This document shows positions 1 through 64,000 of a DNA stretch of 64,000 nucleotides, piece after piece. Both the position numbers and the translations under genes were made by a program. A model generated the notes under the pieces. It ran no database searches. It worked only from the letters and a program-made list of their open reading frames with translations, and was not told the DNA's origin. The first letter of the stretch is position 1. Every line of letters starts with the position of its first letter. The DNA comes from Clostridiales bacterium (lineage in GTDB: Bacteria; Bacillota; Clostridia; Christensenellales; Borkfalkiaceae), in assembly GCA_015055865.1 (NCBI GenBank), contig SVHK01000003.1, forward strand, positions 1 to 64,000, written 5' to 3'.

Positions 1-1
1 C

Positions 2-142
2 GACGTTACGTTCACGTTTGCAACGGCTGATTGGGACGGAACGATGACCATTACCGTAAAGAATCCTACTTGGGGTGGCGGACAGCACGATGAATCCACG
101 GGTTATAATATTTGCATTACCAAGGTTGTGGGTTCTAATTAA
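2..142 (+). CDS. C-terminal end of an unidentified protein (partial, starts upstream of window)
   Basis: Open frame 2 from window start: DVTFTFATADWDGTMTITVKNPTWGGGQHDESTGYNICITKVVGSN*. Confidence 0.5.
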   Translation, partial: DVTFTFATADWDGTMTITVKNPTWGGGQHDESTGYNICITKVVGSN

Positions 143-195
143 TTATTAAGTTGCTGTAAAAATAAAATACAGGCTAATTTAGGACATTAGAAGTT

Positions 196-240
196 GCCCC
201 GTCCTTTAAACAGGGCGGGGCGAACTCTAAAATATTTTTA
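196..240 (+). terminator. Putative terminator hairpin after the partial upstream CDS
   Basis: GCCCCGTCC-tttaaaca-GGGCGGGGC (one G:U pair) followed by an A/T-rich tract. Confidence 0.45.
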
Positions 241-299
241 TTATAAACTTTGCTGTGTTAGGGACAAGTATTAAAAACTATTGAAGGTAGATAGACGAT

Positions 300-3200
300 A
301 TGATTTCAAATGAACAACAACTCTGTTCGAGAGTGAAACAAATAACTAAAAATATTTTTTCGCAAATTATTGTTAAAAATGAAAAAATAGACGGGTTTTT
401 ATATAAAGAATGTGAGTATGTAAAATTGCTTTGCAACGTGCCGAACTCTTTAGACGGTTTTTTGCCTTTTGAGGAAACTTCTTGTTGGGGCGGTAAGTGT
501 GACTCGCATTTCTGGTTTTATAATGAGATAGACGTTCCGAGCGTTTCTGAAAACGAGAAAGTTGAATTATTGCTTCAATTTTATCCAAAAATAGAAGTTG
601 CAACGCAATATATGGTTTATATCGACGGGAAATTTTTGCGCTGTATTGATAACGAACATCCAAGCGTAGAATTGCCCGAGGGGAAACATACTCTTTTCAT
701 TTATGCCTATACGGGTATGGATAATGCAAAGAAAATAAATTTTGAAGCGTCGCTTATCACCGTAAATGAAGAGGTGAAAAAATTATATTATCATTTATTT
801 ACGCCGCTTGGCGTTTTGGATGTTGCAGATAAACACGATAATAAATATTTTGAATTACTTGAAATTTTGAATAATACGCTGAATCTCGTTGAGCTTGACG
901 TCGATAGAGATACTTTTTACCGTTCGGTAAAAATAGCGAATACATATATTGAAGAAAAATTATACAATCAACCGATTTTGAGTTTGGCGGAAGAACCGTA
1001 CGTGAGCTGTGAAAGTCATACGCATATCGATATTGGGTGGCTTTGGACGGTCGATCAAACGGAGGAAAAGGCGGTGCGGTCTTTTTCTAACGTGTTGTAT
1101 AATATGGAAAAATACGAGGGATATTCCTTTATGTCCTCGCAACCCATTTTGTATTATTTTGTAAAAAAGCATATGCCCGAGCTTTATGAAAAAGTAAAAG
1201 AAAAGGTGAAAGAGGGGCGGTGGATTCCCGAGGGGGCGGCTTGGGTTGAAGCCGATTGTAATTTGACTTCGGGGGAGAGTCTTGTTCGTCAAATTTTATA
1301 CGGAAAGAGATTTTTCAAAGAAGAGTTTGGGGTGGACAATCGGATTTTTTGGTTGCCCGACGTTTTCGGCTATTCCTTTGCATTACCGCAAATTTTGAAA
1401 AAGTGCGGTGTTGATACTTTCGTGACGACGAAAATTTCTTGGAATGATACCAATACTATGCCGCACGACACGTTTACGTGGCGTGGCTTGGACGGTAGCG
1501 AAGTTTTGGCGTATTTCATCACAGGGCAAAATTATAAAGAAACCTATCCCGGTCCCGAACTTGATCCGCAAAGATTGACTACCTACGTAGGCAACGGAAC
1601 ACCGAGATATATAAAAGGAACGTACGAGCGTTATAGTAATAAAAATTTAAACAATAACGTGCTTTTCCTATACGGTTGGGGCGACGGAGGCGGTGGCTCT
1701 ACGGAAAGTGATTTTGAGGTTATTCAACGTCTTAAAAACGGTATGGGCGACGTATTACCTGCTCGTTTCGACGGAGTTACCGAGTATTTTAATCGTTTAC
1801 ATGAAAAGTGTAGAGGAAATAAAAATTTGCCCATTTGGGATAATGAATTGTATTTGGAATTTCATAGAGGTACGTATACGTCCGTGGCAAGAATTAAGAA
1901 AAATAATCGTCGGGCGGAATTTGCAATGCAGAATCTTGAAAATCTTTTTGCGTTCAACGCAGAGAGTGTTTTTGAGAATTATCCAAAAGAATTACTTGAT
2001 AATACTTGGCGTACGATTTTAACCAATCAATTCCACGATATTTTACCTGGTAGCGCGATTAAAGAGGTCTATGATAGAACGGATAGAGAATACGCCGAAA
2101 TTTTTGCTATGGTTGAAGAACAATCGAATACTCAAATACAACTGCTTAAAGAAAAATTGAGTGTGAAAGATGGGTATCTTGTGGTTAATACCAATTCATT
2201 CGGCGGAAATTATACGCTTGAGTCGGACGGCGTTTTTTATGATTTCGAAGAGGTGCCTGCGAAAGGTTATGCAACACTTTTCCCGAAAGCTTTCAACGGG
2301 AGTGTTTTCGTTTCAGAGCGTTTGATTGAAAACGATTATTTCGTCGTAGAATTTGACGAACAGTATGAAATTTCTCGTTTGTATGATAAAAAGAATAAGC
2401 GAGAAGTTTTACTAACGGGAAAAACGGCGAACGTTATTAGAATTTACGACGACTATCCTCCTGTTGTATACGACGCTTGGGATATTAGGGATTATTACGA
2501 CGAAAAATATGTTGACTTGCAAGAAGTTGTTTCCGTTACGCCTATTTTCCGTGGTGCAAAAAGCGGGTTGGAAATTATTAAAAAATATAGAAATTCTACC
2601 TTTGTTCAAACGATATATCTCTATGAAAATAATGATAGGATTGATTTTGATACAAAAGTCGATTGGCACGAAAAACACCGTTTTGTAAAAGCTTTATTCC
2701 CTATTGATGTCAATACAACCAAATCGACTTTTGATATTCAATTCGGGAACACGGAGCGTAACTCTATCAACGGAAATTCTTGGGATAGGGCAAAGTTCGA
2801 GGTTTGCGGTAATAAGTTCGGGGATTTATCCGAGGGTGATTATGGCGTTTCGCTTTTAAACGATTGTAAATATGGGTATTCGGTTGAGAACGGGGTGATA
2901 GGCTTGTCGCTTATTAAATGTTCGGATTATCCTAGCGTTGATGCGGATGAGGGTGAGCATACGTTTGTCTATTCGCTTTATCCGCATAAAGGGGATTGTC
3001 GCCATAGTGGCGTTTATAAGCAAGCGTTTGCACTTAATAATCCGCCGTTCGTTGTAAAGCTTTCCGATAGCGAGCCGATTGAAAAAATCAAGTATTCAAT
3101 GTTAAATTGCGATAAGGAGAACGTAATCATTGAAACCGTTAAGAAAGCGGAGGCCGAAAATGCAATTATCGTAAGATGTTACGAGATTATGAATCGTCGT

Positions 3201-3359
3201 GTCAATACGAATATTTTCGTTGGCTTTGATTTCAAAGAGGCATACGAATGCGATATGCTTGAGAATAACGAGAAAAAGTTGGGCAAAGGAACTAACGTTT
3301 TGGTATTGGAATTTAAACCGTTTGAGATAAAAACGTTGAAATTTGTTTTGGATAAATAA
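300..3359 (+). CDS. Alpha-mannosidase, GH38 family
   Basis: Motifs SHTHIDIGWLWT, WVEADCNLTSGESLVRQ, FWLPDVFGYS, NQFHDILPGS typical of GH38; no obvious signal peptide. Confidence 0.9.
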   Translation: MISNEQQLCSRVKQITKNIFSQIIVKNEKIDGFLYKECEYVKLLCNVPNSLDGFLPFEETSCWGGKCDSHFWFYNEIDVPSVSENEKVELLLQFYPKIEVATQYMVYIDGKFLRCIDNEHPSVELPEGKHTLFIYAYTGMDNAKKINFEASLITVNEEVKKLYYHLFTPLGVLDVADKHDNKYFELLEILNNTLNLVELDVDRDTFYRSVKIANTYIEEKLYNQPILSLAEEPYVSCESHTHIDIGWLWTVDQTEEKAVRSFSNVLYNMEKYEGYSFMSSQPILYYFVKKHMPELYEKVKEKVKEGRWIPEGAAWVEADCNLTSGESLVRQILYGKRFFKEEFGVDNRIFWLPDVFGYSFALPQILKKCGVDTFVTTKISWNDTNTMPHDTFTWRGLDGSEVLAYFITGQNYKETYPGPELDPQRLTTYVGNGTPRYIKGTYERYSNKNLNNNVLFLYGWGDGGGGSTESDFEVIQRLKNGMGDVLPARFDGVTEYFNRLHEKCRGNKNLPIWDNELYLEFHRGTYTSVARIKKNNRRAEFAMQNLENLFAFNAESVFENYPKELLDNTWRTILTNQFHDILPGSAIKEVYDRTDREYAEIFAMVEEQSNTQIQLLKEKLSVKDGYLVVNTNSFGGNYTLESDGVFYDFEEVPAKGYATLFPKAFNGSVFVSERLIENDYFVVEFDEQYEISRLYDKKNKREVLLTGKTANVIRIYDDYPPVVYDAWDIRDYYDEKYVDLQEVVSVTPIFRGAKSGLEIIKKYRNSTFVQTIYLYENNDRIDFDTKVDWHEKHRFVKALFPIDVNTTKSTFDIQFGNTERNSINGNSWDRAKFEVCGNKFGDLSEGDYGVSLLNDCKYGYSVENGVIGLSLIKCSDYPSVDADEGEHTFVYSLYPHKGDCRHSGVYKQAFALNNPPFVVKLSDSEPIEKIKYSMLNCDKENVIIETVKKAEAENAIIVRCYEIMNRRVNTNIFVGFDFKEAYECDMLENNEKKLGKGTNVLVLEFKPFEIKTLKFVLDK

Positions 3360-3373
3360 CGAGGTGATAACTT

Positions 3374-5104
3374 ATGAAAAAATATACATTCGGAACGCCC
3401 GAAGCGGTAAAACCGTCCAATTACTGTAAAAAATTTCAATACGTCGAAAGTGAAATAAAATATGACGTATCTAAAATTGTTTTTAAAAAGACAGCGCGTG
3501 GCTGCGTATTGGAATTTCCAATGACGGCAGACGAAAATATTTTTGGTTTAGGATTACAGCTTAACCAAATGAATTTTACCGGTAGACACGCTAAATTGAA
3601 AGTCAATTCTGATCCGGTGGCGGCAACAGGCGATTCGCACGCCCCCGTTCCTTTTTTCGTGAGTACGGCAGGTTATGGAATCTATTTTGATACGGCGAGA
3701 TACGTAGAGTTCGATTTTGGTAAAAAACGAAAAGGCGGTATAAAAGAGTTTTCGGAAAAAAATCCGACGGTTAAATTGTCAACGGAAGAGTTGTATACTG
3801 CGTCGAATACGGAAGATTCCTATATAACCGTGTGTATTCCCGTGTCGCAAGGAATCGATATTTACGTCTTTGAAGGCGAAACGATTACGGATATCGTCAG
3901 TCAATATAATATGCTTTCGGGGGGCGGTTGCAAAGTTCCTGATTGGGGATTGGGCTTATGGTATCGTTGTTGCGGTACGTATACGCAAGAACAGGTGCTC
4001 GCAACGGCAAAATACTTCCAAGACAAGGAAATTCCTTGCTCTGTAATTGGAATTGAACCCGGTTGGCAAACGAGGGCGTATTCTTGTACGTTTGAGTGGA
4101 ATAAGGAGCATTTCCCTAAACCCAAGGAAATGTTAGAAGTTCTTTATAAAGAAGGCTATCACGTGAATCTTTGGGAACACGCATATACGCATCCTGCCTC
4201 CAAGCTTTATAATTCTATCGAAGAATATTCGGGGAATTATTTGGTTTGGAGTGGATTAGTACCTGATTTCACTTTGGAAGAAGCGAGAGTATTATTTGCG
4301 AAACACCATAATGATAACGTGGATTTTGGATTGGTGGACGGATATAAATTAGACGAGTGCGATTCAAGTGATTTTAAGGAGGGTTGGTGTTTTCCCGATT
4401 GCTCAGAGTTTCCGTCGGGCTTAGACGGGGAACAGTATCATTGTTTATTCGGTACGCTATATATGCAAACTATGCTAAAATCCTTAAACGGTAAAGAAAC
4501 GTATTCGGAAGTACGAAGCGCGGGGGCATTGTGCGCAAGCTATCCGTTCGTATTGTATAGTGATTTATACGATCACGGCGATTTTATTCGTGGTATGGTG
4601 ACTTCTGGTTTTTCGGGACTATTATGGACTCCTGAAGTTCGCCACGCAGATACGAGAGAAGAATTTTTACGTAGATTACAATCGGTTGTATTTTCGGTGC
4701 AATGTTTGATTAACGGTTGGTATTGCGAAGAATTGCCTTGGATTTCTTTTGGTTGTGAAGAAGAATTGCGTCATTGGATTCAAGAACGAGAAAAATTAAA
4801 GCCGTTATTATTTGATGCGTTTGTGAAATATGAAAAGACTGGAATTCCGCCCATTCGAGCGTTAGTAAGCGATTACACGAAAGATCAAGAAACGTATTTT
4901 ATTGATGACGAATATATTTTTTGCGATAATTTGATTGTTGCTCCCATAAAGGCGGGCGAAAAAGGTCGAAAGGTTTATTTACCAAATGGTAAATGGAAAA
5001 ATTACTTTACTGGAGAAGAGCAAAAGTGCGGTTGGTTTGATGTGGAAACGGATAGTATTCCCGTATACCAAAAAATTGGAGGGGAACATAAAAGAATAAT
5101 TTAA
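3374..5104 (+). CDS. GH31 family glycoside hydrolase (alpha-glucosidase/alpha-xylosidase type)
   Basis: WGLGLWYRC..., PCSVIGIEPGWQ, DGYKLDECDSSDF nucleophile region, VAPI...R.VYLPNGKWKNYFTG C-terminal signature. Confidence 0.85.
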   Translation: MKKYTFGTPEAVKPSNYCKKFQYVESEIKYDVSKIVFKKTARGCVLEFPMTADENIFGLGLQLNQMNFTGRHAKLKVNSDPVAATGDSHAPVPFFVSTAGYGIYFDTARYVEFDFGKKRKGGIKEFSEKNPTVKLSTEELYTASNTEDSYITVCIPVSQGIDIYVFEGETITDIVSQYNMLSGGGCKVPDWGLGLWYRCCGTYTQEQVLATAKYFQDKEIPCSVIGIEPGWQTRAYSCTFEWNKEHFPKPKEMLEVLYKEGYHVNLWEHAYTHPASKLYNSIEEYSGNYLVWSGLVPDFTLEEARVLFAKHHNDNVDFGLVDGYKLDECDSSDFKEGWCFPDCSEFPSGLDGEQYHCLFGTLYMQTMLKSLNGKETYSEVRSAGALCASYPFVLYSDLYDHGDFIRGMVTSGFSGLLWTPEVRHADTREEFLRRLQSVVFSVQCLINGWYCEELPWISFGCEEELRHWIQEREKLKPLLFDAFVKYEKTGIPPIRALVSDYTKDQETYFIDDEYIFCDNLIVAPIKAGEKGRKVYLPNGKWKNYFTGEEQKCGWFDVETDSIPVYQKIGGEHKRII

Positions 5105-5109
5105 AAAAT

Positions 5110-6390
5110 TTGATTATTACAACGCAATTAAACGAGGATAGAATTCAAGAAGGAATAGAAAAGAACCGTAAAGGGAATTTTACTCTTCGATTTACAAAGT
5201 TAGATGCGGGAAAAAAAGTTTACATAAAATTAAAAAATCACAAATTTAAATTCGGTGCAAATTTATTTATGTTAGACGAATTTGCCGATGATAAAAGTAA
5301 AAATAAGATCTATAGAGAAAAATTCAAAGAAGTTTTCAATCTTGCGACTCTTCCTTTTTATTGGAATGCGAATGAACCCGAAGAAGGGAAAACCCGTTAT
5401 CATAAAGACGCAGAACCTTTTTACCGTCGTCCTCCGATTGATCTTTGTATGGAATATTGTGAGGAAAATGGAATTGAACCGAGAGCACACGGTTTGTGTT
5501 ATACGACGTTTTTTCCTAATTGGTTGAGTGGTAAAAGCTTTAATGAAGTTGAGCCATATTTAAGAAGAATGTGTGAAATATCTTCTCAGTACGCAGACAA
5601 GATTCCAACCATTGAAGTTACAAACGAAATGCTTTGGCATGATTCGCTTTGGTGGGGGAATTCTTTTGAGTTTTATTATGACGACGATTATATGGAACGT
5701 TGTTATAAATTGGCAGAAGAATATTTTCCGAATAATAAACTTGCGATTAATGAAGGAACTTTTGTTTGGAATGGAAATGCGACCAATCGGGAGGCGTACT
5801 ATTTGTATATAAAGGACACGTTGGCAAGGGGTTGTAAAATAGACGTTATTGGATTGCAATATCATATGATGCATAAAGAAGAAATTTATTATCAACATAC
5901 ACGTTGGTTTTACGATACTTCTTGTTTGTTTAAAATTCTTGACCGATATTCCGAGTTTGGGAAACCTCTTGAAATAACGGAAATAACTATTCCTGCTTAT
6001 AACGACAAAGAAGAAAACGAAGAAGCGCAAGCGGACGTTATAGAGAAATTGTACTCATTATGGTTTTCTCATCCTAGCGTAGAGAAAATAATTTATTGGA
6101 ATTTAGTTGACGGATATGCATTTGTAGACCCGAATGATACATCAGGTGGAGAAAATTATTATAAAGGTGGGCTGTTCCGTTATGATATGAGTGAAAAACC
6201 TGCGTTTAAGAGATTGAGGAAACTGATCAAAGAGGTTTGGACAACGGACGAAATATTGATGGTGGATAAAAACGGTGAAGTCAATTTCAGAGGATTTTAC
6301 GGCAATTACGAGATTGTTGTTGAGGATAAGGAAGGGCAAAGAACGGTTTGTATAAGTTGTGATGAAAATAATAAAGTAATTAACTTTTAA
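5110..6390 (+). CDS. GH10-like endo-beta-xylanase family protein, apparently cytosolic
   Basis: FKFGANLF, FYWNANEPEEGKT, IEVTNEMLW (acid/base region), LEITEITIPAY (nucleophile region); TTG start; no signal peptide. Confidence 0.7.
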   Translation: MIITTQLNEDRIQEGIEKNRKGNFTLRFTKLDAGKKVYIKLKNHKFKFGANLFMLDEFADDKSKNKIYREKFKEVFNLATLPFYWNANEPEEGKTRYHKDAEPFYRRPPIDLCMEYCEENGIEPRAHGLCYTTFFPNWLSGKSFNEVEPYLRRMCEISSQYADKIPTIEVTNEMLWHDSLWWGNSFEFYYDDDYMERCYKLAEEYFPNNKLAINEGTFVWNGNATNREAYYLYIKDTLARGCKIDVIGLQYHMMHKEEIYYQHTRWFYDTSCLFKILDRYSEFGKPLEITEITIPAYNDKEENEEAQADVIEKLYSLWFSHPSVEKIIYWNLVDGYAFVDPNDTSGGENYYKGGLFRYDMSEKPAFKRLRKLIKEVWTTDEILMVDKNGEVNFRGFYGNYEIVVEDKEGQRTVCISCDENNKVINF

Positions 6391-6431
6391 AAGATTTATC
6401 AATAACGAAATAAAAGAGAAGGAGCAATAAA

Positions 6432-7727
6432 ATGCAAAAAGTTAAAGTCGGAGTTATTGGCTTGGGTTGTAGAGGTGTGGACTTATTGCATGTGATCTTA
6501 GCGTGTGAAGAAGCGGACATTGTGGCTGTTTGCGATAAATATGAGGATAGAATAGAGAACGCAAAAGAAATTATACGAGAAGCAAGTGGAATTATTCCTA
6601 CGGGATATATTGATTATAAAAAGTTGATAGCGGATGAAATGGTTGAAGCTGTTATTATTATTTCCTCTTGGGATATGCATACACGTATGGCTGTCGAATC
6701 TATGAAAGCCGGAAAATATACGGCAGTGGAAGTTGCAGGAGCATATGATATAGAAGATTGTTGGCAACTTGTTCGTACCTATGAGGAAACGAATACGCCG
6801 ATTATGTTATTGGAAAATTGCTGTTTTGACCGTTTTGAATTACTTTCGACTGCATTGGTTCGAGCGGGAAAATTAGGGAAAGTGGTATATTGCCATGGTT
6901 CATATTCGCACGAACTGAGAGGGGAAATTTTGAGCGGAAATATAAATAGACATTACCGATTGAAAAACTATATGCTTCGAAATTGTGAGAATTATCCCAC
7001 GCACGAACTTGGACCTATCGCAAAATTATTGAATATTAATCGCGGGAATAAAATGCTGTCTTTAACATCGGTAGCATCTAAAAGCGGTTTAGGGTTGGAA
7101 GCGTGTGCGAAAAGTGAAGATAACCCTGATCAAACGTTAAAAGATGCGAAATTTACTCAAGGCGATATCGTCATAACTACAATAACTTGCGCAGGTGGCG
7201 AGGTTATTACTTTGCGATTAGACACAACGTTGCCTCGCCCTTATTCAAGAGAATTTACAGTTAGAGGAACAAAAGGGATGTGTTTACAAGACGGAAACAT
7301 GGTTTTATTGCAAAACAATGCGAATTTACATGAATATTATGAGCCCAATTTATGGATGAAAAAGTATTTAGATAATGCGGATAGCGAATATAGAGAATGG
7401 TTGCCCGAATGTTGGAGTAAAATTACAAAAGAAGAAAAAGAAATGGGGCATGGTGGAATTGATTATATTCAATTTAAGTCGTTTTTTAAGGCAATATTAA
7501 ATGGAGAAGAAATGCCTATAGACGTATACGATATGGCCGCTTGGATGTCGATAACACCATTGAGCGAACAATCTATTTTGCATGGAGGAATGCCACAAGC
7601 GATTCCCGATTTCACCCGTGGACAATGGATGTATCGCGAGGGAAAAGACGTCGTTAATTTACCTTTTGTAAAAGAGGATAAGCAAGAGAATAGAACGGAG
7701 CTGGGTAGTTCACGTAGATTAAAATAA
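6432..7727 (+). CDS. Gfo/Idh/MocA family oxidoreductase, GH109-like
   Basis: N-terminal Rossmann motif VGVIGLGCRGVDLL; NYPTHELGPIAKLLNINRGNK and PRPYSREFTVRGTKG resemble the NAD-dependent GH109 subfamily; RBS gaaggag. Confidence 0.75.
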   Translation: MQKVKVGVIGLGCRGVDLLHVILACEEADIVAVCDKYEDRIENAKEIIREASGIIPTGYIDYKKLIADEMVEAVIIISSWDMHTRMAVESMKAGKYTAVEVAGAYDIEDCWQLVRTYEETNTPIMLLENCCFDRFELLSTALVRAGKLGKVVYCHGSYSHELRGEILSGNINRHYRLKNYMLRNCENYPTHELGPIAKLLNINRGNKMLSLTSVASKSGLGLEACAKSEDNPDQTLKDAKFTQGDIVITTITCAGGEVITLRLDTTLPRPYSREFTVRGTKGMCLQDGNMVLLQNNANLHEYYEPNLWMKKYLDNADSEYREWLPECWSKITKEEKEMGHGGIDYIQFKSFFKAILNGEEMPIDVYDMAAWMSITPLSEQSILHGGMPQAIPDFTRGQWMYREGKDVVNLPFVKEDKQENRTELGSSRRLK

Positions 7728-7746
7728 AGTTAGAAGGCGAGTAATT

Positions 7747-10188
7747 ATGAGTACTAAAAAATTTTTATTATATGGCGTTGATGGAAATACTACAGTATTA
7801 TTGGATAAAGCTTTTCCGCAAAGATTAAAAAAATTACCAGAGATTTTCGTGCAACCTGTGATAAACGGACATGATTCCTATCAAATTATTTTACAAGCGA
7901 AAGAAGAAATTGATAATTATTTAGTAGAAATAAGAGATCTTGTGAATAAAAATGGAGAAGTTTTATCGAAAGAGTATATAAAAGTATATAATTGTAAATA
8001 TACGCTTGTAACGACAAATGTAGAGTATTTTTACGGGTTTGGAACGGGCTATTATCCGAATGCGATTTTGCCGATGGAAACCGCTGTGAAATTTAAAGAA
8101 AATAACGTAAAAAAGGGAAATAGCCAAAGTATTTATTTTTCTTTTTACGTGCCTGAAAATATTTCGAGTGGCTACTATCAAGGCAACTTTGTTTTAAAGA
8201 TTGACGGAGAAGAAGTATTAATACCTGTAATCGTAGATGTTCCGAATGTAATATTGCCGAAGGAAAATCATTTGCGGTCTTTGTTCTTAAGCGATTGGGA
8301 TTGGAAAAGCTCTTCAAGTAAATCAGATTTTTCAATTTATAATTCCTATACGGAAACGTTAACCGACTATAGACTTTCGCCTTACCATCTAATTCCATAT
8401 CCAGAGGAAAAAGATCTTGAATATTTATATGAGTTCCATGCGGAATTTGCTTACAATTATTGTTTAAATCCTGTGAATACTACTTTTGCCGTACCATATA
8501 GAAATTGGGAACGGGAAAGTTTAACGCCTGGGTCAAAGGGGTTGCAAAGCGATAAAGACCGTGGTTTAGAACGAGAAGTCTTTGAGAATTTTTTAGTTTC
8601 GTTAATCAATAAATCTTTACAAAAGAAATTTAATATTATGAAAAGAGCCGTCGCACATTTTGGACGTTTTATTGATGAACCCAATGGACAAAAAACGATG
8701 GATAGATTGATTTCGACTTACGAAATTTATCATGAGATTCTTAATAAACTTGCTGACGAAATAAAAGATAATGCGGAAAAATATCAAGAAAAATACAGCG
8801 TAGACGAAATATTTTTAACTGACCTTGAATCTTCCGTACGCAATATGCCGCATATCATCACGGCACATTATGACCAAAAATATGATGCTTATATAGATGA
8901 TTATTGTCCTTGTTTTTGGGAATATCAAAAGTTGGAAAGTTTCGAACTTTATAAAAAAGATAAAGAACTTTGGTGGTATGGTTGTAACGGTCCTACTTCG
9001 CCTTGCCCAACCTATCATCTTGATGATAGTTTGTTATCACCGAGAATTTTGTCTTGGTTGCAGTATAAATACGGATATGTAGGTAATTTGTTTTGGGCTG
9101 TAAACTATTATAAAAATAAACCAAAAGAAAAGAAAGATTTTTATGAACATTATGATACTATTCAAAGAGAGGGAAACGTTAACGGGGACGGTTTGCTTAT
9201 TTATCCTGGAGAAATTTATGATTTGAAAAAGAACGTACCGACATTGCGTATGGAAGCGATTCGAGCAGGAATGGAAGATTATGAGGTTTTGTATGCATTG
9301 GGAGAAAAATATCGCTTAATTAAAGAAAGAACGGGCTTAAATGTTGACATACAATCTATGATAGAGGCATACGTAAATTGTTTAACCTATGATATAAAAA
9401 TAATTGGGGATAATTATGCTTTTAATCAAATCAGAAAAATGTATTTGAACCTTTCCGAATTGAATACAGAAACAGGATTTTGTATTTACGGCATAAAAAT
9501 TGAAAACGGAAAAATTAGAGGTAGGATTCTTTTAGATTGCCAATATAAAATATTTATTAATAATCAAGTTTTATTACCGTTCGAGGTGAAAGACGGTTTG
9601 CATATGTATGAATTTTGTGTTGAGTCAAATGATGCATTTATTAAAATATCATCAATTGATTACGAAAAAGTTTTAAATATGTCGTTGCCAATCCAAATAG
9701 AAACGTATAATGCAGATAATTCTTTTGTCAAAATATCCAATGTTAACGTAGATGTTAAAACGATTTTATGTAAAAACGAAAATAACGAGAAAGCATTGCA
9801 ATTTATTATTCCTACGGAAAAAGCGCTTGTGCAAGTTGTAAAATTTGAAATGGAACAATTTAAAGACTTTGACGAGAAAATGGTTGCTATGGTTTTGAAC
9901 TTTGAAAATAAAAAACCGGGGCATAAGTTTGAGGGATTTGATATACAAGCGAAATTTGAGAAAGAAGATTATTTAAGAACGATGGTTTCTGAAGCTACAT
10001 ATCTTCCTCCCGATCAAAGTCATATGCCCATTTATTTGAGTAGAAATGATTGGAGTAAATCGGGACGACTTGAATATTTGATGATTTCTTTTGGCAAAGA
10101 TATTGAAGAATACGAAGAGTTAAGAAAAGAGATTCCAATTAAAGAATACGTGTATTTACAGTCTATAGAAATATTAAAGAACAATTGA
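7747..10188 (+). CDS. DUF4091 / GH123-like glycoside hydrolase domain protein
   Basis: FGRFIDEPN (DEP catalytic-pair-like motif), GDGLLIYPGEIYDLKKNVPTLRMEAIRAGMEDYEVLYAL typical of DUF4091/GH123. Confidence 0.75.
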   Translation: MSTKKFLLYGVDGNTTVLLDKAFPQRLKKLPEIFVQPVINGHDSYQIILQAKEEIDNYLVEIRDLVNKNGEVLSKEYIKVYNCKYTLVTTNVEYFYGFGTGYYPNAILPMETAVKFKENNVKKGNSQSIYFSFYVPENISSGYYQGNFVLKIDGEEVLIPVIVDVPNVILPKENHLRSLFLSDWDWKSSSSKSDFSIYNSYTETLTDYRLSPYHLIPYPEEKDLEYLYEFHAEFAYNYCLNPVNTTFAVPYRNWERESLTPGSKGLQSDKDRGLEREVFENFLVSLINKSLQKKFNIMKRAVAHFGRFIDEPNGQKTMDRLISTYEIYHEILNKLADEIKDNAEKYQEKYSVDEIFLTDLESSVRNMPHIITAHYDQKYDAYIDDYCPCFWEYQKLESFELYKKDKELWWYGCNGPTSPCPTYHLDDSLLSPRILSWLQYKYGYVGNLFWAVNYYKNKPKEKKDFYEHYDTIQREGNVNGDGLLIYPGEIYDLKKNVPTLRMEAIRAGMEDYEVLYALGEKYRLIKERTGLNVDIQSMIEAYVNCLTYDIKIIGDNYAFNQIRKMYLNLSELNTETGFCIYGIKIENGKIRGRILLDCQYKIFINNQVLLPFEVKDGLHMYEFCVESNDAFIKISSIDYEKVLNMSLPIQIETYNADNSFVKISNVNVDVKTILCKNENNEKALQFIIPTEKALVQVVKFEMEQFKDFDEKMVAMVLNFENKKPGHKFEGFDIQAKFEKEDYLRTMVSEATYLPPDQSHMPIYLSRNDWSKSGRLEYLMISFGKDIEEYEELRKEIPIKEYVYLQSIEILKNN

Positions 10189-10284
10189 TGAATTTAATCA
10201 ATTGGCAACGAAGGAAGGACGGTAAGATAACTTGATTGATAAAAAATTAATAAATGCTGCGATGAATGCTTTAGAATTGGAATT

Positions 10285-12351
10285 ATGAGAATAGAATTTA
10301 AAAGTTTAAGATTTGAGGCAGAACAAAAAAATATATATTTGACGAGCAGACAATCAGCTTTAAGTAAAGGATATCCGTTTGTCGAAGTACAAATTTGCGG
10401 TGAAAATAAGGATACGCACCTGGGCGCAAAAATGGCGTATTCTTCAGAAGGAAAGCGTTTACGCTATGTTTCGCACAAACAAACAGAAAACACGCTCGAA
10501 ATCGTACAAAGCTCTAAGCTGATAGAAGTAAAGACATTTTTTACTGCGTACGGAGATACGAACGCCGTGCGCGTTTACACGGAAGTCAAAAATATCACGG
10601 ACAAGGAAATCGTTTTGGAAGAAGTTTCTGCGTTTGTATTGTCGGGCCTCGGAAAAAAGGGGATAGATAGCGCGAAAGATTTGTATTTTACCCGTTTTAC
10701 ACAAAGCCACCATGGGGAATGTCAACCGCGAAGATTTTCATTTGAGGAATTAGGCTTATTCCGCGCAAACACGGAAAGCCAAAAAAGGATAGCTTGTGCG
10801 AATATTGGCAGTTGGTCTACAAAAGAAGAATTGCCGCAAGGAATTATTGAAGATAAAGAAACGGGCGAATTTATAATGTTTCAAATTGAAAGCAATTCGT
10901 CGTGGTATTATGAAATTGCAGATAATAAGGAACAATATTATTTGTATCTCGGTGGTGCAAATTTACCCTTTGGCGGTTGGAGTAAGCCGTTGCAACCAAA
11001 CGAAACTTACCACACACCGAACGTGGCTTTGGCATTTGGGGATTCGTTGAACGAAGTGGTTGGCAAAATGACGAAATACCGCCGTCACATTGCAGGAAAA
11101 TGTAGAGTAGACGAACATTTACCTACTATATTCAATGAATATATGCACTTATCATGGGATAGTCCAACGGAAGATAATACAAAAAAAATTGCACCCATCG
11201 TAGCGCAAACAGGTGTGGAATATTACGTAATTGATTGTGGTTGGCACAATGAAGAAGACGGAGATAAGGTGTATCCCTATATCGGACAATGGAAAGAAAG
11301 TAAAGCACGATTTCCCCACGGTGTAAGGGCTACGACGGACTATATTCGTTCACTTGGCATGAAAGCAGGACTTTGGATAGAACCTGAAGTAATAGGTATT
11401 CAATGTCAAGAAATGCTTAATTATTACGATGATGATTGTTTTTTGAAAAGGAACGGGAAACGCCTTGCCGTAATGAATAGACATTTCTTGGATTTTCGCG
11501 CGAAAAAGGTTATAGGATATATGACCGAAACAATTCGTCGCATGGTTGAAGATTATGGAGCGGAATATATCAAATTTGATTATAATCAAGATTGTGGCGT
11601 AGGGACGGACTATCTTTCTTTTTGCGCGGGCGAAGGGTTGGAACAATGTGCCAAAGCTTACCTTAAATGGGTGGATGATATACGTGTTAAGTTCCCAAAC
11701 GTATTATTTGAAACGTGTTCGTCTGGCGGTATGAGAATGGATTATCAAACGCTGTCGAATTTTTCGATCGTTTCGACGTCCGATCAAACGGATTATATAA
11801 AATATCCGTATATCGCAGGGAATATATTATCGGGAGTATTGCCCGAACAAGCGGCGGTTTGGAGTTATCCAGTGGGTGTTGGCGAAATTGGTAAACCTTT
11901 ACCGTATGATGCTGCATGGGTAAAAGAAAATATCTCAAACGAGCGGATTGTGATAAATATGATAAACTCATTTTTGGGGCGCATGCATCTTGCCAGCCAT
12001 TTGGAGCTTTTAACAGAGGAACAGTTGGAGTTTGTCAAAGAGGGGGTAGAATATTATAAAACGCTTTCAGTCGAAAAGAAAAAAGCGTTGCCTTATTTCC
12101 CGAACGGTTTCACTCGATTTGGTGACGAGAACGTTGTTGCAGGATTTGAAACGGAACAGATGATTTACTTGGCGGTTTGGGGAATCAAGGAAACGACTGT
12201 AAAAACGGGAGTGCAAGTGAGCGTGGAAAAAGTTAAAATAACGTATCCACTCGCTTCTTCCGTAAAAATATCAGTTGAAAATGGAATGATCGTCGTGAAA
12301 TTTGAAAAAGCTCCCAACGCAGTCTTTTTGGAAATTAAAAAAGATAGATAA
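10285..12351 (+). CDS. Alpha-galactosidase, GH36 family
   Basis: YVIDCGWHNEEDGDK, GLWIEPEVI, YIKFDYNQDCG nucleophile, STSDQTDYIKYPYI acid/base motif. Confidence 0.9.
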   Translation: MRIEFKSLRFEAEQKNIYLTSRQSALSKGYPFVEVQICGENKDTHLGAKMAYSSEGKRLRYVSHKQTENTLEIVQSSKLIEVKTFFTAYGDTNAVRVYTEVKNITDKEIVLEEVSAFVLSGLGKKGIDSAKDLYFTRFTQSHHGECQPRRFSFEELGLFRANTESQKRIACANIGSWSTKEELPQGIIEDKETGEFIMFQIESNSSWYYEIADNKEQYYLYLGGANLPFGGWSKPLQPNETYHTPNVALAFGDSLNEVVGKMTKYRRHIAGKCRVDEHLPTIFNEYMHLSWDSPTEDNTKKIAPIVAQTGVEYYVIDCGWHNEEDGDKVYPYIGQWKESKARFPHGVRATTDYIRSLGMKAGLWIEPEVIGIQCQEMLNYYDDDCFLKRNGKRLAVMNRHFLDFRAKKVIGYMTETIRRMVEDYGAEYIKFDYNQDCGVGTDYLSFCAGEGLEQCAKAYLKWVDDIRVKFPNVLFETCSSGGMRMDYQTLSNFSIVSTSDQTDYIKYPYIAGNILSGVLPEQAAVWSYPVGVGEIGKPLPYDAAWVKENISNERIVINMINSFLGRMHLASHLELLTEEQLEFVKEGVEYYKTLSVEKKKALPYFPNGFTRFGDENVVAGFETEQMIYLAVWGIKETTVKTGVQVSVEKVKITYPLASSVKISVENGMIVVKFEKAPNAVFLEIKKDR

Positions 12352-12363
12352 ACCTATATAAAG

Positions 12364-12603
12364 AATAATAATCTGCTTGGTGTTTTGCATACAACATGGA
12401 ATACAATTGCAAATCTTTATGGATTTTGGCATTTAGCTTATTCTGCGGCTTTATGTTGGGGAGAAACCGTATTTAATCCATTGCACGTTGCTTATCAAGG
12501 CAATGAATTGGTTGCAATTATGAGAAAAATCGACTTCCCTAATGGAAATTATGAAAATAGTGGATTGATTAAAAATCAGATAACAGAGGCACTGCCTACA
12601 TAA
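12364..12603 (+). pseudogene. C-terminal remnant of a glycosidase-like protein (paralogous to remnant at 17.35-17.87 kb)
   Basis: NNNLLGVLHTTWNTIANLYGFWHLAYSAALCWGE...MRKIDFPNGNYENSGLIKNQITEALPT* with no credible N-terminus; aligns with HTTWQSVGTGFNHLATSAVSAWEKD...MRKIYFSNGDYANSGWTKKQIDEWVY. Confidence 0.6.
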
Positions 12604-12633
12604 AAATTATTTAAGCATAAATTAAGGAATATT

Positions 12634-14619
12634 ATGAAAAAGAATCAAAAATTAACAATCAAGGAAAAATTGAAACTATTAGTATTGAACGGACAATTTA
12701 CTACGTACGATTTAGATGGGAAGATATCGCCTATTGAATTAAGTGACGGACCTAACGGGATTAGAAAAGGATTAGTGGAAGAAAGTGAACAAGTAAATAT
12801 TCACTGTTATCCTGCATTATCCGTCTTGGGAAATAGTTGGGATAGAGAAGTTATCTATAATGTTGGTGAGGCAATTGCATCGGATTGTATTGATAATAAT
12901 ATTGATATTATATTAGGTCCTGGTATAAACATTAAACGTACGCCAGTTTGTGGTAGAAACTTCGAATATTTTTCCGAAGATGCGTATTTGGCGGGCGAAC
13001 TTGCAAGTGAATACGTGAGCGGTTGTCAAAATCGTGGGATTGGAACTTGTTTGAAACATTTTGCTGCAAATAATAGGGAATATGATAGACTATTTCGAAC
13101 AAGTGAAGTTGATTTAAGAACGTTCCGGGAAATATATACGAAAGCTTTTGAAATGGTCATTCAAAAAGCCGATCCTTATTCGATAATGTGTTCTTATAAT
13201 CCAGTTAACGGAATAAATGCTTCGGAAAACGAATGGTTGCTACGGGGTATTTTGCGACGTGAACTACAGTATGAAGGGGTTGTATTTTCAGATTGGGGTG
13301 CTGTACATAACCATGCGCTTGCTGTAAAAGCGAGTTTGGATATTCGGTGTCCATATTCAACAAATTCAGAACTTGAATTAAAAGACGGAATAAAAAAAGG
13401 GATTATTAACGAAGTTTATATTGATGAAAGCGTTAATAGAATTTTAGAATTGTCCGATAAAGTAGAAAAAGCAAGAAAAAAAAGAAGCCCATTGGATGAT
13501 ACGGATAGATATAACATTGCATTGCGAGCAGCGGAGTCGGGTTGTGTTTTATTAAAAAACGAAAATGGCTTGTTGCCGATTAAGGCAAAGAAAATTACAG
13601 TTTTAGGTGAATTGTCGGAGAGCCCTTCTTATGCGGGGGGTGGTTCGGCGGAAGTTGTGATTGAAAAGAAAAGAATAAAAAGTTTAGTGCAATGTATTCA
13701 AGAAATTAATCCTGAAACTGAAATTTATTATGAAAAACTGTATTCTCGTGAGAACTGTACGCATAGAACGGCGGGGGTAAGGGTATTCAATGAACCCAAA
13801 GGATTATCGTTGGCATACGATAGCGAACTTACGATATTGATTGTTGGAGATACTTTTAGTGAAGAAACCGAAAGTATGGATAGAACTTCAATAAAATTGA
13901 ATGCCCATCTAGAAAAATTGATTTGCAACGTGGCGCAAAAAACAAAAAAACTTGTCGTTGTTGTTGAGGCTGGTAGTGCAATTGATATGACTGCCTGGAT
14001 TGATAAAGTACAAGCTGTTGTCTATACAGGTTTTGCGGGAGAGGCTATCAATGAGGCACTTGCGAATATTTTAACAGGGAAAACGAATCCGTCTGGAAGA
14101 CTGTCTGAAACATTTCCGAGATGTCTTGAGGATACGCCTATTGGGGGAAAACTCGAGAATCCTTATGCGGATAGATATAAAGAAGGAGTTTTTGTTGGAT
14201 ATAGGCATTATGTAACGAACAATGTTCCCGTATTATTTCCTTTTGGTTATGGTTTGTCTTATTCTACGTTCAAATACAGTAATTTTAATGTAAAGGAAAT
14301 AAAAAAGCAGGAATACTGTGTTTCGTTTGATGTGGAAAATATATCCAATATTGATGGGGCAGAAGTTTGTCAGCTTTACGTTGATAATATTGATATGAAG
14401 GTGGAAAGACCAAGACGTGAGTTGCGAAGATTTGACAAAATTTATTTAAAATCGGGTGAAAAAAAGAAAGTTTCTTTTCATTTAGATAAGGATTGTTTTG
14501 CTTATTTCAATATTTGCTATAACACTTGGCACGTTGATGAAGGTCGATATGAAATAATTGTTGCAAAAAATGTCAATACAGATATTTTTATGAAAAAGAT
14601 ATACGTTAAACAATTTTAA
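12634..14619 (+). CDS. Beta-glucosidase-related GH3 family glycosidase
   Basis: ELSDGPNGIRKG, KHFAANNREYDR, VVFSDWGAVHNHALAVKASLDI nucleophile region, VPVLFPFGYGLSYSTF, fibronectin-III-like C-terminus. Confidence 0.92.
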   Translation: MKKNQKLTIKEKLKLLVLNGQFTTYDLDGKISPIELSDGPNGIRKGLVEESEQVNIHCYPALSVLGNSWDREVIYNVGEAIASDCIDNNIDIILGPGINIKRTPVCGRNFEYFSEDAYLAGELASEYVSGCQNRGIGTCLKHFAANNREYDRLFRTSEVDLRTFREIYTKAFEMVIQKADPYSIMCSYNPVNGINASENEWLLRGILRRELQYEGVVFSDWGAVHNHALAVKASLDIRCPYSTNSELELKDGIKKGIINEVYIDESVNRILELSDKVEKARKKRSPLDDTDRYNIALRAAESGCVLLKNENGLLPIKAKKITVLGELSESPSYAGGGSAEVVIEKKRIKSLVQCIQEINPETEIYYEKLYSRENCTHRTAGVRVFNEPKGLSLAYDSELTILIVGDTFSEETESMDRTSIKLNAHLEKLICNVAQKTKKLVVVVEAGSAIDMTAWIDKVQAVVYTGFAGEAINEALANILTGKTNPSGRLSETFPRCLEDTPIGGKLENPYADRYKEGVFVGYRHYVTNNVPVLFPFGYGLSYSTFKYSNFNVKEIKKQEYCVSFDVENISNIDGAEVCQLYVDNIDMKVERPRRELRRFDKIYLKSGEKKKVSFHLDKDCFAYFNICYNTWHVDEGRYEIIVAKNVNTDIFMKKIYVKQF

Positions 14620-14638
14620 TTATCGTAATACCACACAC

Positions 14639-15163
14639 GTGGTTGATAGAAATGGGAATGAGGTTGGACGGTATTATAAAGAGCATCCAGCACCTTCGGA
14701 AATTAGAAATAACGGGATCGATACTGAGTATGCAAATGAGAATCAAGACGTTTATGTTGTCGAATTAGAAGGTTTGCGCTTTGGCTTTAGAACATGTTAT
14801 GATTTTTATTTTTATGAAGATATCATAAAAATGGCAAGAGAAAAATTAGACGTAATTATTGGGTGTTCTTACCAGAGAACCGATACTCATCAAGCACTAG
14901 AGATTATGAATCGATTTTTAGCGTATAACACAAATGCGTGGTTGTTACGCTCTTCTATCTCTTTGGGGAAGGATAGCTTGGTTTGTGGATGCAGTATGGT
15001 GGTTTCGCCGAATGGTACTATAGTTGCGAACATGAAAAACGAAGTGGGGATAAAAGTTGTAGAGTTTAATCCAAAAGAAAAATACTACAAATCTTCTGGC
15101 TTTAACGGTGGATTAAAATCGCATTATGAGTATGTGGATGAAGGACGCGACTATAAGTCTTAG
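14639..15163 (+). pseudogene. Carbon-nitrogen hydrolase (nitrilase superfamily), apparently 5'-truncated
   Basis: GLRFGFRTCYDFYF (catalytic Cys region), NAWLLRSSISLGKDSLVCGCSMVVSPNGTIVA; homology-like sequence NYRNTTHVVDRNGNEVGRYYK continues upstream of the GTG into the GH3 3' end. Confidence 0.6.
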
Positions 15164-15175
15164 TGTCAATAGATT

Positions 15176-15283
15176 ACACTTGCTCAAAACGAAAAACTTG
15201 CAGGGTGTAAGCTTACGTTTGAATGTGCAGAAAGCAATCATTCTCATTCGTTTGGTAACATTTTGGTTGAAGTAATTTAATTG
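15176..15283 (+). pseudogene. Short C-terminal gene remnant, family unknown
   Basis: Open stretch after TAG: ITLAQNEKLAGCKLTFECAESNHSHSFGNILVEVI*; no start codon/RBS. Confidence 0.3.
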
Positions 15284-15582
15284 TTAAAAGAAATAAAATA
15301 TTTAATATTTCGAAACATTTTTCCGTGAAAATTGTTGAAAATTAATTACTGTTATCCGTAACCGTTGGTGAGTGTTAGGGATAACAGTAAACGTTTCCTT
15401 GAAAAAATTTAAACCGCTTCAAGTTTCACAAGGAGATTAAGATTGCCATAAGTTTCAAAAATTGTATGCTTTTCAAAATAATATTAGATACAGTTGAGAA
15501 TTTCTTTAAAAAACCATCTTGTAAAGCTTGGTTAGTGGTTGAAATTGATAAAAAATATAGGAAATAGCCACATAGGTAAAAA

Positions 15583-16554
15583 ATGGAAAAATCAAAGAAG
15601 AAAGCAAGAACTATGTTTTATTTAGGAGTAGATATAGGCGGAACGAAATGTGCGGTAAGCGTGGGAAAAGTTTTGGACGCTGATATAAAAATTTTATCTC
15701 GTTATGAAGTACCTACAACCCAAAATCCTTACGAAACCCTTGGTTTATTGTCTGAAAAGGTTCGTGAATATCTGAATAGTTATCTAATAAAAAGGGCAGG
15801 AATTAGTTGTGGCGGACCATTAGATAGCAGGCAAGGAATAATTCTTTGTCCGCCGAATCTACGTGGCTGGGAAAACTTTCCTATTGTCGAATATATTGAA
15901 AAAGAATATGGATTAAAAGCAAAACTTGAAAACGATGCCAATGCTTGTGCTTTAGCTGAGTGGAGATTTGGTGCTGGTATTGGTACGAAAAACATGGTGT
16001 TTTTAACCTTTGGTACGGGACTCGGGGCAGGATTAATTTTAGATGGCCGATTGTACGCAGGGACGAACGGTAATGCAGGCGAGCTTGGACATATTCATTT
16101 AGCGAGAAATGGTCCAATTGGGTTTGGAAAAGCGGGATCGTTCGAAGGTTTTTGTAGCGGTGGTGGTATCACGAGACTAGCGGTCCAGATGGCGAAACGT
16201 TGTAAAAAGACGCCGAAATGTATCCTGGAAATGGGTGGATGCGACTCAGTTACGACGAAAAAGTTGAGTCAATACGCATTCGCAGGCGATCGATTCGCCA
16301 AAAGAGTCTTTGAAAAGAGCGGAAGAATGTTGGGCAAGGGATTAAGTATCGTGATTGATCTTTTGAACCCCGAAAAAATTGTGTTAGGTGGCGTATTTAT
16401 GCGATCGGGCGAATTGCTTATTCCATCTATGAGAAAAGAAATTGCAAGAGAAAGTTTATGGTGTAATCGGGAAGTTTGCGAGATTGTTCCTGCGCAGTTA
16501 AATGAAAATATAGGCGATATCGCAGCAGTAGCGGTTGCTCTTTTAGAGGATTAA
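15583..16554 (+). CDS. ROK family sugar kinase
   Basis: YLGVDIGGTKCAVSVGK, FLTFGTGLGAGLILDGRLYAGTNGNAGELGHI, NPEKIVLGGVF. Confidence 0.88.
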   Translation: MEKSKKKARTMFYLGVDIGGTKCAVSVGKVLDADIKILSRYEVPTTQNPYETLGLLSEKVREYLNSYLIKRAGISCGGPLDSRQGIILCPPNLRGWENFPIVEYIEKEYGLKAKLENDANACALAEWRFGAGIGTKNMVFLTFGTGLGAGLILDGRLYAGTNGNAGELGHIHLARNGPIGFGKAGSFEGFCSGGGITRLAVQMAKRCKKTPKCILEMGGCDSVTTKKLSQYAFAGDRFAKRVFEKSGRMLGKGLSIVIDLLNPEKIVLGGVFMRSGELLIPSMRKEIARESLWCNREVCEIVPAQLNENIGDIAAVAVALLED

Positions 16555-16555
16555 A

Positions 16556-17200
16556 ATGAAAAGAAACACGCAAAAAATTTTAGCGGAATTAATGGAAAAA
16601 TATCCGCAACTAAAAGGTTGTTTTTCGGATATTGAAAAAGCTTTTGTAATGCTAAAAAATTGTTATGAAAACTGTGGGAGTGTATTTGTGTGCGGAAACG
16701 GAGGCAGCGCATCCGATAGTGAGCATATCGTAGGCGAGCTTTTGAAAAATTTTAAAAAACATCGTCCAATACAAAGAGTTGTTTACGAAAAGTTACAAGA
16801 TTTTGGAGAAGACGGTGCATATCTTTGTGAAAAATTAGAGGGTGCGTTGCCTGCTTATTCCCTAAACTCGCAAACGGGGATAATGACGGCCTTTGCAAAT
16901 GATAAATCGTGGGATGCGGTTTTTGCTCAACAGTTATACGGTTTAGGTAGGGAAGGAGATTGCTTAATTTCATTATCGACTTCGGGAAACTCAAAAAATT
17001 GTATTTACGCAACAATGGTGGCGAAAGCGAAACACCTTGTAACTATTTCCTTAACCGGCGAAGGCGGTGGGGAATTAAAAAAATATTGTGATTGTATAAT
17101 CGCTGTGCCTGAAATGGAGACATACAAGGTTCAAGAATTGCATTTACCCGTATATCATTGCCTTTGTGCAATGTTGGAAGTAGAACTTTTTGAAGTATAA
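16556..17200 (+). CDS. SIS domain protein, GmhA-like phosphosugar isomerase
   Basis: VFVCGNGGSASDSEHIVGELLKNF, LISLSTSGNSKNC, VQELHLPVYHCLCAMLE. Confidence 0.85.
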   Translation: MKRNTQKILAELMEKYPQLKGCFSDIEKAFVMLKNCYENCGSVFVCGNGGSASDSEHIVGELLKNFKKHRPIQRVVYEKLQDFGEDGAYLCEKLEGALPAYSLNSQTGIMTAFANDKSWDAVFAQQLYGLGREGDCLISLSTSGNSKNCIYATMVAKAKHLVTISLTGEGGGELKKYCDCIIAVPEMETYKVQELHLPVYHCLCAMLEVELFEV

Positions 17201-17252
17201 CGAAGCCGTGCGTTTTGATAGAAAATGTCTTTAAAGAAAAGGGGATTTTAAT

Positions 17253-17868
17253 ATGAAAAGAATTGTGTGGTTGTGTACCATAGTTTTATTATTCGCATGT
17301 ATGACTGCTTGTAGTGATAGCTCATTAAAAGATTCACCTGTTTCTCCTAGAAATGGCATTAACAGCGATTATGTGGGGGGATATGCTCTTGCATAAAGAA
17401 ACATTGAAACCGCAAACGGATAATCCTTATTATTGTTTTTGTCCGAGCGTGGAATTGCAAAAAATCTTGTTGGATAAATTGTCGCGTTCGGTAATCATTG
17501 CGGATTGGGAATATGATGCACTTAAATACCCGATAGAAACCGCCGTATTCTTTAAAGAAAATGGTTTTGAGGTATTGGGTTGTCCTTGGGATAGGGCTTT
17601 TCGTAATAACGATTCTTGGTTACAAACAATCAAAGAACACCATTTAAAAGGGGGGGCATACGACATGGCAAAGCGTAGGTACGGGGTTCAATCATTTGGC
17701 AACGAGTGCTGTTTCTGCATGGGAAAAAGATTTTGTTTTTAGCAACTTTACTATCTCATATAGACGGGTAGATTGGCTAACGTTATGAGGAAAATATATT
17801 TTTCGAACGGTGATTATGCAAACAGTGGTTGGACGAAAAAACAAATAGACGAATGGGTTTATTGATTG
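17253..17868 (+). pseudogene. Chimeric pseudogene: lipoprotein signal peptide fused out of frame to a glycosidase-like fragment with internal frameshifts
   Basis: MKRIVWLCTIVLLFACMTACSDSS... in one frame; MWGDMLLHKE...IADWEYDALKYPIE...SWLQTIKEHHLKG in another; frame lost at a G7 run (17650-17656), HTTWQSVGTGFNHLATSAVSAWEKD in a third segment, then another shift before MRKIYFSNGDYANSGWTKKQIDEWVY*. Confidence 0.65.
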
Positions 17869-17962
17869 ACGAGTTCGTGGAAAATATTAAAATTATGCTC
17901 ATGCCGAAAATCAATATTGGTTGGCATAAGAATACTATAAAGAAGATGCGCATAAAACAATT

Positions 17963-18286
17963 TTGTTAGTGTGTCGAAACTATCCTGTGTGTGACGCATA
18001 CGTTCGCGTTCTTCCGGGAACGAATAAACCGGTGGGTACGATGGCGAACGGTAAGCTAAGAGCGATGCGAAATACCGCTCATCGTTATTTCGATATGATC
18101 CATAAATCAGGGCTGATGACGAAGAACGAAGCGTATCAATGGCTTGCTTATAAGGTATGTGCACCGTTATCCCAAGCGCATATCGGGCTTATGGGCGAAT
18201 ATTACTGCCAACAAGTCATTGACGAAAGTAAGAAACTCTTGATTAGTCGCGGAAAGTTGCGCGAGGAGAAAAGGGAAGCAGGTTGA
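17963..18286 (+). CDS. DUF3268-like zinc-finger-containing mobile-element protein, N-terminally truncated
   Basis: VCRNYPVCDAYVRVLPGTNKPVGTMANGKLRAMRNTAHRYFDMIHKSGLMTKNEAYQWLAYK; expected upstream CxxC finger not found in frame. Confidence 0.6.
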   Translation: MLVCRNYPVCDAYVRVLPGTNKPVGTMANGKLRAMRNTAHRYFDMIHKSGLMTKNEAYQWLAYKVCAPLSQAHIGLMGEYYCQQVIDESKKLLISRGKLREEKREAG

Positions 18287-18660
18287 AAAAATATAAATGG
18301 TTAATAATTCCCGTTTTCATCGCAACGATGGTGCTCGTGTTGATGAAGACGGTGTTTTTTATTGGATATGTACCAACAGCTTCAATGGAACCGACGTTAA
18401 AGAAGGGTAGTTTGATTTTTGGAACGAGAATCTTTGACGATTTGGAAACGGGCGACGTTATTGTATTTACGAAAGACGGAACGGTGATGGTTAAACGCAT
18501 TGCTGCAACAGCAGGCGAAACCATTACGGTTGATGGGATTAGCTATACTGTACCAGAGGACAGTTATTTTGTGTTAGGAGATAATAGAGAAGAATCAAAT
18601 GATTCAAGGCATTGGCAAGATGTATTTGTAAACAATGACTGTATTGTTGCAAAATTATAG
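18283..18660 (+). CDS. lepB: Signal peptidase I
   Basis: PTASMEPTLKKG (catalytic Ser), GTVMVKRIAATAGE (Lys), LGDNREESNDSRHW; TTGA overlap with preceding ORF. Confidence 0.88.
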   Translation: MKKYKWLIIPVFIATMVLVLMKTVFFIGYVPTASMEPTLKKGSLIFGTRIFDDLETGDVIVFTKDGTVMVKRIAATAGETITVDGISYTVPEDSYFVLGDNREESNDSRHWQDVFVNNDCIVAKL

Positions 18661-18672
18661 GAGGTACATAAA

Positions 18673-18816
18673 ATAAGTAAGATTTTAGAATATGATGTCC
18701 TAACTATTTCGGAATTGGCTGAAGAGTTAGATATTTCAAAAAAATACGCCTATCAATTCTTAAGAGAAAATAATTTGAAGTATGTAAGAATTGGAAAAAA
18801 GTTATACATATTATAA
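18673..18816 (+). CDS. Excisionase-type helix-turn-helix protein fragment
   Basis: ISKILEYDVLTISELAEELDISKKYAYQFLRENNLKYVRIGKKLYIL*; AGGAGG upstream; start position is ATA; 3' end runs into the integrase frame. Confidence 0.55.
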   Translation: MSKILEYDVLTISELAEELDISKKYAYQFLRENNLKYVRIGKKLYIL

Positions 18817-19615
18817 TCATGAAATTTCAAAAGGATTATCTCCAAATACTGTTATTCATTTTCATGCTAATTTAAGAAAAGCATTAGATGAGGCTTTTAG
18901 AGAAAATTTAATTCCATATAATTTTGCTGATAAGGCTCATCGTCCAAAAGCTAACGATTATGTTGCCGAGTATTATAATCAGTATGAATTATTAAAACTA
19001 TTTGAAACCGTTAAAAACAAAAAGATTGAATTTGCTGTGCTTATGGCGAGTTACTATGGATTAAGACGTTCTGAAATCATGGGCTTGAAATGGTCGTGTT
19101 TCGATTTTAAAGAAAAAATGTTCATAATAAAACATACGATAACTGAATGCGCATTAGATGGGAAAGTAGTTCGAGTTGCTAAAGATCGTGCAAAAACGAA
19201 AAAAAGTGTTCGTTCATTGCCTCTTGTGCCACAAGTTGAAAAAATGCTTTTATCAATGAAAGAAAAAGAGGAATACAATAAGAAGTTTTTTGGCAATTGT
19301 TATAATCACAAAAATGATGAATATATTTATAAAGATCCAAACGGCAACCTTGTTAAACCAGGGTATGTTACGCAACATTTCAAAAAATGGGTTATTGAAA
19401 AAAATCCATATCTTAAAACTATTAGGTTTCATGATTTAAGACATAGTTGCGCAACCCTTTTAAGAAGCGAGGGGGTTCCTCTTGAAGATATACAAAAATG
19501 GTTAGGACACAGTCAAATTACTACCACAGAGAAATTATATGCACATTTTGAATATAAAACACATTTAAAATCAGCGGAAAAAATAAGTAATGCATTTCAT
19601 ATTGAAGAAAAATAA
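18791..19615 (+). pseudogene. Tyrosine recombinase/phage integrase, 5'-truncated
   Basis: Catalytic GLRRSE, FHDLRHS, WLGHSQ, TEKLYAHF present; N-terminal DNA-binding domain missing (starts near the usual KGLSPNTVIHFHANLRKAL segment). Confidence 0.75.
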
Positions 19616-19652
19616 AAGAAAATGAACATCTTTAAAGATGTTCATTTTCTTT
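19615..19652. terminator. Perfect 38-bp palindrome, likely bidirectional terminator between integrase and tRNA-Leu
   Basis: AAAGAAAATGAACATCTTT / AAAGATGTTCATTTTCTTT. Confidence 0.7.
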
Positions 19653-19738
19653 GGTGCCGCTGGTCGGAGTCGAACCGACACGGATGTTAGTCCGGCAGAT
19701 TTTGAGTCTGCTGCGTCTGCCAGTTTCACCACAGCGGC
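19652..19738 (-). tRNA. tRNA-Leu (anticodon CAA), CCA encoded
   Basis: Reverse complement GCCGCTGTGGTGAAACTGGCAGACGCAGCAGACTCAAAATCTGCCGGACTAACATCCGTGTCGGTTCGACTCCGACCAGCGGCACCA folds as a class II tRNA with anticodon loop CTCAAAA. Confidence 0.95.
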
Positions 19739-19756
19739 ATATAGAATTTTTTCCAA

Positions 19757-19787
19757 AAGCAAGAACTAAGCAAGAAAAAAGCAAGAA
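19757..19787. repeat. Three direct repeats AAGCAAGAA at 11-bp spacing
   Basis: Copies at 19757-19765, 19768-19776, 19779-19787. Confidence 0.85.
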
Positions 19788-19852
19788 TTTTAGGTCAAGT
19801 CGAAATTCAAATTGTAGCTCTTACAAAGGTTGTAGCGTTGAGGGTTTCAAAA

Positions 19853-19911
19853 AGGTGCGCGTAGGACATTGGATTTTGAGTCCGTCGCGTCTGCCATTCC
19901 ACCACTTCGGC
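19853..19911 (-). pseudogene. 5' half of a second tRNA-Leu (pseudo-tRNA)
   Basis: Reverse complement GCCGAAGTGGTGGAATGGCAGACGCGACGGACTCAAAATCC...; acceptor 3' strand (CTTCGGC) and T-arm absent downstream. Confidence 0.6.
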
Positions 19912-20084
19912 AAAGCTATCGTTTGAAAGCTTTTTAATTATATATGAAAGAAGAAAAAAAAGCAAGCGTTTTTTATTCGTTTTTGATATTTTTTAAATAT
20001 TTTTTTTATTAAATTCTTATTTCCTTGCGATTTTTTTAAATTCGTGGTAAAATAATAAAAAGAAAAATATTAAAGGAACGGATT

Positions 20085-22688
20085 ATGGATAAATTAGTGC
20101 TAATTGACGGTAATAGCTTGATAAATCGAGCGTTTTACGCGACGCCTGTTTTTTCGACTAAAGACGGATTGCCTACCAACGGGGTTTTTGGCTTTATTAA
20201 ATTAATGTTAAAAATAATTAACGAAAAAAAGCCGACTCATTTTGCCGTTGCGTTTGATTTACACGCGCCGACTTTTCGACATAAAATTTATGAAGATTAT
20301 AAGGCGGGTAGAAAGCCGATGCCCGATGATTTACGTCCGCAAATTCCTTTGTTGAAAGAAGTTTTAAGGCTAATGAATATTGCGGTTTGCGAATTGGAGG
20401 GCTACGAAGCGGACGATATTATCGGTACGCTTGCAAAGCGTTTCTCTGCGCAAACTTATATTTATACGGGCGATAGAGATTCCTATCAATTAGTTGATGA
20501 AACTACGAACGTTTGTTATACCCGTAAAGGCGTAAGTGATATTTTAGAATTGACTGCGGAAAATTTTAAAGAAGTTATAGGTTTGACGCCGGCTCAAATC
20601 ATTGATTTAAAGGCGTTAATGGGGGATAAATCGGACAATATTCCCGGCGTCGCAGGTGTAGGCGAAAAATCCGCGTATTCACTTTTAGAGCGTTTTAAAA
20701 ACTTGGAAGGGGTTTACGAGCATATTGACGAGATTTCAGGGGCGTTAAATAAAAAGCTTTCCGAAAATAAAGAAAAAGCGTTTTTCTCGTATAAGCTTGC
20801 AACGATTGACGTGAACGCGCCGTTTGAGCTCGATTTTCAAAGCTGTGAATTAAAAATGCCTTTTGATTATGCGGTTAAAGAAAAGTTTGCGGAATTAGAG
20901 TTTAAAAGTTTGATGAATTTAAAAGTTTTCTCGGAGGAAAACACGCAAAAAGATGCTGTAAAAATAGGCGAAAAAAAGCAAAAAACGATTGAAATGCTTG
21001 AGTTGAATGAGTTATCACAACTAGATTCTTTAATTGAAATGATAGCAAATGAACAAGTGGACGCGATTGCATATCATAACACTAAAGAAAACGTTTACGT
21101 TGCGTTAATAAGTGGAGAGCAAGTTTTCGATGGAAAAGAATATCGTTTACCATATTCCTCTGGATTGTTGAGTTTGGGCTTTTACGATTATCAATTTGAA
21201 CCGTTGTATCGTGCAATTTTTTGCGGTAAAAAACGCGTAATTGCTTATAATACGAAAGAGTTAAGAAAAACTTTGCAAGTTTTTGGAATAGAATTTAGCG
21301 CGCCGTTTGAAGACGTTTCTATTTTGAAGTGCTTGTCGGATGGTACGGTTAATTCCGACGATTTGGATTTTTGTTTAAATTATTTTTCGATGCCGATATC
21401 CTTGAAAGCGTCGGGGGTATTTAACGTCTATCGTAACTATTTTTCGACGTTAAACGAGCAAGAAAATAAAATATATAACGAAATCGAATTGCCTTTATCC
21501 GTGGTATTATTTCAAATGGAAAAGCAAGGCGTTTGCGTAGATAGGCAATATTTAAGCGAACTTTCAGCTCGCTATAATAAAGAAATAACCGATTTAAGCG
21601 CTAAAATTCACGATTTGGCGGGCGAAACTTTTAATATAAATTCTACGCAACAATTAGGCAGGATTTTATTTGAGAAGCTAAAAATTGGCGATGGCTTAGT
21701 GAAGAAAAAATCTACGAATAATTATAAGACTGCGTCGGCGGAGCTTATGAAATTTTCTGGTCAACACGAAATCATCGACTTGCTTTTACGGTATCGAAAA
21801 ATTCAAAAATTGAGTTCTACTTACATTGACGGTATTAAGCCGTACGTAAAAGCGGATGGAAAAATTTATACCACTTTTAATCAAATCAATACTTCAACGG
21901 GAAGACTCTCGAGTTCTAATCCGAATTTGCAAAGTATTCCCGTTAGAAACGATGAAGGTCGTGAGTTAAGAAGGGTATTTATTGCAAGTGAAGGAAACGT
22001 TTTAATAGATGCCGACTATTCGCAAATTGAATTGCGTTTATTGGCGGATTTTTCGGGCTGTAAAGAATTGATTGACGCGTTTAATAGCGGAGAAGACATT
22101 CACGCCTTGACCGCTTCGCAGGTTTTCTGTGTTCCGCTTGATGAAGTAACGAGTGAAATGCGTCGAGACGCTAAAGCGGTAAATTTTGGAATTATTTACG
22201 GTATTAGCGCGTTTGGACTTTCCGAAGATTTAGGAATTAGTCAGGCAAAGGCGAGAGAATATATTAATAAATATTTTGAGCGATATTCGTCTGTGAAAAA
22301 TTATATTGACGGTAACGTAGAAGAAGCGAAGAAGAATGGTTACACAAAAACCTTTTTGGGTCGTAAACGTATTATAAACGAATTGAAGTCAAGTAATTAT
22401 AACGTTCGTTCTTTTGGGGAGCGAGCGGCAATGAATATGCCGTTGCAAGGTTCAAGTGCTGAAATTATAAAGCTTGCTATGTTGCGCGTATATAATAGAT
22501 TGTTAAGCGAGGGTTACAAGGCTAAATTAATTATGCAAGTGCACGACGAATTGATTATCGATTGTCCTGAAAATGAAAAAGACAAAGTGGCTCGGCTTTT
22601 AAAAGAAGAAATGGAAAATGCGGTGAACTTGTCGATTAAATTAGACGTTGAAGCAGGGATAGGAAGAAATTGGTTGGACGCGAAATAA
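20085..22688 (+). CDS. polA: DNA polymerase I
   Basis: N-terminal 5' nuclease (LIDGNSLINRAFYA, GDKSDNIPGVAGVGEKSA) and family A polymerase motifs (DADYSQIELRLLA, RRDAKAVNFGIIYGIS, MQVHDELI). Confidence 0.97.
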   Translation: MDKLVLIDGNSLINRAFYATPVFSTKDGLPTNGVFGFIKLMLKIINEKKPTHFAVAFDLHAPTFRHKIYEDYKAGRKPMPDDLRPQIPLLKEVLRLMNIAVCELEGYEADDIIGTLAKRFSAQTYIYTGDRDSYQLVDETTNVCYTRKGVSDILELTAENFKEVIGLTPAQIIDLKALMGDKSDNIPGVAGVGEKSAYSLLERFKNLEGVYEHIDEISGALNKKLSENKEKAFFSYKLATIDVNAPFELDFQSCELKMPFDYAVKEKFAELEFKSLMNLKVFSEENTQKDAVKIGEKKQKTIEMLELNELSQLDSLIEMIANEQVDAIAYHNTKENVYVALISGEQVFDGKEYRLPYSSGLLSLGFYDYQFEPLYRAIFCGKKRVIAYNTKELRKTLQVFGIEFSAPFEDVSILKCLSDGTVNSDDLDFCLNYFSMPISLKASGVFNVYRNYFSTLNEQENKIYNEIELPLSVVLFQMEKQGVCVDRQYLSELSARYNKEITDLSAKIHDLAGETFNINSTQQLGRILFEKLKIGDGLVKKKSTNNYKTASAELMKFSGQHEIIDLLLRYRKIQKLSSTYIDGIKPYVKADGKIYTTFNQINTSTGRLSSSNPNLQSIPVRNDEGRELRRVFIASEGNVLIDADYSQIELRLLADFSGCKELIDAFNSGEDIHALTASQVFCVPLDEVTSEMRRDAKAVNFGIIYGISAFGLSEDLGISQAKAREYINKYFERYSSVKNYIDGNVEEAKKNGYTKTFLGRKRIINELKSSNYNVRSFGERAAMNMPLQGSSAEIIKLAMLRVYNRLLSEGYKAKLIMQVHDELIIDCPENEKDKVARLLKEEMENAVNLSIKLDVEAGIGRNWLDAK

Positions 22689-22730
22689 TCATCGTGAAAC
22701 TATTATTGTGAAACTTTTTGGTGATAAAGT

Positions 22731-23333
22731 ATGGATAAACGATTGTCTATAGCCGTAACGGGTGGAATAGGTAGTGGTAAATCACTTGTAATGAAGTTAA
22801 TAAATGAATTTGGATTTACTACGTTCTCTTGTGATAAGATTTATGCTGATTTAGTTTATAATAAAGAATATCTTTCAAAAATAAAAGAATTTTTTCCTTT
22901 TGCAATTGATTTAAACGGGAAATTGGATAGAAAATCACTTTCGGAAATTGTTTTTAAAGATAAGACTCAATTAAAGAAATTGAATCAAATAGCGCATCCG
23001 TTGGTTTTTAAAATTCTAAATGAAAAAATTAGTGAAAATACGGGTTTGATTTTTACTGAAGTTCCGTTGCTCTTCGAAAGTGAATCGGAAAATCAATTTG
23101 ACTTTGTAATAATTATTTATCGTAATATCGACGATAGAATTTCTTCTGTTTTACAAAGAGATAATTTAACCAAAGAGCAAATTTTTCAAAGAATAGAGAA
23201 TCAATTCGATTATGAAAAAAAATTAATTAAGCTAAAAAACAATAAAAAATATTTTATCGTTGAAAACAATGGCGATATTAGAAATTTATCTAATAAAATA
23301 AACGATATAATTTCTAAGATTTTAAATTCGTGA
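22731..23333 (+). CDS. coaE: Dephospho-CoA kinase
   Basis: VTGGIGSGKSLV P-loop, FTEVPLLFES, NQIAHPLV. Confidence 0.93.
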   Translation: MDKRLSIAVTGGIGSGKSLVMKLINEFGFTTFSCDKIYADLVYNKEYLSKIKEFFPFAIDLNGKLDRKSLSEIVFKDKTQLKKLNQIAHPLVFKILNEKISENTGLIFTEVPLLFESESENQFDFVIIIYRNIDDRISSVLQRDNLTKEQIFQRIENQFDYEKKLIKLKNNKKYFIVENNGDIRNLSNKINDIISKILNS

Positions 23334-23368
23334 AACTTATTTTGTGAAACATTTTATTTTTAGTTTTT

Positions 23369-23396
23369 AGTCGGGGTTTTCCCCGACTGATTTTTT
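23369..23396 (+). terminator. Rho-independent terminator after coaE
   Basis: AGTCGGGGttttCCCCGACT followed by GATTTTTT. Confidence 0.85.
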
Positions 23397-23624
23397 ATAA
23401 AAAGAGAGCAAGGCAAGTACTATGCATCACATAATTATTATGTCTAACAAAATAAATAACTATGCGTCGCATAATTATTGTGTGTGGCGTAGCAAAATAC
23501 GTTAAAAATAAACATCGAATAACTTCGATTTTTTAAATAAAAGAATTTAATTTTGATAAATTTTGATAAATGTATTAAATTATGAAAAAATAATTAAAAT
23601 TGGTAAAAATATTGCTTTGAACAC

Positions 23625-23653
23625 TTGAAAATATATAAAAAATAGTGTATAAT
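23625..23653 (+). promoter_or_regulatory. Sigma-A-like promoter for the glycogen operon
   Basis: TTGAAA - 17 bp - TATAAT, upstream of glgB. Confidence 0.65.
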
Positions 23654-23710
23654 AATGATATAAATAGTATAATCTATTTTATGAGTCGAATTTTTCGATA
23701 GGAGTATTAG

Positions 23711-25603
23711 ATGTTAAATAATCAAACGGATATGCCTTTGCATCTTTTTCATCACGGTGAAAATTTTAACGCTTATCAAACGATGGGCGCACATTTCGTT
23801 AAAATTGGCAAAAAATTGCAATGCGTTTTCCGCGTTTGGGCTCCTAGAGCCGTCGCCGTAAGTTTAATTGGCGATTTTAACGGATGGGACGAAAATGCAA
23901 CGCCAATGGAAAGAATGGTTGACGGCGAGACGTTTGAAGTTTTTGTTTCAGGCGTCAAACAATTTGACGCCTATAAATATTGTATTACGACGTTAGACGG
24001 GCGTAAATTATATAAAGCCGACCCTTACGCGTTTCATAGTGAAACGCCGGGCGTATATTCGTCTAATTCGTCGAAAGTTTACGATTTATCTGGATATAAG
24101 TGGGAAGATAAGGCGTTTTTAGACGAGCAAAAAAATAAGAATATTTATCAATCTCCGCTTAACGTTTACGAAGTAAATTTATTGTCTTGGAAAAAAAAGG
24201 CGGACGGAAATTATTTAACGTATCGTGAACTTGCCAAAGATTTGGTGGATTACGTTAAAAAAATGAATTATACGCACGTTGAGTTTATGCCCGTAATGGA
24301 GCATCCTTTCGATGGGTCTTGGGGGTATCAAGTTACCGGTTATTATTCGGTAACTTCTCGTTTAGGTACGCCTCACGATTTTATGTATTTAGTCGATTGT
24401 TTTCATAAAGCCGGCATTGGCGTTATTCTTGATTGGGTTCCTGCACATTTCCCTAAAGACGATTTTGGTCTTTTTGAATTTGACGGCGCGCCTCTTTACG
24501 AACCCGAACAACTTGATAGACGTGAGAACGAAGGGTGGGGAACGAGAAAATTTGATTATTATCGCGCGGAAGTCTTGTCTTTCTTGATATCTAACGCGAT
24601 TTTCTATTTTGAAAAATACCATATCGACGGTTTGCGCGTTGACGCAGTTGCTTCGATGTTGTATTTAGATTACGAAAAAAAACCTGGAGAATGGACTCCG
24701 AATATTTACGGCGAAAATAAAAATCTTGAAGCAGTAAGATTTTTGCGTCGTTTGAACGAAGTCGTATTTTCTTCTTATCCGCACGCATTGATGATTGCGG
24801 AAGAATCGACTGCTTGGCCGATGATAACCAAACCTACCGACGTGGGCGGATTAGGGTTCAATTTCAAATGGAATATGGGCTGGATGAACGACGTACTTTC
24901 TTATGTTTCCGTCGACCCCTTATTCCGTCGGCATCATCATAATAAATTGACGTTTTCAATGATGTACGCTTTTTCCGAGAATTACGTTTTACCTATTTCT
25001 CACGACGAAGTAGTGCACGGTAAAGCTTCGTTTATCGGAAAAATGCCGGGGAGTTACGAAGAAAAATTTGCAGGCGTTCGTGCGTTTTTGGGATATATGT
25101 TTTCGCATCCTGGTAAAAAGCTTAATTTCATGGGGGCAGAATTTGGCCAATTCAAAGAATGGGCGTACAAAGAAGGGATTGAATTTTTCTTAAAAGAATA
25201 TCCAATGCACGCAAAATTATCCGATTTTACTAAGGAATTGAACGAAATTTACCGTTCCGTTCCCGCTTTATACGAAATAGAAAATTCTTGGGATGGCTTC
25301 GAATGGTTGGAAGCGAACGATAACGACGCGAATTTTATCGCGTACCAAAGAAAAGATAGTCAAGGAAATAAACTTGTAGCCCTTATTAATTTTTCAGGGA
25401 AAGACCATATCGGTTATCGTCTTGGGCTGGATAAGGGCAAATATCAGTTAATACTCAATAGTGATTCGTTGCGCTTTGGCGGTAGTGGAAAAATGAAAAA
25501 AAGAGTATTAAAGACAGAGAGGAAATATAGTCACGGAAAGGAGTATTCGATTGCTTTCGATATTCCCAAATTGACTTGTTTATATTTCATAAAAACTATT
25601 TAA
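23711..25603 (+). CDS. glgB: 1,4-alpha-glucan branching enzyme
   Basis: [45 protein letters not shown]-like region, [25 protein letters not shown]. Confidence 0.96.
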
Positions 25604-25619
25604 TTTTTCGGGGGAAGTT

Positions 25620-26813
25620 ATGCAAAGAAAGAAACAATGTGTTGCTATGCTTTTGGCTGGTGGTCAAGGTAGTCGTTTGTACGCCTTAACGACCAACGTC
25701 GCAAAGCCTGCGGTTGCATTTGGCGGGAAGTATCGTATTATCGATTTTCCGCTATCCAACTGCGTAAATTCGGGGATTGATACGGTTGGCGTATTGACGC
25801 AATACCAACCGTTAATCTTGAACGAATATATCGGTAACGGTCAACCGTGGGATTTAGACCGCGCTTTTGGTGGGGTACATATCTTGTCTCCGTACCAAGC
25901 GAAAACGCGTTCTTCTTGGTATGAAGGAACGGCGAACGCTATTTATCAAAATATGAATTTTATGAAGATGTATAATCCGGAATACGTTTTAATTTTGTCC
26001 GGTGACCATATTTATAAAATGGACTACGCCGCAATGCTTAAATCTCATATTGAAAAGGGCGCGGATTGTACGATTGCCGCTATCGACGTTCCGATGAGTG
26101 AAGCGTCGCGTTTCGGGATTCTCAATACAAAACCCGACGGTTCGATTTATGAATTTGAAGAAAAACCCAAGCAACCCAAGAGTACTTTAGCGTCGATGGG
26201 TATTTATATCTTTACCGCTGAAAAGCTTTATAAATATCTTGAAGCGGATGAGGCGAATCCTAATTCGTCTAAGGATTTTGGGAAGGACGTATTGCCTGCA
26301 ATGCTTAACGCAGGTGAAAAGATGTTCTCGTATCTTTTCGACGGGTATTGGAAAGACGTTGGGACGATTTCTTCGCTTTGGGAAGCGAATATGGATTTGC
26401 TTGGTGAAAAACCTAATTTTGACGTTGCCGACAAATCTTGGAAGATTCATTCAAGAAACCCCCTTGCGCCCCCTGAATGTATCGGTGCGGAAGGCGTTGT
26501 TAAAAATTCAATGATAGCGCTTGGTTGTGAAATAGACGGTAAAGTTGAAAATTCTATTCTTGGCAGTAACGTAATCGTTGAAAAAGGCGCAGTTGTAAAA
26601 GACGCGGTTGTTTTTGCGAATAGCGTAATAAAAGCCGGCGCAGTCGTGTCGTATTCAATTATCGACGAGAACGTAAACGTTGGTGCAAACGCTAAAATCG
26701 GCGTAGAAAAGAGCGATACCGCGGAAATAGTCGTTTTAGGCAGAGGAATTACCGTTGCCGACGGCGTGAGCGTAGCGTCGGGACAAAAACACGAAAGTAA
26801 TATTTTAGAATAA
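25620..26813 (+). CDS. glgC: Glucose-1-phosphate adenylyltransferase
   Basis: [40 protein letters not shown]. Confidence 0.96.
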
Positions 26814-26826
26814 GGGGGAAATTAGT

Positions 26827-27942
26827 ATGGCAATATCGGCAATTGGTATCATCTTTTCAAATTTACACGAAGAAAACGTTCCCGAACTTGTTCGTAAAAG
26901 AACGATGGCGTCCATTTTGTTTGGTGGAAGATATCGCTTGGTGGACTTCGCTTTATCCAATATGGTAAACTCCGACATTATGACGGTCGGCTTAATGGCA
27001 AGCAATAATTACCGTTCTTTAATCGACCATATCGGTAGCGGAAAGGATTGGGATTTAGCACGAAAAGACGGGGGATTGATTTTATTACCGCCTTTCTCGG
27101 ACAGGGAAGACCATTCTTATTCAACGAGAATGGAAGCGCTCGTAAGTTTGCGTGGATTTTTAAGGAAACGGTCTGAAAAATACGTAGTTTTAGCGGATAC
27201 CGACGGTATCGCTAAAATGAATTTCAAGGACGTTATTAAATTCCACGAAAAGAAAAATTCGGATATTACATTGGTTACGCACGTTCACGAAATAGAAAGA
27301 ACGAAAGATTTTATGCTCGTAAATGCAAACGAAGACGGTCGTGTAACCGAAGTGAAAATTGCACCCCACGTCGCGCCTAAAACAACGGCGGAAGTATTTG
27401 TAAATACGATGGTTCTTAATCGTCAATTTTTACTTAATCTCGTAGAAGACGCAGTAGTGCACGGATATACGAGCTTTGACAACGATATTATTTTAAAACA
27501 ACTCAATAGCTTGAAGATTTACCGTTATGAATTTAAAGGATATTATGCTAGTATAGATTCAATGGCAAGTTATTTCAAGCATAATATGAATCTTTTGAAA
27601 AAAGAAATTCGCGACGAATTATTTGCGGATAGAGACGTTTATACGAAAGTACGCGATAGTGCGCCTTCTAAATACGGAGTTGAAGCTATCGTACACAATT
27701 CCTTAATCTCGGATGGTTGCGAAATTGATGGCACGGTAGAAAATTGTATTTTATTCCGTGGCGTAAAAATAGCGAAAGGGGCAGTTGTTCGTAATTCAAT
27801 TATTATGCAAGACAGTGTAATTGGCGCTAATGCGTCGTTGAATTGCGTTATTGCAGATAAAAACGTCGTGATTACGGATAGAAGACAACTTTGCGGTTGC
27901 GAAGATTTGCCGTATTTTATTCAAAAAGGTACGATGCTTTAA
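26827..27942 (+). CDS. glgD: Glucose-1-phosphate adenylyltransferase regulatory-type subunit
   Basis: GlgC-like but lacking the catalytic GGQGSR loop; GGRYRLVDFALSNMVNSDI; operon position after glgC. Confidence 0.92.
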   Translation: MAISAIGIIFSNLHEENVPELVRKRTMASILFGGRYRLVDFALSNMVNSDIMTVGLMASNNYRSLIDHIGSGKDWDLARKDGGLILLPPFSDREDHSYSTRMEALVSLRGFLRKRSEKYVVLADTDGIAKMNFKDVIKFHEKKNSDITLVTHVHEIERTKDFMLVNANEDGRVTEVKIAPHVAPKTTAEVFVNTMVLNRQFLLNLVEDAVVHGYTSFDNDIILKQLNSLKIYRYEFKGYYASIDSMASYFKHNMNLLKKEIRDELFADRDVYTKVRDSAPSKYGVEAIVHNSLISDGCEIDGTVENCILFRGVKIAKGAVVRNSIIMQDSVIGANASLNCVIADKNVVITDRRQLCGCEDLPYFIQKGTML

Positions 27943-27955
27943 AGGAGTTTAAATT

Positions 27956-29506
27956 ATGAATAACGACGAAGTTAAGGGCAAAAAAACTAAAACTAAAAGC
28001 AAAAGTGCGGTAGAAGTCGTCGAAAAGAGCGCTAAAAAACCTACTCGTACGAAAAAGACGTCGCAAATAACGGTAGTGAATAAAAAGAAAATACTTTACG
28101 TTGCTTCCGAATCAGCGCCTTTTATTGCGACGGGCGGTTTGGCGGAAGTAATCGGGTCTTTGCCGAAAGCGTTGGCAATTGACCCTGCATACGACGTAAG
28201 AGTAGTTTTGCCGTTATATTCGGGTATAAAAGCGGAATGGCGTAGAAAATTCGCTTTTCTTGGTAATATTTACGTTCCGCTTGGTTGGAGAAATCAATAT
28301 TGCGGTATATTCTCTTACGAATACGAAGGGGTAACTTTCTATTTCATTGATAACGAGTATTATTTCAAACGTAATGGATGTTACGGATATTACGACGACG
28401 GCGAACGATTTGCTTTCTTTTCGCGTAGTGCGTTAGAAATTATGCCGTTTATCGGTTTTTATCCCGACGTATTGCATTGCCACGATTGGCAGGCAGCGTT
28501 ATCTGCGATTTATTTGAAAACTTTATACAAGGATAAAAACGAATATCAAAATATTCGCGCGTTATTCACTATTCATAATATTGAATATCAAGGAAAATAC
28601 TCGTTGGATATTTTAGGCGATTTGTTTGGTTTGCCTGAAGAAACGAAAGGGCTTGTTGAATACGACGGTTGCATCAATTTAATGAAAGGCGCAATTGAAT
28701 GTAGTGAACGGTTTTCTACCGTAAGTCCGACGTACGCACAAGAAATTAAATCGGAAAGATTTGCGCACGGCTTACAAGAGATTATTCGCAGAAACGATTT
28801 TAAACTTACCGGTATTTTAAACGGAATCGACGTCGTTTCATACGACTCTCAAACGGATAAAGCGCTCGTAGCTAATTATTCGGTTAATGATTTAAGTAAT
28901 AAAGTGATTTGTAAAGCCGAAATGCAGAAAATGTTACAACTTCCCGTAAGAGCGGACGTACCGGTAATTTCGATGATTACGAGATTGGTATCCCATAAAG
29001 GATTGGAACTTGTAAAATCTGTAATAGAAAGTATTTTGGCGGAGGACGTACAATTCGTTTTGTTAGGTACGGGTGATACGGCGTACGAAGAATTTTTCAA
29101 AGATTTGGCAAAGCGTTACGAAGGGAAAACGTCTGTTAATATTGCCTTTAACGGTGCGTTATCTCGTCAAATTTACGCAGGTTCGGATATTTTCTTGATG
29201 CCGTCGATTAGCGAACCTTGCGGACTTTCCCAAATGATTTGTTCCCGTTACGCAACCGTTCCGGTCGTTCGTGAAACGGGCGGATTATATGACAGTATAA
29301 AGCCTTTTGGCGCAGGCGGTAACGGATTTACGTTTGCATCGACGAATCCTTACGATATGCTTTACGTTATTCACGAGGCGTTAGATACGTATAAAAATAA
29401 AGAAGTTTGGACAAATTTAATGAAAAAAGTGGCTACTACCGATTTTTCGTGGCTGAAATCGGCAGAAGAATATAAGAAATTATACGAAACGACGACGGCT
29501 TATTGA
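27956..29506 (+). CDS. glgA: Glycogen synthase
   Basis: ESAPFIATGGLAEVIGSLPKAL, LHCHDWQAAL, FLMPSISEPCGLSQM. Confidence 0.96.
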   Translation: MNNDEVKGKKTKTKSKSAVEVVEKSAKKPTRTKKTSQITVVNKKKILYVASESAPFIATGGLAEVIGSLPKALAIDPAYDVRVVLPLYSGIKAEWRRKFAFLGNIYVPLGWRNQYCGIFSYEYEGVTFYFIDNEYYFKRNGCYGYYDDGERFAFFSRSALEIMPFIGFYPDVLHCHDWQAALSAIYLKTLYKDKNEYQNIRALFTIHNIEYQGKYSLDILGDLFGLPEETKGLVEYDGCINLMKGAIECSERFSTVSPTYAQEIKSERFAHGLQEIIRRNDFKLTGILNGIDVVSYDSQTDKALVANYSVNDLSNKVICKAEMQKMLQLPVRADVPVISMITRLVSHKGLELVKSVIESILAEDVQFVLLGTGDTAYEEFFKDLAKRYEGKTSVNIAFNGALSRQIYAGSDIFLMPSISEPCGLSQMICSRYATVPVVRETGGLYDSIKPFGAGGNGFTFASTNPYDMLYVIHEALDTYKNKEVWTNLMKKVATTDFSWLKSAEEYKKLYETTTAY

Positions 29507-29587
29507 GTAAAGAATATCTTCGTATATTCGGGGGAGAATTGCGGAGAAAATAAGAATGATAAATGATTTTACGAGGAGTAATAGGAT

Positions 29588-32017
29588 ATGATAAAAACAA
29601 ATTTGACGGCAAACGAAGCAAAAGAAATGATACAGGGAAAACTTTCCCGTTATTTCGGCGTTACGCCTGCAGAAGCAAAGAAAGACCAAATCTATAAAGC
29701 TGTCGTTATGAGCGTTCGCGATATTATGCTCGAAAAACGGCATAATTGTCATAACGTTATTAAAAAGAATAAATCGAAAAGAGTGTATTATCTTTGCATG
29801 GAATTTTTGATGGGGCGTTCTTTGAAAAATAGCGTATATAATCTTGAAGTTAAAGACGCGTTTACGTCTGCTCTTAAAGATTACGGCGTAGATTTATCCG
29901 AGCTTTATGAATTAGAACCTGATGCAGGGCTTGGTAACGGCGGTCTTGGTAGATTGGCGGCGTGCTTTTTAGACGCGCTTGCAACCGGCGATTATCCCGC
30001 AATGGGTTTTTCTATTCGTTACGATTACGGTTTATTTAAACAAAAAATCGTTGACGGTTGGCAAACCGAACTCCCCGACGTTTGGTTGCCGGGCGGTGAA
30101 GTTTGGTTAACCCAAAGAAGCGATAAGACTTTTACCGTTAAATTTGACGGCTACATCGAAGAAAAGTGGACGGAACACGGTATGGAAAGTATTTATCGTG
30201 ACGCGAAAGAAGTACAAGCCGTTGCATACGATATGATGGTTTCGGGGTATAAGAGCAAAGCGGTTTCCGTGCTTCGTCTTTGGAAAGCGAAATCAATACA
30301 AAATTTCGATATGAAGCTTTTCTCTCAAGGTGATTATAACGCAGTAATGCAAGAAGACAATGCTGCAGAACTAATTTCTAAAGTTTTATATCCGGCGGAT
30401 AATCACGTAGAAGGTAAGTCTTTGCGTTTAAAACAACAATATTTCCTTGTTTCCGCGTCCTTGCAAAATATTTTAAGCGACCATAAGCGTAGATACGGTT
30501 CGTTGCATTTATTGCCTAAAATGGCGGCTATTCATTTGAACGATACGCATCCCGCGCTCGCAATTCCTGAACTTATGCGTCTTTTAATCGATGAAAACGG
30601 TATGAATTGGGACGACGCTTGGAAAATTACGACGTCTGTTTGCGCGTATACGAACCATACTATACTTGCCGAAGCGCTTGAAACTTGGCCGGAAGATTTA
30701 ATCGCAAGAAGATTGCCGAGAATTTATACGATTTTAAAGGAAATCAATCGTCGTTTTTGCGAAGATTTATGGAATAGATTCCCCGGCGATTGGGATAAAA
30801 TTTCCCGTATGGCTATTATGTCGTATAATACCGTTAAAATGGCAAACCTTTCCGTTTACGGCTCGCATAAAGTAAACGGCGTTTCCGGATTGCATAGCGA
30901 TATTATTAAAAAGAGTATTTTTAAAGATTTTTACGACTATACCCCTGAAAAATTTACTAACGTTACGAACGGTATCGCGCATAGACGTTGGTTGAATCAA
31001 TCAAATCCTGAACTTTGCGCTTTGTTAAACGATACGATAGGCGAAGGGTATGCGAAAGACGCGTCTAAACTTGCGGAATTTAAGAAATTTGAAAACGACG
31101 AAAGCGTATTAAAACGTTTAAATGAAATTAAGATGCTCAAAAAGCAACAATTTGCTGAGTTTGCGCGTAAAAAACAAGGTTCTTTAATTGACCCCAATAC
31201 TATTTTTGACGTACAAGCAAAGCGTTTGCACGAGTATAAACGCCAACTTTTGAACGTATTGCATATTATTTCGGATTATATCGCGTTAAAGGAAAACCCT
31301 GATATGTCGATGCAACCGAAAACTTATATTTTCGCCGCGAAAGCCGCTGCGGGATATTATATGGCTAAGAAGATAATTAAGCTTATTTGTTATCTTGCTG
31401 AAGATATCCGTAAAAATCCGAAAATTAACGAAAAATTAAACGTTGTCTATATGGAAGATTACAACGTAACGATGTCTGAGGTTTTAATGCCTGCATCGGA
31501 AATTTCTGAACAAATTTCTTTGGCGGGTAAAGAAGCAAGCGGTACGGGTAATATGAAGTTTATGATTAACGGCGCGTTGACTATTGGTACTCTTGACGGC
31601 GCAAACGTTGAAATGAGCGAAAAAGTCGGAAATGATAACATTTTTATTTTCGGTTTGAAATCAGACGAAGTAAACGAAATTTGGAGAAACGGTTATTCTT
31701 CTAGCGTTTATTATAATAGCGACCCGATGTTGCGTAAGATTATCGAAGCTTTAATCGTCGGGTTTAACGGCGAATCTTTTGCTGATATTGCGAATTATTT
31801 ATTGACGGGTTCTCCGATTGCCGACCCTTATATGTGTATGGCGGATTACCAATCGTATAACATAACGCAACAAAAAATGTCGATGCTTTACGCAACGGAT
31901 AAACGCAGTTGGAACCAAAAAGCGCTTCGTAATATCGCGGCGGCAGGGTATTTTGCCGCAGACCGTTCTATTAAGGAATACGCGGAAAATATTTGGGATT
32001 TAAAGCCTATCAAATAA
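29588..32017 (+). CDS. glgP: Glycogen phosphorylase
   Basis: YYLCMEFLMGRSLKNS, EASGTGNMKFMINGALTIGTLDGANVE. Confidence 0.97.
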   Translation: MIKTNLTANEAKEMIQGKLSRYFGVTPAEAKKDQIYKAVVMSVRDIMLEKRHNCHNVIKKNKSKRVYYLCMEFLMGRSLKNSVYNLEVKDAFTSALKDYGVDLSELYELEPDAGLGNGGLGRLAACFLDALATGDYPAMGFSIRYDYGLFKQKIVDGWQTELPDVWLPGGEVWLTQRSDKTFTVKFDGYIEEKWTEHGMESIYRDAKEVQAVAYDMMVSGYKSKAVSVLRLWKAKSIQNFDMKLFSQGDYNAVMQEDNAAELISKVLYPADNHVEGKSLRLKQQYFLVSASLQNILSDHKRRYGSLHLLPKMAAIHLNDTHPALAIPELMRLLIDENGMNWDDAWKITTSVCAYTNHTILAEALETWPEDLIARRLPRIYTILKEINRRFCEDLWNRFPGDWDKISRMAIMSYNTVKMANLSVYGSHKVNGVSGLHSDIIKKSIFKDFYDYTPEKFTNVTNGIAHRRWLNQSNPELCALLNDTIGEGYAKDASKLAEFKKFENDESVLKRLNEIKMLKKQQFAEFARKKQGSLIDPNTIFDVQAKRLHEYKRQLLNVLHIISDYIALKENPDMSMQPKTYIFAAKAAAGYYMAKKIIKLICYLAEDIRKNPKINEKLNVVYMEDYNVTMSEVLMPASEISEQISLAGKEASGTGNMKFMINGALTIGTLDGANVEMSEKVGNDNIFIFGLKSDEVNEIWRNGYSSSVYYNSDPMLRKIIEALIVGFNGESFADIANYLLTGSPIADPYMCMADYQSYNITQQKMSMLYATDKRSWNQKALRNIAAAGYFAADRSIKEYAENIWDLKPIK

Positions 32018-32047
32018 ATTAGTTTTATTAAATAAAATCTAAATAAA

Positions 32048-32083
32048 CAACAAAAAGTCGTAAAAAATTACGGCTTTTTGTTG
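32048..32083 (+). terminator. Terminator hairpin after glgP
   Basis: CAACAAAAAGTCGTAAaaaaTTACGGCTTTTTGTTG. Confidence 0.65.
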
Positions 32084-32099
32084 AATTAAGGACTTTTTA

Positions 32100-34013
32100 A
32101 TGATAAATTCAATCTATTATTTTAACCCAATCGATAAAGCTTGTAAAAACGTTATCGGGGGAGTAAAAGAAAGTGAAACGTTGGAAATTAATTTATTTCT
32201 ACTCAAAAAAGAACGCACTTTAAAAGAATTAGCGATAAATTTTCCAAATATAGAAGATTTTTGTGCGCCTAATAATCAAACGGTTTATTTTATTCTAGCC
32301 AAAGACGAACAAGAAAAGCAGTATATTCCTATGAAAACGACCGAATACGGCTGGCAAATATGTTTAAATATTAACGAAATAGGATTATATTATTATAGTT
32401 TTTCCATTGAAGGAAAAGGGCTAATAATGCAAGATGAAAACGGATTAGGTTATTTTTGTTCTCATTTTGCTAAAGAATTTTTGTTGACGATTTACGATAA
32501 AAATTATCAAACGCCAAATTGGTTTAAAGGCGGGATTATGTACCAAATTTTCCCTGACCGTTTTTGTAAAGCAGGAACTATGCCTGACGTAAAAGGTAGG
32601 GTAAAACGTGAAGATTGGGGCGGTATGCCTACTTATAAAGCGAATCAATTCGGAAAAGTTCTAAATAACGACTTTTTCGGCGGTAATTTGAAGGGAATCC
32701 AAGAAAAACTACCGTATTTAAAATCTTTAGGGGTAAGCGTCGTTTATTTAAATCCGATTTTTGAGGCGGCTTCGAATCATCGTTACGATACGTCCGATTA
32801 TATGTCAATCGATCCATATTTAGGAACTAAAAAAGATTTTGAAGAATTGGTTGAAACGGCAAAAAGTTTTGAAATTTCTATAATTTTAGACGGAGTTTTC
32901 AATCATACTGGGGACGATAGCTTGTATTTTAATAAATACGGCAACTATAATTCACTTGGCGCTTATCAATCCAAGAATTCTCCGTATTATAGTTGGTATT
33001 CTTTTCATCAATTTCCTAATAAATACAGTAGTTGGTGGGGAATAGATATTTTACCTGAAATCAATGAAAATTCTTTAGAATACCAAGAATTTATTTTTGG
33101 GGAAAAAGGCGTTTTAAAAAATTGGTTGCGTTCAGGGATTGGCGGTTATCGTTTGGACGTGGCGGATGAATTACCGGATTTTTTCTTAAAAAAATTGCGT
33201 AAATCCGTAAAAGAAGAAAATTCGAATGCGGTTATTATAGGCGAAGTTTGGGAAGATGCTTCGGATAAAATCGCATATTCGCAACGTAGAGAATATTTAA
33301 CGGGGTTTGAATTGGACAGCGTTATGAATTATCCTTTAAAAGACGGGATTATTTCTTACGTTTTAACGGAAAAATCGGACTATTTGCTTAACGTATTAAA
33401 TAAGTTGATTGACCATTATCCAAAGCAAACCTTAGATTGCTTGATGAATATTTTGGGAACGCACGATACGGCGAGAATATTGACTGTTTTAGGGGAAAAG
33501 CATTGCAATACAAAAGATGAAATGGCGTCCAATAAAGCAAATTTAACCGAAAACGAGCGAAAAATGGCGGAAAAAAGATTAAAAATAGCCGTAGTTTTAC
33601 AATATACGTTGCCTGGTGTTCCTTGCGTATATTACGGTGATGAAAACGGTATGGAGGGGTTTGGTGACCCGTTTTGTAGAAAATGTTTTAATTGGGATAC
33701 TTTAAACGACGATTTAATCGGTTTCTATAAACGTTTAGGCGAAATTAGAAATGCGCATAAAAACATATTTTCGGAAGGAAATTTTGAATTGGTTGCTCAA
33801 AACGACGGATTGGTTTTATATAAAAGAACAATCAAAGATGACGAAATTTATGTTTATACGAATAATTCTTCTAAAAAAATTCAATTTAAATTAAAAGGTA
33901 AATTCGTTGAATTAATTCAAGGAAAAATCCTTTCTAAAGAATTTACGGCGAACGAATATTCATACGGGATTTTCTATAAAATAAAAACCAAAAAAGCTTT
34001 AAATTCAAATTAA
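32100..34013 (+). CDS. GH13 alpha-amylase family (neopullulanase/cyclomaltodextrinase-like)
   Basis: GIMYQIFPDRF, DGVFNHTGDDS, GYRLDVADELPD, VIIGEVWED, LGTHDTAR. Confidence 0.9.
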   Translation: MINSIYYFNPIDKACKNVIGGVKESETLEINLFLLKKERTLKELAINFPNIEDFCAPNNQTVYFILAKDEQEKQYIPMKTTEYGWQICLNINEIGLYYYSFSIEGKGLIMQDENGLGYFCSHFAKEFLLTIYDKNYQTPNWFKGGIMYQIFPDRFCKAGTMPDVKGRVKREDWGGMPTYKANQFGKVLNNDFFGGNLKGIQEKLPYLKSLGVSVVYLNPIFEAASNHRYDTSDYMSIDPYLGTKKDFEELVETAKSFEISIILDGVFNHTGDDSLYFNKYGNYNSLGAYQSKNSPYYSWYSFHQFPNKYSSWWGIDILPEINENSLEYQEFIFGEKGVLKNWLRSGIGGYRLDVADELPDFFLKKLRKSVKEENSNAVIIGEVWEDASDKIAYSQRREYLTGFELDSVMNYPLKDGIISYVLTEKSDYLLNVLNKLIDHYPKQTLDCLMNILGTHDTARILTVLGEKHCNTKDEMASNKANLTENERKMAEKRLKIAVVLQYTLPGVPCVYYGDENGMEGFGDPFCRKCFNWDTLNDDLIGFYKRLGEIRNAHKNIFSEGNFELVAQNDGLVLYKRTIKDDEIYVYTNNSSKKIQFKLKGKFVELIQGKILSKEFTANEYSYGIFYKIKTKKALNSN

Positions 34014-34056
34014 GAAACAAAAAATCGTCAAAAATGCTTTAAAATCGCCTAAAGAT

Positions 34057-34080
34057 TTCGTAAAAGCTGTGTTTTACGAA
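34057..34080 (+). terminator. Hairpin downstream of GH13 gene, possible terminator
   Basis: TTCGTAAAAgctgtgTTTTACGAA, perfect 9-bp stem; weak T-tract. Confidence 0.4.
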
Positions 34081-34244
34081 TAGTTTTAAATATATTTGCC
34101 GTTTTGCCCTTTTGATAATATTTTTGAAAAAAATTGTTTTTTAGTTTTTTAGCGTTAGAATTTATTAGACGGATAAGAAACATAAGTTCCCTATTCACTA
34201 TTTTAATAAAAAATAACTTGCAAAGAAAGGAAGTTGGATTAAAG

Positions 34245-35309
34245 ATGAAAAATGAAAATTACTATACGAAACGTAATATTCAAGATTTAGATAAGATTTC
34301 GGAGTTGTTAGAACAACTCCCCTATTTTTGCGAGCAATATTTTGTTGGTATTGAGACGAGAACGAGTTGTCAAACACGCTTGAAATACGCTTACGATTTA
34401 AGAATATTTTTTGATTATCTTTGCAAAAAGAAATTTAAAAATAAAGACGTTTTGGATTTTAATATTGAAGATTTAGCCAGTATTACGCATACGGATATAG
34501 AATTTTTCTTAAGTTATTTATCGCACTATCGATTCAACGGCAAAAATTTATCCTGTGACGAACGAGCAAAAGCAAGAAAGCTTTCCGCGGTTAGAGCTTT
34601 ATTTAAGTATTTTTTCAACAATGGCACTATTCCCGTTGATAATTCAGCTAAAGTTTCCACTCCTAAACTGCACGATAAAGAAATTATTCGTTTAGATGGT
34701 GAAGAGATTGCCGATTTAATTGAAATTACCGAAAATGGCAATGGGTTAACAAAACATGCAATCGGTTATCATAATAAAACGAAAGTTAGAGATACTGCAA
34801 TTATTTCTTTATTTTTGGGTACGGGTATCCGTATAAGCGAATTGGTTGGTCTTGATAACGATAGTTTTGATTTTGACGAAAAATCCTTCATCGTTACGCG
34901 AAAAGGCGGAAATAAAGCTATTTTATACTTTTCAGATGAAGTTAAATACGCATTGGAGGAATATTTGGCGGAAAAATTAAACGATAACACTATTCCCAAA
35001 GACGAACCTGCCTTTTTTCTTTCTTTGCAACGCAAACGAATTAATGTGCGTTCGGTTGAAAATTTGGTAAAAAAATACAGTAAAATAGCTTCGCCCTTAA
35101 AAAAAATAACTCCGCATAAATTACGGAGCACTTATGGTACGCAACTTTATAATAAAACGAAAGATATTTATATTGTTGCGGACGTGTTGGGACACCGCGA
35201 TGTAAATACTACGAAAAAACATTACGCTGCGATTTCCGAAGAAAATCGTAAAAAAGTTGCGGATTTAGTATCTTTAAGAAAAGAAGAATCTACCGACGAC
35301 GAAAATTAA
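34245..35309 (+). CDS. XerC/XerD-like tyrosine recombinase (start moved to ATG 34245)
   Basis: LGTGIRISELVGL, TPHKLRSTYGTQLY, VLGHRDVNTTKKHY; RBS AAAGGAAG before 34245. Confidence 0.85.
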   Translation: MKNENYYTKRNIQDLDKISELLEQLPYFCEQYFVGIETRTSCQTRLKYAYDLRIFFDYLCKKKFKNKDVLDFNIEDLASITHTDIEFFLSYLSHYRFNGKNLSCDERAKARKLSAVRALFKYFFNNGTIPVDNSAKVSTPKLHDKEIIRLDGEEIADLIEITENGNGLTKHAIGYHNKTKVRDTAIISLFLGTGIRISELVGLDNDSFDFDEKSFIVTRKGGNKAILYFSDEVKYALEEYLAEKLNDNTIPKDEPAFFLSLQRKRINVRSVENLVKKYSKIASPLKKITPHKLRSTYGTQLYNKTKDIYIVADVLGHRDVNTTKKHYAAISEENRKKVADLVSLRKEESTDDEN

Positions 35310-35311
35310 TT

Positions 35312-36550
35312 ATGCTTGATAATTTAAAAAAAGAATTAGAAAAAATTTATATTATTCAGCCGATTACACGCGATAATGAAGAAAAATATCGCGTATTACA
35401 CGACGAAGCGGTTGCTTTGATTGAAAGCGCAGGCGCGCTTTATGCAGGCACTATTTATCAAAAAATCCGTGAAATTAATTCAGCTACTTTTATTGGCGAA
35501 GGGAAATTACGGGAATTAGCAGAGATTTTACAAGGCTTAGACGGAATTACCGTACTTTTTAACGGCGAATTATCCCCTTCTCAAACTTTGAATATCTCTT
35601 CCGCGTTAGGCGATAGGAAAGTTATTGATCGCACTACGCTCATTTTGGATATTTTTGCAAAAAACGCAAAAAGCGGAGAAGGTAAACTTCAGGTAGAGTT
35701 AGCGCAATTGAAATATTTATATCCTAGATTAAAAGGTAAAGGAATTGGATTGTCTCGATTGGGCGGTGGCGTCGGAACGCGAGGCCCCGGTGAAACACAA
35801 CTTGAAACGGATAGGCGTCATATTCGCGTTCGCTTAAACTATTTGGAGAATAAATTAAAAGAATTAGAAAAACGTCGTTCACTACAAACGGAACGTCGTA
35901 AAAAAACAGGAGTAAAAACTATCGCGCTCGTTGGCTATACGAATACGGGAAAATCCACCTTGATGAATTTATTGACGGGTTCCAACGTTTACGTTCAAAA
36001 CGAACTTTTCGCAACGTTGGACCCCACCGCGCGCTCGTTTACGATTGACGGCGTAGAGTTTATTTTATTAGATACCGTTGGTTTTTTGCAAGATTTACCG
36101 CACAACTTAATTCAAGCGTTTCATTCTACGCTTGAAAGCGCGTTACACGCCGATTTAGCGCTAATCGTTTGCGACGGTACGGGTGAATTTGATATGCAAA
36201 TAGACACCACTTTATCTACTTTAAACGAATTAAATTTCAATTCGCCCTATTTAATCGTCGTAAATAAAACGGAGAATATAAAAGATAAAAGTATATTACC
36301 TTTTGAAAGTATCGCAATTTCTGCTAAAGAAAATATCGGTATAGACGAATTAAAAAGAAAAATTTTTGATAAAATAAGAAAAGATTACGTGTTTTGCTCT
36401 TTATTCGTACCTTATGAAAAATCGAACGAGTTTGCAAAACTGAAAAAATATTTCGTTGAACGAACTTCAAGATATACAGACGATGGACAAATTTTAGAAG
36501 TAACTATTCCTGTAACTTACGCAAATTTTTTTAACGAATATATAAAATAA
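35312..36550 (+). CDS. hflX: GTPase HflX
   Basis: GVGTRGPGETQLETDRR, ALVGYTNTGKSTLMN, DTVGFLQDLPHNLIQAF. Confidence 0.95.
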   Translation: MLDNLKKELEKIYIIQPITRDNEEKYRVLHDEAVALIESAGALYAGTIYQKIREINSATFIGEGKLRELAEILQGLDGITVLFNGELSPSQTLNISSALGDRKVIDRTTLILDIFAKNAKSGEGKLQVELAQLKYLYPRLKGKGIGLSRLGGGVGTRGPGETQLETDRRHIRVRLNYLENKLKELEKRRSLQTERRKKTGVKTIALVGYTNTGKSTLMNLLTGSNVYVQNELFATLDPTARSFTIDGVEFILLDTVGFLQDLPHNLIQAFHSTLESALHADLALIVCDGTGEFDMQIDTTLSTLNELNFNSPYLIVVNKTENIKDKSILPFESIAISAKENIGIDELKRKIFDKIRKDYVFCSLFVPYEKSNEFAKLKKYFVERTSRYTDDGQILEVTIPVTYANFFNEYIK

Positions 36551-36574
36551 AAGAGCGGTTTACCGCTCTTTTTA
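36551..36574. terminator. Terminator after hflX / Cys-rich gene
   Basis: AAGAGCGGtttaCCGCTCTTTTT. Confidence 0.8.
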
Positions 36575-36575
36575 C

Positions 36576-36761
36576 TTATCCTTGATAATCGTCTGGATTC
36601 GTATAAATTTTATCGATTTTAATGGACGCAACGTCGTCGAAATCGATGCACTTTCCACAGTTATCGCAAACTTTATTCGGGTCTAAATCGCAAGTCTCAC
36701 ATTCCAAACAACCTATACAGTCGCGTTCGTATAATACGCATTTTTGTCCGTTCGGTTTCAT
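36576..36761 (-). CDS. Small Cys-rich protein (61 aa, 8 Cys), possible Fe-S or Zn-binding
   Basis: CIGCLECETC and CDNCGKC; RBS AAGGAG; TTGATT-16-TATAAT promoter upstream on the minus strand. Confidence 0.7.
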   Translation of the reverse strand: MKPNGQKCVLYERDCIGCLECETCDLDPNKVCDNCGKCIDFDDVASIKIDKIYTNPDDYQG

Positions 36762-36831
36762 ATTTCTAACTCCTTATTTTCGCTATAATATAATTATATC
36801 AAAAAAAATGAAAAAATCAACTCTTTTTTAT

Positions 36832-36870
36832 AAACATTTGTTTGCTTTTTTGAAAAAAATATGATATAAT
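36832..36870 (+). promoter_or_regulatory. lexA promoter with overlapping LexA-box-like palindrome
   Basis: AAACATTTGTTT (36832-36843, AAC-N4-GTT core) next to/overlapping the -35; TATAAT at 36865-36870. Confidence 0.5.
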
Positions 36871-36900
36871 GATAAAAAATACTTACTAAGGAGAAATTTT

Positions 36901-37497
36901 ATGATAAGAGAGGAAAAATTGAACCGTGTAATGGACTATATTCGCAAATTTTCGGAAGAAAACGGTTATACGCCTTCCGTTCGTGAAATTGCTCAAGAAT
37001 GTGGGATAAAATCTACTGCGACTGTTCATAGTTATATTCAAAGATTGCAAGATAAAGGTTATTTAAATAAAACGGATAATAAAAAACGCGCAGTTGCTAT
37101 TGGACGTAGCGGAGTCGTGAATATTCCTTTAATCGGTACGGTTACAGCCGGTCAGCCGATTTTTGCGTATGAAAACTACGAAGACTATTACACTTTTCCC
37201 GTAGGAGAATTTAAAGGCGACGAGTTGTTTATGCTGCGTGTTGAAGGAACTTCGATGATTGACGCAGGAATTATGAACGGCGATAAAATTATCGTTCGTA
37301 AACAACAAACCGCTGAGAATGGCGAAATCGTCGTTGCGCTCGTGGAAGATTCGGCAACCGTGAAACGTTTCTATCGACGTGACGGTAAAATTGTTTTACA
37401 CCCTGAAAACGAAGCTCTTTCCGATATGATTTTTGAAATCGGAGAAGTTGCTATACTCGGAAAAGTTGTAGGTTTAATGAGAAATTATCGTTCTTAA
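36901..37497 (+). CDS. lexA: LexA repressor
   Basis: YTPSVREIAQECGIKSTATVHSYI HTH; GTVTAGQPIFA cleavage site; GTSMIDAGI Ser; ATVKRFYR Lys. Confidence 0.96.
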   Translation: MIREEKLNRVMDYIRKFSEENGYTPSVREIAQECGIKSTATVHSYIQRLQDKGYLNKTDNKKRAVAIGRSGVVNIPLIGTVTAGQPIFAYENYEDYYTFPVGEFKGDELFMLRVEGTSMIDAGIMNGDKIIVRKQQTAENGEIVVALVEDSATVKRFYRRDGKIVLHPENEALSDMIFEIGEVAILGKVVGLMRNYRS

Positions 37498-37510
37498 AAA
37501 CAAGAAATAT

Positions 37511-37552
37511 AAAAAAATCCGTCGCTTAAACAAAAGCGACGGATTTTTTTAT
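37511..37552. terminator. Bidirectional terminator between lexA and the pseudouridine synthase gene
   Basis: ATCCGTCGCTT-aaacaa-AAGCGACGGAT flanked by A and T tracts. Confidence 0.85.
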
Positions 37553-37553
37553 A

Positions 37554-38258
37554 TTAAAGATTTTGTAAATAAAAAACTTCTTCTTGGGTTAATTCTCTTA
37601 CTTCTCCTCTATCAAGCCCACCGACATTTAATTGCCCTATTTTGATACGTTTTAAAAATTCAACGTTTCTACCGATTGACTCAAACATTCTTCGAACCTG
37701 TCTGTTTTTACCTTCGGTAATAGTAATATGCACTTTCGTATAAGCTTTGTTCGTTTCGACGATATGCGCTTTACATTTTTTTGTAAGATATCCGTCTAAT
37801 TCTACGCCTGAACGAATAGGATTTAAGTCTTTTTCGGTTAACGTACCTTCAATACGCGCCAAATAAGTTTTGGGGATTTCGCTAGTAGGATTCATTAATC
37901 GATAAGCCAATTCGCCGTCGTTTGTTAAAATCAAAAGCCCTTCCGTTGCGTAATCTAAACGTCCGACGGGGAAAATTCTTGCACCCGTTTGGGGTAAATA
38001 ATCTACGACGGTTTTTCTTCCGCGGTCGTCGGAAACGGTACAAACCACGCCTTTCGGCTTATTCATCATATAATAATACAGTTTTTTCTCTTGTCTAACC
38101 AACTGCTTATCGTCGATAGTTATAACGTCGTCGTCTTGGACGTCTGCGCCAAGTTGTGCCGTTATTCCGTTGATTTTTACGCGTCCTGCTTGTATCATTT
38201 CGTCGGCACGTCTTCTACTTGCGACGCCGTATTCTGCTAAAAACTTATTAATTCTCAT
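37554..38258 (-). CDS. rluB: rRNA pseudouridine synthase (RluB/RsuA family)
   Basis: MRINKFLAEYGVASRRRADEMI S4 domain; PVGRLDYATEGLLILTNDGELA; GKNRQVRRMFE. Confidence 0.93.
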   Translation of the reverse strand: MRINKFLAEYGVASRRRADEMIQAGRVKINGITAQLGADVQDDDVITIDDKQLVRQEKKLYYYMMNKPKGVVCTVSDDRGRKTVVDYLPQTGARIFPVGRLDYATEGLLILTNDGELAYRLMNPTSEIPKTYLARIEGTLTEKDLNPIRSGVELDGYLTKKCKAHIVETNKAYTKVHITITEGKNRQVRRMFESIGRNVEFLKRIKIGQLNVGGLDRGEVRELTQEEVFYLQNL

Positions 38259-38286
38259 TCGTATTACCTTTTATAAACTTTTACCA

Positions 38287-39327
38287 TTATAGTTTATATA
38301 AATTCCCTGAAAAAATCAACCGTTTTAAGAGATATATTTCGATTTCTCCGATAATTTCTTTATTTTTTTCAATTTTTGGCTGAATAACCGTTTCAATATG
38401 CTCTTTTTCGCCGTCGCAAAGCGGATAATAGAAGTCTTGTTTCGTTTTTCCTTTAAAAACGTTTTCGTTATAGGTGAAAGAAAAAACTTGTTCTTTATCA
38501 ATAATTTTTTCTCTTTTATAGGTAGAAAAACAACTGTTAAAGAGTTCAATCGAACGGTTGTACATATCCGCACAAGATAATACCGTGCATACGAGCGTAA
38601 AATCGTCCTTGTTTGCTGCGGATACCAAACATCTACCTGCTTCTTTCGTATAACCGGTTTTTACTCCGATCGCGTACGGATATTTATATAACATTTTGTT
38701 TTTGTTAAGCCATTGATACGGTTCATAAATTTTTGCGGATACTATTCTTTGAAAAAAGGTATTATGCAACGCATAGCAGGTGATATAACTTAAATCCCTT
38801 GCCGTCGTATAATGCCCGTTATGCGGTAATCCGTGTGGATTTTTAAAACTACTATTGAGCGCGCCTGCTTTTTGAGCCGTTTTATTCATTAAAAGAGAAA
38901 AGTTGGCAAGACTTCCGCCTACTTTTAAGGCTAACGCCGTTGCGGAGTCGTTTCCCGAACGCAACATTAACCCGTAAAGTAAGTCGGAAACGCTGTATTT
39001 ATCGCCTTCTTTTAAATATATTGACGAACCTTCAACGCCGATTGCTTCGTTTGGGATTTCAAACGGCGTTTCTAAATCTTTACAATTTTCTAAAACGGTA
39101 ATGGCCGTCATAATTTTGGTAGTACTTGCCATAGGCAGTCTGGTTTCGCCGTTAGATTCGAATAAAATACGCCTACTTTCAAGCTCCATAACGCATTCTG
39201 CTTTAGAATTACTGGATTCAGCGGTAGTATTCAAATTTTTACAGGAAACGGAAAATGGCGAGAAAATAAAAAAAAAGGATAGAAAGGTTAACGAGATTTT
39301 CTTGGGATTAAAGTTTTGGTTTTTCAT
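38287..39327 (-). CDS. D-alanyl-D-alanine carboxypeptidase
   Basis: LPMASTTKIMTAITVLE (SxxK), RSGNDSATALA, GVKTGYTKEAGRCLV. Confidence 0.92.
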   Translation of the reverse strand: MKNQNFNPKKISLTFLSFFFIFSPFSVSCKNLNTTAESSNSKAECVMELESRRILFESNGETRLPMASTTKIMTAITVLENCKDLETPFEIPNEAIGVEGSSIYLKEGDKYSVSDLLYGLMLRSGNDSATALALKVGGSLANFSLLMNKTAQKAGALNSSFKNPHGLPHNGHYTTARDLSYITCYALHNTFFQRIVSAKIYEPYQWLNKNKMLYKYPYAIGVKTGYTKEAGRCLVSAANKDDFTLVCTVLSCADMYNRSIELFNSCFSTYKREKIIDKEQVFSFTYNENVFKGKTKQDFYYPLCDGEKEHIETVIQPKIEKNKEIIGEIEIYLLKRLIFSGNLYKL

Positions 39328-39736
39328 TTCTTACGTCCTTGCCGTCGCGATTAAGCGCATAATTTTTAACGATTTCACTTGCATGTTCGATTAAATTATC
39401 TAACGGTTCGTCGCTTACGCGAATAAGTTGACAGCTTTTTCCGTCGTCGACGATAAAACCCATCGGTTTCATACTTACAACACCGCTTGCTCCTCCTGCG
39501 AACGGCATACCATCAACTTCGCGGATAACTTTTACGTTTCCATATTCGCCTCCGCCCGATAAATTCGCCATCGTAATTTTTGAAAAAGGAATAATTTGAA
39601 ATCCGCTTGCCGTATAGATTGGATTTCCTATCACGGTATTTACGTCAATAAGCTGTTGAAAGGTTTCAGCCGTAGAAGATACTAAATCGTTGATTTTTTT
39701 ATTTTTTCCTGCCATAAATTTTTCATTTTCCTCCAT
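39308..39736 (-). CDS. ytfJ: GerW/YtfJ family sporulation protein
   Basis: VNTVIGNPIYTASGFQIIPFSKITMANLSGGGEYG. Confidence 0.9.
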   Translation of the reverse strand: MEENEKFMAGKNKKINDLVSSTAETFQQLIDVNTVIGNPIYTASGFQIIPFSKITMANLSGGGEYGNVKVIREVDGMPFAGGASGVVSMKPMGFIVDDGKSCQLIRVSDEPLDNLIEHASEIVKNYALNRDGKDVRNEKPKL

Positions 39737-40224
39737 AAATATTCGATAAAGTTAATTAATAAAATAAGCACGTTTAATTTAAAAACGCAACGACCCGTAA
39801 TCTTTAGAGTATCTTCGTTAAAAAGCTTTAAAGTAAGACGCGTATTTTCTAATTTATCGTTGCAAAATTTTAAGACTTTTAAACTTTTTTGAATAAAATT
39901 GAATAGATAAAAAGTATTTGGGCTACATTGTACGTCAGCTGATAGAGCTTGGAATTTAAAAATTTTTATAAATGAAAATCGTTTTCTTTCATTATTAATT
40001 TCGGCGTAAGGTAATAAAACGGCGGTTTTATCGTTTTTATGCAAGGCAAATCCTTTTTCATAACTAGTAACGTACCCGCCAAAAATTTTAAATATATTCA
40101 TTAAACTAAAAAGAATTACGAATTTGCCCGTGAATACGTCGTAATACCAGTCAATATTTAAAAATATAGGCAAAAATAATAAAATTAAAAGAATGATTAG
40201 GATATAAAAAAACAATCCGCTCAT
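39682..40224 (-). CDS. DUF2953-like membrane-associated protein
   Basis: Single N-terminal hydrophobic segment, position directly upstream of ytfJ and downstream of scpB as in Clostridia. Confidence 0.55.
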   Translation of the reverse strand: MSGLFFYILIILLILLFLPIFLNIDWYYDVFTGKFVILFSLMNIFKIFGGYVTSYEKGFALHKNDKTAVLLPYAEINNERKRFSFIKIFKFQALSADVQCSPNTFYLFNFIQKSLKVLKFCNDKLENTRLTLKLFNEDTLKITGRCVFKLNVLILLINFIEYLWRKMKNLWQEKIKKSTI

Positions 40225-40283
40225 AACTTCAATATGCGCAGATTGTAAATTTGTATGTAGTTTTAACTCAAAAAGTATGTAAA

Positions 40284-41003
40284 TTATTCTATTTTGAATA
40301 AATCTTCGTCCACGTCTTTCAAGTAATCGGGAACTTCAAACCCTTCTTTTTCCGCGTCTTCAACTACTGCGTTCGCATCGGTTACCGCAACGAAATTTTC
40401 GGGGTCGTTTTCAGGGTCGTAGACGTCTTTTTCGTAAAGATAACCGCTCATTGCGTCAAGGGCGTTGAGTTCGGAAATCTTCTTCATTAACTCTTCGTAA
40501 TCGGGAAGTTCGGATAAAGATTTTAATTTAAAACGTTTTAAGAAATTATCCGTCGTCGCAAATAAAATGGGTTTTCCCGGCGTATCTTTTCTTCCGCACG
40601 GTTCAATCATTCCAAGCGTTTGCAAGGTCGTTAAAGCGTAATCGCTGTTTACGCCTCTCACTGCTTCAAGTTCAGTACGGGTAATCGGTTGCTTATAAGC
40701 AATAATCGCCGCGCATTCCAAAATGGTACGCGTAAATTCTTTTTCGCGAATAGGATTTAATACGGTTGCAATCGATTCTTTATATTCGGGGTTTGTTGCA
40801 AGCTGTAACTTATGATTAAAATTCAAAAGCAAAATCCCCGATTCACCCGTATATTTACGCTCTAAAGCGCGAACCGTTTTATCCATTTCCATTTTCGTAA
40901 TGCCAAGCTTCTCTTTGATAAGGTCTACCGGTACGGGGTCGCCTGCAGCAAATAAGATACCCTCAATTATATTCGTCAATTTCTCCAATTTCTTCGTCCT
41001 CAC
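40284..41003 (-). CDS. scpB: Segregation and condensation protein B
   Basis: IIEGILFAAGDPVPVDLI, AAIIAYKQPITRTELEAVRGVNSDYAL. Confidence 0.95.
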   Translation of the reverse strand: MRTKKLEKLTNIIEGILFAAGDPVPVDLIKEKLGITKMEMDKTVRALERKYTGESGILLLNFNHKLQLATNPEYKESIATVLNPIREKEFTRTILECAAIIAYKQPITRTELEAVRGVNSDYALTTLQTLGMIEPCGRKDTPGKPILFATTDNFLKRFKLKSLSELPDYEELMKKISELNALDAMSGYLYEKDVYDPENDPENFVAVTDANAVVEDAEKEGFEVPDYLKDVDEDLFKIE

Positions 41004-41775
41004 TTCTATTAGGATTTTTCTTTATCGTAATCGTTGAAAACACTTCTTCTTGTTCAACGATAATGAATTGATGTTTTAAAAGTTCAAGCAAAGCTTGGAA
41101 CGTAGTTACGATTTCGCCCGTCGGTGCGTCTTGAGAAAATAATTCGTCGAACGTCAACGCCTCGCGTACTTTAATTTGTTCGCGAATATGCGTAATCTTC
41201 TCTTTAACGGTAAACAGGTCTTTCGGTATTTCTCTCGGCGCGTTGCGTTCGGGTTTCATACTTTCGCGTTTAAGCATCATTTCTTTAAACGCCTTTAATA
41301 ACCCCTCTAAAGTAAAATCTTTATACTTGACCTGCACGTCGCCTACGCCTTTTTCCGGTTGTTTAAAGAAATAACCGACCGTTTCCATTTCTTTGAGCTT
41401 GTCCGCTTCTTCCTTAATCATTTGATATTCTTCCAAGGCGCGGATAAGTTCTTCTTGCGGGTCGTCGTCAAAACCGGAATAATCGTCGAATCCGTCATCG
41501 GGCGGAGGTACAAGACTTCTTGCCTTTATATCGATAATCGTTGCCGCGATATTTAAGTATTCGCTCGCTTTATCAACGTCTATGTAAGGCAATCCTTTCA
41601 TATATGAAAGGAATTGTTCTGTGACTTGCGAAACGAAAATATCTTTAATCTCTATTTCTTCTTGTTTAATAAGATGCAATAAAAGGTCGAGCGGGCCTTC
41701 AAAATTATCAAGCACCGTGGTATAATCCACTTCAGCTTCAAAGCCTTTTACCGATTCAACCGTAAGTTTTTCCAT
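40963..41775 (-). CDS. scpA: Segregation and condensation protein A
   Basis: LDNFEGPLDLLLHLIKQEEIEIKDIFVSQVTEQFL. Confidence 0.96.
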   Translation of the reverse strand: MEKLTVESVKGFEAEVDYTTVLDNFEGPLDLLLHLIKQEEIEIKDIFVSQVTEQFLSYMKGLPYIDVDKASEYLNIAATIIDIKARSLVPPPDDGFDDYSGFDDDPQEELIRALEEYQMIKEEADKLKEMETVGYFFKQPEKGVGDVQVKYKDFTLEGLLKAFKEMMLKRESMKPERNAPREIPKDLFTVKEKITHIREQIKVREALTFDELFSQDAPTGEIVTTFQALLELLKHQFIIVEQEEVFSTITIKKNPNRSEDEEIGEIDEYN

Positions 41776-41788
41776 AAAACTCCTTTAA

Positions 41789-42475
41789 TTATAATATGCC
41801 GAATATTTTACCCCAAACGAAAGTAATTGGCTGTGCTAATACGTTTGTTGCAAAGCGCATTAAATAACCAAGTACGTTTAATTTTGAAAAAATTATGGAG
41901 TAATCGGCAAGAATACTTAATAAAATCAAACCAAGCAAAATATAATAGCTGTTTTGACGCAAAAATTGATAGACCTTTCCACGTTTTTTGTTGAGCGCAT
42001 CCATTATTCTAAATCCGTCCAACGGATAAAGCGGTAATAGATTAAACACGCTAAAGCTCAACGAATACGTGTATAAAAGTAAGAATACTCTAGGGAAAAA
42101 TATCGCAGCGTAAGTGCCAGATAAATTCGTCGGGAAATAAAGAACGATTAAAAGATAAAGCGGATAAAATAAAAACGCTGAAAAATAATTAACGATTATC
42201 CCTGCGGAGCTCGTAAACAAACACCCTTTTTTATAATCGCGGAAATTATACGGATTAATAGGTACGGGTTTTGCCCAACCGAATCCAGCAAGCGCAAACA
42301 TTAAGATTCCTAACGGGTCGAAATGTTGCATAGGATTTAGCGATAAACGGCCGTTTAATTGCGGCGTAGGATCGCCGTATTTTACCGCGACGTAAGCGTG
42401 TGCGTATTCGTGAACGGTAACTACGACCATTACGGCAAGAAAACTTGCCAATAAATTTAAAAAATAAGAAATCAT
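41789..42475 (-). CDS. Site-2 protease-like M50 metalloprotease
   Basis: VTVHEYAHAYVAVKYGDPTPQLNGRLSLNPMQHFDPLG; NLLPLYPLDGFRI. Confidence 0.9.
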   Translation of the reverse strand: MISYFLNLLASFLAVMVVVTVHEYAHAYVAVKYGDPTPQLNGRLSLNPMQHFDPLGILMFALAGFGWAKPVPINPYNFRDYKKGCLFTSSAGIIVNYFSAFLFYPLYLLIVLYFPTNLSGTYAAIFFPRVFLLLYTYSLSFSVFNLLPLYPLDGFRIMDALNKKRGKVYQFLRQNSYYILLGLILLSILADYSIIFSKLNVLGYLMRFATNVLAQPITFVWGKIFGIL

Positions 42476-42526
42476 ATTAATATTATAGCTTGTTTTTCTT
42501 AAAAAATCAAGCAACCTAAGATAATT

Positions 42527-43852
42527 TTATTTAAGTCTTTCCGGAATAACGTCGTTGCGAACTATGTCTTGATACGTTTGTTTCTTAATGATATAATCCG
42601 CTTTTCCGTCTTTTACGAGTATGCAAGGCGGTATTTTATTGCGGTTATAATTCATTGCCATTGAATAATTGTACGCCCCGGTTGATAAAATTGCTAAAAT
42701 ATCTCCACTTTCCGCTTTCGGTAACGCAACGTTTACGGCAATCAAATCTCCGCTTTCGCAACATTTCCCTGCGATAGTTACGATTTCTGTTGACGGTTCG
42801 TTTGCTCGATTAGCTAAAACGGGCGTATATTTTGATTGATATAAAGCGTATCTAGGATTATCGAACATACCGCCGTCAACGGCGACGTATTTTTTTACGC
42901 CGGGAATATCTTTAATTGCGCCTACCGTATAAAGCGTTACGCCTGCTTCACCAACGATGGAACGACCGGGCTCGATTAAAAGATACGGTAATTTTAAAGA
43001 CAATTCTTTGGCTTTTATTTTGACTTGATTAATTAACGCTACTAAATATTCCGCATAGCCTTCAGGACTGATTTTTTTATCTTCATCCGTATACCAAATC
43101 CCGTATCCACCGCCAAGATTGAGTTTTTTTGCGCTAAACGAATACTTTTCCTGCATTTTTGCGAGAAAATCCATACATTTATCTACGGCTAAGACAAAGG
43201 ATTGCTTTTCAAATATTTGCGAACCGATATGACAATGATACCCTTCTAAAACAACGTTTTCTTTTTGCAAAGTGTATTCCGTGATTTTCTCCGCCGTACC
43301 GTCAGAGATGGAAAATCCGAATTTACTATCCGTCGTTGCTGTTTGCACGAATGCGTGGGTATGCGCCTCAATGCCGGGATTGATGCGTAGTAAAACTTTT
43401 TGAACCATACCGCGCTTTTTTGCTTCAACGTCTATTTTATCAATTTCAGAATAGGCGTCCGCGACGATACAACCGATTTTACAATCCAACGCTTCGCCTA
43501 TTTCATAATCGAGTTTATTATTGCCGTGCATATAAATTTTTTCCGCAGGAAAACCGGCTTGTAACGCAGTATAAAGCTCTCCGCCGGAAACGACGTCAAT
43601 GCCGATGTTTTCTTGGTTTGCGATTTTATAAATTGCCTTGCACGAAAAAGCCTTAGAAGCGTATAATACGCAACCATTACCGTTGTATTCATTAGCGAGC
43701 GTATCGCGATAAACGCGCATCATTTTTCTTATATAATCTTCGTCGAAAACGTAAAGCGGAGTACCGAATTCTTTTGCTAACTCTACGCAATCAGCGCCTC
43801 CGATTTCCAAATGCCCTTTTTTATTTACTCTTAAAGTCGTTCGTTCGTTCAT
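42527..43852 (-). CDS. lysA: Diaminopimelate decarboxylase
   Basis: YASKAFSCKAIYKI PLP-lysine region, HCHIGSQIFE, LNLGGGYGI, CCESGD. Confidence 0.95.
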   Translation of the reverse strand: MNERTTLRVNKKGHLEIGGADCVELAKEFGTPLYVFDEDYIRKMMRVYRDTLANEYNGNGCVLYASKAFSCKAIYKIANQENIGIDVVSGGELYTALQAGFPAEKIYMHGNNKLDYEIGEALDCKIGCIVADAYSEIDKIDVEAKKRGMVQKVLLRINPGIEAHTHAFVQTATTDSKFGFSISDGTAEKITEYTLQKENVVLEGYHCHIGSQIFEKQSFVLAVDKCMDFLAKMQEKYSFSAKKLNLGGGYGIWYTDEDKKISPEGYAEYLVALINQVKIKAKELSLKLPYLLIEPGRSIVGEAGVTLYTVGAIKDIPGVKKYVAVDGGMFDNPRYALYQSKYTPVLANRANEPSTEIVTIAGKCCESGDLIAVNVALPKAESGDILAILSTGAYNYSMAMNYNRNKIPPCILVKDGKADYIIKKQTYQDIVRNDVIPERLK

Positions 43853-43859
43853 CGTTTTT

Positions 43860-44154
43860 ACCTACTGTAAATTCATAGCCAAGACATTGTAATCCGAACC
43901 AAGATTTTGAGTGATAAAATCGTATGAGTACTGCATTCAAAACCTTGAAAATACGTATAGTATTTCCTTCGGCTTTCGCCTTATATTCCTTCGATTTTAT
44001 CTACTGAAAATTGCTTCACACCCAAATTGAAAGATTTTAAGGTGATTTTGGGCGATAAGGAAACAATAATACTTGCCGTATTATAATGATGACGAGCTCA
44101 AAAGGGCTTAAAATATCCGTTTTTGGCTAGTTCGGATTATACTATTTAGGCTAC
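43860..44154 (-). ncRNA. Candidate structured, pseudoknotted RNA / long 5' leader of lysA
   Basis: No ORF; GATAAAATCG/CGATTTTATC stem (43913-43922/43992-44001), GGC-GAAA-GCC hairpin, ATAATAC-ggcaa-GTATTAT hairpin, crossing long-range pairs TAATCCGAA/TTCGGATTA (43890-43898/44131-44139) and TAGCCAA/TTGGCTA (43876-43882/44123-44129); upstream promoter. Confidence 0.7.
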
Positions 44155-44160
44155 GATAAT

Positions 44161-44189
44161 ATTGTAACAAATTTTAAATAAAATTGCAA
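44161..44189 (-). promoter_or_regulatory. Sigma-A-like promoter for the candidate ncRNA/lysA
   Basis: Minus strand TTGCAA - 17 bp - TACAAT. Confidence 0.65.
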
Positions 44190-44211
44190 GAGTCGAAAGC
44201 GTTTTTTTATT

Positions 44212-44266
44212 AAAAAAATCCGTTAGAACGTAAATTCTTTTAAAAACTTACGTCTTACGGATATTT
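44212..44266 (-). terminator. Terminator of the D-Ala-D-Ala carboxypeptidase gene
   Basis: Minus strand ATCCGTaAGACGTAA...TTTACGTTCTAACGGATTTTTTT. Confidence 0.7.
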
Positions 44267-44274
44267 TAACACTC

Positions 44275-45522
44275 TTATTTTATAAACCAACCTTCTGCAA
44301 CGTCTTTAAATCTATCGAATAGAGTCGCTTTTTCTACGCTTTCGTTGGCAATAAGCGGAATTCGGTCGATTTCCACGCCGTCTTTAAATACAAGAATTTC
44401 CCCTACGTTATCGCCGTAGCTTAAAGGCGCTTTTAAATTCTTTTTTATATACGTTTGCGTGGAATAGCCTGCCTCAACTCCACGTTTTGAAAAAATTTTA
44501 CTCTCTCGTTCGGGGCGAACGGCGATTTCCTTTTGTTTACCACCTGAAACGTAAGCCTTTTCTTCTATCGGGTTTTTATCGTCGATTACGGTTTTTGCAA
44601 CGTAGTTAGCAAAAGTATAATCAAACGTTGCGCGAACGTCGTTGAATCTCGTTTTACTATCCTTTTCGCCGATTACGACGGAAATTACGCGCATATCGTT
44701 GCGCTTTGCCGTTGCGGCAAGACAAAATCCCGCTTGATTGGTAAATCCGGTTTTGCCCCCGTCGCAACCGTCGTAAAAACGGACCAACTTATTCGTATTG
44801 GAAATTTCGGTATATCTACCTTTTGGATGTTGAAATTTATCCATCCAAACTTGTCCAAATTCATAATATTCCTTATGATTTAAAAGCGCTTTTAACATAA
44901 AAGCAACGTCTTTGGCGCATGAGTATTGCGGTTCTTTTGGAAGTCCCGTACAATTAGCGAATAAAGTGTTTTCAGCGCCTAATTCTTTGGCTTTTTCATT
45001 CATTCTATCGGTAAAAACGCTTTCGCTCCCCGATATTCTTTCCGCCATTGCTACGCAACTATCGTTTGCGGAACAAACCGCTATACTTTTTATTAGTTCT
45101 TTTACTGGGTATTTTGCATTCGCTTCCAAAAAGACTTGCGAACCACCCATCGAGGAAGCGTTTTCACTTACGCTAACTTCTTCTTCAAACGTTAAATTGC
45201 CTTGCTTAATTTCATCAAAACACAAAAGTAAAGTCATAATCTTGCACATGCTTGCAATCGGCAAGCGTTCTTCTTCATTATAAGAATAAACCACCGTTTG
45301 CGTCGTCGGTTCAAAAACAAACGCTGATTTTGCGCTCAAATTCAATGGATTTTCTTTGTTTTCTGCGACCGTTTGAAGGGAAACTTCTTTTGTTTCTTCT
45401 TGACTTTGAGCAAAAGCGGTTGAAATTTGACTTTTATTGAATAAAATCCCCCTTTGCAAAACGCTTACGGGTAACGCAACTATCAAAGCTGATAACGCTA
45501 ACATTTTTTTTATATTTTTCAT
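44275..45522 (-). CDS. D-alanyl-D-alanine carboxypeptidase (DacB/DacF type) with signal peptide
   Basis: LPIASMCKIMTLLLCF, SANDSCVAMAE, DGGKTGFTNQAGFCLA. Confidence 0.93.
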   Translation of the reverse strand: MKNIKKMLALSALIVALPVSVLQRGILFNKSQISTAFAQSQEETKEVSLQTVAENKENPLNLSAKSAFVFEPTTQTVVYSYNEEERLPIASMCKIMTLLLCFDEIKQGNLTFEEEVSVSENASSMGGSQVFLEANAKYPVKELIKSIAVCSANDSCVAMAERISGSESVFTDRMNEKAKELGAENTLFANCTGLPKEPQYSCAKDVAFMLKALLNHKEYYEFGQVWMDKFQHPKGRYTEISNTNKLVRFYDGCDGGKTGFTNQAGFCLAATAKRNDMRVISVVIGEKDSKTRFNDVRATFDYTFANYVAKTVIDDKNPIEEKAYVSGGKQKEIAVRPERESKIFSKRGVEAGYSTQTYIKKNLKAPLSYGDNVGEILVFKDGVEIDRIPLIANESVEKATLFDRFKDVAEGWFIK

Positions 45523-45603
45523 TTTTTTTCATCTCCTACTATTATTTATGCGTGTCATAACATTTTATTATGTTTAACATAATTATTTTGTTTGACATAA
45601 TAC

Positions 45604-46611
45604 TTAATATTTTAGCATTTTTTCAATATCAATACCGAAACCGCGAGTCGGGTCGTTTAAAAATACGTGCGTAATAGCGCCAATTAGTTTATTTTCTTGC
45701 ACGATTGGACTTCCGCTCATTCCTTGTACGATTCCGCCCGTCGTTTCAATTAATTCTTTATCGGTTATTTTAACGACGTAATTCTTATTTTCTTTGTTAT
45801 TTTTATCAACTTTTACGATTTCAACTTCGTATTTTTTAGGCGTTTGACCGTTTATCGTTGAATATATATAAGCTACGCCCGGTTTGGCGTTTAGAGAATC
45901 GACCTCAACTTTATTTAAAACGGACAAATCGACGTTTTGATTAATTTGACCAAAAATACCGCATTCGCATAACGTTGTTGTTTTTCCAAATTCCCCATCG
46001 CCTAAAAATATGCCGTGTAATTCGCCTGCTTTACCGCGCGTACCTTTTAAAACGCTTACGATATTACAATTATAAAGCTTTCCTTCCGCGCCTATTTTTT
46101 CACATTCTTCTCCTACGGCGTGTCCTAAAGCGCCAAAACTTCTAGTGGTTGGGTCAACGTAAGTTATCGTACCTATTCCTGAAACGGTATCCCGTATAAG
46201 TACGCCTATTTTATATTTTTTAGTAATTTTGTCCATTTGCGGTTTTACGATAAATTTTTCTTTATCGTTACCTCGTTTTACGGTCAATTCAAGAGAATTC
46301 GCACCGTTTTTTGCTATTATTGAGTTTAAATCGGCAACGGTTTCAACGTTTATGCCCGAAGCGTTAATAATGACGTCTCCCGAACAAATTCCGGCTTCTT
46401 TAGCAGGCGAAAACGTTTTTTCTTCGCCGATTACGTCGCAAACCCCTATAACTTGCGCGCCTCCCGCGCTTAACATAAATCCCGCCGGCATACCGCCAAC
46501 GTATAAAAAACGCCCGTTTTCGGCCACTGCGCGAATAGGTGTCCCAATTATCGCAAACAGTATCAAAAACGAAGCGAAAATACTAATTAAAAAAGCACTT
46601 ATCTTACGCAT
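45604..46611 (-). CDS. spoIVB: SpoIVB peptidase
   Basis: YVGGMPAGFMLSAGGAQVIGV, PDZ-like segment, GHAVGEECEK, IVQGMSGSPIVQENKLIGAITHVFLNDPTRGFGI. Confidence 0.95.
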   Translation of the reverse strand: MRKISAFLISIFASFLILFAIIGTPIRAVAENGRFLYVGGMPAGFMLSAGGAQVIGVCDVIGEEKTFSPAKEAGICSGDVIINASGINVETVADLNSIIAKNGANSLELTVKRGNDKEKFIVKPQMDKITKKYKIGVLIRDTVSGIGTITYVDPTTRSFGALGHAVGEECEKIGAEGKLYNCNIVSVLKGTRGKAGELHGIFLGDGEFGKTTTLCECGIFGQINQNVDLSVLNKVEVDSLNAKPGVAYIYSTINGQTPKKYEVEIVKVDKNNKENKNYVVKITDKELIETTGGIVQGMSGSPIVQENKLIGAITHVFLNDPTRGFGIDIEKMLKY

Positions 46612-46685
46612 AATTTCCTCCGTTAGAAGATAATTTGCGCAAAATAAGTGCGAATTATTCAATTTTTTAAAGTTTTATAAACAAA

Positions 46686-48386
46686 TTATGAAATAGAACG
46701 TTTATATTCGTCCGCCTGTCGAATAAGTTCTTCCGCATGCTTAACGGCAAAATCATCTTTTTCACTACCGCCAAGTAATCGAACGATTTCTTTCAATTTT
46801 TCTTGATGATTTAATTCTAATACTTTAGTATGCGTTTTCTCAGTAGCTTCATACTTTTCTATTAAGAATTCTTTATCGCTCATAACGGCAATTTGCGCAA
46901 GATGCGAAACGGCGATAATTTGAGTGTTTTTTGCGATTTGCGCAAACTTTTCACCTACAACTTTTGCCGTTTTACCACTTATACCTGCGTCGATTTCATC
47001 AAAAATATAGCTTGAAATTTCGTTTAATGCGGAAAACTGCGTTTTTATTGCCAACATAAATCGGCTCATTTCACCACCGCTTATAATTTTTCCAAGCGGT
47101 TTTAAAGGTTCGCCTGCGTTTGCCGAGAATAAGAAACGAATATCGTCCAATCCGTTCGTATTTGCTTTTGAAACGTCCGATAAGGAATAATCGTTAAATT
47201 CAATTTCAAATTTTGCGCTATTGATATTTAAAGTTTTTAATTCATTGGTAACACGCTCACAAAATTCTGCGCCACGAAGTTTACGAATTTTCGTAATTTC
47301 AAGGCAAATTGAATAAATATTTTTTTCCGTTTTATCTTTTTTGGACGTTAATTGTTCGTATTTTCCTTCGCAGTCAGACAAGAGCTCGTATTCGTTTGAA
47401 ATCGTTTCCAAATATTTGAAAATTTCTCGTTCGTTTGCGCCGTATTTACGCTTTAACGTATGGATTAAATCTAATCTGTTTTCGACTTCTTGCATTTCGT
47501 TTTCGTCAAAATATAAACAGTCGCAAGCATCGAAAAGAGATTGCGCAATATCATCTGCATCCATTGATAAGCTTTCAATTCTATCTAATAAGTTAGAATA
47601 TTCCGTGTCCAACGTCGAAATAGAAGAAATAGAACGTCTTGCCGTTCTTATACCGTCTAAAACGCCTCTATCCGATGAAAATAAGTTAGCCGTTTCCCGT
47701 AAAGCAGAAATAATTTTTTCTAAATTATTTATTTTAGCTCTTTTTAAAAGAAGTTCGTCTTCTTCGCCCTCTTTTAAATCGGCAAGCGTAATTTCGTCTA
47801 TTTGATATTTTAAAAGCTCTATACGGCGATTTCTTTCTTGCTCGTTTCCGCCCAAAAGCGAAATTTGTTCATTTATTTCTTTTAACGAGTTTAATTTTTC
47901 GCAGAGTTTATGTTTATACTCTTTTAATTCTTCGCCAATAACTTCATCAAGCGTTCGAAGTTGATTGCTTTCTTTAAGTAAATAAAAATGCTCGCTTTGT
48001 CCGTGTACGTCAACCAAATGGTCGGTAACTGAGCGCAACATAGAAACGGTAACTGTGTTTCCGTTAATTTTGATACTGCTTTTCCCCGCATCGGTAAACT
48101 TTCTTGAGATAATAATTTCACCGTCGCTATCAATATCAAGTTCCCGCAAAACCTGAACGGCCTTGGAGTTCTCCTCAACGATAAATTCCGCTTTAACCAT
48201 ACATTCCGTTTCGCCGTAACGAATCATCGTCCGTTCCGCTTTCGCGCCCAAAACAAAGTTTACTGAATCGAGAATAACTGATTTTCCTGCGCCGGTTTCG
48301 CCCGAAAGAACGTTTAAACCCTCGCTGAAAGAAATTTCAGCGAGGTCTATTAACGCTACGTTTTTTATCGAAAGTTTGGCTAACAT
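46686..48386 (-). CDS. recN: DNA repair protein RecN
   Basis: LNVLSGETGAGKSVILDSVNFVLG, ISGGEMSRFMLAIK, FDEIDAGISGKTA. Confidence 0.97.
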   Translation of the reverse strand: MLAKLSIKNVALIDLAEISFSEGLNVLSGETGAGKSVILDSVNFVLGAKAERTMIRYGETECMVKAEFIVEENSKAVQVLRELDIDSDGEIIISRKFTDAGKSSIKINGNTVTVSMLRSVTDHLVDVHGQSEHFYLLKESNQLRTLDEVIGEELKEYKHKLCEKLNSLKEINEQISLLGGNEQERNRRIELLKYQIDEITLADLKEGEEDELLLKRAKINNLEKIISALRETANLFSSDRGVLDGIRTARRSISSISTLDTEYSNLLDRIESLSMDADDIAQSLFDACDCLYFDENEMQEVENRLDLIHTLKRKYGANEREIFKYLETISNEYELLSDCEGKYEQLTSKKDKTEKNIYSICLEITKIRKLRGAEFCERVTNELKTLNINSAKFEIEFNDYSLSDVSKANTNGLDDIRFLFSANAGEPLKPLGKIISGGEMSRFMLAIKTQFSALNEISSYIFDEIDAGISGKTAKVVGEKFAQIAKNTQIIAVSHLAQIAVMSDKEFLIEKYEATEKTHTKVLELNHQEKLKEIVRLLGGSEKDDFAVKHAEELIRQADEYKRSIS

Positions 48387-48399
48387 AATACACTACCTT

Positions 48400-48855
48400 T
48401 TATTGTTTAATAAAAGCGTTTAATTTATCAATTACAAGATTAGCGCCCTCGTTATCTTCGCATACGACGAGCAAAGTATCGTCGCCAGCAACTGAACCGA
48501 CGATTTCGGGATAGTTGAGCTTATCGACGACAGAACCTGCGTTTGCCCCGTTACCCGTTAAAGTTTTAATCACGATGATATTTTGCGCGGACTTCATGGA
48601 AACCAAGCAATCCTTAAATAAATTACGCATTTTTGGGGAAATTTCGCCTTTCATTTCATTGATATAGGCATAACGATATTTTTTATTCGTGCCCGATACT
48701 TTAAATAAGTGTAAATCTTTAATATCACGAGAAATTGTAGCTTGCGTAACGACGTAATTAAGTTTATTTAATTCTTCGCAAAGTTCTTCTTGCGTTTCGA
48801 TTTCTTTCATCGAAATAATTTCTAAAATTTTAGCGTGTCTTGCCGTTCTTAACAT
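48400..48855 (-). CDS. argR: Arginine repressor
   Basis: VTQATISRDIKDLHLFKV; VVDKLNYPEIVGSVAGDDTLLVVC. Confidence 0.95.
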   Translation of the reverse strand: MLRTARHAKILEIISMKEIETQEELCEELNKLNYVVTQATISRDIKDLHLFKVSGTNKKYRYAYINEMKGEISPKMRNLFKDCLVSMKSAQNIIVIKTLTGNGANAGSVVDKLNYPEIVGSVAGDDTLLVVCEDNEGANLVIDKLNAFIKQ

Positions 48856-48876
48856 AATACCCTCTCTTTCATATTC

Positions 48877-49683
48877 TTATTTATTAAGTTTAGTTTTTAT
48901 TTTTTCTAAAAATACAGCTTTATCGTTCATCGGGAAATCTGCGGTAAACGTTGCCTTATTAATGGTAACGGCTTCCCCTTTACTTAAAACGTCGACGACT
49001 TCCCCGTCAACAATGATAAGCGACTGTCCTTGCGTTACTTTAACCAATAAGTTTTCTTCGTCGGAATAAACGACAGGTCTAGAATGTAAAGACAAAGCGC
49101 AAAGAGGCGTCAACATAAATACGGGTACGTCAGGGAATAATATCGATCCACCTGCGCTCAAAGAATAAGCAGTTGAGCCCGTTGGCGTACAAATTAATAC
49201 TCCGTCGCCCGCAACTTGCGTTTTTTCATCGGCAATTTCCGTTTCAAGCCGTAAAATTTGTCCAACCTTTCCCGAATAGGAAGCAAAATCGCGTTGAAAA
49301 GAAACTTCGTTTAACGCGTAATATTTTCTTTCACCAACTTGCAATTCTAAAACGCTACGATTTAAAATATGACAAGTTCCGTCTTGCACTTTTTTCAAAA
49401 GTTCTATAACTTTTTCCGTTTCGTCGCGCTCGTATTCTGCTAAAAAACCGAGTGTACCGTAATTGATTCCGATTATTTTCGCGCCTTTTTGCGCCGCAAC
49501 TACGGCGGAATGTAAAATAGCTCCGTCTCCACCCAATACGATTAAAACGTCAACGTTTGAAATACACGAATTATCCGCAAATAGCTCGCATTCGTAACCA
49601 TTTTTCAATAATACTTCAGACAATTCGTCAATCACACGTTCGTTTTTAATTTTATTTGCGTTCGCAATAATACCAATTTTCAT
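48877..49683 (-). CDS. nadK: NAD kinase
   Basis: VLGGDGAILHS, GINYGTLGFLAEY, TPTGSTAYSLSAGG. Confidence 0.95.
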   Translation of the reverse strand: MKIGIIANANKIKNERVIDELSEVLLKNGYECELFADNSCISNVDVLIVLGGDGAILHSAVVAAQKGAKIIGINYGTLGFLAEYERDETEKVIELLKKVQDGTCHILNRSVLELQVGERKYYALNEVSFQRDFASYSGKVGQILRLETEIADEKTQVAGDGVLICTPTGSTAYSLSAGGSILFPDVPVFMLTPLCALSLHSRPVVYSDEENLLVKVTQGQSLIIVDGEVVDVLSKGEAVTINKATFTADFPMNDKAVFLEKIKTKLNK

Positions 49684-49698
49684 TCGTATCCCCTAAAA

Positions 49699-50490
49699 TT
49701 ATATTAATTCGTTTAAAGAATTTAGCTTGACGAACATTTTCACCTTTTCTTCTATTGTTAAAATAGACATAGCGCCTTTGCCATACGGTCTTACCTGCAA
49801 AACGTATTCTATATTTTTACCTTTACGAATAGGTGCGTTTACAATAGCAAAAGGATATAAGCCGAGTTGAATACAAAACTCAACGACGCTTTTTACAATT
49901 TTTGAATGCGCGGACGGATGAACGATACCACTCTTGCCGATATTTTTCTTTTCGCATTCAAATTGCGGTTTAATCAACAAGAAGGCTACGCCGTTCGGGG
50001 TTAATATTTCCTTTATAGCAGGTAAAATTAATTTTAAAGAAATAAAACTAACGTCTACGCTAACGCCGTCGATGGACTCTAAAAAATCGGATTTTTTTAA
50101 ATATCTGGCGTTTACGTTTTCCATTTTCACGATTTTCGGATGATTTTGCAAAGAGCTATGTAATAAACTTTCCCCAACGTCAACCGCATACACTTTTTTG
50201 ACGCCGTTTTGCAAAAGACAATCGGTAAAACCGCCCGTGCTTGCGCCTATGTCTGCAAAAACCATATTTTCAACGGAAAATTCAAAGTTTTTTAACGCTC
50301 TTGAGAGTTTGTAACCGCCGTTTGAAACGAAACTTTCTTCCGATTTTATATAAACGATTTCTTCGTCGCCTATAATTTCGTCTTTGGGTTTTATTTTTTT
50401 ACCGTTAACGAGAACCAGTCCGTTTTCAATCGCTTCGGCGGATTTTGTCCTTGAACCGAATTTTTCAGCAAAAAATTTATCCGCTCTCAT
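49699..50490 (-). CDS. tlyA: TlyA family rRNA methyltransferase
   Basis: S4 domain plus FADIGASTGGFTDCLLQNGVKKVYAVDVG. Confidence 0.94.
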   Translation of the reverse strand: MRADKFFAEKFGSRTKSAEAIENGLVLVNGKKIKPKDEIIGDEEIVYIKSEESFVSNGGYKLSRALKNFEFSVENMVFADIGASTGGFTDCLLQNGVKKVYAVDVGESLLHSSLQNHPKIVKMENVNARYLKKSDFLESIDGVSVDVSFISLKLILPAIKEILTPNGVAFLLIKPQFECEKKNIGKSGIVHPSAHSKIVKSVVEFCIQLGLYPFAIVNAPIRKGKNIEYVLQVRPYGKGAMSILTIEEKVKMFVKLNSLNELI

Positions 50491-52235
50491 TTTAAAACTT
50501 CCGTAATATAGCTTTCAATCTCGTCTTTATTTACGCCAAAGCGATTTTGCAAACTTTTTACGCTACCGTGGGGAATAAATTTATCCTCGTAGGCATAATT
50601 TTTAACGATATGACGCTTATTATTACTCGTCAACCAACCGTCAATCATTGCGCCTAAACCACCTAAAAATACGTTGTCTTCTATGGTAACGATATAGTCA
50701 CTCTTGATTAAAGAAAGCATTTCCTCATCTAAAGGCTTAATAAATCTTGCGTTAATAACGTCAATAAAAAGTCCTTTATTTTTAAGGGTTTCCGCAATTT
50801 CCATTGCCATCGTCAAACAACGTTCGCCTTCGGCGATAACAGTAAGGTTAGAGTTTTCGTTTTGAAGATATTCCCATTTACCAAGTTCAATTTTTTTGTT
50901 TTCGGAGTTAAATTTAATCAATCCGTTTCTTGGATATCGAATAGCCAAAGGGTGTGGATAATTTGCGCTAAAATTTAAAAATTCTTTAAATTCTTCCGTG
51001 TCTTTTGGTGCGCAAATAGTTAAATTAGGGATTAAAGAAAGATAAGATAAATCGAAAACGCCTTGGTGTGTTTCTCCATCGGGACCGGAAATTCCAGCCC
51101 TATCGATACAAAAAGTAACGGGCGCATCTTGTTGACAAATGTCGTGAATAATTTCATCAAACGAGCGTTGTAAAAAAGTTGAATAAATTGCGTAATAAGG
51201 CTTTAATCCCGCCGTACCCATTGCCGCGGAAAGCACCGACGCATTTTCTTCGCAAATCCCTACGTCAAACGCGCGCTCAGGATAGTCAGTAAAAAATTGT
51301 TTTAACCCTAAACTATCGAGCATTGCCGCGCATACGACGGCAATACTTTTATCCGTTTTTGCAAGTTGGCAAAGCGTTTCGCCTAATACTTCGGAATATT
51401 CCCTTTCCTTTTTCGCACCCATAGAAGGAACTCCGTGCGTTAAAGTGGGCTCATCTTCGGAAAATTCATAGCCTTTGCCTTTTTTGGTATGGATATGCAA
51501 AAGTACTGAATTTGTTTCAAGAAGTTTCTTCGCTTGCTCAAGCGATTGCGTCATTTCTTTACAGTTATTCCCGTCTTTTACGCCAAGATAGCTCAAGCCG
51601 AAACTTTCAAGAAGTTTTATTCCTTCTGCCTTTTTTTCCGTTTCCGAGCGCAAATCGTTTAAAATATCGTGCATACCCCCAACGGTTGGCGAGATAGACA
51701 TTCCATTATCGTTTAAAATAATTAAAATTTTCGTTTTGAGTATTTGCATACTCGTCAAAGCTTCGTAAACTAAGCCGTTATTAAAGGAGCCGTCGCCAAC
51801 GTAAGCGATTACTTGATGATTTTCGCCCTTTAAATCTCTTGCTTTCGCAATTCCTAAAGCAGCGGAAATAGCCGTACCTGCGTGGCCAGTGTCGTAGCAA
51901 TCAAACGCGCTTTCGCTACGTTTTGGAAATCCTGAAATCCCGTTTTCTTTTCTCAACGTGTTAAATTTTTCGTAACGACCGCTCAAAAGTTTATAGGGAT
52001 AGCATTGATGCCCTACGTCAAAAACGATTTTATCTTTTGGGAAATCAAAAACGGAAAAAAGCGCAACCGTAGATTCTACCGCGCCTAAATTAGACGCAAG
52101 ATGTCCTCCGCCTTTGGTTACCGTATCGATTATAACCGAGCGAATTTCTTCGCATAACGCGCATTTATCGCTCTCGTTTAACCTACGAATATCCGCAGGT
52201 TGCAATTTTTCTAATAACATTTTCCCTAACCCCAT
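50487..52235 (-). CDS. dxs: 1-deoxy-D-xylulose-5-phosphate synthase
   Basis: GGHLASNLGAVE, FDVGHQCYPYKLLSGR, GDGSFNNGLVYEAL, DRAGISGPDGETHQGVFDLSYL. Confidence 0.96.
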   Translation of the reverse strand: MGLGKMLLEKLQPADIRRLNESDKCALCEEIRSVIIDTVTKGGGHLASNLGAVESTVALFSVFDFPKDKIVFDVGHQCYPYKLLSGRYEKFNTLRKENGISGFPKRSESAFDCYDTGHAGTAISAALGIAKARDLKGENHQVIAYVGDGSFNNGLVYEALTSMQILKTKILIILNDNGMSISPTVGGMHDILNDLRSETEKKAEGIKLLESFGLSYLGVKDGNNCKEMTQSLEQAKKLLETNSVLLHIHTKKGKGYEFSEDEPTLTHGVPSMGAKKEREYSEVLGETLCQLAKTDKSIAVVCAAMLDSLGLKQFFTDYPERAFDVGICEENASVLSAAMGTAGLKPYYAIYSTFLQRSFDEIIHDICQQDAPVTFCIDRAGISGPDGETHQGVFDLSYLSLIPNLTICAPKDTEEFKEFLNFSANYPHPLAIRYPRNGLIKFNSENKKIELGKWEYLQNENSNLTVIAEGERCLTMAMEIAETLKNKGLFIDVINARFIKPLDEEMLSLIKSDYIVTIEDNVFLGGLGAMIDGWLTSNNKRHIVKNYAYEDKFIPHGSVKSLQNRFGVNKDEIESYITEVLK

Positions 52236-52237
52236 CG

Positions 52238-53128
52238 TTAATTTTCTCGATTCCTAATGTATGAAATTAAATCGACTAAAAATTCCGTATCTCCGTCAAT
52301 CCCGTCAAGGATGTTGTAACACTTTGTTGCGCGCATATCCGCTTGAATTTTAGCGCCGTCCAAACCGTAAAAACTAATACTCGTTAACTTTTTCTCCGTT
52401 TTATCTTTACCAATAGTTTTGCCAAGCTTTTCAAAACTGCCTATTTCATCTAAAATATCGTCGGTAAATTGGAATAACTCGCCAAGATTTTGACCGAATT
52501 CTTGTAACTCCAAATAGTATTTTCCGCCGTTTAAGATACTAACAATTAAAATGGGCGCTAATAAAAGTTTACCGGTTTTTAACGTATAAATAGTCAATAA
52601 ATCGTTTTCAGAGGATTTCTCGTTACTTGACGTGAGTTTCAAATCAAGCGATTGCCCTGCAATCATACCGTTAATTCCAGCGTAATCGCATAAAATTTGT
52701 GACGCAAGACAATACTTTTCGCCTTTTAAACATTGCTCAATGCAAATAGAATAAGCGGTATTCAATAATCCGTCGCCGGCTAAAATAGCATTCGCTTCGC
52801 CATACTTTTTATGATTAGACGGCTTCCCACGCCTAAAATCGTCGTTATCCATCGCAGGCAAATCGTCGTGAATCAACGAATAGGTATGAATCATTTCAAG
52901 CGCTAAAGCGTACGGCAAAATATCTGACCGTTCTATATTAAAAATATCTGCAACCGCCAATGCAAGCACGGGACGAACCCTTTTACCACCTAAAAACAAG
53001 CTGTATTTCATACTTTCGCCCAATATTTCAGGCATAGTACTTAATTTATCCGCTTGCGATTTTGCGTAATCTTCAAAAATTTTAAGATAATACTCGTATT
53101 TCTCTTTGAATTTATACAACTTAATCAA
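52238..53128 (-). CDS. ispA: Polyprenyl (farnesyl/geranyl) diphosphate synthase
   Basis: GGKRVRPVLALA, IHDDLPAMDNDDFRRGKPSNHK, FQFTDDILDE. Confidence 0.95.
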   Translation of the reverse strand: MIKLYKFKEKYEYYLKIFEDYAKSQADKLSTMPEILGESMKYSLFLGGKRVRPVLALAVADIFNIERSDILPYALALEMIHTYSLIHDDLPAMDNDDFRRGKPSNHKKYGEANAILAGDGLLNTAYSICIEQCLKGEKYCLASQILCDYAGINGMIAGQSLDLKLTSSNEKSSENDLLTIYTLKTGKLLLAPILIVSILNGGKYYLELQEFGQNLGELFQFTDDILDEIGSFEKLGKTIGKDKTEKKLTSISFYGLDGAKIQADMRATKCYNILDGIDGDTEFLVDLISYIRNREN

Positions 53129-53132
53129 CTCC

Positions 53133-53966
53133 TTAAAGAGAAAGTTCTGCCGCTTTCACGGTATTATATAAAAGCATCGTAATCGTCATAGGACCAACTC
53201 CGCCTGGAACGGGTGTTATCAACGACGCTTTTTCAGAAACACCGTAAAAATCAACGTCTCCGCAAAGTTTGCCCTGCTCGTCGCGGTTCATACCGACGTC
53301 TATCACGATTGCGCCGTCTTTTACCATATCGTTCGTTACGAAATTCGCCTTTCCAATCGCTGAAACCAATACGTCCGCTGTTTTACAAATTTCTTTTAAG
53401 TTTTTGGTTTTACTATGGCAAACCGTTACGGTTGCGTTCGCGTTTAGCAAAAGCAATGCCATAGGTTTTCCTACCGTATCGCTTCGACCTAACACAACGG
53501 CGTGTTTTCCTGTTAAATCGACGTTCTCGTATTCCAACATTTTCATAACGCCAAGAGGCGTGCAGGCTACGAATTTAGATTTATTGAGAACCAAATGCCC
53601 TAAATCATAAGCCGAAAATCCGTCTACGTCTTTCTCGCAAGGAATTTTTGACATTGCGGATTCAGCGTCAAACCCTTTAGGTAAAGGCAATTGCAATAAT
53701 ATTCCGTCAACGGCCTTGTCGTTTGCAAGTTTTACTAAACAATTTTCAAGTTCTTCTTGCGTAATCGTTTCAGATAACTCGTAAACGAAAGAACAAATCC
53801 CTACGCTTTCGCACGCTTTTACTTTATTTCTAACGTAAATTTTTGAAGCGGGGTCTTGACCTACTATAACGACCGCCAAGCCAATTTTTTTTGGGAAATT
53901 TTTAATTTTTTCTTTTAATTGCTCACGAAAAGACTCGGCAATTTTTTTTCCATCGATAATTTTCAT
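53133..53966 (-). CDS. folD: Methylenetetrahydrofolate dehydrogenase/cyclohydrolase
   Basis: YVRNKVKACESVGI, DGILLQLPLPKGFD, GRSDTVGKPMALLLL, TPVPGGVGPMT. Confidence 0.97.
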   Translation of the reverse strand: MKIIDGKKIAESFREQLKEKIKNFPKKIGLAVVIVGQDPASKIYVRNKVKACESVGICSFVYELSETITQEELENCLVKLANDKAVDGILLQLPLPKGFDAESAMSKIPCEKDVDGFSAYDLGHLVLNKSKFVACTPLGVMKMLEYENVDLTGKHAVVLGRSDTVGKPMALLLLNANATVTVCHSKTKNLKEICKTADVLVSAIGKANFVTNDMVKDGAIVIDVGMNRDEQGKLCGDVDFYGVSEKASLITPVPGGVGPMTITMLLYNTVKAAELSL

Positions 53967-53970
53967 AATT

Positions 53971-54375
53971 TTATTTATTTATAACGCCTGCAAGTACGCC
54001 GTTTACAAAATCCGCACTTGTATCCGTTGAATATTTACGCGCTAAGCCCGTTGCTTCAGACACGGAAACGACGGGCGGAATATCGTCAAAATATTTAATT
54101 TCTGCCATCGCTATTAGTAAAATACTTTTATCGGTGGGATTTATACGATTTTCTCTATAGTGATGACAAGCCGATTCAATCTCTTCTAAAAGTTCTGCGC
54201 GATGCTCTTGTACAATTGCGACAAGGTCCGCCGCAAAAAGCAAATCGTCGTCTTTTTCAAGCGCAAATTTTGCATAAATACGTTTTTTAAAATCATCGGT
54301 GACTTCGTTAAAATGTTCGGCGAAAATAATATTTAACGCCGCTTCACGTGCAGTATTTCTCATAATAATCTCCAT
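53971..54375 (-). CDS. nusB: Transcription antitermination factor NusB
   Basis: NTAREAALNIIFAEHF; ILLIAMAEIKYFDDIPPVVSVSEATGLARKYSTDTSADFVNGVLAGVI. Confidence 0.95.
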   Translation of the reverse strand: MEIIMRNTAREAALNIIFAEHFNEVTDDFKKRIYAKFALEKDDDLLFAADLVAIVQEHRAELLEEIESACHHYRENRINPTDKSILLIAMAEIKYFDDIPPVVSVSEATGLARKYSTDTSADFVNGVLAGVINK

Positions 54376-54416
54376 AACGCTAAAAACCCTTCGCCTAAAG
54401 GGAAGGGTTTAACGTA

Positions 54417-54797
54417 TTATTTATCCGTTTCGTTTTCTTTTTGTTCGGGCTCTTCGTTGGATTCAGGTACGACGGGCGCGTCGTCAAAAATAACGTCTTG
54501 TACGTGAACGTCGACCTTTGCGACTTTGTATTTAGTCATAGTTTCAACGTTTTGCTTGATTGACCTTTGAATGCGGTAAGCTAACTCGGGAACGTCGTAA
54601 CCGTATTTAACGATAACCGAAACGTCCGCGTAAATACCGTCCTTTTCAATATACAAGCTAATCCCACTTCTTTTACCGGAAAGGGGTTGTGCGCCTTCTA
54701 CTTCGTTAATCGCAAGTGCAACGATACCACGCACGATACCTGCATTATAAACGACTTTTCCGCTTTTTTCTTCTACGTCGGGTCTAAGATTTGCCAT
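54417..54797 (-). CDS. Asp23/Gls24 family envelope stress protein
   Basis: VVYNAGIVRGIVALAINEVEGAQPL; VSVIVKYGYDVPELAYRIQRSIKQNVE. Confidence 0.9.
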   Translation of the reverse strand: MANLRPDVEEKSGKVVYNAGIVRGIVALAINEVEGAQPLSGKRSGISLYIEKDGIYADVSVIVKYGYDVPELAYRIQRSIKQNVETMTKYKVAKVDVHVQDVIFDDAPVVPESNEEPEQKENETDK

Positions 54798-54897
54798 TTG
54801 AGAAGTTCTCCTTATTTACTTTCCCCTATATTATAACACATCTTTCCGAATATTTCTACTGTTTTATGCAAAATTTTATGCAATTTTTTTATATTTT

Positions 54898-55389
54898 TTA
54901 GCTTTCTGAATAAACGGGCATAATAATTACGTTACCGGAAACAATCCCCGTTTCGTTTTTCATCATATTATAGATAGAAAGAGCCGTATCATACGTTAAT
55001 TCGGAAGAATTAATAAATACGTTTACGTTATCCATATCCTGCGAAACGGAAACGACTGCATCCGAAAAACCGAGCGATTTAATCATATTTTCAAGCACCA
55101 ATTCCTTTTCCATCGCCGCTACGATACCCATTTTCATTTCCGTTGCTTCTTCATACTTTTCGTCGCCTGCGCTATAAAGTGCGATTACGCTATCCAGTTG
55201 AATTAATTCTTCGCTACGGGTTGAAGTTCTTTCTTCCCGATAAGTCGTAAAATAGTTAGCGGTAGTAACCGTTCCGTCCGTTTTTGCGCTTTCAAGATTA
55301 GTATTTGCAAGAACGAAGTTAAGCACCGCGGTAACCGCAAGTAAAAGCACCAAAGAAGTCATTGCAATAATTTTTTTCGTATTAGACAT
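54898..55389 (-). CDS. spoIIIAH: Stage III sporulation protein AH
   Basis: N-terminal TM, REERTSTRSEELIQLDS, C-terminal ring-building-like domain; operon position. Confidence 0.88.
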   Translation of the reverse strand: MSNTKKIIAMTSLVLLLAVTAVLNFVLANTNLESAKTDGTVTTANYFTTYREERTSTRSEELIQLDSVIALYSAGDEKYEEATEMKMGIVAAMEKELVLENMIKSLGFSDAVVSVSQDMDNVNVFINSSELTYDTALSIYNMMKNETGIVSGNVIIMPVYSES

Positions 55390-55420
55390 AATTTATCTCC
55401 TTAACTATTATTTAACTTGA

Positions 55421-55767
55421 TTATTTTCTTAAATAAATTTTAACCGATTTTTCATTTGTTCCGAGCGCTGCGGCTACAGCTTCTCGAACGTCCATATTTA
55501 CCTGCAAATCATTCGCTCCGTCGCAAACGACGACAACGCTTTGCACGCCCTCTTGGGTTTCGTAAATCATTACGCTTGCGTCGCCTACGCCGTCGATTTC
55601 GTTTAAAAGCAATGCAAGCTCTTGCTCAAGTTCGCCTGCTCCAACGCTTGAAACGGGTTTTTCTTCATTCGTAAAAAACACTTGCCAGACCGCAATCGCT
55701 AAAATTGTGCCGACGGCGAAAAACAAGGCTATGTTTTTCAGTTTGTTTTAGGTATGAAAAAACGCAT
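55421..55767 (-). CDS. spoIIIAG: Stage III sporulation protein AG; reading frame interrupted near the 5' end by an apparent 1-nt deletion
   Basis: Main frame from TTG 55726 (MFFAVGTILAIAVWQVFF...ELEQELALLLNEIDGVGDASVMI); RBS AAAGGAGG + ATG at 55767 lead into TGA after 9 codons in another frame. Confidence 0.75.
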
Positions 55768-56244
55768 TTAACCTCCTTTCGTGAATTCTATATCAACGGA
55801 AAATTCTTTCTTGAAATCCATCTTGATTTCTTCTTGTTTTTCCGAAGAAATATCGTTTATCTCGACAATTATTTTTTCTATTTTTAAATCCGCGCTTTCG
55901 TTTACTTTTTCAACAACGAGCGTTACGGTTGAATCGATTGAATATTCTTCTTTTAACCGATTTTCAATTAAGCGCTCCGTTTCATTGATAGATTTACTGC
56001 TACAATACTCTATGTAACTCTCGTCCGTGTTTATGACCGTTTCACTAAAATAATTCTCAAAAAAATTTCCGCCGTTGTTTAAGCCGTTATTTGCAAACTC
56101 AAAAATCGGCGACAAAACCGCAAGGTAGGCGCATAGTCGAAGGATATTTTTTATTAAAGACGTCGTTTTTCCAAGCGGTAAAATATTCGTTAATACGGTT
56201 GAAATCAAAACTATTCCCACTACGCTTAATAAATAATTCGTCAT
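55768..56244 (-). CDS. spoIIIAF: Stage III sporulation protein AF
   Basis: MTNYLLSVVGIVLISTVLTNILPLGKTTSLIKNILRL; operon position. Confidence 0.85.
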   Translation of the reverse strand: MTNYLLSVVGIVLISTVLTNILPLGKTTSLIKNILRLCAYLAVLSPIFEFANNGLNNGGNFFENYFSETVINTDESYIEYCSSKSINETERLIENRLKEEYSIDSTVTLVVEKVNESADLKIEKIIVEINDISSEKQEEIKMDFKKEFSVDIEFTKGG

Positions 56245-57413
56245 AAAAACGCTCCCGTGGCGGAAATAATTACGATAATCGATAAAAAGTATAAAAACGC
56301 CGTAAAAAGTATTCCGGCTGAAAAGTAATTCAAACAATCCGCCGTTTCACTTAAAAAATCGGATATTTTACTTTCGCCAAACGGCGAAGTCATTGCAGAA
56401 GTAAATCGTAATAATATCGTTGTAGACAAAAGTAAAATGAGCGGTTTAAAAATACAAGAAATCATTAAAATTATTCCTAAATATCCCAACGAATTTTTTA
56501 TTAAAACGCTTCCGGCAATCGCCAAATCAAATCCGCCCGACAAAAAACCGCCGACGATGGGAATCCCGTTGCCTATTGCGTATTTTGCAGCCCGTTTTAC
56601 GATACCGTCGTAAGTACTCGCCGTTAAGCCTTGTACGGTAAAAAACAACCCGAAAACCGATAAACCTATCCCAATTAACCATTTATTTACGCTCTTTAAT
56701 AACGCCGTAAATTTTCCAAACCGAAAATCGTCGGATATTCTATTTAGCATTGAAAACGCAAGCATAATAATCGTAATGGGAAAAACTATATCGGATATAA
56801 TTCTTATCATCGTCGTCGACAAAAACGCCAAAGACGGTTTACAAATCGCCACCGAAGTTACACCTCCGCTTACCGCAAGTAAAGTCAATAATATCGGAAA
56901 GACAATTTCCATTTGGCGTTGCATCGTATTCAAGCTTTCTTTTGCGGATAAATAACACTCGTTAATTATTCCGATTACGGGAATCAGCGAAGAAATAAAC
57001 GCTATTACGTAAACGGTTTTCGTAACGGTTTTATCCATTACCCCGACCTGCAAGGACGACAAAATACCGCACAGTAAAGCAATTGCCGTAATACAAGAAA
57101 AAGCAGGAAAAAGCTCCACTACTTCTTTGAAAAAAATCTCTATTATCTGAGAAAAAATCCCCGTATAATCAACTTCTTCCCCTTGAACGTAACGAATCAA
57201 TCTATCTTTAATGTTTTCCGTATTTTCAAAGCCGAATTCGTTTAAATAATTTTCCAACTCGCTCAAATCCAATTCTTTTAAACTTTCTTCTAAAGCGTTC
57301 TCCAACGAATTTGAATCTTCCGCTTTTGCTCCGACGCAATCAAAAAACGAAAAAGAAAGAAATATCATTGCTACAACGATTAAAAAAATTCGAAACTTTT
57401 TCATATTATACAA
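56241..57413 (-). CDS. spoIIIAE: Stage III sporulation protein AE
   Basis: Multi-TM protein, signal peptide, LLTLLAVSGGVTSVA; operon position. Confidence 0.92.
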   Translation of the reverse strand: MYNMKKFRIFLIVVAMIFLSFSFFDCVGAKAEDSNSLENALEESLKELDLSELENYLNEFGFENTENIKDRLIRYVQGEEVDYTGIFSQIIEIFFKEVVELFPAFSCITAIALLCGILSSLQVGVMDKTVTKTVYVIAFISSLIPVIGIINECYLSAKESLNTMQRQMEIVFPILLTLLAVSGGVTSVAICKPSLAFLSTTMIRIISDIVFPITIIMLAFSMLNRISDDFRFGKFTALLKSVNKWLIGIGLSVFGLFFTVQGLTASTYDGIVKRAAKYAIGNGIPIVGGFLSGGFDLAIAGSVLIKNSLGYLGIILMISCIFKPLILLLSTTILLRFTSAMTSPFGESKISDFLSETADCLNYFSAGILFTAFLYFLSIIVIISATGAFL

Positions 57414-57798
57414 CCTTTAAAAAAGTTTGAAAAACACTTAAAAGCGAGTTTAAAACCGGCAAAGACAACAATATTATCGTTAATTTTCCGCCTAATACCA
57501 CCTTGTCCGCAAGCGAAGAGCTCCCAAAATCGTTTAAAATCCCAGCGGAAATTTCCGTTAAGTACCCGATTGCAACCATTTTTAATAGTAATTTTAAAAG
57601 TTGGTTGTCGATTTTCGTCGCGGACGTTATATTTAAAAATACGCTAGTGATTTCCGTCATTTTAGAAAAAATTAGCAATAATATTAGTAAAACGCCGGCT
57701 GTCGTTACGGCGAATGATAGTTCGGGCTTCGTGTTCTTAATAATCACGGAACAAATAGAAGTAATGAATGCGACGCCTATGATTTTAAAGATTTCCAT
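57406..57798 (-). CDS. spoIIIAD: Stage III sporulation protein AD
   Basis: LLLKMVAIGYLTEISAGILNDFGSSSLADKVVLGGKLTI. Confidence 0.93.
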   Translation of the reverse strand: MEIFKIIGVAFITSICSVIIKNTKPELSFAVTTAGVLLILLLIFSKMTEITSVFLNITSATKIDNQLLKLLLKMVAIGYLTEISAGILNDFGSSSLADKVVLGGKLTIILLSLPVLNSLLSVFQTFLKVV

Positions 57799-58010
57799 TC
57801 TTTTATAAACCCTTTTTCCAATTCAAATATTTCTTTTATCTCGCTAAACAAGTCCCCAATCATACCGATAACGACGGTTAAAACCAAAATGACCCCGATG
57901 ATACTTACGTACATTGCAATGTCGTCTCTATCTGATTTTTTTAAAATTTGACAAACTACCGTAACGATAATACCGATTGCGGCTATTTTAAAAATAATTG
58001 AAATATCCAT
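57777..58010 (-). CDS. spoIIIAC: Stage III sporulation protein AC
   Basis: IFKIAAIGIIVTVVCQILKKSDRDDIAMYVSIIGVI. Confidence 0.93.
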   Translation of the reverse strand: MDISIIFKIAAIGIIVTVVCQILKKSDRDDIAMYVSIIGVILVLTVVIGMIGDLFSEIKEIFELEKGFIKEWKSLKS

Positions 58011-58019
58011 TTTTCTCCT

Positions 58020-58508
58020 TTAAATAATAACGATAATTATAGCCAATCCAAATAAAACTCCAAGTTTTACGTATAAATCTGCGTAGCGTTTATAATCGCT
58101 TTCAGATTTTTTCCTATATTCTTCTATTTGAATACTAGCGGTTGAAAAATAACTCTTTTGCGTGTAAGAATCGCCTTTTCCAAGCGAATTAAAATAATCG
58201 CAAACTACTCGCATTTCTTCGTTTTCCAAATATCCAATTTCGGGAAAAATACTTAAAAAATCGTCGAAAGCGCCTAATTTTTCAAGATATTTATTCAAAA
58301 TCTCACAAAAATCCCCCTTATAGGCGTAACATTGAATAAATTCTTTAATAGGTCTTTTGGAATATTCAATTTCTCTTAAAAATCGTTCGTTAAATTGGCA
58401 AAACTGGTGAAAAAACAACTTACGATTTCGATATTTTGAAGCTAAAAGATAGCCAATCGTCGTCGTAAAAATTAAAATCGCCAAGCAAACGATAATTTTA
58501 ATTAACAT
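58020..58508 (-). CDS. spoIIIAB: Stage III sporulation protein AB
   Basis: MLIKIIVCLAILIFTTTIGYLLASKYRNR; FNSLGKGDSYTQKSYF; operon position. Confidence 0.88.
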   Translation of the reverse strand: MLIKIIVCLAILIFTTTIGYLLASKYRNRKLFFHQFCQFNERFLREIEYSKRPIKEFIQCYAYKGDFCEILNKYLEKLGAFDDFLSIFPEIGYLENEEMRVVCDYFNSLGKGDSYTQKSYFSTASIQIEEYRKKSESDYKRYADLYVKLGVLFGLAIIIVII

Positions 58509-59364
58509 TTTCGTAAAGACACTCCCCGTTTTTATCCAATACTTTAGACAACTTTCCAATAACTTTATCGTCTAAAACTACGTATTTTTCAAAAATATTC
58601 ATTTCCGTTTCCAAAACGTCGTTAAAATTTTTTAAATGCGCGCTCGCTATCGTAGTAACTCCACTTCCTATCCCTCTTTTTATTGCGGGAATATCATCTT
58701 TCGTAATTTCATCCGTTATCATTATATCTGGTCGCATAGCTCGAATCCCTACTTCAAACGCCGTTTTTTTGTCGGAAAATGATATTATGTCACACATAAA
58801 ACCAATGTCTGACATAGATATTTCCCCTCTTTCATCACAAATTAATATATTTTTTAATGTTTTTTCGCAAAAAATGCGGGCAATATCTCGTAAAATAGTA
58901 GTTTTACCTTGTCCTGGCGGTGAAAGTATCAATAAATTTGAATAATTTTCATTAAAACAAACGTCAAAAATATCCTTTGCCACGCCTATAATTTTATGTG
59001 GAACGCGAACGCATAACGAGCGAATGTTTTTTATAGTAACGGGTTGTCCTTTCGTGTAAACGTATTCTCCGGCTAGACCAACGCGAACTCCCCCGTTTGC
59101 CGAAATAAATCCTTGGCGAATTTGTTCTTCTACGGCGTAAACGGAATAGTTTCCTGCGGAATATACCATATCTTCCACTTCTTTTTTGGTGCAAATTACT
59201 GCATCTTGAGCGGTTTTCACTATACCGTTTTCGCCTAAATATGAGTAAGAGCCGTTATAATTTACAGTCGTAGGTTGTCCTGCGCGTATTCTAATTTCGA
59301 AAATAAGATTCAAATTAAGGAATTTTATTGCATTTTTTAAATTTTCACTAAGAAACTCTAACAT
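58498..59364 (-). CDS. spoIIIAA: Stage III sporulation protein AA (ATPase)
   Basis: LLILSPPGQGKTTILRDIAR, EIRIRAGQP, ICDERGEIS, MRPDIMITDEI. Confidence 0.94.
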   Translation of the reverse strand: MLEFLSENLKNAIKFLNLNLIFEIRIRAGQPTTVNYNGSYSYLGENGIVKTAQDAVICTKKEVEDMVYSAGNYSVYAVEEQIRQGFISANGGVRVGLAGEYVYTKGQPVTIKNIRSLCVRVPHKIIGVAKDIFDVCFNENYSNLLILSPPGQGKTTILRDIARIFCEKTLKNILICDERGEISMSDIGFMCDIISFSDKKTAFEVGIRAMRPDIMITDEITKDDIPAIKRGIGSGVTTIASAHLKNFNDVLETEMNIFEKYVVLDDKVIGKLSKVLDKNGECLYENVN

Positions 59365-59401
59365 TTGTTCTATTTTATGCGCACTTTTAGATTTTTAGAA
59401 C

Positions 59402-59437
59402 AAAAAAAGAACTTTCTAAAAAGAAAGTTCTTTTTTT
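59402..59437. terminator. Bidirectional terminator between htpG and spoIIIAA
   Basis: AAAAAAAGAACTTTCT-aaaa-AGAAAGTTCTTTTTTT. Confidence 0.85.
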
Positions 59438-59449
59438 CTATTGAAACGA

Positions 59450-61285
59450 TTATTTTGTATACTCAAAGAGTAGCTCGGCGGTTTTTTCGCTAAAGTCAGA
59501 CAATTCTTCCGGTGAAAGTTTTTTATAAGCAATCATCGCCAAGTAATACACTTGATATACGATATTTTTTTGTTTTTCCGTCGGTTGATTTAATAAGCTT
59601 GAAATTACCGGATTGGTTGCATTTAATACAAGCGTTAAATGTTTATTTAAATCAAACTCACCCATACCGTAAAATCCGTTCATTTCCGTCATCCGGCGCA
59701 TAAATTCGTCAACGTTTATAACCGCAGGAGTTTTACCGCTCTTTAATTTTTCTACTTTTACTGCAATTTCCTTATTTGAAAGAGTATTTTTAAAAAGCTC
59801 AACTAAATCTTTAAAATCTTCTTCATTCAAGGAGTCTTCTGCTTTCAATGCGCCGTCTAAATCTGCATCAATGCGTACAAAACGGCATTTTTTAGCATTT
59901 TTATATTCAATAAAACTTATAAAATGCGGGTCAATATAATGGTCGCAAACGACGGCGTCAACGCCGGCGTCTTTAAACATTGAAACGTATTGCGCTTGTT
60001 GCGCTTCGTCGGATACGTAATAAACAGGTTTTGCTTGAACGCCGTTTTTAACGTCTTCTTCCGAAATTTCTTCGCCGAAATATTCGCTCATTGGCTTATA
60101 TTCGCCAGATAAATTCTTAAAAATAAGAATGTCTTTTACTTTTTCGTAAAATTCTTCGTCTTTAATGCAACCGAATTTGATAAAGGTTGAAATATCTTTC
60201 CAGCAGTTTTCGTAACGTTCTCTATCGTTTTTATACAAAGAAATGAGTTTATCGGCAACCTTTTTAGTAATATGTTTTGAAATTTTTTGAACTTGTTTAT
60301 CGTTTTGTAAGAAACTTCTCGATACGTTCAAGGGAATATCAGGACAATCAATCACACCGTTCAAAAGCATTAAAAATTCAGGGATTACTTCTTTGATATT
60401 ATCCGCAATAAAGACTTGGTTGCAATATAATTTTACTTGCCCTTTTTCTAACTGAACCTGTTGTTTTTTAATTTGCGGGAAATATAAAATACCTTTCAAT
60501 CGGAAGGGATACTCCATATTTAGATGGATTTGGAAAAGCGGTTCGTTGAAATCCATAAAAGTATCGCGATAAAAGTTTTTATATTCTTCGTCCGTGCACT
60601 CTTTAGGGTCTTTTAAATATAAAGGTTGAGTCGTATTAAGCGGTTTATCCTTTTCATTGTCGCCCGTTGGATTTAAATATACGTTAAACGGCATAAAAGA
60701 GCAATATTTACGAAGTAATTCTCTAATCGTCGTTTCTTTAAGGAAATCTTCTTCTCCTTTTGCTACGTGCATTACGATTTTCGTACCACGATTAGCTTTT
60801 TCGGTTTCCGTGATAGTATAAACGGATTCGCCGTCCGATTCCCATTTTACGGCGGGCTCGTTTTTATAGCTTTTCGTGTAAATTTCTACTTTTTCTGAAA
60901 TCATATAGGCAGAATAAAAACCTAACCCAAAATGACCGATAATCCCATCGCCTGACGCATTTTCGTATTTTTGTAAGAAATCGTTTGCGCCCGAAAAAGC
61001 AATTTGCGTAATATATTTTTCTACTTCTTCCGCTGTCATACCAATACCGTTGTCTTCAACGGAAATGGTTTTCGCTTTTTTATCCACGGTAACGACAATT
61101 TTATATTCTTCATCCGTATTTTCCACTTCGCCCATCGATACAAGCTTTTTAAATTTCGTAATAGCGTCAACGCCGTTTGCTACGATTTCACGAAGAAAAA
61201 TGTCTTTATCGGAATACAACCATTTTTTGATAATTGGCATCATATTTTCACTTGAAATTTTAATATTGCCTTGTTTTTCTTGCAT
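59450..61285 (-). CDS. htpG: Molecular chaperone HtpG (Hsp90)
   Basis: FLREIVANGVDAITKFKK, VEDNGIGMTAEEVEKYITQIAFSGA, GIIGHFGLGFYSAYMI. Confidence 0.97.
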   Translation of the reverse strand: MQEKQGNIKISSENMMPIIKKWLYSDKDIFLREIVANGVDAITKFKKLVSMGEVENTDEEYKIVVTVDKKAKTISVEDNGIGMTAEEVEKYITQIAFSGANDFLQKYENASGDGIIGHFGLGFYSAYMISEKVEIYTKSYKNEPAVKWESDGESVYTITETEKANRGTKIVMHVAKGEEDFLKETTIRELLRKYCSFMPFNVYLNPTGDNEKDKPLNTTQPLYLKDPKECTDEEYKNFYRDTFMDFNEPLFQIHLNMEYPFRLKGILYFPQIKKQQVQLEKGQVKLYCNQVFIADNIKEVIPEFLMLLNGVIDCPDIPLNVSRSFLQNDKQVQKISKHITKKVADKLISLYKNDRERYENCWKDISTFIKFGCIKDEEFYEKVKDILIFKNLSGEYKPMSEYFGEEISEEDVKNGVQAKPVYYVSDEAQQAQYVSMFKDAGVDAVVCDHYIDPHFISFIEYKNAKKCRFVRIDADLDGALKAEDSLNEEDFKDLVELFKNTLSNKEIAVKVEKLKSGKTPAVINVDEFMRRMTEMNGFYGMGEFDLNKHLTLVLNATNPVISSLLNQPTEKQKNIVYQVYYLAMIAYKKLSPEELSDFSEKTAELLFEYTK

Positions 61286-61326
61286 AAGTAAATCTCCTTA
61301 ATGAAATTTAATAATTATATATAAAC

Positions 61327-61364
61327 AAAAAAGCCTGTCTTTAATCGATAAAAACAGACTTTTT
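61327..61364 (-). terminator. Terminator after ispH-rpsA
   Basis: Minus strand AAAAAGTCTGTTTT-tatcgatt-AAAGACAGGCTTTTTT (imperfect stem). Confidence 0.6.
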
Positions 61365-61393
61365 ATAATTTAATTCAAGTATTTACAAAACAA

Positions 61394-63478
61394 TCAGGAG
61401 TTCTTGTTAAGCAAATCAGCAATAGAAACACCGCCCATACCGCTTTCGTTCCATTCGGTAACTTCTTCAACGGGTTTAGCCTTTGCCGATTTCTTGGACT
61501 TAACTTCTTCGCCTTCCGCTTTTTCAGCTTTCGGCTTTCTTTCAACTTCAGGTTTCGGTTCAAGAGCCTTGATAGAAAGAGTCATCTTCTTTTCAGCGCA
61601 GTCAAGCTTAAGAATCTTCGCGTCGATTTCTTGACCAATCGTAAGAGCAGTCGTCGGATTTTCAAGGAATTCGTGAGAAATTTGAGAAACGTGAACGAGA
61701 CCGTCGATACCTTTTTCAACTTCTACGAATGCACCGAAAGGTACGATTCTTACAACTTTACCGCGAATAACGTCTTCTTCTGCATATTTTTCAGCAGCAA
61801 GATCCCAAGGTTGAGGTTGAAGTTGCTTATAACCGATAGAAACTTTCTTAGATTCTTCGTTAATCTTCAAAACCTTGAATTGATACGTTTTACCGATTTC
61901 AAGAACGTCAGAAACGGAATCAACGCCCGTCCAAGACAAATCGGAAATGTGCGCAAGACAATCGAAACCGTTTACAGAAACGAATGCGCCAAACGAAGTA
62001 ATTCTTTCAACTTTACCTTCTACAACGTCGTCAACGTGGATATTTGCAAAGAATTCAGCTTCTTTTGCTGCTCTAGCCGCTTCTTTCGCTGCTTTTTCAG
62101 CTTCAATGATTACGCGTTGAGAAGCGATAATTTCCTTTCTTCTTTCAGTTTTAACTTCAAGAACCTTAAGGCGGAGCTTCTTCCCTACGTATTTATCAAG
62201 CTCTTTAACAAAACCTGCGCGAATTTCGCGAGCGGGTACGAATACGGTATAAGAACCGAGTTCGCTCGTAAGACCGCCTTTGTTAAAACCGGTACAAGTA
62301 ACGGAGAATTCGTTGCCTGCGACGATATTAGCTATCATAGCTTCTTCTTCCTTTACTTTTTTGATTTGTTTTTGTGAGAGCTTAACGGGATTGACAGCAA
62401 CAACCATAAGTTCAATTTCTTCCCCAACTTTTGCCGAGAAATCGCTTGCGTTATAAACTTCGCAATCTACTTCTGCTTTGTCGAGAACTACTTCTTTCTT
62501 CGTGTTCGGAAGCAATACTTGAACACCTGCATCGTCCGCGGACGAAATCGTAGCCGTAATCAACTGACCTTTTTTGAACTTTTGTTGACTGCCCATACTG
62601 TCAACGACGTCTTGCATCGTTGCTGCTTCTGCCTTAGTTTCCATTTCCATTTTTAAGAGAACCTCCTGAGTTTGCCAGTTAGGGGTACTCGCCCCCGTAA
62701 CTATACCTACCTTTTTAAATCTTTTGATTGTTTTATATTCTAGATCGTCGCAATTCTTCAAGCGAAAAACGTTTTTACAATATTTAACGCAAATGTCGTA
62801 TAGCTTGTTGGTGTTGCTGCTGTTCAATCCGCCGATAACCAACATTGCGTCGCATTGCATCGCGAGTTCGCGCGCTTCATTTTGCCGTCCTATAGTAGTA
62901 TAACAAATTGTTTTAAAAACTTCAACTGTTTTTTCGTCATAATTACGAAGAATTTTAATAATTTTTTCAAATTTTTCTTCAGAAAAGGTAGTTTGAGCTA
63001 CAATAACGCAATTTTTACCCTTCAAAACGGAAAAATCATCATTCTCCGACGAAAATACGTAAGCCTTATTTTCACACCAACCGTTAATCCCTATTACTTC
63101 GGGATGATTGCTTTCACCAATAACTACTATCGTTTTCCCTTGGCTATATTGTTCGTCGACGATTTCTTGCGTCCGTCGAACGAATTTACAGGTACAATCA
63201 ATAACCGTCAATCCTTTCGATTCGCAAATTGAGTAGACGGATTTAGGAACGCCGTGCGAACGAATAATCAAAGTCGCGCCGTCGGGAACGTCTTGTATAC
63301 GTTCAACCGTTTTAAGCCCCCGCTTCCCCAACAAGTCTATAACGTCTTGATTGTGAATAATTTCGCCTAAAACGTAAGTATTTTCGGGTGTAACGGCTAA
63401 GGCTGTGTCCACCGCCTTTTTTACGCCGTGACAAAAACCACCGCTTTTCGCTATCAAGATTTCCATTTTTAAATTCAA
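61394..63478 (-). CDS. ispH: IspH (HMBPP reductase) fused to ribosomal protein S1-type multi-S1 domain
   Basis: N-terminal SGGFCHGVKKAVDTA, CTCKFVRRTQE, GASTPNWQTQEV; C-terminal repeated S1 domains GKVERITSFGAFVSVNGFDCLAHISDLSW, GKVVRIVPFGAFVEVEKGIDGLVHVSQIS. Confidence 0.95.
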   Translation of the reverse strand: MNLKMEILIAKSGGFCHGVKKAVDTALAVTPENTYVLGEIIHNQDVIDLLGKRGLKTVERIQDVPDGATLIIRSHGVPKSVYSICESKGLTVIDCTCKFVRRTQEIVDEQYSQGKTIVVIGESNHPEVIGINGWCENKAYVFSSENDDFSVLKGKNCVIVAQTTFSEEKFEKIIKILRNYDEKTVEVFKTICYTTIGRQNEARELAMQCDAMLVIGGLNSSNTNKLYDICVKYCKNVFRLKNCDDLEYKTIKRFKKVGIVTGASTPNWQTQEVLLKMEMETKAEAATMQDVVDSMGSQQKFKKGQLITATISSADDAGVQVLLPNTKKEVVLDKAEVDCEVYNASDFSAKVGEEIELMVVAVNPVKLSQKQIKKVKEEEAMIANIVAGNEFSVTCTGFNKGGLTSELGSYTVFVPAREIRAGFVKELDKYVGKKLRLKVLEVKTERRKEIIASQRVIIEAEKAAKEAARAAKEAEFFANIHVDDVVEGKVERITSFGAFVSVNGFDCLAHISDLSWTGVDSVSDVLEIGKTYQFKVLKINEESKKVSIGYKQLQPQPWDLAAEKYAEEDVIRGKVVRIVPFGAFVEVEKGIDGLVHVSQISHEFLENPTTALTIGQEIDAKILKLDCAEKKMTLSIKALEPKPEVERKPKAEKAEGEEVKSKKSAKAKPVEEVTEWNESGMGGVSIADLLNKNS

Positions 63479-63999
63479 ATCCCTTGTTGAATATACGATT
63501 TTATTTTTGCCACGACTTCATCAATCGACATTTCGGACGTATCAATTACGATAGCGTCGTTAGCGCAAACGAGCGGAGAAAACTCTCTTTCACTGTCCTG
63601 TTTATCTCTTTGTACGATTTCGGCGTGTAATTTATCAAAATCTACGTTTTGTCCCCTTTCGAGCAATTCGTCGTAACGCCTTTTTGCTCTAATCGCGCTA
63701 TCTGCCGTCAAATAAAATTTAAATTTAGCATCGGGCAATACCGTCGACCCGATATCTCGACCGTCTAAAATGCAAGACATTTGTTTTGCGATAACGCGTT
63801 GCATTTCAACCATTTTAATTCTTACGCAAGGATGCGCGGAAATATGCGACGCAGCCATAGAAACTTCGTTTGCGCGAATTTTATCAGAAACGTCTTCCCC
63901 GTCTAAATAAGTATGTTGCGCTCCGTCAAGATATTCCACTTTAACGTCAAGATATTCAAGGAGTTTTTTAACGCCCTCGCTATCTTGCGGGGCAACGTT
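63475..63999 (-). CDS. cmk: Cytidylate kinase, partial (5' end beyond window)
   Basis: ILDGRDIGSTVLPDAKFKFYLTADSAIRAKRRYDEL; frame stays open to window edge. Confidence 0.9.
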   Translation of the reverse strand, partial: NVAPQDSEGVKKLLEYLDVKVEYLDGAQHTYLDGEDVSDKIRANEVSMAASHISAHPCVRIKMVEMQRVIAKQMSCILDGRDIGSTVLPDAKFKFYLTADSAIRAKRRYDELLERGQNVDFDKLHAEIVQRDKQDSEREFSPLVCANDAIVIDTSEMSIDEVVAKIKSYIQQGI

Positions 64000-64000
64000 T

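Follow-up and report, generated by a model that had tools for sequence, protein, structure and literature searches.

What is the long gene-free interval that lies between dacB and lysA in this clostridial genome, and does it act upon lysA? An earlier sequence-only reading of the window (the entire 64,000-nucleotide stretch analyzed here) had placed in this interval a pseudoknotted, structured RNA with its own promoter, which might act in cis on lysA or be released as a small RNA (sRNA), and which might belong to a known class such as raiA. Several of the underlying observations were readily reproduced: the hexamers of the promoter, two inverted repeats (GATAAAATCG/CGATTTTATC and ATAATAC/GTATTAT), and the pair of exact long-range complementarities all lie where they had been reported, and the list of open reading frames (ORFs) holds none of ≥40 amino acids inside the segment. 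Its interpretation, by contrast, changed considerably once other genomes were examined.

The interval between dacB and lysA

On the minus strand, the end of dacB is followed by a promoter, a 278-bp segment, and, after 23 further bases, the start codon of lysA (Table 1), an ORF that we take to encode diaminopimelate decarboxylase from the name given in the earlier reading and from general knowledge. The segment folds better than its shuffled versions, with a minimum free energy of -76.3 vs. -55.1 kcal/mol (z = -4.5). After dacB, a strong hairpin and a T run (44207-44272) form a plausible terminator, and the sole Rfam-type match of this hairpin was a weak, chance-level one to a microRNA family.

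Table 1. Features at the lysA locus, in window coordinates
Feature	Position	Strand	Basis
Probable mobile palindromic element, whole, 278 bp, flanking TA at both ends counted	43876..44153	-	
Left inverted-repeat end (TIR) TAGCCTAAATAGTATAATCCGAAC, P1 5' strand	44130..44153	-	Two-sided changes and right-end complementarity across copies
Right TIR GTTCGGATTACAATGTCTTGGCTA, P1 3' strand	43876..43899	-	Complementary to left TIR
Arm A: bulged long inverted repeat, with the ATAATAC/GTATTAT hairpin as its tip	44020..44127	-	Covarying nested pairs
Arm B: bulged long inverted repeat with GATAAAATCG/CGATTTTATC and an AAATAC/GTATTT hairpin	43904..44011	-	Covarying nested pairs
Sigma-70-type lysA promoter, native, outside the element: TTGCAA-17-TACAAT	44161..44189	-	Same-kind promoters in element-free gaps
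lysA, with the element in its predicted 5' untranslated region	42527..43852	-	ORF; orthologues 70-84% identical

The lysA orthologues retrieved are clostridial, with Candidatus Borkfalkia and relatives of it among the sources, and the element was present in 0 of 80 orthologous loci. The dacB-lysA gap of the orthologues measured is mostly 75-235 bp, compared with 422 bp in the window. Because the element-free gaps of relatives contain the same kind of promoter as the window, this promoter belongs to lysA and is not the RNA's own, as had been supposed. The element begins shortly after the -10 box of this promoter. Empty sites in related species served as the reference for two insertions in another genus: the unoccupied site has a single AT dinucleotide, whereas the element has an AT on each side. 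In the window's subfamily, TA stands at both element ends, which makes it likely that TA was duplicated at lysA as well, the 2-bp duplication having been demonstrated at the other loci. One copy would have inserted at a TA just 3' of the promoter's -10 box, and it should be transcribed within the lysA 5' leader. Its place in this leader is a matter of chance, and its putative effect upon lysA expression, if any, would be incidental.

Copies and relatives across Clostridia

A DNA search of the genus showed that the window's genome has another full-length copy, 89% identical, and fragments besides, and that other species of the genus have many copies at ~70-86% identity. When 31 full copies were aligned end to end, similarity stopped sharply at both ends. 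A covariance model built from these aligned copies, which the window element matches with 247 bits over positions 1-277, located copies, the majority of them full-length, in 25 of 57 genomes of the genus, with up to 27 or more per genome, and further carriers among the genomes of the family (68/251), the order (47/347), and the class Clostridia (57/342). It should be noted that the wrong strand of this palindromic element also scores ~50 to 107 bits in the model, so low scores are no proof. A profile of the genus copies that used their sequence without any structure recovered 76 of the 77 order- and class-level loci with E < 0.01 and reached E below 1e-10 for most of the distant loci, while its reversed-sequence control yielded 0 matches. 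Many of these distant matches comprise the core alone, e.g. positions 43-250. The element is usually 275-285 bp long and occurs in up to ~50 copies per genome, and the window copy contains no gene. Neither a blastn search of plasmids and phages nor a core-pattern search of viral contigs detected the element. In one genome (G045), many contigs start or stop inside the element, so draft assemblies give too low a copy number. At a single locus (L212, 12-89), a Gut-1 RNA (RF01706, 65 bits) lies ~1.4 kb from one element copy. The element represents a widespread family that is abundant in uncultured gut Clostridia and apparently undescribed; no description of it was met in a literature search with thin coverage of subscription papers.

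The sequence of the TIRs differs strongly among lineages, with TAACC, TAGCC, ATACC, ATGCC, and also quite unrelated ends, and the core is kept throughout. There are also shorter derivatives of 63-232 bp that retain the TIRs and only bits of the core. Six of the derivatives (L247, L248, L249, L250, L251, and L252; 63-139 bp) are reduced to little beyond the TIR pair, so the ends by themselves may suffice for mobility or survival. At the other extreme, one genus has versions of 349-511 bp (L239-L244 and L255) whose arm A or B contains additional hairpins, as though another palindromic repeat lay nested within. In three copies (L189 1501-1777, L177 1501-1779, and L236 1501-1777), the TIRs resemble the 3' end of a tRNA, e.g. 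GGGTTCGACTCCCTTCACCT; no tRNA was found beside these copies and the spacing does not fit one.

Fold, base pairing, and orientation

We aligned 91 copies with a mean pairwise identity of 54% (lowest 34%), and 80 of the 84 pairs of the model fall among the 130 strongest covarying column pairs of this alignment. A structure-free alignment with blind choice of pairs gave 92 covarying pairs, all nested and 0 crossing; the number of covarying pairs is therefore about 84-92, depending upon whether the model or the blind scan is used. The nested pairs form a single Y, in which an end-to-end stem of ~26 bp is followed by arm A and then arm B. Across the aligned copies, the TIRs of 24-26 bp are mostly >90% paired, with two-sided changes. 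The earlier claim of a pseudoknot does not survive this comparison. Among the 31 full copies, only 59% of the cells of the crossing helix are paired and 1 of its 7 pairs has a two-sided change, compared with 98.6% paired and 6 of 7 pairs for the nested TIR helix. Two partners are available to the TTGGCTA end of the window copy, the internal TAGCCAA (a crossing pairing) and the outer TAGCC at 44149-44153 (a nested one), and the apparent pseudoknot results from the double occurrence of TAGCC close to one end of this copy. The GGC-GAAA-GCC tetraloop hairpin that had been proposed is likewise not conserved, as the consensus GAAA pairs with the opposite strand of its arm (columns 189-192 with 227-230).

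The types of base pair were then compared with those of an RNA. If one RNA strand were selected, G-U pairs should far exceed A-C pairs, which is the reason why the observed counts favor conservation at the DNA level: over the covarying pairs, G-U makes up 2.5% and A-C 1.8%, with nearly all of the rest being Watson-Crick, whereas tRNA stems from the same loci, which served as the control, have 12% G-U and 1% A-C. On the lysA-sense strand, the ratio of G-U to A-C leans in opposite directions in the two arms (30:60 in arm A and 77:23 in arm B; alignment A3). RNAalifold was similarly divided: with the diverse set, the lysA-sense strand came out ahead (-113 vs. -102), and with the genus set, its complement did (-60 vs. 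-70). A G-U excess of 305 to 120, considered for a time as proof of a lysA-sense RNA, vanished when the alignment and the choice of pairs were made blind to structure (~233 to 228). Copies adjoin unrelated genes in either orientation, with 42 sense and 42 antisense upstream neighbors and 41 and 43, respectively, downstream. Thus, the pair types and the lack of orientation bias argue for DNA of the MITE kind rather than for an RNA leader of lysA, and the predominance of Watson-Crick pairs, this lack of bias, and the spread of short derivatives together point to conservation at the DNA level. Complementarity would be maintained there in one of two ways: the folded form may be required by the enzyme or by an intermediate of replication, or repeated template switching may correct the palindrome.

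Several RNA-based explanations were weighed against this result. That the segment is a pseudoknotted leader or sRNA regulating lysA in cis appears extremely improbable: its site between promoter and start codon, where it would be transcribed, and its exact complementarities are what such a regulator might display, but the 80 orthologous lysA loci lack it, its copies adjoin other genes in both orientations, and its crossing helix is not conserved. Nor does it match any Rfam family, which bears equally upon the suggestion that a known class (lysine riboswitch, raiA/ModT, 6S, HEARO, and so on) was missed by eye. The size and end-to-end pairing of the segment do recall the large RNA classes; however, cmscan with all 4227 Rfam families, at gathering and relaxed thresholds, gave no credible match in the window segment, 12 genus copies, or 20 distant copies, the relaxed matches being chance ones to unrelated families. 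The lysine riboswitch (RF00168) had no gathering-score match in the element, and a covariance search of the genome for RF03072, prompted by the raiA guess, was negative, which leaves a known class with hardly any probability. What stands of the structured-RNA reading is a conserved structure outside Rfam; a lysA-specific leader, a riboswitch, or an sRNA with its own promoter is at odds with a multicopy mobile repeat.

A more serious contender is a mobile element whose conserved core is itself a structured RNA, e.g. one bound by a mobilizing protein or shielding host mRNAs. Its covariation is very strong in the core and independent of the TIRs, which change while the core stays conserved, the segment is more stable than its shuffles, and the surplus of G-U over A-C in arm B would suit the lysA-sense strand. 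Against this, arm A leans the opposite way, G-U is overall about as rare as A-C, unlike in tRNA stems, and there is no bias in gene orientation, so we consider an RNA core improbable.

Mobility and comparison with known systems

Very probably, then, the segment, ~278 bp long, belongs to a clostridial family of non-autonomous, MITE-like mobile DNA. This conclusion is based upon multicopy dispersal, empty sites, the 2-bp duplication, class-wide homology of the core, nested covariation, and the balance of orientations. As in a MITE, there are TIRs, a target-site duplication (AT, at two loci), and a short, multicopy body with no internal transposase gene. The element would consist of 24-26-bp inverted-repeat ends and two long imperfect palindromes, such that either strand could fold into the Y, and it would insert at a TA or AT dinucleotide and duplicate those two bases. 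Since it has TIRs and a 2-bp duplication, we infer the action of a transposase, presumably supplied in trans. Among the TIR pairs listed, which include those of a near-complete 1.6-Mb genome with ~50 copies, none bounds a transposase; their spacing is ~51-517 bp, mostly 281, and no autonomous partner at the IS-like distance of 1-2 kb is present among them, the genomes being draft assemblies. An IS630-type DDE transposase (DDE_3, PF13358) was considered as the partner, with the element as an IS630/Tc1-derived MITE, and was rejected, as carriers almost always lack it: the element's own genome has 0 matches, 29 of 30 carrier genomes lack it, and the remaining one has a degenerate match. Two explanations suggest themselves for a constant core with changing ends: the same core may have been captured by different transposases, or recognition may be directed at the folded core itself. 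A bolder form of the latter, to which we give only a modest chance, is class-wide mobile DNA whose machinery recognizes the two-armed folded core rather than the TIR sequence, with ends that could be exchanged as long as they are complementary, possibly via a folded single-stranded intermediate and an enzyme in trans.

The RUP elements of pneumococcus and the Correia/NEMIS elements are bacterial MITEs with TA target sites. The clostridial element resembles them in being short, non-coding, bounded by TIRs, multicopy, intergenic, and palindromic, in its 2-bp duplication, and in being transcribable with neighboring genes. It differs in that its TIRs vary by lineage while a ~225-bp core is conserved across a class, and in that an IS630-type transposase is missing from nearly all carriers (29/30). 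In most MITEs, the interior shows little conservation; in this family, by contrast, the TIRs turn over and the core persists. REPINs are short doublets of REP sequences that are moved in trans. Like REPIN/RAYT systems (PMC3116915), the clostridial element is palindromic, has no transposase inside, and would be mobilized in trans, but its body is 278 bp long, with TIRs of 24-26 bp, and its insertion duplicates 2 bp. ERIC, bcr1, YPAL, and other stem-loop repeats are also dispersed and have a predicted common secondary structure (PMC2267715), a likeness shared by the element described here. Those repeats are listed per species and often form one stem-loop (ERIC), whereas the clostridial element has the form of a Y with two arms, and its compensatory changes are seen across the class. 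Finally, the raiA motif/ModT RNA (PMC11706538) is similarly large, structured, and found in Bacillota, but the clostridial element is mobile and multicopy and its genome is without an RF03072 match.

These results carry a caution, as strong covariation and low folding energy can stem from palindromic mobile DNA; RNA and mobile DNA are separable by their G-U vs. A-C counts, gene orientation, and empty sites. A core that outlives its TIRs raises the question of what moves the element. For its hosts, the family means that folded inserts of 278 nt enter the leaders of core genes, lysA among them.
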